IMG/VR virus record: IMGVR_UViG_3300025276_000118
Location: 1-32,212 of that record
Length of the DNA stretch: 32,212 nucleotides
Direction: 5' to 3' (one strand)
DNA from: a virus
Under the pieces are notes generated by a model, which saw only the letters and a program-made list of their open reading frames with translations, was not told the DNA's origin and did not search any database. Position 1 is the stretch's first letter. Each line of letters begins with the position of its first letter. The position numbers and the translations under genes were made by a program. Below, in pieces: positions 1 through 32,212 of this stretch.

Positions 1-27
1 CAACTATTTACAACAAAGGATAATAAA

Positions 28-342
28 ATGACAACTTATGTAACAAAGACTATCAGCAGTAACACAGGTGCTGATCAATTTAGCGCAACTACTTTCCTAA
101 GTGGAGATTTTAGTTTTTCTATATCAGGAGCTATCGGAGGGTCAGGTATTGTGACTGTACAACGTAGTACAGACGGTGGTGCTACTTTTCACGATGTAGA
201 CACTTTTACAGCTATTGGAGAGCATGTGGGTTTTGAGCCGACACCTTCAACAGCTTATCGTGTTGGTATAAAAAACGGACAATATGCTTCTGGAACTACA
301 GTCTTGCAATTAAGTGGGCCTATTTCTCCTGCAAGAACCTAA
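28..342 (+). CDS. Small beta-rich virion-like protein, unknown function
   Basis: This 104-residue protein has no signal peptide or membrane segment. It is rich in Gly, Ser and Thr and has a pattern of short alternating hydrophobic stretches (for example SGIVTVQRSTDGG and TVLQLSGPI), which suggests a small beta-sandwich. Phages often use such modules as decoration, fibre-tip or tail accessory proteins. An AAAGGA ribosome site lies 8 bases before the ATG. It is the first gene visible and sits directly upstream of two secreted proteins and the holin region, in the late plus-strand block. I do not recognise a named family. The virion role is inferred from composition and position only. Confidence 0.6.
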   Translation: MTTYVTKTISSNTGADQFSATTFLSGDFSFSISGAIGGSGIVTVQRSTDGGATFHDVDTFTAIGEHVGFEPTPSTAYRVGIKNGQYASGTTVLQLSGPISPART

Positions 343-346
343 ATGA

Positions 347-1075
347 ATGAAGCCCTTTATCTTTTTGTTTTTAGTTATTAGTTTTTCAGTATTTTCTCAG
401 GAAAACGAAGAACCAATGGGCGATACGGACAGCCAGAATACGCAAGACGGCTCGCTCAACACAAACACCGTAGGATCAGTAGTTAGTAGTAATAACAACA
501 GCAAGGATGAGTCAGTCAGTAACACGTACAATGGGGCAGGGTCTAGCTCATCTATGCCAGTAGGCTCTGCTATTGCCCCTTCCTATATGTCTAACGGTAT
601 GGAAACGTGTTTACAAGGAGCGGGCCGTAGTATTCAAACAGGGCTTATTGGCTATACCGATGGTTCTTATGAAGCTGACGTTGACTGTAACCGTAGACGG
701 GATGCCAAGCTGTTAAGTGACCTTGGGATGAAGGTGGCCGCGATTAGCCGTCTTTGTCAAGGCTCTGTAGAAACATTCAGAGCAATGATGCTATCGGCTA
801 CACCTTGTCCAGTTATTGCTAGTGGCAAACTGATAGTAGGGAAACGGGCTTTTCTTTTGATGAAGACTCAGCCTACTTTTTACATCCCAGACTATGGGGA
901 AGTAAGAATGTTAAAACATGCAGTATTTACAAGACGACCAAAGTTTCCAAGATACACAGACGCACAAAAATGGTACAATCAAATACTAGGAATAGGGACA
1001 GAGGATGCAAATGAAAAACAAGATGAAAGTATTATTGAGTCTGTTTCTGACCAGTTCCGTAGTTCACTCAAGTGA
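347..1075 (+). CDS. Secreted phage protein with four cysteines, unknown function
   Basis: The 242-residue product starts with a clear signal peptide: MK, a hydrophobic run of Phe/Leu/Ile/Val to about residue 17, and likely cleavage after FSQ. Residues 19-75 are a low-complexity Ser/Asn/Asp/Gly linker. A compact domain follows with Cys88, Cys114, Cys137 and Cys154, including the segments CNRRRDAKLLSDLGMK and LSATPCP. Four cysteines in an exported protein suggest two periplasmic disulfides. The C-terminus is basic. The gene begins 4 bases after the previous stop and overlaps the next gene by 65 bases. I recall proteins like this as uncharacterised genes in marine phages, but assign no function. 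A role in envelope interaction or lysis timing is only suggested by the neighbouring holins. Confidence 0.65.
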   Translation: MKPFIFLFLVISFSVFSQENEEPMGDTDSQNTQDGSLNTNTVGSVVSSNNNSKDESVSNTYNGAGSSSSMPVGSAIAPSYMSNGMETCLQGAGRSIQTGLIGYTDGSYEADVDCNRRRDAKLLSDLGMKVAAISRLCQGSVETFRAMMLSATPCPVIASGKLIVGKRAFLLMKTQPTFYIPDYGEVRMLKHAVFTRRPKFPRYTDAQKWYNQILGIGTEDANEKQDESIIESVSDQFRSSLK

Positions 1076-1862
1076 GCTTGATGATCTTATAGCAACCAGT
1101 AGTGCCATTGTTGACCAAATAAACAAAGGTATTATGTTTGTCGGTGGCGCACACCAAGCGGCTCAGACAGGCATGGGTATTTCTTCTGGTCAGCTTTCAG
1201 GTAACTACTACATCTCTGACGAACAAGTATCTGCGTATAACTATGCACTTACAGGCATGGTCAATTATATGCCTTATGGTTCAGCAGAAGATTACTTGAA
1301 CGAGCAAGCGCAAAGTGAACTTGACGCAATGGAAGATGCTATTGAAGATTTTACTGCTGTCGTTGTTGACATGCTTGAGGTACAGGAAGTAGCAGAAAGA
1401 GCAGAAGCCGCTGAAACTCCTGATGACCAAGCGGAAGTCCAAGAATACATAGCGCAGAATGATATGTCTGTTAGTCAAGAGGATGCTGACACCTACAATC
1501 AGAGCCTTGACGATATTGAAAACCACGCCAATGCCGCAGGAGCTTTCTTGGCAGTGGCGGGAAATTCCGAAGCTGTCTCATTTTTGAATCAAGGAGCAAT
1601 GGACAATAACACTCGCGTTGAAGCTAACGCCTTGACTTATAGCTCATCTAACCAAGCTGTTGAGTTAGCGTGGGCATCCAGTAACACAGTGAGTAGTATT
1701 TACCTTAATGGTCAAGGTGATTACGGATTGGACATCTACGCTTCAGAAACAACTATTTTAAACACAGGCTATGAAAGTCAGTTTTACAATACTGGCCCTA
1801 CCGCATTAGGTTACAACTGTTTTGTGTATCAAGTTGATTGCGACGAGAGCGATGAAACGTGA
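1011..1862 (+). CDS. Secreted acidic phage protein, unknown function
   Basis: The 283-residue product begins MKNKMKVLLSLFLTSS, a typical signal peptide with probable cleavage near residues 19-21. I chose the ATG at 1011 over one two codons upstream because GAGG lies 6 bases before it. Residues about 90-175 are strongly acidic and helical (many Glu, Asp and Ala), consistent with an extended helical region. The C-terminal part is Asn/Ser/Thr-rich and looks beta-structured. Two cysteines near the end (NCFVYQVDC) could form a disulfide. The start overlaps the preceding secreted protein by 65 bases and the stop overlaps the next start in a GTGA junction, so the genes are probably translationally coupled. 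Family unknown; a periplasmic location is inferred from the signal peptide. Confidence 0.65.
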   Translation: MKNKMKVLLSLFLTSSVVHSSELDDLIATSSAIVDQINKGIMFVGGAHQAAQTGMGISSGQLSGNYYISDEQVSAYNYALTGMVNYMPYGSAEDYLNEQAQSELDAMEDAIEDFTAVVVDMLEVQEVAERAEAAETPDDQAEVQEYIAQNDMSVSQEDADTYNQSLDDIENHANAAGAFLAVAGNSEAVSFLNQGAMDNNTRVEANALTYSSSNQAVELAWASSNTVSSIYLNGQGDYGLDIYASETTILNTGYESQFYNTGPTALGYNCFVYQVDCDESDET

Positions 1863-2368
1863 GTCTTGCTGAAACTGAACTAAAGATTGGCGGTCAATCC
1901 TTTAAAGGTGTATACATTGCAATTTTGTTTAGTCTTGCAACAACTTTGGGCGGTGGTGTGTGGACAGCTAGTAGTCTTTATAGTCGCTTAGAGTCCGTAG
2001 AGTCGCGTTACATTCCGAACATTACTCCAATGGAAGAACAAATCGTAGGTGACAAGCAAGAGCTTTTAAGCGAGATTGAGCTAATTAAGCAACAACTATT
2101 GGATAATGACGTAAGCCAGTTACAGGCTAAATTAGCCGCATTAGGAGTCAATTTAGCTACCATTATAACTCAACAAGAAAAGCTTCTTTTGATTGATGAC
2201 AATGTTGATGACCTTGAAAAAGATATTGAGTCTATGAAAGGCACTGTAACTAAAGCTGAGTTAATTACAGAAAAAGTAAGCGAGTTTGAAGCAAAGGTAA
2301 CTACAATGAAGCGAGAAGTAGAGGACTTATGGTCTGCAATGGACTACCTTTCTAACCCACTTAAGTAA
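1859..2368 (+). CDS. Membrane-anchored coiled-coil protein, possible spanin-like
   Basis: The 169-residue protein starts at GTG in a GTGA overlap with the preceding stop. Residues about 17-40 (GVYIAILFSLATTLGGGVW) form one transmembrane segment. The rest is largely predicted coiled coil with heptad-like Leu/Ile spacing and many charged residues (DKQELLSEIELIKQQLL, and VDDLEKDIESMKGTV). An N-terminal anchor with a long helical periplasmic domain resembles the topology of inner-membrane spanins (Rz), and the gene lies just before a holin. No partner outer-membrane lipoprotein was found, so a spanin role is inference. It could instead be a structural or envelope protein. Confidence 0.6.
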   Translation: MSLAETELKIGGQSFKGVYIAILFSLATTLGGGVWTASSLYSRLESVESRYIPNITPMEEQIVGDKQELLSEIELIKQQLLDNDVSQLQAKLAALGVNLATIITQQEKLLLIDDNVDDLEKDIESMKGTVTKAELITEKVSEFEAKVTTMKREVEDLWSAMDYLSNPLK

Positions 2369-2387
2369 ACAATACAAGGACAGTACA

Positions 2388-2552
2388 ATGATTGAAGAGA
2401 CTAAGGAAGTCATAGACGTTGCCGCGGCATCAACAGCGGTACTAACAATAGGCGCATGGCTACCTCCGATTGCTTCTGTGTTTACTATTATTTGGTTAGG
2501 CTTACGCATTTATGAAAGCGATACCGTTCAACAACTATTAGGTAAGAAATAA
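2388..2552 (+). CDS. Small holin-like membrane protein
   Basis: This short gene encodes 54 residues. The product has a hydrophilic start, then one or two hydrophobic stretches around a Pro-Pro turn (VAAASTAVLTIGAWLPP, then ASVFTIIWLGLRIY), and ends in a polar tail, DTVQQLLGKK. Size, topology and the tail resemble the small holins of T7-like and marine podoviruses (compare T7 gp17.5). An AAGGACA ribosome site precedes the ATG. It lies between the coiled-coil membrane protein and the collar-type fibre gene, and close to a second, GTA-type holin candidate. It would form inner-membrane lesions that release the endolysin encoded at 23980. Holin identity is well supported by form, not by a database search. 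Confidence 0.7.
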   Translation: MIEETKEVIDVAAASTAVLTIGAWLPPIASVFTIIWLGLRIYESDTVQQLLGKK

Positions 2553-2554
2553 TT

Positions 2555-3097
2555 ATGACTATTCTTTTAACTAAAGCAAAAACCTCTACTGGTGCGCCTA
2601 ATGCAGGTAACCTTACAATAGGTAACGGCTCCACTACTTTTGGTGCTGAACTTGCTGTAAATACTGCTGACAAAAAACTGTACTCAAAAAATAGCTCTAA
2701 TGCTGTAGTTGAGATTGCAGGAGCATTACATGCGTATCCTGTAGGTGCGGTTTATATTTCCGTTGTTGCTACGTCCCCTGCTACTTTATTTGGCGGTAAT
2801 TGGGATGTCTTTGGAGCAGGTAGGGCACTTGTAAGTTTAGATTCTAGTGATACTGACTTTGATACAGTGGAAGAACAAAGAGGTACTAAGACGCACACAC
2901 TAGACATAACAGAGATTCCTAGTCACACACACGCTATCAATGGGATAGAGAACCAATCAGGGACAGGGAGTGACGGTGGCGGCAATAGTGCTTCTAGCTA
3001 CCCCACAGTCAATACCAACGCTACTGGTGGCGGTCAAGCGCACAATAACATACAGCCTTCCATTGTTGTATACATGTGGAAAAGGATACCCGATTAA
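2555..3097 (+). CDS. Short tail fibre / tail collar-domain protein
   Basis: The 180-residue protein has an N-terminal fibre-like stretch (GNLTIGNGSTTFGAELAVN) followed by a collar-type module. Its hallmarks are YPVGAVYISVVATSPATLFGG, a Trp-containing turn (GNWDVFGAG), the LDITEIPSHTH motif and the C-terminal HNNIQPSIVVYMWKR. These match the conserved pattern of phage tail-collar and receptor-binding tips, where a PSHTH motif is followed by a His/Asn-Pro-aromatic-Trp ending. It would form the tip of a short fibre or appendage. The ATG follows the holin stop by 2 bases, and the stop overlaps the next ATG as TAATG. The collar-domain assignment is confident; the exact position in the virion is inferred. 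Confidence 0.75.
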   Translation: MTILLTKAKTSTGAPNAGNLTIGNGSTTFGAELAVNTADKKLYSKNSSNAVVEIAGALHAYPVGAVYISVVATSPATLFGGNWDVFGAGRALVSLDSSDTDFDTVEEQRGTKTHTLDITEIPSHTHAINGIENQSGTGSDGGGNSASSYPTVNTNATGGGQAHNNIQPSIVVYMWKRIPD

Positions 3098-3480
3098 TGT
3101 CTATTATTACTTCCTTGATTGCTCCTGTTTCAGGATTGCTTGACAAGTTTATTGAAGACAAAGATCAGAAGAATGCTTTAGCCCACGAAATAAGCACAAT
3201 GGCAGAGCGTCACGCGCAAGAGCTTGCTAAGGGTCAGTTGGAAGTAAACAAGGTAGAAGCGTCACACAAGAGTTTGTTTGTTAGCGGATGGCGACCTGCT
3301 ATAGGTTGGATTTGCGGATTTGCTTTAATGTATTCTACAATCTTAGCACCAATATTAGGTATTTGGTTTACTGTCCCGCCTGTAGATAGCTCACTTCTTA
3401 CAAGTGTACTTATGGGCATGTTAGGACTAGGCGCAATGAGAACTGTAGAAAAAACAAAATCAGTAGCGAGGGACAAGTAA
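3097..3480 (+). CDS. Holin of the GTA 3-TM type
   Basis: The 127-residue protein has an N-terminal amphipathic and charged helix (residues 10-58) and then FVSGWRPAIGWICGFALMYS, the signature of the 3-TM holin family first described from gene transfer agents (PF11351). Hydrophobic segments lie at about 68-90 and 99-115 and are followed by GLGAMRTVEKTKSVA, which also fits the family. I start it at the ATG overlapping the previous stop (TAATG) because AAAAGGA lies about 10 bases upstream; an ATG 21 bases earlier lacks that. It would act in the inner membrane to trigger lysis. With the 54-residue protein at 2388 it makes two holin-type genes within about 1 kb. One may be the main holin and the other an antiholin or pinholin; the sequence does not say which. 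Confidence 0.85.
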   Translation: MSIITSLIAPVSGLLDKFIEDKDQKNALAHEISTMAERHAQELAKGQLEVNKVEASHKSLFVSGWRPAIGWICGFALMYSTILAPILGIWFTVPPVDSSLLTSVLMGMLGLGAMRTVEKTKSVARDK

Positions 3481-3512
3481 TGAAAATAACAATGCAAGGG
3501 CACACACTCTAA
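3480..3512 (+). other. Ten-codon micro-ORF joining two genes
   Basis: An ATG overlaps the stop of the holin (TAATG at 3478-3482). It opens a 10-codon frame whose TAA stop overlaps the ATG of the tail adaptor gene (TAATG at 3510-3514). A GAGGGA ribosome site lies in the end of the holin gene, about 8 bases before the first ATG. The arrangement suggests a translational coupler that carries ribosomes from one gene to the next. The peptide itself is probably not functional. It could also be chance. Confidence 0.35.
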
Positions 3513-4162
3513 TGACTTACTTACAACTTGTACAGAGCGTACTAAGACGGTTAAGGGAAGATGATACAATTCAGTCTGTGTCGGACAACAGCTATTCCAA
3601 GTTAATAGGAGAGTTTGTAAATGATTCTAAAAGGATTGTAGAGGACTCTTGGGATTGGGCGGCTTTACGAACTACCTTTACTATTGAAACAACAGCTAAT
3701 ACTTTTAGTTATCAGCTTATTGGTTCCGATATAAGTCTTAAAACTCTTGATGTTATTAATGACACATCTAATTGTTTTTTAAAGCCTGTAACATCACACT
3801 GGATGAACAATGCTTTTTTAAACAACACTCCTGCTTACGGCTCTCCTGCTTACTATTCTTGGAATGGTTTTAATGATGCAGGGGAAGCAATTATTGATCT
3901 TTACCCTATTCCAGACAAAGAATATGTCATACGTGTAAACGCTGTAGATAAAAAAGCAACACTGACTGAAGATGCGGCTGTTTTATATGTCCCTTCTAAT
4001 CCTGTCATTCACTACGCAGTAGCTTTAGCTTCAAGAGAGCGAGGGGAAACAGGCGGTACATCCTCTGCGGAACTCTTTGCTATTGCTGATCAAACATTAG
4101 GTGATATGATTGCTTTTGACGTAGCTCGTCACCCAGAGGAAACTGTTTGGAGGCCCGTATAG
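3512..4162 (+). CDS. Tail adaptor / head-to-tail connector protein
   Basis: The 216-residue protein begins MTYLQLVQSVLRRLRE, continues with a helical segment ending FVNDSKRIVEDSWDWAALR, and then becomes beta-rich. This N-terminal pattern is typical of the tail adaptor or 'tail tubular A-like' proteins of podoviruses such as the phiEco32/SU10 group, which bind below the portal ring. The C-terminal part (VIHYAVALASRERGE, then a helix) also fits. It lies directly before the nozzle-like gene, the usual order. The start overlaps a micro-ORF stop, and the end overlaps the next GTG. The family assignment rests on remembered sequence patterns and gene order. Confidence 0.75.
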   Translation: MTYLQLVQSVLRRLREDDTIQSVSDNSYSKLIGEFVNDSKRIVEDSWDWAALRTTFTIETTANTFSYQLIGSDISLKTLDVINDTSNCFLKPVTSHWMNNAFLNNTPAYGSPAYYSWNGFNDAGEAIIDLYPIPDKEYVIRVNAVDKKATLTEDAAVLYVPSNPVIHYAVALASRERGETGGTSSAELFAIADQTLGDMIAFDVARHPEETVWRPV

Positions 4163-5889
4163 TGGCTCAACAATTACAGAACATAACAATTAATGCACCT
4201 GCGTTTGGCGGTATTAATACTCAGGATTCCCCTGTGAATCTTGACCCTAGTTATGCATCTATTGCAACTAATTGTGTTATTGATAAGCTAGGGCGCGTAG
4301 GAGCTAGGAAAGGCTCAGTGTTGTTGTCCACAGCTACAAACACTGCAGGGGCTTCAGCAGTAGGCACAAACACTGTAAAAGTAGAAACAGTCTTTGAGTC
4401 CTTAGATAAAAGTGGTGACAAAGTTGTTTTCTCAGCAGGTAACAATAAGATATTTAGTGGGATAGGTACATTAACTAACATAACCCCCGCAACTTACACT
4501 ATAAGTGCTAATAAGTGGAAGGTTGTCAACTTTAATGACCATGTTTATTTTTACCAAAGAGGACATGAACCTTTAGTTTATACAGACTCTGCTTCTCAAG
4601 GGCTTGTGAAACTAACAGTAGTCGATGGATATGTTGCTCCTAATGTTGGAGGGTCAGACATAGCACCTTTCCAAGCTAATGAAGTATTGGCGGCTTATGG
4701 TCGTTTATGGATAGCTGACATTACAGGGGATAAACATACAATATATTGGTCTGATACCCTTAATGGTAACGCTTGGAACGGTGGTACTTCAGGTGCTATT
4801 GATTTAACAACTGTATGGCCCACTGGTCACGACGAAGTTGTAGCACTTGCGGCACACAACGGGTTTCTTATTGTTTTTGGTAAGACATCCATTGTTGTGT
4901 ACTCTGGTGCGTCCTCACCAACAACTATGGTTTTACATGATACTGTGGAAGGTGTGGGTTGTGTTGCTAGAGACTCCGTACAACACACAGGTACTGACAT
5001 TGTATTCTTATCTGACTCAGGTGTACGTAGCTTTGGTAGAGTCATACAGGAAAAGTCTATGCCTATGCGTGACATAAGCAAAAACGTCAGGAATGACTTA
5101 ATCCGTCATGTTAATGAGGAAAGAGTAATAGACCCTACTTTAGCCCTCATTAAGTCTGTTTATAGCCCAGAGGAAGCTTTTTATCTTTTAACTCTGCCTA
5201 ATAACAATATAACATATTGCTTCGATATGCGGCAAGCGTTACCTGACGGAGCACACAGGGTTACAACGTGGTCAACCCCTATCGCTTTGTGTTACACAAG
5301 AACACAGGACGGTGAGATATACATGGGAAGACAGGGGGGTATATATGAGTACAAAGGCTTTACGGATAGGCTGTGTACTCTTGTAGGTTCAACACAAACT
5401 TACTCAACATCTTCTTATCAATTATCATACTTTAGCAACCCTTTAGATTTTGGTAATTCATCAAATATTAAGTTCCTTAAGAAATTTAAAATGACAATTA
5501 TTGGTGATGCCGCGGCACAGTCCGTTTTGAATTGGGGATATGATTATTCAGATAATTATTACAAACAAACTTTTACATCTACAAGAACAAACCCTAACAC
5601 AGCTTTTTATAATATTGCAGAGTATGGGATTTCTAGTGTAAACACTCCTGAAGGAGCTACAGCAGACTTTACAACAAAATTAGTAGACCCTTCTAATCCT
5701 AGCGGCTCTACTGTTTCTGCAACTGAATCGTCTTTTGAATACACAGCAGGTACTCAAACTCAAGTTCCTAATGTACATGGGTCAGGACACGGCACTGTTG
5801 TTACTGTAGGTTTAGAGTCTACAATTAGCGGAACAGAATTTTCCATACAAAAAATTGACATAAACGTATTATTAGGGAGACTTATTTAA
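4162..5889 (+). CDS. Tail nozzle / tail tubular B-like protein
   Basis: The 575-residue protein carries FGGINTQDSP near the start, followed by ATNCVIDKLGRVGARKG. This combination is characteristic of the beta-propeller tail nozzle or stabilisation proteins of podoviruses (functional equivalents of T7 gp12 and P22 gp10). Repeated motifs such as LAAYGRLWIAD and NTIYWSDTLNGNAWNG-like strands fit propeller blades. I start it at GTG 4162, which overlaps the previous TAG as TAGTG and has GGAGG 8 bases upstream; an earlier TTG is less convincing. It would form the distal tail tube through which DNA leaves. It lies after the adaptor and before a fibre N-terminal module. Confidence 0.82.
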   Translation: MAQQLQNITINAPAFGGINTQDSPVNLDPSYASIATNCVIDKLGRVGARKGSVLLSTATNTAGASAVGTNTVKVETVFESLDKSGDKVVFSAGNNKIFSGIGTLTNITPATYTISANKWKVVNFNDHVYFYQRGHEPLVYTDSASQGLVKLTVVDGYVAPNVGGSDIAPFQANEVLAAYGRLWIADITGDKHTIYWSDTLNGNAWNGGTSGAIDLTTVWPTGHDEVVALAAHNGFLIVFGKTSIVVYSGASSPTTMVLHDTVEGVGCVARDSVQHTGTDIVFLSDSGVRSFGRVIQEKSMPMRDISKNVRNDLIRHVNEERVIDPTLALIKSVYSPEEAFYLLTLPNNNITYCFDMRQALPDGAHRVTTWSTPIALCYTRTQDGEIYMGRQGGIYEYKGFTDRLCTLVGSTQTYSTSSYQLSYFSNPLDFGNSSNIKFLKKFKMTIIGDAAAQSVLNWGYDYSDNYYKQTFTSTRTNPNTAFYNIAEYGISSVNTPEGATADFTTKLVDPSNPSGSTVSATESSFEYTAGTQTQVPNVHGSGHGTVVTVGLESTISGTEFSIQKIDINVLLGRLI

Positions 5890-6128
5890 TGAGCAATTAT
5901 ACAAAAACTACGGACTTTGCGGCTAAGGATTCTTTACCTTCTGGTAATGCGGCAAAGGTTGTAAAAGGGTCGGAAATAAACGATGAGTTTAACGATATTG
6001 TTACCGCTGTTGCAACTAAAGCAAATTTAGCAGGGCCTACATTCACAGGGACAGTTACTGTTCCAACACTATCAGCCGCTAATATTGCGGGTACGTTAGC
6101 AGGAACAATTAGCGGAGGGAGTTACTAA
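5889..6128 (+). CDS. Short tail fibre N-terminal-type protein
   Basis: Only 79 residues, with a sequence typical of the start of phage tail fibres: NYTKTTDFAAKDSLPSGNAAKVVKG, then a DEFNDIVTAVATKANLAGPTFTGTV segment that resembles the tail-attachment repeat of larger fibres. It stops after a Gly/Thr/Ala-rich stretch (AGTLAGTISGGSY). In related phages this module is usually longer, so here it may be a stand-alone adapter to which other fibre subunits attach, or a shortened fibre. The gene overlaps both neighbours by one base in TAATG junctions. No stop-codon damage or frameshift is visible. Confidence 0.7.
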   Translation: MSNYTKTTDFAAKDSLPSGNAAKVVKGSEINDEFNDIVTAVATKANLAGPTFTGTVTVPTLSAANIAGTLAGTISGGSY

Positions 6129-6985
6129 TGGGTTTTTTATCGGACTTGTTAAAATCAGGTCAAGAATATAAAAGTGCAAAAAGACGAATTGGGCGTATGG
6201 AGGATTTTAGAGGTGACATGCTAGAGCGTGGCACTGCTGTAGGTCAGCAAGGTTATGACCAGTCTCAGTTTGTTCCTTTTGGTGTCACCTCTAGCTTAGG
6301 TGGAGTACAAGGCACTGCTGAAGGTGGTTATGACATGAATTTGTCTGAAGACCAACAGGCCATACAAGACCGTCTGTTTGGCATGTCAGGTAGTTTCCTA
6401 GATGAGATGGGTGGTGATCCTTTTGAGAGACAACAGGCTTTATATGAGCAAATAAGAGGACTACAAAGGCCCAACGAAGAACGTCAACGCCTTGAGTTAG
6501 AGAATCGTCTAAGAGGCCAAGGTAGACTAGGCTTAATGACTTCTCAGTATGGCGGTAGTCCAGAGGGATATGAACTATCGCTGGCTCAAGGGCGAGCACG
6601 TAATGAAGCGGCTTATCAAGCTTATGGACAGTCTCAGGAAGACAGACAGCAAGCTTATGGTTTAGCCAGTGGTCTTCTGGGTCTAGGTTACAAGCCACAG
6701 CAGGAGCTAACTAAGCTAGTTCAAACAGCTACTCCTCTAGCAGGGTTTGCACAAAGTGGCAGAGAAACTGGTGCAGGTTTAAATGTTAAGTCAATGTTAC
6801 AAACTTTGTTTGACGAGCAATCAGGTTATGGAAGAAGTGGTTTAGAGATTATGGGTCTTCAAGCAGATAAAGATGATGCTAGAAGTGGTTTCTGGAATAA
6901 TCTACTTGGTACTATAACTGGCGGTAGTGGCGGCAGTGGTGATGTTGCTCAGGCAATGGCAACAGTCTACGGAGGAGGAGGTTAA
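6128..6985 (+). CDS. Gly/Gln-rich internal virion protein candidate
   Basis: The 285-residue protein has no signal peptide. It is rich in Gly, Gln, Arg and Tyr, with predicted long helices in the middle (FERQQALYEQIRGLQRPNEER, and RARNEAAYQAYGQSQEDRQQ) and a glycine-rich C-terminus. It lies between tail components and a run of large proteins of ejection type, where T7-like phages place internal core proteins (gp14-16). I recognise no enzymatic motif. Its last four Gly codons double as the strong GGAGGAGGAGG ribosome site for the next gene. An internal-virion role is inferred from position and composition. Confidence 0.6.
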   Translation: MGFLSDLLKSGQEYKSAKRRIGRMEDFRGDMLERGTAVGQQGYDQSQFVPFGVTSSLGGVQGTAEGGYDMNLSEDQQAIQDRLFGMSGSFLDEMGGDPFERQQALYEQIRGLQRPNEERQRLELENRLRGQGRLGLMTSQYGGSPEGYELSLAQGRARNEAAYQAYGQSQEDRQQAYGLASGLLGLGYKPQQELTKLVQTATPLAGFAQSGRETGAGLNVKSMLQTLFDEQSGYGRSGLEIMGLQADKDDARSGFWNNLLGTITGGSGGSGDVAQAMATVYGGGG

Positions 6986-6986
6986 G

Positions 6987-8207
6987 ATGGCATATCAAGA
7001 TTTAGTAGGCTTATTAACAGGAACCCCTACGCAACCAATTCGACCTGTATCTTCAGACCCTTATCAACGACTAGCGCAAAGAAGTAGAGAAGGTGTAGAA
7101 ACTATAGCTTCTGGCGGTAGGGCCGTAGGTAAGATGTTTGGGAAGCTAGGGGGCTTTGAAGTTGCCCCTACACCTGAGGAAGCACTGAAAGCAGAGTTGT
7201 CAGGTTTAGACTTCAACAAGCTAGAAGACAAAAAGAAACTGGTTGGTATTTTGTCGCGTTTTGATCCTATAAGAGGGATGCAGATGGCTGATAAGATTAA
7301 GGCTGAAGAATCCGCTATGGCTGACAAACAAGAGCTTGAGGATGAAGAGGCGGCTGATAGGATTTCTTTTTCTGAATACATTAGAAACAAGTTTCCTGCT
7401 CAACCTGCTTTAACACAGCTTGCAGAGTCTGGTCAATTAAACGCTTCTAACTTTAAAGACTTTTTAAATGATCCTAAGAGTAGTGATTTTCTTAAAGGAA
7501 CTACATTTACTGTTGAAGATGAAGAAGGCAACGGGTTTACAATGACTCCTTCTTTTAGTAAACAAACAGGGAAAATTGAAAATACATACTCTCCAATAGG
7601 AACTGGTCCTGATAAACCTGTCGGTAAAACAAGAGTAACAGGGGGTGAGTTTTCTTTATCTCCTGAAGACGAGACAGCTAGAAGGGTTAGTCAGAAAGGC
7701 GCAGAAACAAGAGAAAAGACTTATGGGGACCTTAAAGTAATGGCGCAAGACTCTATACCTACTTTGAGGGCTTCTCAAGCTGATCTAAACAAAGCTGCGG
7801 AATTATTAAATTCTATAGAAACAGGTGGACCAATAAACATAGCGGCTACTGGTTTAGAAGGTTTTTTTGGTGTCAAGAGTGCAGACAAAGGTCAGTTAGA
7901 AATTATACTTGGTTTAAACATGATGACAGCTTTAAGGCCTTTGTTTGGTGGTCTTATCTCTGATCAGGAATCAGGTCGTCTTAAAGCAATATACGCGGGA
8001 ATGTCAAAAGGAAACCTAGCAAACGCAGGAATCTTAAGACAGCTTAAAAAGAAAGTTGATGATACTCTTTTTAAAGCAGGTTTATATCAAAAGACAAAAA
8101 CTTCAGAAGAGTTCAATACGCTCCTTAAACAAATGTATCCTGAAGATACTAAGCCTAAAAACGAAAAAGTAACATTTGATATGTTGAAAGAAAGAGCGGG
8201 GAAATAA
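6987..8207 (+). CDS. Internal virion / DNA ejection protein candidate
   Basis: The 406-residue, mostly helical and highly charged protein starts at an ATG 5 bases after a GGAGGAGGAGG ribosome site. The C-terminal 120 residues include LGLNMMTALRPLFGGLISDQE, then RLKAIYAGMSKGNLAN, a pattern I associate with a conserved segment of podovirus ejection or internal virion proteins. The middle has Lys/Glu-rich helices (EDKKKLVGILSRFDPIRGMQ). The stop overlaps the next ATG. It probably travels inside the capsid and is ejected with the DNA. No lytic transglycosylase motif is evident. The assignment is moderate and rests on motif memory and context. Confidence 0.62.
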   Translation: MAYQDLVGLLTGTPTQPIRPVSSDPYQRLAQRSREGVETIASGGRAVGKMFGKLGGFEVAPTPEEALKAELSGLDFNKLEDKKKLVGILSRFDPIRGMQMADKIKAEESAMADKQELEDEEAADRISFSEYIRNKFPAQPALTQLAESGQLNASNFKDFLNDPKSSDFLKGTTFTVEDEEGNGFTMTPSFSKQTGKIENTYSPIGTGPDKPVGKTRVTGGEFSLSPEDETARRVSQKGAETREKTYGDLKVMAQDSIPTLRASQADLNKAAELLNSIETGGPINIAATGLEGFFGVKSADKGQLEIILGLNMMTALRPLFGGLISDQESGRLKAIYAGMSKGNLANAGILRQLKKKVDDTLFKAGLYQKTKTSEEFNTLLKQMYPEDTKPKNEKVTFDMLKERAGK

Positions 8208-10207
8208 TGAGTAAACTTTATGATGTTGATCTCCCTAACGGTGAAACCGTTTATAACGTACCTGTAGGTACAAGCTATGAAGTAGTTCAAGACCTAGCAA
8301 TTTCTGGCGGCTTGGCTACTATTGAAGACTTTGCTCCAAAACCGACTCCTGCAGAAGAAGACGCGCCTTGGTATCAGGACGTAGGTAATTTCCTTAAGAA
8401 AAACATGGAAATACCTTTAGGTCTTGGGGGCAGTCTTGCAGGAGCCGCGGCAGGTAGCCCTTTAGGCCCCCCAGGAATGGTAGCGGGGGGTATCATAGGT
8501 GGTTCAGTAGGGTCAGGAGCAGGGTCTTTAACGTCTGATGTTTTGGAAGGTAAAGAACTAGACTTTCAATCTGCTGTTAAAGAATCTTTAATATCCGCAG
8601 GGTTTGACGTAGCAACTCTTACTTTAGGTAAGGTTTTAAAACCTGCGTATCTGTCAGCCAAAGCCGCCTTGGGTTATACACCAAAGGAAGTAGCTCAACA
8701 AATAATGAAGGAAGGTGCGGAGACAGGTTCAACTGAGTCTTTAAAAGCTACACAAAAGATTTTAGAGGAGGGAGGAGCTAGTTTAACACGGTATCAAACA
8801 GGACAAGCATCTAGTCTTGCTGTCTTTGCTGAAAAACTAGGAGATGCAGGTCTTTTATCAGGCAGGGAAGCGACAGGTAATGCGGCCAAAGTAAACCAAG
8901 CGACACAGTCAGCTTTAAATGACATAGCTAATGCTGTTGACTTAAGAACTGGTGCGTCCCCTGCTGAGCTAGGGGAAGCAATGTTTGACATCATATCTGC
9001 GGGTCGTTCAGCTCTTACCGATTCTTATGGTGACGGTTTAGATTCTATTGGCTCAAGAGTTGTAAACAAGACCGTAAACACTGGTGGTATTAAAAAACAA
9101 TTAGAGTTATTCTTAAAAAATAATTCTGAAACGACATCAGAGTTAGTTGACGGTAAACTAATGTCTAAAACTGTTTCTATGCTTGATGATGCTACTGTAG
9201 CATATATTAAAAAAGAACTAGCAGGAACTTTAGAATACGGAAATATGTCAGCACAGGCTTTAATTCGTGTTGATAAAATGATGTCAGCACAAATGCGTCA
9301 GTTTGGAACTAAAGGAACGAATAACTATAATACAGTGGCTGATACAGAGCTTATAAAATTACAAGGTATCTTAAAAGAATCTTTTATCAATACTCTAAAA
9401 CAAGCTGACCCTAAAGTAGCAAAGGAATATGCGGTACTGAAGAATTCCTATAAAGAAGGACTGTCTGGTTTACTTCCTGTATTAAATAAAAATACAGTAA
9501 TGAGGGCAGAAATTGGGGACTATGAAGCTTTAGGCAAACTTCTGACTAAGCAAACTAACAGTAGCAAAGTTCAAGGCTTTATGAACAGTATAGATGAAGC
9601 TTATAAACAGATAGGTAAAAGAGAAGGCTTGCCCTCAGAAATAGCCTATGGTACAGCTAAGGAAGCAAAACAAGTTATTAGACAGTCTTTCTTAAAGGAT
9701 TTAATTCCTAAGTTGGATTCTCCTGATTTTGATGTTTCTGATTACCGTAAACTGGCTTCTCAGTTTAGTAAGCCAGATGCAGACAAAAGATTAAAAGTTA
9801 TTATGGGTGAGGATTACGGAAGAGTTAAACAGCTATTTAATTTGTTTTCTGAAGCCAGTAAAAAACCAGAGGGGAACTTTGGTACTTTATTCCTAAGAGG
9901 AAAAGAGTTCTCCGCTATTCAAGGACTACCTTCTGCTGTTGGTGCGGGCCTAGGTGCGGCCGCGGCAGGTACAACAGGAGCTATTCTTGGTGCGGCTATA
10001 GCCCCGTCTGTAATCTTAACTGTACCTATATTCCTAGCTAAAGCCGCCTCTAATCCTAAAGCTGTCAATAAGTTACTTGCTTTTGAAAAGATGACTTTCA
10101 AGTCCCCTGAGGCTATGGAAAAGTTTGCAAGCTTTATTATTAGTGACACAATGGATGCTTTGTCTGATGAGGAACAAGCTGAAATCCGTAACTACTTTAG
10201 ACAATAG
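8207..10207 (+). CDS. Large ejection protein with glycine-zipper membrane segments
   Basis: The 666-residue protein begins with a short domain (YDVDLPNGETVYNVPVGTS) of the type found at the start of many phage ejection or internal proteins. Residues about 62-100 form a glycine-zipper hydrophobic region (LGLGGSLAGAAAGSPLG onward), and a second Gly/Ala-rich hydrophobic region lies at about 578-620 (SAVGAGLGAAAAGTTGAILG onward). Between them is a long helical domain. Two glycine-zipper hairpins suggest insertion into the host envelope to form a DNA-translocating channel, as proposed for T7 internal core proteins. Overlaps of one base with the upstream gene indicate coupled translation. I see no peptidase or transglycosylase signature. 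The function is inferred. Confidence 0.65.
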   Translation: MSKLYDVDLPNGETVYNVPVGTSYEVVQDLAISGGLATIEDFAPKPTPAEEDAPWYQDVGNFLKKNMEIPLGLGGSLAGAAAGSPLGPPGMVAGGIIGGSVGSGAGSLTSDVLEGKELDFQSAVKESLISAGFDVATLTLGKVLKPAYLSAKAALGYTPKEVAQQIMKEGAETGSTESLKATQKILEEGGASLTRYQTGQASSLAVFAEKLGDAGLLSGREATGNAAKVNQATQSALNDIANAVDLRTGASPAELGEAMFDIISAGRSALTDSYGDGLDSIGSRVVNKTVNTGGIKKQLELFLKNNSETTSELVDGKLMSKTVSMLDDATVAYIKKELAGTLEYGNMSAQALIRVDKMMSAQMRQFGTKGTNNYNTVADTELIKLQGILKESFINTLKQADPKVAKEYAVLKNSYKEGLSGLLPVLNKNTVMRAEIGDYEALGKLLTKQTNSSKVQGFMNSIDEAYKQIGKREGLPSEIAYGTAKEAKQVIRQSFLKDLIPKLDSPDFDVSDYRKLASQFSKPDADKRLKVIMGEDYGRVKQLFNLFSEASKKPEGNFGTLFLRGKEFSAIQGLPSAVGAGLGAAAAGTTGAILGAAIAPSVILTVPIFLAKAASNPKAVNKLLAFEKMTFKSPEAMEKFASFIISDTMDALSDEEQAEIRNYFRQ

Positions 10208-10220
10208 AATAAGGATTAAA

Positions 10221-11891
10221 ATGACCACACCTAATAGTCAAAGTCAATATATTGCTCAATATATGTTATCTTTACCTCCTGAGGAAAGACAGGAGTTTGC
10301 TAAGGAATTAGCCTATAATCAGCTTTCTTTTGCTCCTGTGGCTGGTGAAGCTATCTCAGCTAAGGAATCTAAAGAGTACTTTGAGCAAGGTAGAACAGGC
10401 ATGGGGATGTTGTCTGCCGCAGGTGCTATCCCGTTTGCAGGTGCGCCTATAAGAGGCGCTAAAGGTCTTTTAACAAGCGCAGGGAACTTAGTTAACAGAG
10501 TAGTACAAAACGTCCCTACACATATTGAGGAGTTTTATCGAAACCCTATAAAAGGGGGAATAAACTTTTTTAAAGAATATGGTAAGGCTGTAGCTCCTGC
10601 CATTAAAGAAAGTATTGATCCTTCGGCTGTCGCACAGAGGAGAGTTCTTGGAATTTCTGATAGAAAGATAGATGATTGGGCCAGTGATGTCGGCAAAGAC
10701 GCAGACCTTACAGCAATCTCAATATCTCGTCAGCTTCCTAACACTGAAAATACTTTACTAGAAAACAGTATTGTCGCTTTAAAATATTTAGATTCCAGAA
10801 TACCTAAAGAAGACACGGCTAGATTAGCTACAGGAATTGGTAACGGTTTTAGAACCACAGGGGAAATTCCTGAGTCTATAGTCAACAGGGCTTTAAGACA
10901 TTTGACTGAAGGCCCACACATAAAGAACCCAAAAACTAGCTATGAGTATCAAATAAAAGACCCTTCATCAGGGAAAAACATAGGCTACTTAGAAACTACT
11001 GGTGTAGCTAAAGCAGGTTCTTCAGCGGTAAGGGCAATGAGGGGAAAATCCACAGATACCTATTTAGAACTAGTAAACAACCTCCGTAAAAGTACAAGGG
11101 GAAAACCCAAAGCTAAATTAGATTCCCAAGGAATGGTTGAATATTTACAGATAGCATCTACTTTGGACGGTAATGCTTTTCAAGCTATGAAAAAACTAGG
11201 AGCAGGAGATCAGCCCAGTGTAATGTTAGATACGTTACTAAGGGCCAGAGCAAAGCAAAACGCAGGACGTAATCTTGGTAAAGGGGAGAAAAAAGTTCTT
11301 GATTCTTTTAATAACTTGTTGGACACTAAAGTAATAAAGATGGGGAGAGTTACTGATGAAGCAGGTAACGTGGTTAGCAATAGAAACCTGACGGAAATTA
11401 AACAACCTGAGGGTTACTTAGTAACACAACAGTCTTATTCTTCAAGACAGCAAGAACTAGGAGGGGTGAATTCTTTTTTAGTGGTTGATCCCAACAAAGA
11501 AAAGATGTACACAATGCTGAGTGACGGTCACGACATGTTTGGTCTAAACCCTGTTGGTGGTACTGGTTTAATTACAGTGTCTCCTATTATAGAGTCCTCA
11601 TATAGAACAGGGTCTAAGTATAATAACAAACAAATAAAAACTTCCGCAACCAAAAGAAAAACAAACAAAGCAATAAAAAACACAGAGCAACAAACAGGCA
11701 TTAAAAAAGAAAAAAACGAAACAAACGAAAACTATACAAAAAGAGCCTTCAGGCTTTCCAAACCTCCAGTTACTGAAGCCGACAAAGCTAGAGCAACCGC
11801 GGCTAAAAGAAAACTACAAGGAACAGCAGGGGGTGCAGGGTTACTAGCGACAGCGGGAGTTGTCTCCTCGCTAGAAGGAGAAGAAGAGTAA
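10221..11891 (+). CDS. Virion-associated protein, last gene of late block
   Basis: The 556-residue protein starts at an ATG with AAGGA 7 bases upstream; an in-frame start 96 bases earlier would overlap the previous gene and lacks a ribosome site. It has a short hydrophobic Gly/Ala stretch at about residues 60-85 (MGMLSAAGAIPFAGAPIRGA), a long mixed helical body, a Lys/Asn-rich basic segment near residues 475-520 and a small Gly/Ala hydrophobic patch close to the end (GGAGLLATAGVV), before the acidic tail GEEE. The glycine-rich patches resemble those of the preceding gene, so it may be another ejected or internal protein. I do not recognise the family. A strong terminator follows the stop immediately. 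Confidence 0.6.
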   Translation: MTTPNSQSQYIAQYMLSLPPEERQEFAKELAYNQLSFAPVAGEAISAKESKEYFEQGRTGMGMLSAAGAIPFAGAPIRGAKGLLTSAGNLVNRVVQNVPTHIEEFYRNPIKGGINFFKEYGKAVAPAIKESIDPSAVAQRRVLGISDRKIDDWASDVGKDADLTAISISRQLPNTENTLLENSIVALKYLDSRIPKEDTARLATGIGNGFRTTGEIPESIVNRALRHLTEGPHIKNPKTSYEYQIKDPSSGKNIGYLETTGVAKAGSSAVRAMRGKSTDTYLELVNNLRKSTRGKPKAKLDSQGMVEYLQIASTLDGNAFQAMKKLGAGDQPSVMLDTLLRARAKQNAGRNLGKGEKKVLDSFNNLLDTKVIKMGRVTDEAGNVVSNRNLTEIKQPEGYLVTQQSYSSRQQELGGVNSFLVVDPNKEKMYTMLSDGHDMFGLNPVGGTGLITVSPIIESSYRTGSKYNNKQIKTSATKRKTNKAIKNTEQQTGIKKEKNETNENYTKRAFRLSKPPVTEADKARATAAKRKLQGTAGGAGLLATAGVVSSLEGEEE

Positions 11892-11893
11892 CA

Positions 11894-11925
11894 AAAAGCC
11901 CCTTAGGTTTCCCTAGGGGGCTTTT
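11894..11925. terminator. Bidirectional rho-independent terminator
   Basis: A 14-bp stem (AAAAGCCCCTTAGG paired with CCTAGGGGGCTTTT, one G-U wobble) encloses the loop TTTC. The A-tract on one side and T-tract on the other give a U-run on both strands. It lies between the end of the plus-strand late genes (11891) and the end of the minus-strand RNR gene (11967), so it can stop transcripts arriving from both directions. Confidence 0.92.
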
Positions 11926-11941
11926 GTATACTACAGTATAC
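11926..11941. repeat. Small inverted repeat beside the terminator
   Basis: The sequence GTATACT-AC-AGTATAC has 7-bp arms separated by 2 bases and directly abuts the terminator stem. It could be a protein-binding site or extend terminator structure. Nothing else shows what it does. Confidence 0.45.
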
Positions 11942-11966
11942 ATTGTAAACTATAAGAAACAATACG

Positions 11967-13847
11967 CTACACTATTTCACATGAACCACCCACACAGGCT
12001 AACTCTTGACTGCCTGTTGTATTATCCTCTTGTTCAAAGTTAACAAGGTCCTCCCAATCTACACCTTTTGGCATCTCTGCTAGTAGCTTATTGTAATCTT
12101 CAGCACTGATGTCTTCATAAGGAGCTTGCTGATAAACATGATCACTCACTGGCAACAAACTAATACCACTACAGATATCAAAGTTATCCCATATCCACTG
12201 AGCAACCTGCAGGAATTCATCATCTGTATAATAAACAGTGATGCTTGGCTTATGCTCACACCAATGGTTCTGGTAAGCTTTCCATAGAGCTAACTGTTGC
12301 ATAGCCCCAACTTGCTTGACGGTTGTACTGGCCTTAGGTGCTTTCACAGGGAAGCTAAACACAGAGGAACTGGGTGACATAACATCTTGTTCTACTGGGA
12401 ATCCTTGATCTTCCATAAAGACTGCAAGTGGATCTTTTTTGTCTGAGCGTACTCTTCTGACATAGTACTTAGAAAAACGAGGGTGAATACCAGAGGCACT
12501 ATCAACAAGCTGAGATACAGTACCGCTTGGCTTAACGCATGTAATAGCCACAGACTGATTAATGCCAAGCTTCTCAGCCCACTTCTTGTTTGTTTTAACA
12601 GCCACATCTTTTAGTTCCTCCAACCATTGCTCTGTCTTATCTGTTGCTGATCCAATAACAGGATGATCCATAATTCCTGTCATGCTGAGTCCTAGCAACG
12701 CCTCTTCTTCCGTGTTACGCTTCCATACATTACGCAGGTATCTAAAGTCAGTCAAGGTTGCCTGTAGTGTGCCTATCATAGCCGCTACTTCTACCTTAGC
12801 CTTAAGAGTACTAAGTGTATCGTCAGCACGTACAACTACCTCACTAAGGTTGCAAAACTGGTTAGATCGTAAAATGATCTCCGAACATGGATTTGTCCCG
12901 AAGTCCTGCTCTGCATCCCTACGTCCATTACGTGCGGCAATCTTCTGTGCCGCTACACGGCTAAAGATACCACGCTCACCTGCTTTAGACTCGTACATGG
13001 TCTGCATTTCTGACAGGAACGATTGGAAGTCAGGCTTCTCTGTGTACGCTACGCTGTTGTTAGCCAATGCACGTTGTCCTTCATTCCTCCACCAATCACC
13101 AGACTTAGCCTTAGCCATACGCTGATCTGATAGGTTAGACAGGCTAATCAATGCTGAACGTCTAACACCACCTACAACGACAATATCAGCAATCTTACAT
13201 ACGATGTCATGGCACTCAATAGATGTTAGCTTGCGACCTTTAGCTTTCTGGAATACTTCAATACAGAAGTTAAACAAGTCTATTAAAGGCTCTGGGCCTG
13301 ACGCACGACCACCAAAGGTCTTAAGTCTCTCACCTGATCCCCTAACTCTGCTTACGTCCCACTGGGGTATCTTACCTGCGTACAGCATAGCAATCAACTC
13401 ACGGAATGCGGAAGCCCAACCAATCTTGCTGTCTGACACTACAATGAGGCTGTCAGTTTTGTGGAATGACTCAGCAATCTCAGGTAGCTTGTTGATAAAG
13501 TTTCGCTCAACACTAAAGCCTACACCTGTGCCACACATAAGCACGTACATAAGCTCGTCAAAGGAACGTGGAGAGTCTATGTGCAAGTAGCTACAGTTAA
13601 ACCCTGCTACGTTGTCTTTGTCTAAGGCTACCCCTGCTGTCATCATACAGCGCATGGACGGCATAACTTCTAGGTTGTATATAGCGTCATATAGCTTTCT
13701 GGCTGTTGGATCGTCTATCTGACTACGCGACACCCAAAATTCGACATACCTATTAACTGTCTCGCCCCACGACTCTCTACGCCCTGCCTCTGGCATCCAA
13801 CGTGCGTAACGGCTCTTGTGTATAAACTGTTGATACTGATCCATCAT
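11967..13847 (-). CDS. nrdJ: Monomeric class II (B12-dependent) ribonucleoside-triphosphate reductase
   Basis: The 626-residue enzyme reduces ribonucleotides to deoxyribonucleotides using adenosylcobalamin, supplying dNTPs for phage replication. The catalytic residues correspond to those of the Lactobacillus leichmannii enzyme: Cys85 (FNCSYL, matching Cys119), NPCSE at 319-323 with the thiyl-radical Cys321 (matching Cys408), and Cys332 (matching Cys419, same 11-residue spacing). The C-terminal redox pair Cys618/Cys623 (ACVGGSCEIV) matches Cys731/Cys736. At 626 residues it is shorter than the 739-residue L. leichmannii enzyme. I start it at the ATG at 13847: GAGGAG lies upstream and the ATGA overlaps the stop of the DUF3310 gene. 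It is the last gene of the minus-strand operon. Host cobalamin is required, since no B12 genes are present. Confidence 0.95.
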   Translation of the reverse strand: MMDQYQQFIHKSRYARWMPEAGRRESWGETVNRYVEFWVSRSQIDDPTARKLYDAIYNLEVMPSMRCMMTAGVALDKDNVAGFNCSYLHIDSPRSFDELMYVLMCGTGVGFSVERNFINKLPEIAESFHKTDSLIVVSDSKIGWASAFRELIAMLYAGKIPQWDVSRVRGSGERLKTFGGRASGPEPLIDLFNFCIEVFQKAKGRKLTSIECHDIVCKIADIVVVGGVRRSALISLSNLSDQRMAKAKSGDWWRNEGQRALANNSVAYTEKPDFQSFLSEMQTMYESKAGERGIFSRVAAQKIAARNGRRDAEQDFGTNPCSEIILRSNQFCNLSEVVVRADDTLSTLKAKVEVAAMIGTLQATLTDFRYLRNVWKRNTEEEALLGLSMTGIMDHPVIGSATDKTEQWLEELKDVAVKTNKKWAEKLGINQSVAITCVKPSGTVSQLVDSASGIHPRFSKYYVRRVRSDKKDPLAVFMEDQGFPVEQDVMSPSSSVFSFPVKAPKASTTVKQVGAMQQLALWKAYQNHWCEHKPSITVYYTDDEFLQVAQWIWDNFDICSGISLLPVSDHVYQQAPYEDISAEDYNKLLAEMPKGVDWEDLVNFEQEDNTTGSQELACVGGSCEIV

Positions 13848-14236
13848 TTGTTCTCCTCTTCTATCTTCTCTGTAAGCTTGTTTAAATACCACTGTGCTTT
13901 CCGTAAGTCCTCTCCCCTCTTACCCTTGTAGTCATAACGCCAAAGGTACTTCATACAGTTGCCCTTGAGATAGCCCATAAAAGCTCCTGAGGACATGGAC
14001 TCTTCAATGGCTTCTATACACTCAATGTTTCCTACGTTGTAGTGTATAGGTCTGTTGATCACATCCGCTCCCCAATCAAGGTCTTGAGTACAACTTTCCT
14101 TTAATATCATCTTGTGAGCCTCTTCCATCGCCATGTCCGTATAAGGCTTTAATGTTACACTATCATTAGGGTCTATCGCAGGATGTTCTTTACGTACTTT
14201 ATCCCAGTCTTCTGGTGTTGCGTCATTAATGCTCAT
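13844..14236 (-). CDS. DUF3310 family protein
   Basis: The 130-residue protein contains the DUF3310 pattern (PF11753): DVINRPIHYNVGNIECIEAIE, GYLKGNCMKYLWRYDYKGK, then EDLRKAQWYLNKL. Members occur widely in phages, and T7 gp1.7, a nucleotide kinase, is related. The domain fills residues about 57-125. The N-terminal 55 residues are acidic and variable. It overlaps RNR by 4 bases (ATGA) and the upstream small gene by 11 bases, so it belongs to a dNTP-supply pair with nrdJ at the end of the operon. Kinase activity here is inferred from the T7 relative, and no P-loop is visible. Confidence 0.88.
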   Translation of the reverse strand: MSINDATPEDWDKVRKEHPAIDPNDSVTLKPYTDMAMEEAHKMILKESCTQDLDWGADVINRPIHYNVGNIECIEAIEESMSSGAFMGYLKGNCMKYLWRYDYKGKRGEDLRKAQWYLNKLTEKIEEENK

Positions 14237-14393
14237 CAGTCGTATCCTCTGTAAACTTATCTCTGTTAATGATTAGCTTGTCTTCAAAAGCTTCTAAAAT
14301 ATTTTCTGGAGTAATGTCTAAAACTTCGCAAAGCAATAACACATCGTACTCTCTAACAATCTCCTCTTTAAGTTCTTCAAGTGTTAGTGACAT
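14226..14393 (-). CDS. Small conserved acidic protein, unknown function
   Basis: This 55-residue protein is acidic and helical: MSLTLEELKEEIVREYDVLLL, then CEVLDITPENILEAFEDKL. The ATG has a good AAGGA site 8 bases upstream, and the gene overlaps both neighbours (17 bases with endonuclease I, 11 with the DUF3310 gene), which strongly supports a real gene. The LDITPENILEAF segment resembles a short helix-turn-helix-like or interaction motif. I have the impression of similar short proteins beside endonuclease genes in other marine phages but give no function. Confidence 0.8.
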   Translation of the reverse strand: MSLTLEELKEEIVREYDVLLLCEVLDITPENILEAFEDKLIINRDKFTEDTTDEH

Positions 14394-14757
14394 TTTTATT
14401 CCTTATATACTTCAGTAACTCTTTAGTTGTCTTCACAGTGAAGTGTGCTAAACCTTCCTTGTCACACCACTGCCCCATTGTCATTTTACTACCTTTCCTT
14501 ACTTTTTTGTTAGGGTCTGACAACACAAAAACTAATTCCCAGTCTCCAATGGTGTCTCTAATGGATGTGTACTTCTGTGTGTCCCCTACTCTAAAGTAAC
14601 CCTTAGCCTCAATCAGTATCTTCTTGTCTTCATGTACAAAGTCTGGTAGATAATTCTTACGTATGATATAAGGAAGCTTGTAAGGCTCATACTTAAACTC
14701 TTTATTAAGTTGATCATAAAGAGCGGACTCAAGTCCCGATCTAAAAACCTTCTTCAT
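14377..14757 (-). CDS. T7 endonuclease I-like Holliday junction resolvase
   Basis: The 126-residue protein fits the T7 gp3 family (149 residues in T7), which cleaves branched DNA during recombination and packaging. Visible motifs are RSGLE (Glu10, matching T7 Glu20), YLPDF (Asp39, matching Asp55), and IEAKG (Glu50 and Lys52, matching Glu65 and Lys67), followed by the typical KGSKMTMGQWCDKEG segment. The spacing agrees with the PD-(D/E)XK core. An AGGAG site lies 13 bases before the ATG. The start overlaps the exonuclease gene by 17 bases. In the operon it follows the exonuclease, like gp3 and gp6 acting together in T7 DNA turnover. Confidence 0.92.
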   Translation of the reverse strand: MKKVFRSGLESALYDQLNKEFKYEPYKLPYIIRKNYLPDFVHEDKKILIEAKGYFRVGDTQKYTSIRDTIGDWELVFVLSDPNKKVRKGSKMTMGQWCDKEGLAHFTVKTTKELLKYIRNKNVTNT

Positions 14758-15625
14758 CTAAGATTAACTCCTGTACGTTAGGTTCCTTAACTACCTTACA
14801 TAAAAACTTTGGAGCGTATGAATAGTTGAATACTCTTAAGTCTGGGTAGCAGTGCTTTTTGAACTGGCAATACGAACAACCAATAGCCAGTTTTAAGTTT
14901 CCTGACTTGCCATCTGGTAAAGGAGTGTAGCACACCTCTATCGGTTCTGGCTGTTCTACTAGCTTTTTTACGTGACGTATTCTCTCAGTAATATCTTGAG
15001 ACAACACATCGTATACTCTAGCATTCTTATCGTCCAGATCATACTTGAGGTAGGTTAAATGCCCGTTAGCTTTGTCCATCGCTAGCCATCCAAACTTACG
15101 ATCACCACAGGAATGAGCATAGGCTTTGATCTGGTCAATGTAGCCAAAAGGATCGTCAAAGGCCAGTGTTCCGTCCTTAAACTTCTTAAACCCAAAACTA
15201 CTGGCAGACTTAACATCAGTCACAACACCGTCAATTTTGCAGTCCATGTGTCCCACCACGCCCTCTACCTTGCATACTTTCTGCTCGTCGGTGACTGAGT
15301 GTCCTGCCATGCGCGTGAGGAACAGCAACATCTCTTCAATCAAGTGACCATACATAAACTTGACATAAGTATGAGGTTCTATCGTTTCTCCCTCAGTGCC
15401 ATTGAAATGGTTCCAAAGGTACTTATCGGTACGTCCAATGTTTGAAAGGCGTAGCTTACGACTGTCTTTACGCTTCTCTCTGCCAAACTCAGTACGCATG
15501 AGAGCCTTAACACCCTCACCGAACTTCTCAATTTCAGCCTCAACATCCACGGACGGATCAGCGTCCTTACTGACCATCATTTTGTAGATGTCCGAAACTA
15601 CGTTGTCAGTTGTTTTAGTATTCAT
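14741..15625 (-). CDS. RecB/Cas4-like PD-(D/E)XK exonuclease
   Basis: The 294-residue protein has the core of the PDDEXK_1/Cas4-RecB family: GHLIEEM (His94, Glu97), VVGHMDCKIDG (Asp128), TDVKSAS (Asp137, Lys139) and DQIKAYA (Gln165, Tyr169). It probably degrades DNA ends for host DNA recycling or recombination, the role filled by the unrelated gp6 in T7. Three cysteines near the end (Cys250, Cys253, Cys259 in CSYCQFKKHC) resemble the C-terminal part of the Fe-S cluster of Cas4/AddB nucleases, but the N-terminal fourth cysteine before the catalytic motifs is not seen. It ends LDEEGF, an acidic tail with terminal Phe. A GGAAG site precedes the ATG; it overlaps the upstream nuclease by 11 bases. 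Confidence 0.85.
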   Translation of the reverse strand: MNTKTTDNVVSDIYKMMVSKDADPSVDVEAEIEKFGEGVKALMRTEFGREKRKDSRKLRLSNIGRTDKYLWNHFNGTEGETIEPHTYVKFMYGHLIEEMLLFLTRMAGHSVTDEQKVCKVEGVVGHMDCKIDGVVTDVKSASSFGFKKFKDGTLAFDDPFGYIDQIKAYAHSCGDRKFGWLAMDKANGHLTYLKYDLDDKNARVYDVLSQDITERIRHVKKLVEQPEPIEVCYTPLPDGKSGNLKLAIGCSYCQFKKHCYPDLRVFNYSYAPKFLCKVVKEPNVQELILDEEGF

Positions 15626-16226
15626 GTATCACTTCCAATATTAGTTCGTTAGCTACAGCATGTGGTATTCTAAACCACTCGTTAATGTTGTCACATTCCT
15701 TGGCTAGTCTTGCGTGTGCCGCTGATTCCCCTGCTCTCCTGTCGTTTACTTCATAAGAGTACAATAAACTATAATCTCTAAACGGTGAGGACGTTTGATA
15801 ATTCTTAAGCCTATCCTGTGAGTCTACAGCCATGCCTACCTTTACCCACTCAGGCCACGCTTTGTTAGTAATTATATAAACCTCACCCTCTGCGCTGTCC
15901 TTGTAGTTTTCCAAGGAACTAAAGGCCGCTTCCTCAAACCCTTTGTATCTTCCTGCTTTGTACAGGGGGTGACTCTTCTTAACTTCCTTACCGTTTACCC
16001 ACATACGTTTGGCATCGCGAGCCTTAACAGCGTCTGGATTATCTTTGTAATACCAAGGCTTATTAGTTTTAGGATTAATGCGTGTCTGCCCAACTATTTC
16101 CAACTTTAAAGTCTCCTGCAAGGGGGCAGTTGAGTTTGAAATGGAGTCCTGCGGCTTCGACACAACTGGTGGCGAGTCCTCCGAAAACCTTTGCTTTCTC
16201 TTCTCTAACCTCTGTCTGGATTTCAT
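15615..16226 (-). CDS. T5orf172 / GIY-YIG-like nuclease overlapping the polymerase gene
   Basis: The 203-residue protein has a C-terminal T5orf172 domain (PF10544, GIY-YIG superfamily) at about residues 113-190: GEVYIITN with Tyr117, WVKVG, a following Arg (RLKNYQTSSPF), Glu167, His171 and NEWF at 182-185. Residues 50-100 contain NPKTNKPWYY and a basic stretch likely to bind DNA. The first 51 codons overlap the 3' end of the DNA polymerase gene by 152 bases in another frame. The start is supported by AGGA 11 bases upstream. GIY-YIG proteins include homing endonucleases, so this may be a free-standing homing gene beside polA, or a nuclease recruited into replication. Domain call confident; role unknown. 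Confidence 0.82.
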   Translation of the reverse strand: MKSRQRLEKRKQRFSEDSPPVVSKPQDSISNSTAPLQETLKLEIVGQTRINPKTNKPWYYKDNPDAVKARDAKRMWVNGKEVKKSHPLYKAGRYKGFEEAAFSSLENYKDSAEGEVYIITNKAWPEWVKVGMAVDSQDRLKNYQTSSPFRDYSLLYSYEVNDRRAGESAAHARLAKECDNINEWFRIPHAVANELILEVIHEY

Positions 16227-17805
16227 CGTGTATGTTTCCTATAAAGTTATAGTCTATACCCCATAGTATAGCATATTCGTTAAGTAAGCACAACGCTTTT
16301 TTCATTACGATAGCACCTGCTGACTGCAACAAAGTGTTTAGTGCCGCGTGTTCTGACCGTACATAGACCCTTCTTCCATCCAAGCCATAAACATAACCTC
16401 TTCCTGCCGCCAGACTAACTCGTTCTCGTAACTTTCCAAGAGATGGCGTATTTCTAAGGAACTTGTCCTTAAGTCTCTTACCATCCTGTCTAGTTCCTCC
16501 AACGATACTTCCGATCTTGGCATCTCCTGCCCCGTAAAGGAAAGCGTATATGAAAGTCTTTGCCTGATCTCTAGTTTCAAGGCCTGAAGCCAACTGATTT
16601 GCCGTGTGAATATCTCCCGTGAGAATTTCATTTGTGTATCCCTCGTCGTTCATGTAGTGTGCTAACATTCGCAATTCCAAGCCGCTTGCGTCCATACCTA
16701 CTAGTTTGTATCCCTCTGGCACAATCCAAACATCCCTGCACTCTCTGCCGTAAGGTGAGTACACCGCAGGAATTTGACCCATGTTGGGACTAGAATGTGT
16801 CATGCGGCCCGTCACTGCACCGTTGGGATTAACGTACCCATGCACCCGCCCGTTGTCCTTAACAGCCTCCAACCAACTCTGTACCTGTGCCACACGCTTC
16901 TGTATCATAAGATACTCAGCAATCAACGAGGCTTCTGGTATTCCCTTCACTGTACTTAGCACTGCCTCGTCAACGATGGCCTGTCCTGTCTCAGTGAATT
17001 GCTTAGGTTTCCAACCGTAATACTGCAGGTGTCTGCCTATCTGCTGTCGTGACCCTAGATTGAACACAGGGAAGTCTATGCGGCTGAAAGGTGCTACTGC
17101 TGTTTGCCATTGCTCACCAAGGAACTTGAGTCCCACAACAGAGAGCGTACCATCCTTCTTAATCTTAGGGGCAATCTCTTTGATAAATGTCGGTAACGGT
17201 TTGAAAACCTTATGTACTTCATCTTCAAGGTCATTCTTCTTCTCCTTTAATCTAGCTAATAAGTTGTATGACTTCTCTTGATCTAAGAGCCATCCTGTTT
17301 TGATTTGCTTGCTAATAATATGCTGTACTTGATGCTCAAGGTCAATGCTTTCAGGCTTAAAATCCTTAAGCTGTAAAAGTAATCTCTCGTACACCAACGC
17401 ATTAACCTTAACATCCTGTATGCAATACTCCAACATATCAAACGAAAATACATCCCAAACATTGTGATCTCCTTTGGGGCAATTAAGTATAGTCCCCCAG
17501 TTATCTAAGGAATGACCGCCCTCTCTTGAGGGGTTTGCTAAACGAGACATCACCAGTGTGTCAGTTATTTTACACTTGCTAAAGTCTACATTCAGTAGTC
17601 TTTCCAATACAGGTATGTCGTACCCTATAAGGTTGTGACCAATCAACTCGCACTCGTCCTGCAGTTGTAACCACGTTATAAACTCTGGCAATCTGTCTCC
17701 TGACCAAGTTAGGGAGTCATTGTGTCCTATCTGTCGCACAACAATACACCACACCGTATCGGGTTCAAGGCCGTTGGCTTCAATGTCAAGTACAAACTGT
17801 TTCAT
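16075..17805 (-). CDS. Family A DNA polymerase, T7 gp5-like
   Basis: The 576-residue replicative polymerase has an N-terminal 3'-5' exonuclease (Asp7 and Glu9 in LDIEANG; Asp63 in NLIGYD; Asp131 in CIQDVKVN) and a polymerase domain: motif A GMDASGLELR (Asp372), motif B RDQAKTFIYAFLYGAG (Arg412, Lys416, Tyr420, Tyr424), motif C NIHDEIQ (Asp527). It ends in His, as T7 gp5 does. The residue matching Klenow Phe762 is Tyr420, as in T7. It is shorter than T7 (704), and exo III to motif A spans 241 residues against 301 in T7, so any thioredoxin-binding loop is reduced. No DnaJ-like insert is present. It starts at ATG 17805, overlapping the helicase stop (TGATG). Its 3' end is overprinted by a nuclease gene. 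Confidence 0.95.
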   Translation of the reverse strand: MKQFVLDIEANGLEPDTVWCIVVRQIGHNDSLTWSGDRLPEFITWLQLQDECELIGHNLIGYDIPVLERLLNVDFSKCKITDTLVMSRLANPSREGGHSLDNWGTILNCPKGDHNVWDVFSFDMLEYCIQDVKVNALVYERLLLQLKDFKPESIDLEHQVQHIISKQIKTGWLLDQEKSYNLLARLKEKKNDLEDEVHKVFKPLPTFIKEIAPKIKKDGTLSVVGLKFLGEQWQTAVAPFSRIDFPVFNLGSRQQIGRHLQYYGWKPKQFTETGQAIVDEAVLSTVKGIPEASLIAEYLMIQKRVAQVQSWLEAVKDNGRVHGYVNPNGAVTGRMTHSSPNMGQIPAVYSPYGRECRDVWIVPEGYKLVGMDASGLELRMLAHYMNDEGYTNEILTGDIHTANQLASGLETRDQAKTFIYAFLYGAGDAKIGSIVGGTRQDGKRLKDKFLRNTPSLGKLRERVSLAAGRGYVYGLDGRRVYVRSEHAALNTLLQSAGAIVMKKALCLLNEYAILWGIDYNFIGNIHDEIQTEVREEKAKVFGGLATSCVEAAGLHFKLNCPLAGDFKVGNSWADTH

Positions 17806-19421
17806 CAAAACTCCGATTCTTCACCCATTGGACAGCTAGTCTCTAACATACGTCCTGAGTCCTTATCATAATAAAGGTAGCAAGCAGGGCCAGTGAGTCC
17901 AACAAACCGATTCTTGAGTACACGAACAGTTGTTGTGTTCCGTGTCTCAGGGTCTTTGTGTTGCTGATCTCGTTCAAGTCCAATAACAATGTCGCTAAGT
18001 TGCGCGATTGCCGCTGATCCTCTGAGTTCTCCCAAGCTGATCTTGCCGCCATCTTCGTGTGCCTTTGAGCCGCTAGGTCTACGCAGGTGTGATACTAGGA
18101 ATAGCCCTACACCTGTCTCTTGTACTAGCTTTCTAAGGTTAGTCATAATGCTGTCGATAGCCTTACGCTCGTCACCGTTGTCCTGATCGCTAACCACGAT
18201 GCTGAGGTGATCTAAGATGATCCACTTGCAGTCCAAGCCTTTAGCCATGTAACGTATACGGCCTAACAGGTTGTCCTCGCTTGTGGAACCCCAGTGATCA
18301 AACAAGAAGATACGGCCTGAGCCTAACGTTTTGTCCCAATAGCCCTTCTTCTCTTCCTTGCTGACAGTCTTGTCTAGGTGTAACTGCTTGTTAGCCTCAA
18401 TGGACATGATACCCAACGCTGTCTTGGGGATGTCCTCCTCCAAGGCTAGGATGCCAATGTTGTCCTCAGTAGCACCTAGCAGGTAATGCTCAAGTTCTCT
18501 GACTATCTGAGATTTACCCATGCCAGAGCCTGACGTAATAGTGACAAGCTCTTTCCTACGGAAGCCGTGGGTCATCTCATTGAGACAGCCCCAAGGGTAC
18601 AGGATGGACTTAACATCAGCCTGTTCCATTATCATGTCCCAAGTATCACTGCCTGACACAATGCCATCGGGTTGGTACGTCTTAGCGTTCCACCACTCTT
18701 TGACAAAGCCCTGCACCTTGTTAGCCTTGAGCATGTCCCCTGCGTCCTTCATAGGCAGAGTGACGTTCTTAGCTTTGTTGGGGGTGAATAAATCAAGGAC
18801 TGACTTGGCCGCCTCCTGTCCTGACTTGTCATTGTCAAAGCAGATTACAACATTATCAAAGGACTCTAACCACTCAAGGTTTTCTTTAATGTCCTTTGAT
18901 GCTCCGCTTGCGCCACTTCTAATGGAGACAACGGGCCACTTACCGTCGAACATTTCGTGAACTGCAAGTGCGTCTGCCTCGCCCTCTGTGATCGTAACGT
19001 ACTTACCGCCACCCTTGAAAGCCTGTTGACCGAACAACCCAACATTGCCAAACTCCCCTGTCGCATAAAAACCCTTGTTGTCCACAATGCGAACCTTAGT
19101 ACCCGTAGGTGTACCTGAGTCCTTGTCGTGGTATGGATAGTGGTGCTTGACAATTTGCCCCTGTGCGCTGTACTCAACCGTCACACCATACTTCTGTGCT
19201 ATTGATTGACTGATACGCCTGTCAGGGATTGCCGCTACTACTCCTGTCATCTCTAATCGCCTCGCTCTACTTGGTGTTACATTTATAACCTGACCCGTAC
19301 CTCTCTCGTAGTGGTCACAACCGCCTGTAAAACAAACGGCATGACCATCGGAGTACCTTGCTAGGTTGTCCTGTGAGCCACACGCAGGGCATGGCTCATG
19401 TTTAACAAAGGTGGAGGACAC
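17805..19421 (-). CDS. Bifunctional primase-helicase, T7 gp4-like
   Basis: The 538-residue protein unwinds DNA and primes lagging strands. The zinc-binding domain has Cys11, Cys14, Cys30 and Cys35 (CPACG, then CFTGGC). TOPRIM residues are Glu146/Glu148 (ITEGEAD) and Asp196/Asp198 (CFDNDKS). The hexameric helicase has Walker A SGSGMGKS at 297-304, catalytic Glu329, Walker B Asp404 (WIILDH) and SHLRRP near 444. The C-terminus GEESEF is acidic with a terminal Phe, like T7 gp4, whose tail docks on polymerase. It starts at GTG 19421 with a GGAGGGGAG site upstream, directly after the SSB stop. The stop overlaps the polymerase ATG. Core replisome gene. Confidence 0.95.
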   Translation of the reverse strand: MSSTFVKHEPCPACGSQDNLARYSDGHAVCFTGGCDHYERGTGQVINVTPSRARRLEMTGVVAAIPDRRISQSIAQKYGVTVEYSAQGQIVKHHYPYHDKDSGTPTGTKVRIVDNKGFYATGEFGNVGLFGQQAFKGGGKYVTITEGEADALAVHEMFDGKWPVVSIRSGASGASKDIKENLEWLESFDNVVICFDNDKSGQEAAKSVLDLFTPNKAKNVTLPMKDAGDMLKANKVQGFVKEWWNAKTYQPDGIVSGSDTWDMIMEQADVKSILYPWGCLNEMTHGFRRKELVTITSGSGMGKSQIVRELEHYLLGATEDNIGILALEEDIPKTALGIMSIEANKQLHLDKTVSKEEKKGYWDKTLGSGRIFLFDHWGSTSEDNLLGRIRYMAKGLDCKWIILDHLSIVVSDQDNGDERKAIDSIMTNLRKLVQETGVGLFLVSHLRRPSGSKAHEDGGKISLGELRGSAAIAQLSDIVIGLERDQQHKDPETRNTTTVRVLKNRFVGLTGPACYLYYDKDSGRMLETSCPMGEESEF

Positions 19422-19423
19422 TA

Positions 19424-19789
19424 CTAAAACTCCCCTCCGCTAGTGTCTTCCGCTACCTCTAAGACCTTGATCTTGTTCAGGTAGGTTGATACACCATGCA
19501 CAGGATGCTCTTGACCCTCAGCGTATAACACACGCACCTTAGACCCTCGACCTATTCGACCCTTGAAGGGTGAACCCTCAGCGTCCAAGACAGGCACATC
19601 ATACTTGGTGCTAAACTTGCGCTGTTTGACTCCTTCATACTCTCGCATCTTGACACCCTTGGACGAGAGATCATCCGCGGTGGTATCGTCTACAGACAAC
19701 ACGACAGAGAATTTACCAGTTGATTGGCCCTGATACATTTCATGTTCATCAAGATTCTCAAACGCTAATAAACCTTCTAATACTGCCAT
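19424..19789 (-). CDS. Single-stranded DNA-binding protein, gp2.5-like
   Basis: The 121-residue protein has a beta-rich OB-fold-like body (TGKFSVVLSVDD, GRIGRGSKVRVLYAEG, VSTYLNKIKVLEV) and ends EDTSGGEF, an acidic tail with terminal Phe as in T7 gp2.5. It is much shorter than T7 gp2.5 (232), so the acid tail is brief. A longer reading frame extends upstream, but the ATG at 19789 has a GAGGA site and the extension is AT-rich leader. It lies just before the primase-helicase gene, and a sigma70-like promoter lies about 90 bases upstream. Function: coats ssDNA and coordinates helicase and polymerase. Confidence 0.85.
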   Translation of the reverse strand: MAVLEGLLAFENLDEHEMYQGQSTGKFSVVLSVDDTTADDLSSKGVKMREYEGVKQRKFSTKYDVPVLDAEGSPFKGRIGRGSKVRVLYAEGQEHPVHGVSTYLNKIKVLEVAEDTSGGEF

Positions 19790-19884
19790 AACTACTTCCT
19801 CTAGTGGTTGTGATCCATACCTTAGGATCGTTTGGTTAATACTATAATTATATATTAAAATTTTTCCCTTTAATACATAAGTAT

Positions 19885-19914
19885 AGTATAACATGAATTA
19901 GGGCATAACCTCAA
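19885..19914 (-). promoter_or_regulatory. Sigma70-like promoter for the replication operon
   Basis: On the minus strand, TTGAGG (19914-19909) and TATACT (19890-19885) are separated by 18 bases. Transcription would start near 19878 and give an AT-rich leader of about 90 bases before the SSB start. This is the largest gap in the minus operon (163 bases), which supports an internal promoter that raises expression of the core replication genes. Confidence 0.6.
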
Positions 19915-19952
19915 TCATTTAAAGTTATACCCATTATTCATATAATAAATAC

Positions 19953-20153
19953 CTAACCCTCCAAGTCTGCTAAAAATTCAAACGGGTTGTCTATACTTTC
20001 AAGAATCGTATGCATAGGGCTGTCTTCTCTTAATGCCTCCGTGGACGCATTAAGGCAGTTTGAACACAACTCCGAAAAGTCCCCCGTAACTCTGTCAATA
20101 CGCTTAAGCTCGTATTCGTTCATAATCACATCGCACGCTTTGCATCTACTCAT
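19953..20153 (-). CDS. Small zinc-ribbon protein
   Basis: The 66-residue protein has two CxxC pairs, Cys4/Cys7 (CKAC) and Cys30/Cys33 (CSNC), 23 residues apart, making a likely zinc ribbon. The rest is acidic and helical (PFEFLADLEG at the end). Similar tiny Cys-pair proteins are common among early genes of lytic podoviruses. The ATG overlaps the upstream gene's stop in an ATGA junction. It may bind nucleic acid or a host enzyme; function unknown. It is the last of a string of overlapping tiny genes before the SSB promoter. Confidence 0.75.
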   Translation of the reverse strand: MSRCKACDVIMNEYELKRIDRVTGDFSELCSNCLNASTEALREDSPMHTILESIDNPFEFLADLEG

Positions 20154-20320
20154 AATGTCACCTCCTCTAAATCTCCATCAAACAAGCCTTCTGAAAGGTG
20201 TTCGCAGTCACGATCAGGTGCGTTGTAAAGCTGAACGTTGCCCTTATTGTCAGTTAAGGGTTCACCGTCTTCGCCTATTTTGTAGAACGTAAGTTCCCAT
20301 ACCGCTATTGAATGTTTCAT
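20150..20320 (-). CDS. Small phage protein, unknown function
   Basis: A 56-residue product, MKHSIAVWELTFYKIGEDG onward, mixed beta/alpha with an acidic C-terminus (FDGDLEEVTL). Both ends overlap neighbours by 4 bases in ATGA junctions, which is the strongest evidence that it is translated. No motif recognised. Its position among tiny ORFs upstream of the replication genes suggests an early host-takeover or regulatory role. Confidence 0.75.
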   Translation of the reverse strand: MKHSIAVWELTFYKIGEDGEPLTDNKGNVQLYNAPDRDCEHLSEGLFDGDLEEVTL

Positions 20321-20535
20321 TTGAACACCTCGTTATATTTGTTTGTCATATTCTCATATGAATTATTATAATACTCGTCCGTCATTTGCTTGGTCACCCT
20401 CGCCATTAGCTCAGAAAGGGGCATACAGTAAACTTGGTACTCTATTAACTCATTGACCATGTTCTGAGCTTCTGGCTCTATCCACTCACTAGGCTCGTAT
20501 TCATAGCCTATTAGTTCCTCTTTTATTTTACTCAT
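20317..20535 (-). CDS. Small acidic helical protein, unknown function
   Basis: The 72-residue protein is mostly helical and acidic, with many Glu and Tyr (GYEYEPSEWIEPEAQNMVN, LMARVTKQMTDEYYNNSY). It has no membrane segment or cysteine pair. It overlaps the next gene by 4 bases (ATGA) and the previous one by 8 bases. The family is not recognised. Acidic early proteins of this size in phages are often inhibitors of host enzymes, but that is only context-based inference. Confidence 0.72.
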   Translation of the reverse strand: MSKIKEELIGYEYEPSEWIEPEAQNMVNELIEYQVYCMPLSELMARVTKQMTDEYYNNSYENMTNKYNEVFK

Positions 20536-20749
20536 AATCCTCTAGTTCCTCAGTAGTGTAGACATAACCAAAAGTAATAGTCAGCAGTGGTAATAATATC
20601 ACGGTTCCGTTAAAGGGTAAAGCGGTAACTTCACCACTATCTGAATTATATACCCATACAGGCCGACTATCCGCAAATTCTATATCTATACCCGTGCCGT
20701 TCCTATATTCAATATTCAGCGTATTTTTACCTATTCGCCAACTAAACAT
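20528..20749 (-). CDS. Small beta-rich protein with hydrophobic segment
   Basis: The 73-residue product begins MFSWRIGKNTLNIEYRNGTG and looks beta-rich, then has a hydrophobic stretch, NGTVILLPLLTITFGYVYT, that could be one membrane segment or a buried strand pair, and ends ELEDYE. A GGAGG site in the upstream gene lies 7 bases before the ATG. It overlaps both neighbours by 8 bases. Function unknown. Confidence 0.72.
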   Translation of the reverse strand: MFSWRIGKNTLNIEYRNGTGIDIEFADSRPVWVYNSDSGEVTALPFNGTVILLPLLTITFGYVYTTEELEDYE

Positions 20750-20912
20750 TTTCTACCTCCATTAACATTGCTTTAGCTTTGAGTGACGCAATGGCCGCGT
20801 CTATCTCCCATTTCTGCATAGGTTCATACTCGTATGCATCGGGCAACTCTTGGGTGTCGTGTAGGTCGTCACCGTGGAGCCAGTCCCGTGCATCGTCATC
20901 CCAACCACTCAT
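20742..20912 (-). CDS. Small acidic protein, unknown function
   Basis: A 56-residue acidic protein: MSGWDDDARDWLHGDDLHD followed by a helix ending in LKAKAMLMEVENV. Both ends overlap neighbouring genes (8 bases and 4 bases), and its last codons contain the ribosome site of the following gene. Asp/Trp-rich N-terminus; no known family recognised. Confidence 0.72.
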   Translation of the reverse strand: MSGWDDDARDWLHGDDLHDTQELPDAYEYEPMQKWEIDAAIASLKAKAMLMEVENV

Positions 20913-21073
20913 AAGTCACCCCCAAGAACTACAACTGCCATTGTGTACAATATAAGGGCTACTACAGCCGTTCCAACGCTTAAGAGTCCCCACCCTACCA
21001 CATCGACTATAAACGTCTTACGTGCGTCTCTGTGAGCTTCTTGCTTGTTCATCAATATCTTTGCTTTATTCAT
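20909..21073 (-). CDS. Small single-pass membrane protein
   Basis: The 54-residue protein has a charged N-terminus (MNKAKILMNKQEAHRDARK) and one long hydrophobic segment at about residues 24-50 (VDVVGWGLLSVGTAVVALIL onward), giving an inner-membrane protein. AAGGA lies 8 bases before the ATG, and both ends overlap neighbours in ATGA junctions. The function is unknown. Tiny membrane proteins in early operons sometimes block superinfection or act on host envelope proteins; no direct evidence here. Confidence 0.72.
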   Translation of the reverse strand: MNKAKILMNKQEAHRDARKTFIVDVVGWGLLSVGTAVVALILYTMAVVVLGGDL

Positions 21074-21171
21074 TTTTTATTCCTTTTGTCGTGTTTTTCT
21101 TGGATAATTTGCTCTGACTCCCATACTGCATAGAGTCCAGAAGCTACTAATAGTATACTCATTACTGCCAT
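21070..21171 (-). CDS. Tiny membrane protein
   Basis: Only 33 residues: a hydrophobic N-terminal segment, MAVMSILLVASGLYAVW, followed by a charged tail ending HDKRNKK. The ATGA overlap with the next gene and a GGGGTTG site upstream support translation. It would be a minimal membrane peptide with its basic tail in the cytoplasm. It pairs with the 54-residue membrane protein encoded immediately downstream, so the two could act together. Function unknown. Confidence 0.62.
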   Translation of the reverse strand: MAVMSILLVASGLYAVWESEQIIQEKHDKRNKK

Positions 21172-21174
21172 TAT

Positions 21175-21321
21175 TCAACCCCGTCTATGATTTAAATAGC
21201 GGCCAATACGGATAACCTTGTGTGCTTTAGCTACTGGCATTCCGTAGTATTCCGCGAATCGCTCAACGGTCAAAAAGTTATTGAACCAATCAAGGTAGAG
21301 CGTTTCTATTTTGTTTTTCAT
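21175..21321 (-). CDS. Small helix-turn-helix-like protein
   Basis: The 48-residue protein reads YLDWFNNFLTVERFAEYYGMP, then VAKAHKVIRIGRYLNHRRG. The segment from LTVERFAEYYGMPVAKAHKVI fits a helix-turn-helix pattern (helix, GMP turn, recognition helix) with a basic C-terminus, so DNA binding is plausible. I have the impression of similar small proteins in marine phages. A strong GGGGGGAT site lies upstream. It lies between the GP88-like gene and the tiny membrane proteins, and could be a local regulator. Confidence 0.7.
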   Translation of the reverse strand: MKNKIETLYLDWFNNFLTVERFAEYYGMPVAKAHKVIRIGRYLNHRRG

Positions 21322-21322
21322 A

Positions 21323-22156
21323 TTATCCCCCCACTGCTATTATATCATTAAATTCTAGCACGTTTGCACTAGTCACAAAGAACGAATCAGACCGTAGATT
21401 GTCGCTTGCGCGCTCCTTTTTGTTGCTACCCTTGCGCGTCAGTGTTCCGACCACGTTATCATCTAGGTGGCGTAGGTCTGTAGTGTCGAATGATTTTAGA
21501 CTATGGTTAATCTGTAGCCCATCATCCGCTAAACCTTTGGTATTGTATGCCATAGCAATACGATACTCTGCGCCCACCGCTTTACGTAGAGCGGCTTTGC
21601 TTTGCACACTAAACATACTACCGCTGAAGGTCAGGTCAAAGTTTGGCAGTGTGTTCTTGCGTACCCTGCTTAAAATTTTGGTGTAGTCATAGAACATGGA
21701 ATCAGGTCGTTGTACCATGATAGCAGTGAAGTCTAGATCGCTAGTGCCGTTTAGTCTGAATAGCGCAGGTATGCCAGTTTTTAACGCTTTGCGTTCCGCT
21801 TTATCTATCTCTGATAGCATAGCACTCTCAAACATAGCAGGACGTAATAACATTAATACGGTGCGTTTGGTGGCCGCATTCTGACCGACCGACATACCTA
21901 GTTGGCCGCTAGATATCAAACAAGGTGCCTTGCATCCTGCTAGATCAGCAAAGCTACAAAGTGTTTCCGTGGCTACTTTGTCCGCGGGTTGGAGATACAT
22001 AACATACGTATCGTATTTATCGGCACCTTTCTCAACCTTTAGACTGCTACCGAAAAACCTCATAGGTTTATTGATGTAGTCTAAATTGTCAATGCACCAC
22101 TGTTTGGCCGTTGAATTGATCAACGTGGTTTCTTGTATCTCTGTTAATGTAATCAT
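21323..22156 (-). CDS. GP88-like phage protein
   Basis: The 277-residue protein matches the pattern I associate with 'gene product 88' proteins (PF17338): a cysteine cluster CSFADLAGCKAPC (Cys67, Cys75, Cys79) followed by an ISSGQLG loop, then GIPALFRLNGTSDLDF at 128-143, FYDYTK at 155-160 and LTFSGS at 175-180. The alternating strand and helix pattern suggests a TIM-barrel-like enzyme. The cysteines could bind a metal or Fe-S cluster. Its biochemical function is unknown. It is the largest gene of the early part of the minus operon. The ATG is preceded by a leader almost identical to that of the gene at 22421-22702. Confidence 0.72.
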   Translation of the reverse strand: MITLTEIQETTLINSTAKQWCIDNLDYINKPMRFFGSSLKVEKGADKYDTYVMYLQPADKVATETLCSFADLAGCKAPCLISSGQLGMSVGQNAATKRTVLMLLRPAMFESAMLSEIDKAERKALKTGIPALFRLNGTSDLDFTAIMVQRPDSMFYDYTKILSRVRKNTLPNFDLTFSGSMFSVQSKAALRKAVGAEYRIAMAYNTKGLADDGLQINHSLKSFDTTDLRHLDDNVVGTLTRKGSNKKERASDNLRSDSFFVTSANVLEFNDIIAVGG

Positions 22157-22190
22157 ATCTATATACCTATGGTTTAAATTGACTTGCTAA

Positions 22191-22215
22191 TGACTGCCAG
22201 TGTATACGACAGTCA
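22191..22215 (-). other. Intergenic stem-loop upstream of GP88-like gene
   Basis: On the minus-strand RNA, UGACUGUC pairs with GGCAGUCA (8 bp, one G-U) around a 9-base loop, GUAUACACU. It lies in the 71-base gap between the 63-residue gene and the GP88-like gene. No U-run follows, so it is not a classical terminator. It may be a processing or stability element, or an operator in the DNA. Confidence 0.45.
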
Positions 22216-22227
22216 TAGGTAAATCAA

Positions 22228-22419
22228 TTATGCAAAGTAGTTGTCATTTAGTTTAAGCATGTACGACCCGTTACTGTGGGGCATTGCCATCATAACTTCG
22301 GTATCGTCATCGTCTATTGCCTTGACCCATCCATCGCTATCAGTGACAGTGAAACCTCCCGCCTTTAATTGCTTAACTAAGGTATTAACCTCTCGCTTGT
22401 TTTTCATAAACTTGACCAT
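22228..22419 (-). CDS. Small conserved phage protein, unknown function
   Basis: The 63-residue protein has a basic helical start (MKNKREVNTLVKQLKAGGFTV), then DSDGWVKAIDDDDTEVMMAMPHSNGSYMLKLN, a small alpha/beta arrangement. A GGGAGG site 9 bases before the first ATG favours that start over one four codons later. It follows the 93-residue gene by one base. The motif of a strand ending in MMAMPHSNGSYM resembles small early proteins in other podoviruses. Function unknown. Confidence 0.72.
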   Translation of the reverse strand: MVKFMKNKREVNTLVKQLKAGGFTVTDSDGWVKAIDDDDTEVMMAMPHSNGSYMLKLNDNYFA

Positions 22420-22420
22420 G

Positions 22421-22702
22421 CTATGCTACCTCCCGTAATCTATTTCGTTCTCTTTGTCTAACGTCACATAATATACCTAATAATCTACTCGCTGATTCCT
22501 GTGCTTTGCGCGGAAAGGTATCGGAAACCATATCTTCAATTGCTAACATACATTCAAACTGAGCATCAGCAAAGCTCTGTGCGCGTAGCTTAGTTGATTT
22601 GTCGTTATAGTCTGCCTTTGCTATCCGATCCCAGTGGCACCGTTCCTCGCAATGGTTGGTGTAGTGTGTTTCCGCGATTGTCATATATTCATTGTATGTC
22701 AT
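22421..22702 (-). CDS. First gene of the leftward operon, unknown function
   Basis: The 93-residue protein is helical and charged, with three cysteines in the middle (HCEERCHWDRIAKADY, and ECMLAIED) and an Arg-rich end (DVRQRERNRLREVA). It is the first gene after the control region and follows candidate promoters and a leader hairpin, so it is likely the earliest expressed leftward gene. The AAGGTATATAGGT leader before the ATG is shared with the GP88-like gene. No family recognised. Confidence 0.7.
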   Translation of the reverse strand: MTYNEYMTIAETHYTNHCEERCHWDRIAKADYNDKSTKLRAQSFADAQFECMLAIEDMVSDTFPRKAQESASRLLGILCDVRQRERNRLREVA

Positions 22703-22737
22703 ACCTATATACCTTTAGTTGATAATGATTCTTATTT

Positions 22738-22758
22738 ACAAGGGTTTCTTTCCCTTGT
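22738..22758 (-). other. Leader stem-loop of the leftward operon
   Basis: ACAAGGG and CCCTTGT form a 7-bp stem around a 7-base loop (TTTCTTT on the plus strand). It would lie a few bases after the transcript start predicted from the TATAAT at 22770-22775. There is no U-run, so a stabilising 5' hairpin or protein site is more likely than a terminator. Confidence 0.5.
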
Positions 22759-22769
22759 CTCTTGCACCC

Positions 22770-22798
22770 ATTATAGGGCCTGATCAGCTACATGCTAA
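22770..22798 (-). promoter_or_regulatory. Candidate leftward promoter (TATAAT)
   Basis: On the minus strand a perfect TATAAT (22775-22770) lies 17 bases after TTAGCA (22798-22793), a 4-of-6 match to TTGACA. The start would be near 22763, about 60 bases before the first leftward gene. Confidence 0.55.
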
Positions 22799-22806
22799 TG
22801 CTTTGT

Positions 22807-22853
22807 GTGCATGACTTTAGTAAACTATATGCATCCAGTGCATGACTGCAGTA
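22807..22853. repeat. Paired 16-base direct repeat
   Basis: GTGCATGACTNNAGTA occurs at 22807-22822 and 22838-22853. The copies are identical except at the two N positions and are 31 bases apart, about three helical turns. Their place between candidate leftward promoters suggests binding sites for a dimeric or cooperative regulator. Confidence 0.6.
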
Positions 22854-22879
22854 TACCTTTTATCATGCGCGCCCGCGTG

Positions 22880-22947
22880 CGAATACCACAGATCAAAACC
22901 AATGTCAACACTTGTTTTTCACTAGCATACTGCGTGGATGATGTCAA
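22880..22947 (-). promoter_or_regulatory. Tandem TTGACA elements, candidate leftward promoters
   Basis: On the minus strand GTGTTGACAT occurs twice, with perfect TTGACA hexamers at 22947-22942 and 22908-22903. Each is followed after 17 bases by a weak -10 with a TGn extension (TGC-TAGTGA at 22924-22919; TGG-TATTCG at 22885-22880). Extended -10 promoters tolerate weak hexamers, so tandem early promoters are plausible. The repeated sequence could instead be an operator pair. Confidence 0.45.
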
Positions 22948-23081
22948 CACCTGAATTCTCAGGTAGGGTCTATAGGTATCCACAAGCACACTCACACTCC
23001 CGTTGTCAAACATAAGCTCGACCCAAAGGTTGCCGACAGTCACCCATGCAATACCCGTGCCAACTTGTGGCCCTATGGCCC

Positions 23082-23167
23082 TGTGGATAACTCATGTATA
23101 ACCTGTGGATAACTTATGCACAGGCCATGTATAACTCATGTATAACTTATGTATAACCTGTGGATAA
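23082..23167. other. DnaA-box cluster, candidate replication origin
   Basis: Four sites match the DnaA box TTATNCACA perfectly: TGTGGATAA (reverse orientation) at 23082-23090, 23104-23112 and 23159-23167, and TTATGCACA at 23114-23122. Between them TGTATAAC occurs four times, starting at 23095, 23128, 23139 and 23150. Starts of the eight units are spaced about 9-14 bases, so they lie roughly on one face of the helix. The array lies in the non-coding region from which transcription diverges, followed by a G-rich block and AT-rich tracts. This is the layout of a DnaA-dependent origin or a DnaA-binding regulatory array. Confidence 0.7.
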
Positions 23168-23170
23168 CTT

Positions 23171-23190
23171 CGGGGGCGGGGGGGCCGCAG
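23171..23190 (+). other. G-rich block, possible G-quadruplex
   Basis: Runs of five and seven G separated by one C, then CCGCA and another GGG, give four G-tracts within about 20 bases of an otherwise AT-rich region. It directly follows the last DnaA box. A G-quadruplex or strand-specific binding site is possible; this is inference. Confidence 0.4.
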
Positions 23191-23257
23191 GGCTTCTCAA
23201 GATTGTTACAGTACCCGCTTGTATACAAAAAAGGTGAAATTAGGAAAAAGGAATAGT

Positions 23258-23269
23258 ATACATATGTAT
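23258..23269. repeat. 12-bp perfect palindrome
   Basis: ATACATATGTAT is a perfect palindrome in the AT-rich part of the control region, about 90 bases after the DnaA-box cluster. It could be an operator or part of a DNA-unwinding region. Confidence 0.4.
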
Positions 23270-23404
23270 CCATAAGTCATTGATTTACATAAGGAAACAC
23301 AGGTCGGCCCTTAGGGTGAGACACAAGCAAATAAAGGGCAACATAAGTTGACACACAAGTAGCCTGATTGGTCATTAATAGTTAGTAATTAGTTAAAATA
23401 AAGC

Positions 23405-23433
23405 TTGACTTTTGATTCAGGATATGCTATAAT
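23405..23433 (+). promoter_or_regulatory. Strong rightward sigma70-type promoter
   Basis: TTGACT (23405-23410), a 17-base spacer and perfect TATAAT (23428-23433) with a TGC extension. The core ATATGCTATAATAT is identical to that of the promoter at 29191-29219. Transcription would start near 23440 and give a leader of about 128 bases before the small-terminase candidate, through a CTTAAGTA repeat array. Confidence 0.85.
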
Positions 23434-23465
23434 ATTCCTATGAAGTAAAGGATTTCAGAGACGCC

Positions 23466-23551
23466 CTTAAGTATCCTTAAGTAAGCTTTAAGTAGGTTAT
23501 TAATTATTAAATTAAAGAATATTCTAAAGTTTACTTAAGTATCCTTAAGTA
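23466..23551. repeat. CTTAAGTA repeat array upstream of terS candidate
   Basis: The 18-base sequence CTTAAGTATCCTTAAGTA occurs exactly at 23466-23483 and 23534-23551. Each copy holds two CTTAAGTA units 10 bases apart, and a variant CTTTAAGTA lies at about 23485-23493. TACTTAAGTA at 23532-23541 is a perfect palindrome. The AT-rich stretch between the copies (about 23496-23530) has no gene. The array lies between a promoter and the small-terminase candidate, so it may be an operator or a packaging recognition site. Confidence 0.75.
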
Positions 23552-23567
23552 CATAAGGGGAAATACC

Positions 23568-23987
23568 TTGAGTAAAGAAGAAGAAGAAGAAAAAGTAGAG
23601 TCAGTCTCCTCCGCGAAGCGGAAAGGCCGCCCTAAGAAATCAGATGTTGTGTCAAGAAAGAAAGGCACTACTGGTTTAACCAGAGGTAGGCCGAAGGGTG
23701 ATGCGGCAATCATCAACGAGTACAAAAGTCGGATGTTGACATCCCCTAAGTCTCGTAAAGTGTTAGAGTCAATCTTTGATGCGGCCCTAAACGATGATCA
23801 TAAGAACCAAGCCGCGGCATGGAAGTTAGTCATGGATCGAATCCTCCCGACTGCTGTCTTTGAAAAGGACGTAGTTAAAGGGGCAGGTAGGTCAGCTATT
23901 CAAATAAACATTACAGGTGTTGGCGGTGACACTACTGTTGTATCCGCAGGTGATGATGATATAGAAGGAGACTATATAGATGGCTAA
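23568..23987 (+). CDS. Small terminase subunit candidate
   Basis: The 139-residue protein starts at TTG with an AAGGGG site 7 bases upstream; no better ATG exists nearby. The N-terminus is Glu/Lys-rich and carries two AT-hook-like motifs, KRKGRPKK and TRGRPKGD. The central helical region, INEYKSRMLTSPKSRKVLESIFDAALNDD, then QAAAWKLVMDRILP, resembles proteins encoded before the large terminase in podoviruses. The C-terminus is acidic (GDDDIEGDYIDG). Small terminase subunits bind DNA at the packaging site and recruit the large subunit. The assignment rests on gene position, size and DNA-binding motifs, so it is moderate. It overlaps the endolysin gene by 8 bases. Confidence 0.6.
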   Translation: MSKEEEEEKVESVSSAKRKGRPKKSDVVSRKKGTTGLTRGRPKGDAAIINEYKSRMLTSPKSRKVLESIFDAALNDDHKNQAAAWKLVMDRILPTAVFEKDVVKGAGRSAIQINITGVGGDTTVVSAGDDDIEGDYIDG

Positions 23988-24339
23988 GTATTTTTCCAGA
24001 GAAGAATTTGCCTGTCAGTACACAGGTGAGAATGAAATTAAAGATGAGTTCATAGAACGATTGGATGAACTGCGGGAGGCTTGTGGTTTCCCGTTTGTAA
24101 TCACTAGCGGTTATCGCTCCCCTTCACATCCTATAGAGGCTAAGAAAAAAATTGCAGGACAACATTCAAAAGGTAACGCGGCAGACATTAGAGTCACAGA
24201 CGGCATACAACGGTTTAAACTTGTGGAGAAAGCGATTGCGCTTGGGTTCACAGGAGTTGGAGTCGCTAGTTCTTTTATCCATGTTGACACCCGTGATTTA
24301 CACGATGATGGTCTTAGCCCAGTAATGTGGACTTATTAA
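23980..24339 (+). CDS. Endolysin, peptidase M15 family
   Basis: The 119-residue enzyme has the M15-type zinc peptidase core: ITSGYRSPSHP at 41-51, HSKGNAADIR at 62-71 with His62 and Asp69 as zinc ligands, and FIHVDTRD at 99-106 with His101 as third ligand and Asp103 as likely catalytic residue. It ends in MWTY, as many M15 endolysins do. It would cut peptide cross-links in peptidoglycan (L-Ala-D-Glu or D-Ala-D-Ala type). There is no signal peptide, so it needs a holin, and the holin genes lie far away at 2388 and 3097. The gene is embedded between small-terminase candidate and virion genes. An AGAAGGAG site precedes the ATG. Confidence 0.88.
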   Translation: MAKYFSREEFACQYTGENEIKDEFIERLDELREACGFPFVITSGYRSPSHPIEAKKKIAGQHSKGNAADIRVTDGIQRFKLVEKAIALGFTGVGVASSFIHVDTRDLHDDGLSPVMWTY

Positions 24340-24340
24340 T

Positions 24341-24694
24341 ATGGCTAAATTTTCATGTGGTCTTCATCCAACAGCCAACACGGAAACAACCGTATTAACG
24401 GTTCCTTTAAAGCATATAGCTATTGTTTCATTGGTTTACTTATCGAACCATACAGGAAACAATAAAACGTGTGATTTATATTGGGAACACGCACATAACA
24501 CCGCTCACGATATTTATCTTGTTGATGGTAAGACTTTTGCAACTACAGAAATATTGAGCTTGGATCAGATTGAAATAGTTTTACAGGAAAATGATAAAAT
24601 TAAAGTAAAAACAGAAGCAGGTAGTGACTTTTCAGTAATAGTTACTTTTGATTTACAGTTGGCTCCTGCTACGACTTTTAATTTTAATGACTGA
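24341..24694 (+). CDS. Small beta-rich virion protein candidate
   Basis: The 117-residue protein is predicted to be mostly beta strands (TVLTVPLKHIAIVSLVYLSNH, then CDLYWEHAHN, IEIVLQENDKIKVKTEAG). I have seen such short proteins encoded just before terminase genes in marine phages, usually annotated as structural or hypothetical. It lacks a signal peptide. It follows the endolysin by one base and overlaps the large terminase by 8 bases. A tail-tip or head-decoration role is inferred. Confidence 0.65.
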   Translation: MAKFSCGLHPTANTETTVLTVPLKHIAIVSLVYLSNHTGNNKTCDLYWEHAHNTAHDIYLVDGKTFATTEILSLDQIEIVLQENDKIKVKTEAGSDFSVIVTFDLQLAPATTFNFND

Positions 24695-25940
24695 GCTTAA
24701 TGTATCGCTACTGCCGTGGCAACAAAAAGTCTTTAATGATAACACTAGATTTAAAGTCATAGCCGCAGGTAGGCGTACAGGCAAAAGTAGGTTAGCCGCT
24801 TGGATGCTAATCATTAGAGCCTTACAAGCCGAACGTGGACATGTGTTCTACGTTGCCCCTACACAGGGACAGGCTAGGGACATTATGTGGCAAGTCTTGC
24901 TAGAGATAGGTCATCCTGTCATAGCCTCTAGCCACGTAAACAATCTACAAATGAAATTAGTCAACGGTGCAACCATAGCCCTTAAGGGTGCTGACAGACC
25001 AGAAACCATGCGTGGTGTTAGTCTTAGGTTCTTGGTTATGGATGAGTACGCTGACATGAAGCCTGAGGTATGGGAGCAGATACTACGTCCTGCCTTGGCT
25101 GACCAAAAGGGTGATGCACTGTTCATTGGTACGCCAATGGGTCGTAATCACTTCTATGATTTATATACATACGCTTGTGTGTCCGACGATGCTACGTTTG
25201 TAGGTTATCATTTCACAAGCTACGATAACCCATTGCTAGACCCTGAGGAAATAGAAGCGGCTAAGAAATCAATGTCGGCCTTTTCCTTTCGTCAGGAGTT
25301 CATGGCATCCTTTGAGGCTCAAGGTAGTGAATTATTCAAAGAAGAGTATATTAAATTTTCTGAGGAAGAGCCTGAACAAGGTCAGTTTTACATTGCGGTT
25401 GACTTGGCGGGTTTTGCGGATGTCGCTAAAGTTACAACGAAGACAAAAAGACTTGACCAAACGGCTATCTCAGTGGTTAAAGCAAGTGAAGAAGGTTGGT
25501 GGGTTGCTAATATTATACATGGGCGTTGGGGTGTCGAAGAGACTGCCCGAAGAATCTTCCAAGCAGTCAGAGACTACCAACCAGTAGCTGTAGGTATAGA
25601 GAAGGGAGCTTTGAAGAACGCTGTACTTCCTTACCTAAACGACCAAATGAAGAAAAACCAACGATTCTTTAGGGTGGACGCACTTACCCACGGTAATAAA
25701 AAGAAGACGGACAGGATTGTTTGGGCCTTACAAGGAAGGTTTGAGCATGGTACTATCTCTTTGAATAAAGGAGAATGGAACAGTCAGTTCCTTGATGAGT
25801 TATTTCAATTTCCTAACCAATTAGTCCACGATGACTTAATTGATTCTTTGTCTTACATAGATCAATTAGCAAACATAGCTTACACATCGGACTTTGAGGA
25901 AGAGGAGTATCAACTATTAGACGCATACGCAGGGTATTAA
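24687..25940 (+). CDS. terL: Terminase large subunit
   Basis: The 417-residue packaging motor has the Walker A motif AGRRTGKS at 27-34, Walker B LRFLVMDEY with Asp119/Glu120, and coupling motif GTPMG at 148-152. The C-terminal RNase H-like nuclease has Asp239 (IAVDLAG), Glu305 (VGIEKG) and HDDLIDSLSY with Asp382 or Asp383 and Asp386. It pumps DNA through the portal and cuts concatemers. I start it at ATG 24687, which overlaps the previous gene and begins MTELNVSLLPWQQKVF as expected; the ribosome site is weak, so coupling is likely. An upstream TTG would add hydrophobic residues not expected in the family. The portal gene follows after one base. Confidence 0.96.
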   Translation: MTELNVSLLPWQQKVFNDNTRFKVIAAGRRTGKSRLAAWMLIIRALQAERGHVFYVAPTQGQARDIMWQVLLEIGHPVIASSHVNNLQMKLVNGATIALKGADRPETMRGVSLRFLVMDEYADMKPEVWEQILRPALADQKGDALFIGTPMGRNHFYDLYTYACVSDDATFVGYHFTSYDNPLLDPEEIEAAKKSMSAFSFRQEFMASFEAQGSELFKEEYIKFSEEEPEQGQFYIAVDLAGFADVAKVTTKTKRLDQTAISVVKASEEGWWVANIIHGRWGVEETARRIFQAVRDYQPVAVGIEKGALKNAVLPYLNDQMKKNQRFFRVDALTHGNKKKTDRIVWALQGRFEHGTISLNKGEWNSQFLDELFQFPNQLVHDDLIDSLSYIDQLANIAYTSDFEEEEYQLLDAYAGY

Positions 25941-25941
25941 T

Positions 25942-27924
25942 ATGTTTAATGAAGAAAAAGATCAGTTTTCAATAGAACAAACATTGGAAGGATGGGTTTC
26001 TACCAAATGCCGCGGATGGCGTGATCATTTTGAAAGTAACTATTCACAGAAGTTTGATGAGTACTATCGGTTGTGGAGAGGACAGTGGTCTTCCTCAGAC
26101 AGAACTAGAGAGTCAGAGCGTTCTCGTATTGTTAGCCCTGCTTTACAACAAGCAGTAGAGTCATCAGTAGCGGAATTAGAGGAAGCAACCTTTGGTCGTG
26201 GCCGTTGGTTTGATATTGAGGACGATGTAAACGATAGAGAGAAGCAAGACATAGCACTTCTTAGGGAAACTTTGTTTAAAGAGTTTAAAAAGAACAGAGT
26301 TCGTAAGGGTGTCGCTGAGTGCTTGCTAAATGCCGCTGTGTTTGGCACAGGCATTGCAGAGATTGTACTTGAGGAAGAAAAAGAGATGGCTCCTGCTACT
26401 CAGCCTGTTATGGGTGGTGAGCTAACAGCAGTCGGTGTTAACATAACTGAAAAAACTTGTGTTAAACTACGTCCAGTAATGCCTCAAAACTTTCTTATTG
26501 ACCCTTTAGCTACTTCCATAGAGGAAGCACTTGGTTGTGCTGTTGATGAGTTTGTTTCTGGACACCTTATTGAGCAATTACAAGAAAAAGGTATTTACAG
26601 GGACATTCCTGTATCCTCAGCTTCTCCTGATTTTGATATAGAGCCAGATCAAGACTTAGTTTCTAACGATGACGGTAAAGTACGTCTTACTAAGTACTAC
26701 GGTCTTGTCCCTAGATATCTTTTAGAGGAAGCTCAGAAAGAATCTGAAGCAGAGGAAGTTGCAAAGCTAGTTGAGGACGATGAGAAAGAAACTTATTACG
26801 TAGAAGCTATTGTTGTTATTGCTAATGACGGTACTTTGTTAAAAGCGGAAGCTAATCCGTACATGATGGGAGATCGGCCTATCGTAGCATTCCCTTGGGA
26901 TGTCGTTCCTAGCCGTTTCTGGGGCAGAGGGGTATGTGAGAAAGGGTATAACTCTCAAAAGGCGTTAGACGCAGAACTACGCGCTAGAATCGACGCTCTT
27001 GCCCTTACGATACACCCTATGTTGGCAATGGACGCTACACGTATGCCTAGAGGTGCTAAACCTGAAGTACGTGCAGGTAAGGTTATCTTAACTAACGGGT
27101 CTCCTAGTGAAGTTATACAACCATTTAACTTTGGCAATGTGAGTCAAATCAGCTTTGCACAGGCTGACGCTTTACAACGCATGGTACAGACAGCCACAGG
27201 TGCTGTAGATTCAGCGGGTATTGCAGGATCAATTAACGGTGAGTCCACTGCCGCAGGTATTTCCATGAGCTTAGGAGCTATCATTAAGCGACATAAGCGG
27301 ACTTTGATTAATTTCCAAGAAGCATTCCTAATACCTTTTGTAACTAAAGCCGCACACCGATATATGCAGTTTAATCCTGAACTATATCCTGTTGCTGACT
27401 ACAAGTTCCATACTTCAAGCTCCTTAGGCATTATTGCCCGTGAGTACGAAGTCACACAGCTTGTACAGTTGTTACAAACCATGTCCCCCGATACTCCAAT
27501 GTACTCACAGCTTATCATGTCTATTATTGATAACATGAACGTAGGTAATCGTGAGGAACTTATAGCGGCCCTTGAAAAAGCTAACGAGCCTAATCCAGAA
27601 GCACAGCAAGCGCAACAAGCAACTCAGGAATCACAGTTGGCGTTCCAAGCGTCACAGACTGCGGCATTGCAAGGACAAGCTGTTGAGTCACAAGCACGGG
27701 CGCAGAAGCTTACTACTGAGGCTCAAGCTATTCCTCAAGAGTTAGAAATTGACAGGATCAAAGCTGTCACTACTAACATTAGAGAAGGTAGTGAAGATGA
27801 CCGTGAGTTTGAACGTAGGCTTAAGGTTTCCGAACAGTTATTGAAGGAAAGGGAAGTTGCAATGAAAGAAAACTCTGTTGCTCGTCCAATATCTCCTTCT
27901 CAACCACCTCAAGGAATGCAATAA
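25942..27924 (+). CDS. Portal protein
   Basis: The 660-residue protein lies directly after the large terminase and before the scaffold and capsid genes, the standard place for a portal. It is charged and helical at the N-terminus (WRDHFESNYSQKFDEYYRLWRG), contains the segment MMGDRPIVAFPWDVVPSRFWGRG typical of podovirus portals of this size, and ends in a long Gln/Ala/Glu-rich helix (about 545-640), matching the barrel helices of long portals. Twelve copies would form the DNA channel at one capsid vertex. The stop overlaps the next ATG as TAATG. Length and motif support are good. Confidence 0.9.
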   Translation: MFNEEKDQFSIEQTLEGWVSTKCRGWRDHFESNYSQKFDEYYRLWRGQWSSSDRTRESERSRIVSPALQQAVESSVAELEEATFGRGRWFDIEDDVNDREKQDIALLRETLFKEFKKNRVRKGVAECLLNAAVFGTGIAEIVLEEEKEMAPATQPVMGGELTAVGVNITEKTCVKLRPVMPQNFLIDPLATSIEEALGCAVDEFVSGHLIEQLQEKGIYRDIPVSSASPDFDIEPDQDLVSNDDGKVRLTKYYGLVPRYLLEEAQKESEAEEVAKLVEDDEKETYYVEAIVVIANDGTLLKAEANPYMMGDRPIVAFPWDVVPSRFWGRGVCEKGYNSQKALDAELRARIDALALTIHPMLAMDATRMPRGAKPEVRAGKVILTNGSPSEVIQPFNFGNVSQISFAQADALQRMVQTATGAVDSAGIAGSINGESTAAGISMSLGAIIKRHKRTLINFQEAFLIPFVTKAAHRYMQFNPELYPVADYKFHTSSSLGIIAREYEVTQLVQLLQTMSPDTPMYSQLIMSIIDNMNVGNREELIAALEKANEPNPEAQQAQQATQESQLAFQASQTAALQGQAVESQARAQKLTTEAQAIPQELEIDRIKAVTTNIREGSEDDREFERRLKVSEQLLKEREVAMKENSVARPISPSQPPQGMQ

Positions 27925-28076
27925 TGGTTAGTAATAGAGAACTGGAAAACGTAGTTTCTCAAGTAAATGCAAAGTTTGAGGAGCTTTTTAATAAACTTGC
28001 ACAGTTAGAAAACCAAATAGCTGACAATGTAGGAGCTAAAGATGGCAACGCCAAGAAAAGGAAAAGCAAAGGTTAA
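27924..28076 (+). CDS. Small coiled-coil protein after portal
   Basis: A 50-residue protein: MVSNRELENVVSQVNAKFEE, then LFNKLAQLENQIADNV, a clear short coiled coil, followed by a basic tail (AKKRKSKG). It starts in a TAATG overlap with the portal stop, and its 3' end overlaps the next gene by 35 bases. A two-stranded coiled coil with a basic tail could bind DNA or the portal. I have the impression that similar small proteins follow portal genes in other phages. Function unknown. Confidence 0.7.
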   Translation: MVSNRELENVVSQVNAKFEELFNKLAQLENQIADNVGAKDGNAKKRKSKG

Positions 28077-28296
28077 AGTAACGTCTAGCGGTAAGAAGGT
28101 AAGCTACGGACAAGCAGGTAACGCTAAAGGAGGTGGCCCTAGAGTACGTGCAGGTACTTCTAAAGGCGATGCTTACTGCGCTAGGAGCTTAGGTATTAAA
28201 AAAGGATTGCCAAAGAAAAAACAAAACGATCCTAATACGCCTAACAATCTTTCCCGTAAGCGTTGGAAATGTTCAGGAGCTAAGTCTAAAAAATAA
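28042..28296 (+). CDS. Basic DUF6321-like protein
   Basis: The 84-residue, highly basic protein contains VSYGQAGNAKGGGPRVRAGTS, then KGDAYCARSLGIKKG and QNDPNTPNNLSRKRWKCSG. I associate this pattern with DUF6321 proteins of phages. Two cysteines (in YCARS and WKCSG) are conserved in my memory of the family. Its high Lys/Arg content suggests binding to DNA or packaging into the virion. It overlaps the coiled-coil gene by 35 bases and starts a cassette of small basic proteins. Family recognised from motifs; role unknown. Confidence 0.75.
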   Translation: MATPRKGKAKVKVTSSGKKVSYGQAGNAKGGGPRVRAGTSKGDAYCARSLGIKKGLPKKKQNDPNTPNNLSRKRWKCSGAKSKK

Positions 28297-28325
28297 ATAA
28301 AAACCACTACAGTAAGGAAAAAATT

Positions 28326-28427
28326 ATGTCATACGGTAAAAGTTCATACAGTCCTAAAGTAGTCCGACCACCCGCAAAGAAGAAGAAAGTAGCACCTAAA
28401 AAGAAACCAGTTAAGAAGGCGAAATAG
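28326..28427 (+). CDS. Tiny lysine-rich protein
   Basis: A 33-residue protein that is about two-fifths Lys: MSYGKSSYSPKVVRPPAKKKK, then VAPKKKPVKKAK. It resembles the basic tail of histone H1-like proteins (Lys-Pro-Ala repeats). AAGGAAAAAATT lies before the ATG. It is part of a basic-protein cassette; DNA binding is likely from charge alone. Its shortness and low complexity leave some doubt that it is a gene. Confidence 0.62.
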   Translation: MSYGKSSYSPKVVRPPAKKKKVAPKKKPVKKAK

Positions 28428-28429
28428 TT

Positions 28430-28588
28430 ATGGCTAAGAAAGTTAAGCCAAAAGCTAAACCCGCGGCTAAACGCGCACGGTCTATGCCCTTAAGTGACTC
28501 ACAAGCTAAAGCGGCTATACAGGCCCTTAGAAACGATGCAGGGGCTAAGACTTACAGAAAAAACAAAGCTAAAGCTAAGAAGAAATAA
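28430..28588 (+). CDS. Small lysine/alanine-rich basic protein
   Basis: The 52-residue product has a Lys/Ala/Pro-rich start (MAKKVKPKAKPAAKRARS), a short helical middle (LSDSQAKAAIQALRNDAG) and a Lys-rich end (RKNKAKAKKK). It begins 2 bases after the preceding gene and is followed one base later by the next. Histone H1-tail-like composition suggests DNA condensation or charge neutralisation. Function unknown. Confidence 0.68.
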   Translation: MAKKVKPKAKPAAKRARSMPLSDSQAKAAIQALRNDAGAKTYRKNKAKAKKK

Positions 28589-28589
28589 T

Positions 28590-28769
28590 ATGGCAGTTAA
28601 AAAGTCTACAGTCAATAAAGCAGGTAACTATACTAAGCCTACTATGCGTAAAAACTTGTTTAATAAAATTAAAGCAGGTACTAAAGGCGGTAAGGCAGGA
28701 CAATGGTCTGCAAGGAAAGCTCAGATGCTTGCAAAGGACTACAAAGCTAATGGTGGAGGTTACAAATGA
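28590..28769 (+). CDS. Small basic protein with GQWSARKAQ motif
   Basis: The 59-residue protein reads MAVKKSTVNKAGNYTKPTMR, then IKAGTKGGKAGQWSARKAQMLAKDYKANGGGYK. The GGKAGQWSARKAQ...GGGYK pattern is one I recognise from small conserved phage and bacterial proteins of unknown function. I start it at the ATG at 28590, not at an in-frame start 96 bases earlier that lies inside the previous gene. Strongly basic; it overlaps the next gene as ATGA. Confidence 0.75.
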   Translation: MAVKKSTVNKAGNYTKPTMRKNLFNKIKAGTKGGKAGQWSARKAQMLAKDYKANGGGYK

Positions 28770-28933
28770 AAGGTGTTAAACATTATAAAAAAGATGGCAC
28801 AGAGCATAAAGGCTCTAGTCACAAGATGCCTGACGGTTCTTTGCACACTAACAAGTCCCATACTAAGACAAGCGTAAAGTTATTTCATTTAAAGGACTTG
28901 TCAGCCAAAGCAAAAATTAAGGCGAAGAAGTAA
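28766..28933 (+). CDS. Small basic His/Lys-rich protein
   Basis: The 55-residue product, MKGVKHYKKDGTEHKGSSHK, then MPDGSLHTNKSHTKTSVKLF, has six His residues in its first 35 positions and a KDLSAKAKIKAKK end. Its pattern of DGTEHKGSSHKMPDGSLHT is familiar from other phage genomes as a conserved unknown. ATGA overlap upstream and TAATG downstream support translation. The His-rich part might bind metal. Part of the basic cassette. Confidence 0.75.
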   Translation: MKGVKHYKKDGTEHKGSSHKMPDGSLHTNKSHTKTSVKLFHLKDLSAKAKIKAKK

Positions 28934-29187
28934 TGTCGCTTAAAAAATCTCAGAAAAGTTTAAAAAAGTGGACAAAAGAAGAGTGGGGGACTAAATCAGG
29001 TAAACCCAGTACCCAAGGTTCTAAAGCTACAGGTGAAAGATATTTACCTAAAAAAGCAAGACAAGCTTTATCAACCAAAGAATACGCCACTACGTCCAGA
29101 AAGAAAAAAGCTGACACCGCTAAAGGAAAACAAGTTAGCAAACAGCCTAAAAAGATTGCTAAAAAAACAGCAAGATATAGAAAATAA
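28933..29187 (+). CDS. Basic conserved phage protein, unknown function
   Basis: The 84-residue protein has KKWTKEEWGTKSGKPSTQGS, then ATGERYLPKKARQALSTKEY and KQVSKQPKKIAKKTARYRK. The ordered motifs (W..SGKPSTQG, TGERYLPKKA, KQ.SKQPKKIAKKT) look like a real conserved family which I have seen in phages without assigned function. It is very basic (about one third Lys/Arg). It ends the basic cassette, 3 bases before the -35 of the next promoter. Confidence 0.78.
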   Translation: MSLKKSQKSLKKWTKEEWGTKSGKPSTQGSKATGERYLPKKARQALSTKEYATTSRKKKADTAKGKQVSKQPKKIAKKTARYRK

Positions 29188-29190
29188 CTC

Positions 29191-29219
29191 TTGACATTCT
29201 CTTAAAAATATGCTATAAT
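29191..29219 (+). promoter_or_regulatory. Consensus sigma70 promoter before capsid genes
   Basis: A perfect TTGACA (29191-29196), a 17-base spacer and perfect TATAAT (29214-29219) with a TGC extension. ATATGCTATAATAT is shared with the promoter at 23405-23433. The start near 29226 would drive two small genes, scaffold and capsid. Confidence 0.9.
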
Positions 29220-29225
29220 ATAACT

Positions 29226-29249
29226 ATACTATGTATTTAGTATTTTTTT
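29226..29249 (+). terminator. Weak terminator-like hairpin at the transcript start
   Basis: ATACTA (29226-29231) can pair with TAGTAT (29238-29243) around TGTATT, followed by a run of seven T from 29243. The all A/U-type stem is weak. It could end readthrough from upstream or pause polymerase just after initiation from the promoter at 29191-29219. Confidence 0.35.
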
Positions 29250-29280
29250 AATTTAAACTGTCCTAAAGGAGAAACAGTTA

Positions 29281-29541
29281 ATGAATGACCAAGAACTTGA
29301 AAAATTCTATCGTGCTTATGAGGAAATGTTCAGGACTGAGGGTTGGAAAAACCTGATGGAAGACCTTGCTCAAAACGCATTGCAGTTTAATTCAATAGAA
29401 GCCTGTAAAGATGATAAAGACCTTTATTTTCGTAAAGGACAAATCTCAATGGTGGCTAACCTGTTGAACCTTAAAGATCAAATTGAAACAGCCAAAGAAC
29501 AAGTCGAAGAAGATCAATTTCCGTTAGACAATGAAGAGTAA
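29281..29541 (+). CDS. Small acidic helical protein before scaffold
   Basis: The 86-residue acidic protein reads LEKFYRAYEEMFRTEGWKNL, then a helical middle (LYFRKGQISMVANLLNLKDQIE) and an acidic end (EEDQFPLDNEE). The good AAAGGAG site lies 8 bases before the ATG. Its composition is consistent with a virion assembly or connector component, and its place between the promoter and the scaffold genes fits that, but I do not know the family. Confidence 0.72.
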   Translation: MNDQELEKFYRAYEEMFRTEGWKNLMEDLAQNALQFNSIEACKDDKDLYFRKGQISMVANLLNLKDQIETAKEQVEEDQFPLDNEE

Positions 29542-29547
29542 TCTAAA

Positions 29548-29778
29548 TTGGCTATTATAATTGACTTCCGATGCAAAAACGGACATACTACTGAAAAGTT
29601 TATAGATTCTAAAACTACTGAGATAGAGTGTCCTGAGTGTTCGTTAATGGCTAGTAGAATAATCTCTCCAGTTCGTAGTCTTTTAGACCCTATTTCAGGT
29701 GACTTTGCAGGTGCTACCATGAAATGGGCGAGAGATCGCGAAAAGAAGATTAAAAAAGAGCGTAAGGAAAACTCCTAA
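29548..29778 (+). CDS. Zinc-ribbon protein, FmdB-like
   Basis: The 76-residue protein starts at TTG and carries FRCKNGH with Cys9 and His13, and ECPECS with Cys28 and Cys31, forming a small zinc ribbon like FmdB-type proteins. The rest (ASRIISPVRSLLDPISG, then KWARDREKKIKKERK) is a pattern I recognise from small phage proteins encoded near scaffold genes. The upstream GAAGAG site is weak; translation may be coupled to the preceding gene, whose stop lies 6 bases before. It might bind nucleic acid or regulate capsid gene expression; unknown. Confidence 0.72.
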   Translation: MAIIIDFRCKNGHTTEKFIDSKTTEIECPECSLMASRIISPVRSLLDPISGDFAGATMKWARDREKKIKKERKENS

Positions 29779-29833
29779 CCGAACCCTTACATATAATACA
29801 CCTCCATAATGAGATTACTCACGGAGTTTAATA

Positions 29834-30634
29834 ATGGCAAGAATAATTGAAGAGCGTCAACTGATAGATGATACAACTGAAACAGATACGATAACTGACA
29901 TCACAGAACAAGAGACTCCAGTAGAGCAACCTCTTGTAGATGATCAACCTACACAAGAACTTCCTGATAAATATAAAGGTAAGAGTACAGCGGATATTGT
30001 GCGTATGCACCAAGAAGCTGAGAAACTCTTAGGTAAACAAAGTTCTGAAGTAGGTGAGTTACGTCAAGTTGTTGACGACTATATCCAGACACAACTCTCG
30101 CCCACAGAAGCACCGCAACAAAATTCTGAAGACGAAATAGATTTTTTCTCTGATCCCGACAAGGCAGTCGAAAGAGCTATTAGCAATCATCCTAAGATTA
30201 AAGAAGCAGAGCAAGTATCTGCTCAGTATAAACAAAATGCGGCTATGTCCGAACTTCAAAACAGACATCCTGATATGAAGGATATTTTGGAGGACGGTAA
30301 GTTCGTAGATTGGATCAAAGGATCAAAGATTCGCACACAGCTTTTTGCACAGGCAGATCAGCAGTATGATTACGAGGCCGCAGATGAACTTTTCAACAAC
30401 TGGAAAGAACGTCAGCAGGTAGTAGGGCAAACTGTCGCTAATGAGAAACAACAACGCAAAGACACTATTAAGGCCGCATCTACAGGAAATGCTAGAGGAA
30501 GCGGAGAGCAGTCAGCAAAGAAAATCTATAGGCGTTCAGACATTATTAAACTTATGAAAACCGATCCTGAACGATACTTGTCATTATCCGATGAGATTAT
30601 GCAAGCATATCAAGAGGGAAGAGTTCGACAATAA
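29834..30634 (+). CDS. Capsid scaffolding protein
   Basis: The 266-residue protein is acidic and mostly helical, a typical scaffold. The segment LPDKYKGKSTADIVRMHQEAEKL, then GKQSSEVGELRQVVDDYIQT, matches the pattern of scaffold proteins encoded before major capsid genes in podoviruses. The C-terminus is basic and helical (KKIYRRSDIIKLMK), suited to binding the capsid shell. It would guide procapsid assembly and then leave. A CGGAG site precedes the ATG. It is transcribed from the promoter at 29191. Confidence 0.85.
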   Translation: MARIIEERQLIDDTTETDTITDITEQETPVEQPLVDDQPTQELPDKYKGKSTADIVRMHQEAEKLLGKQSSEVGELRQVVDDYIQTQLSPTEAPQQNSEDEIDFFSDPDKAVERAISNHPKIKEAEQVSAQYKQNAAMSELQNRHPDMKDILEDGKFVDWIKGSKIRTQLFAQADQQYDYEAADELFNNWKERQQVVGQTVANEKQQRKDTIKAASTGNARGSGEQSAKKIYRRSDIIKLMKTDPERYLSLSDEIMQAYQEGRVRQ

Positions 30635-30663
30635 ATAATCTTATAATTTAAGGAAGTATTATC

Positions 30664-31623
30664 ATGGGTACATCAACATATCCCGCCCCAGGCGGTTTTG
30701 TAGGAAAGAGTGACACAGCTACGTTCATCCCCGATATTTGGAGTGACGAAGTTGTTGCCGCATATCAAAAAAGCTTAGTTTTGGCAAACCTAGTTAAGAA
30801 GATCAGCATGACAGGAAAGAAAGGCGATGTTCTACACATCCCTAAGCCTGTTCGTGGCACTGCTTCCGCTAAAGCTGAGAACACCGCAGTAACTGTACAG
30901 AACGCTACTGAGCTTGACGTACAGGTAACAATCAACAGCCACTTTGAATATTCTCGTATGATCGAAGATATTGTTGAAGTACAAGGTCTAGCTTCTCTAC
31001 GTCAGTTCTACACTGGTGACGCAGGTTATGCGCTAGCTAAGCAGGTTGACGACGACTTGTTCCAGTTGGGCAAGTACTTTGGTGACGACAACGGTTCTGG
31101 TTCTGATTGGATTCACAGCAATAGCTACAACTTTTCAGGTGAAACTGGTATCGAATCTTATGCCGCTGACTCTGTTGCCGCAGGTGACGTATTTAACGAT
31201 GCAGGTTTCCGTGCCGCTATTCAGGTACTTGACGATGCAGACGTTCCTATGGACAACCGTTGTTTTGTTGTTCCTCCTTCTCTACGTAACTCTATCATGG
31301 GCATTGATCGTTATATGTCTTCTGATTTTGTAGACGGACGAGGCGTTAAGAATGGTCAGATTGGCAACTTGTACGGCATTGACGTATTTGTTTCTTCTAA
31401 CTGCCCAATCATCGAAACTGCCGCACAGAACAGTGCAGGTGGAGACGTTAAAGCCGCTCTCTTGGTACATCAAGATGCAATGGTAATGGCTGAGCAACAA
31501 GGTATTCGTTCTCAGACTCAGTACAAGCAGGAGTTCTTGGGAACTCTATATACTGCTGATACTCTGTACGGTGTTAAAGCACTTCGTCCAGAAGCAGGTG
31601 TTGTATTGGCTGTTAATGGCTAA
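30664..31623 (+). CDS. Major capsid protein, HK97-fold type
   Basis: The 319-residue protein lies between the scaffold and a strong terminator. Typical features are the N-terminal GKSDTATFIPDIWSDEVVAAYQ, QVTINSHFEYSRMIEDI near the start of the spine, and the C-terminal GIRSQTQYKQEFLGTLYTADTLYGVK, which I recognise from capsid proteins of podoviruses. Codons are noticeably richer in C-ending forms (AAC, GAC, TTC) than in neighbours, as expected of an abundant protein. An AAGGA site lies before the ATG. Copies of this protein would form the icosahedral head. Confidence 0.92.
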   Translation: MGTSTYPAPGGFVGKSDTATFIPDIWSDEVVAAYQKSLVLANLVKKISMTGKKGDVLHIPKPVRGTASAKAENTAVTVQNATELDVQVTINSHFEYSRMIEDIVEVQGLASLRQFYTGDAGYALAKQVDDDLFQLGKYFGDDNGSGSDWIHSNSYNFSGETGIESYAADSVAAGDVFNDAGFRAAIQVLDDADVPMDNRCFVVPPSLRNSIMGIDRYMSSDFVDGRGVKNGQIGNLYGIDVFVSSNCPIIETAAQNSAGGDVKAALLVHQDAMVMAEQQGIRSQTQYKQEFLGTLYTADTLYGVKALRPEAGVVLAVNG

Positions 31624-31633
31624 GTAGTAAACT

Positions 31634-31675
31634 AGGGACTCCTCTATACGGGGAGTCTCTTTTTATTTTTTTTTT
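31634..31675 (+). terminator. Rho-independent terminator after capsid gene
   Basis: AGGGACTCC pairs with GGAGTCTCT in a 9-bp stem (one G-U) around a 9-base loop, followed by TTTTT, A and a long T-run. It ends the capsid operon 11 bases after the stop and probably limits readthrough into the fibre gene. Confidence 0.9.
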
Positions 31676-31715
31676 AGTTTTATTTTTATTTTTTTTATTA
31701 AGCTGAGGAACAACA

Positions 31716-32212
31716 ATGGCATTATTTAGAGGCTCAGGAGGTTCAGGAATTTCCGATGTAGGGCCGATCATATCACTGACCCTTCCTTTAGAGACAGAGA
31801 GAGCAAATAAGTATTTAGCTTTTGATGCTACGGGGGAGCCTATTGCTGTTGTTAGTACGCAAGGAGACAATTTAGAAAAGACTTTAGTGGTGGGAAACAC
31901 TACTAGTGGGACTGATATTGCTGTAAGTGCAGGTGATGACATAACTTTTACTGATACTTCAAAGGCCATATTTGGAAATTCTCAGGATTTACAAATCTAC
32001 CATGATGGTAGTAGCAGTCGTATTTCAGAAAATGGGACTGGCGATTTACTCATCCTAGGAACTAACTTAACTTTAGTTGATACCACAACTGGCGAAAACT
32101 TCTTAACTGCAATATCAAATGGCGCTGTGAAGTTATTTTACAACGGCTCGCCTCGCCTTGAAACTAGCTCCAGTGGCCTAACGGTGACAGGTGACATAGG
32201 AATATACAATGG
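31716..32212 (+). CDS. Fibre-like structural protein, cut by window end
   Basis: A gene starting at ATG 31716 (GAGG site upstream) stays open to the last base of the window, giving 165 complete codons. The product begins MALFRGSGGSGISDVGPIIS, then becomes beta-rich and Gly/Ser/Thr-rich, with DLQIYHDGSSSRISENGTGD followed by LLILG, a repeat type common in fibre or fibre-like proteins of marine phages. It is probably a tail fibre or head fibre. The reading frame is intact, so the truncation is due only to the window edge. Confidence 0.78.
   Translation, partial: MALFRGSGGSGISDVGPIISLTLPLETERANKYLAFDATGEPIAVVSTQGDNLEKTLVVGNTTSGTDIAVSAGDDITFTDTSKAIFGNSQDLQIYHDGSSSRISENGTGDLLILGTNLTLVDTTTGENFLTAISNGAVKLFYNGSPRLETSSSGLTVTGDIGIYN

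What the first reader, a model, noticed from the sequence alone, without database searches (positions are those of the whole stretch)
23082..23167. Helically phased DnaA-box and TGTATAAC array in a T7-type phage
Seen: four perfect matches to TTATNCACA (three TGTGGATAA, one TTATGCACA) and four TGTATAAC units in 86 bases, with unit starts about 9-14 bases apart, in a non-coding region. Known: DnaA binds TTATNCACA to start replication, and T7-type phages do not normally need it. Inference: the phage may recruit host DnaA to start replication, to control early transcription, or to titrate DnaA and stop the host chromosome starting. The TGTATAAC units may be weaker DnaA sites or sites for a phage protein.
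Basis: partly seen in the sequence, partly recalled or inferred. Interest (0 to 1): 0.82.

Follow-up and report, generated by a model that had tools for sequence, protein, structure and literature searches.

The report
DnaA-box cassette at a phage origin
A group of uncultured phages without their own RNA polymerase carries a removable block of binding sites for the host's replication-starter protein DnaA, always parked beside the same G-rich sequence, which suggests they borrow the host's starter to begin copying their DNA.

Summary
Eight units of exactly 11 bp (23082-23169) hold four exact DnaA boxes and four degenerate TGTATAAC units; none of 3000 shuffles gave more than one box in any 86 bp. 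The array lies in the 865-bp gap between divergent gene blocks. In about 90 relatives the gap has a conserved core: a G-run (here G5CG7) and, 49-53 bp on, ATACAAAAA. Just upstream of the G-run is a 'slot'. In 44 of 91 readable slots it holds a DnaA-box array (at least two exact boxes, nearly always one orientation, helically phased, last box usually 11-15 bp before the G-run). In 47 it holds none; some have a promoter-like sequence or GT repeats instead. The state changed at least 14-16 times on the terminase tree, so the array is an exchangeable cassette whose ligand is most likely host DnaA. The phages have a T7-type replisome but no detectable T7-type RNA polymerase. Best reading: a DnaA-assisted opening site at the replication origin. 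Binding and origin function are untested; GC skew is uninformative. Similar arrays exist in cultured RNAP-bearing T7-type phages (phiEap-1, P483, FBKp16); the cassette-plus-G-core arrangement is the new part.

The parts
23082..23169 (+). array of eight 11-bp units (TGTGGATAACT / CATGTATAACC / TGTGGATAACT / TATGCACAGGC / CATGTATAACT / CATGTATAACT / TATGTATAACC / TGTGGATAACT)
23082..23090 (-). exact DnaA box TTATCCACA
23104..23112 (-). exact DnaA box TTATCCACA
23114..23122 (+). exact DnaA box TTATGCACA, the only inverted one
   Evidence: kept in close relatives
23159..23167 (-). exact DnaA box TTATCCACA nearest the G-run; its start is 13 bp before it
23095..23157 (+). four TGTATAAC units (23095, 23128, 23139, 23150): degenerate members of the array, candidate weak DnaA sites
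23172..23184 (+). conserved G-run GGGGGCGGGGGGG (G5CG7)
23211..23234 (+). conserved right part of the core: GTACCC then GTATACAAAAAAGG; ATACAAAAA begins 49-53 bp after the G-run start in 39 of 44 array members and 39 of 47 others
22975..23009 (-). conserved left block; read leftward TTGACA...GTGTGAGTGTGCTTGTGGATACC, candidate leftward early promoter with a poor second hexamer
   Evidence: inference
23405..23433 (+). rightward sigma-70-type promoter TTGACT-N17-TATAAT with extended TGC; the same pattern in 85 of 91 relatives
23465..23549 (+). CTTAAGTATCCTTAAGTA repeats upstream of the first rightward gene; function unknown
23568..23987 (+). first rightward gene, 139 aa, two GRPK motifs (AT-hook-like), weak DUF5681 match, probable small terminase subunit
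   Evidence: inference
11967..22702 (-). leftward replication block: gp88-like protein, gp2.5-like SSB, T7-type primase-helicase, family-A DNA polymerase, endonuclease I, class II RNR; no RNA polymerase

Best explanation
The array is a cassette of host DnaA-binding sites in the origin/control region of an RNAP-less phage with a T7-type replisome. Host DnaA binds the boxes on one face of the helix, forms a short oriented filament ending at the G-run, and helps open the DNA next to it, so that the phage primase-helicase and polymerase can load, perhaps using an RNA started in the same region. In relatives that lack the boxes other sequences fill the slot, some promoter-like (RNA polymerase could open the same place). 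Shown: the array, its conserved place and phasing, the conserved core, repeated gain/loss, absence of a detectable RNAP. Inferred: DnaA binding (about 0.85 likely), role in replication initiation (about 0.5), mechanism of opening and loading (speculative).
For: Boxes far above chance. 44 of 91 readable slots have two or more exact boxes within 150 bp upstream of the G-run, 47 have none and none has just one; the last box starts 11-15 bp before the G-run in 36 of 44. Spacings cluster at 11-12, 18-23, 29-33, 41-43, 52-55 and 66, with a phase preference near 11 bp that remains when the 11s and 22s are removed. 127 of 192 near-boxes are exactly TGTGGATAA. The core keeps its 49-53 bp spacing in both classes. 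At least 14-16 changes of state on the terminase tree, sometimes between near-identical phages, argue for a host ligand. The array lies between divergent transcription units, next to the replication block, with low-stability DNA 220-380 bp to its right. The replication proteins are T7-type, with no T7-type RNAP in 13 genomes (positive control rang in 3 of 3), so T7's own way of opening its origin is not available.
Against: No binding or replication data. Half of the family does without the boxes. GC-skew turning points coincide with gene-strand switches, with no sign of a terminus opposite the array. The DNA immediately beside the last box is very G-rich and stable, not AT-rich, and DnaA-trios are absent there (1 of 43). 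How DnaA would hand over to a phage helicase-primase rather than host DnaB is unknown. In phiEap-1 the array lies in the terminal repeats, which suggests other roles are possible.
Confidence: 0.5

Rival explanations
1. DnaA acts here as a transcription factor: the array is an upstream element controlling the leftward early promoter, or a promoter at the G-run, coupling phage transcription to host DnaA.
For: The array lies about 70 bp behind the leftward promoter-like block. In some array-less relatives the slot holds a TTGACA-N17-TA sequence abutting the G-run (9 of 32 non-redundant slots, none of 29 array slots), so boxes and promoter-like elements occupy the same place.
Against: The rightward promoter is over 200 bp away in array bearers and is present with or without boxes. 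The slot hexamers score weakly (3 of 6 in the second hexamer). The constant spacing to the G-run is not required by an ordinary activator site.
Confidence: 0.2
2. The region is the packaging or terminal site (cos/pac or terminal repeat); the array and G-run lie at the physical genome end, and the boxes serve end processing, end replication or entry.
For: The first rightward gene is probably a small terminase subunit. Several contigs end exactly at the G-run. In phiEap-1 the array lies at both ends, in the terminal repeat, and in P483 and A7 beside the packaging gene.
Against: Most relatives' contigs run through the region, and three complete genomes close in tail, capsid or scaffold genes instead. 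G-runs are known to break assemblies (established knowledge). Terminases of array-bearing and array-less phages can be nearly identical, so terminase binding does not explain the on/off array.
Confidence: 0.15
3. DnaA titration: the array soaks up host DnaA to stop host chromosome initiation.
For: Clustered strong boxes resemble known titration sites such as datA (general knowledge).
Against: Titration does not require one orientation or constant spacing to a conserved G-run; a few boxes per genome titrate little before phage replication.
Confidence: 0.08
4. The units bind a phage-encoded initiator and resemble DnaA boxes by coincidence or mimicry.
For: The 11-bp phasing resembles plasmid iterons (general knowledge).
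Against: Exact match to the DnaA consensus across 41 non-redundant arrays. Arrays come and go while the terminase proteins stay nearly identical, and among early genes compared in 11 genomes no clear partner emerged; the one candidate, gp88, is absent from most array bearers.
Confidence: 0.07

Closest known systems
DnaA-box arrays of cultured T7-type phages (Enterobacter phiEap-1, Escherichia P483, Shigella A7, Klebsiella FBKp16)
   Same: Clusters of TGTGGATAAC in one orientation, about 11/21-22 bp apart, in non-coding DNA.
   Different: phiEap-1, P483 and FBKp16 encode a T7-type RNAP; the phiEap-1 array lies in the direct terminal repeat and the printed flanks show no G5CG7 core. I found no paper describing these arrays.
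DnaA-dependent phage and plasmid origins (lambda, P1 oriR, ColE1), from general knowledge
   Same: Host DnaA boxes assist a replicon that brings its own replication functions.
   Different: Those use their own initiator or RNA primer with few boxes; here an oriented array abuts a G-run and no initiator gene is recognised.
Bacterial oriC / basal unwinding system (PMC8287927)
   Same: Tandem DnaA boxes followed by a G/C-rich spacer.
   Different: No DnaA-trios within the 16-bp limit on the G-run side (1 of 43).
Human mitochondrial CSB2 (PMC5027508)
   Same: G5AG7 against G5CG7 here, in a replication control region served by a T7-like replisome (the last point from general knowledge).
   Different: Resemblance only; no transcript, R-loop or G-quadruplex shown here, and no T7-like RNAP in the phage.

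Membership tests
DnaA-box cluster | several exact TTATNCACA sites beyond chance | tested here: met
DnaA-box cluster | conserved position and helical phasing in relatives | tested here: met
   in 44 of 91 slots
DnaA-box cluster | bound by DnaA | not testable with these tools
   needs footprinting or gel shift
DnaA-dependent replication origin | replication starts here | not testable with these tools
   no read or nascent-strand data
DnaA-dependent replication origin | GC-skew turning point independent of gene orientation | tested here: inconclusive
   turning points coincide with strand switches
DnaA-dependent replication origin | easily melted DNA beside the boxes | tested here: inconclusive
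   adjacent 40 bp is stable; unstable DNA lies 220-380 bp away
Bacterial basal unwinding system (BUS) | DnaA-trios within 16 bp of the box | tested here: not met
   1 of 43 arrays on the G-run side
T7-type phage (Autographiviridae) | single-subunit RNA polymerase | tested here: not met
   PF00940 0 of 13, control 3 of 3; the window itself may be incomplete, but several relatives close on themselves
T7-type phage (Autographiviridae) | T7-type primase-helicase, family-A polymerase, endonuclease I | tested here: met
CSB2-like transcription-primed origin | transcript through the G-run primes DNA synthesis | not testable with these tools
   sequence resemblance only

The most novel reading that the evidence does not exclude
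These phages have a two-part origin: a fixed G-run core that primes DNA synthesis through an R-loop or G-quadruplex, as at mitochondrial CSB2, and an exchangeable opening module beside it, either host DnaA boxes, a host promoter or a GT-repeat. Phages would then swap initiators by swapping the module, replacing the job done in T7 by the phage RNA polymerase.
Probability: 0.18. Interest if true: 0.82.

Novelty: new variant of a known kind. Interest (0 to 1): 0.58.

Why it matters
How T7-type replisomes start in phages that lack the T7 RNA polymerase is, as far as I know, an open question. A DnaA cassette at a fixed slot gives a testable answer and natural with/without pairs (for example L017/L018, or L113 against its neighbours).

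Tried and rejected
GC skew as origin evidence: follows gene strand. DnaA-trio search: absent. Strand folding of the array and core: no better than shuffles (z -0.59). Partner gene: gp88 looked array-specific in 11 genomes but not in 60 loci (8 of 34 against 1 of 26, p 0.06). Slicky01 similarity: covers the rightward promoter and repeat region only, with neither array nor G-run. Host identification: the four genome-collection hits are short metagenome-assembled contigs of mixed phyla, not trusted. Literature searches for DnaA boxes in T7-type phages gave nothing relevant. A core-pattern search with wrong spacing and one faulty regex for the ATACAAAAA motif (redone) are discounted.

Full report
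OBSERVATION. The sequence at 23082-23169 is eight tandem 11-bp units with four exact DnaA boxes and four TGTATAAC units in the same register. No shuffle of the intergenic region (3000) or of the window (300) had more than one box in any 86 bp.

SETTING. The window is a 32.2-kb virus contig. Two gene blocks diverge at the array: leftward 22702-11967 with replication genes and rightward from 23568 with a probable small terminase subunit, an endolysin-like peptidase, large terminase and portal. The replisome is T7-type (primase-helicase, family-A polymerase, gp2.5-like SSB, endonuclease I), but PF00940 finds no T7-type RNA polymerase in the window or 12 relatives, while the same search rings in 3 of 3 T7-type phages. 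Several relatives close on themselves by end overlaps at about 34.4-36.7 kb. No cultured phage is close: terminase matches are under 60% and the portal about 25%.

COMPARATIVE ANATOMY. Terminase and small-ORF searches gave about 150 loci from viral contigs. In 91 the DNA upstream of the G-run could be read. The core is the G-run (commonly G5CG6-7), a GTACCC-like motif and ATACAAAAA; the last begins 49-53 bp after the G-run start in 39 of 44 array members and 39 of 47 others. The slot is bimodal: two or more exact boxes in 44, none in 47, exactly one in none. Boxes read TGTGGATAA toward the G-run, apart from one or two inverted boxes in the window's closest relatives. Array-less slots hold promoter-like TTGACA-N17-TA sequences (9 of 32 non-redundant), alternating GT/GC repeats or other sequence. 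L050 and L028 appear to have both boxes and a promoter-like remnant.

EVOLUTION. On a tree of large terminase plus small ORF (75 rows) the array state changes 16 times, at least 14 forced by well-supported branches; shuffled labels need about 25. Part of this may be recombination of the slot relative to the terminase. Either way the array behaves as a cassette. A conserved phage protein is an unlikely ligand; host DnaA is the obvious one. A gp88-like gene was tested as a partner and rejected.

MECHANISM. I judge DnaA binding likely (about 0.85) and a role in starting replication the best single function (about 0.5). The phage lacks the RNA polymerase that in T7 opens the primary origin (established knowledge), the cassette ends at a nearly fixed distance from a conserved core, and the region divides the two transcription units. 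Not supportive: the immediate neighbour is stable G-rich DNA, DnaA-trios are missing, and GC skew only follows gene strand. Rivals are transcription control, a packaging or terminal site, titration, and a phage initiator.

PRECEDENT. A distant search found similar arrays in cultured phages: phiEap-1 (in both terminal repeats), P483 and A7 (beside the packaging gene), FBKp16, Lactococcus WRP3, Limnohabitans DC31 and Vibrio BD5. The three T7-type ones tested encode RNAP. Many of those contigs are short, so this last count is weak. DnaA arrays in phages are therefore a known kind of sequence, if little described in the papers I could search.

LEAD. The G-run G5CG7 resembles human mitochondrial CSB2 G5AG7, where transcription stops through an RNA-DNA G-quadruplex (PMC5027508). 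This is resemblance, not a test.

Noticed in passing
21178-21321 (-): 48-aa ORF (MKNKIETLYLDWFNNFLTVERFAEYYGMPVAKAHKVIRIGRYLNHRRG) whose DNA is 86% identical over 57 bp to stretches, mostly in hypothetical genes, of 17 Erwinia, Salmonella and Enterobacter phages otherwise unlike this one.
   Followed up: partly
23375-23549: Promoter and CTTAAGTA-repeat region is 71% identical over 175 bp to a non-coding stretch of Pseudoalteromonas phage Slicky01, which lacks the array and G-run there.
   Followed up: partly
relatives L012, L014, L098, L099, L109, L123, L130, upstream of the G-run: The slot holds alternating GT/GC repeats that could form Z-DNA.
   Followed up: no
relatives L136 and L138, upstream of the G-run: The slot holds repeated CATGCAA/CATGCCAA elements, partly 11 bp apart; a similar CATGCAATACCCGTGCCAAC lies upstream of the window's array.
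   Followed up: no
contig ends of L102, L106, L115, L125, L149: Assemblies break at or next to the G-run; sequencing dropout or a physical genome end.
   Followed up: partly
phages phiEap-1, P483, A7, FBKp16, WRP3, DC31, BD5 (L276-L282): DnaA-box arrays in cultured phages, mostly non-coding (in BD5 under an annotated gene), in phiEap-1 inside the terminal repeat.
   Followed up: partly
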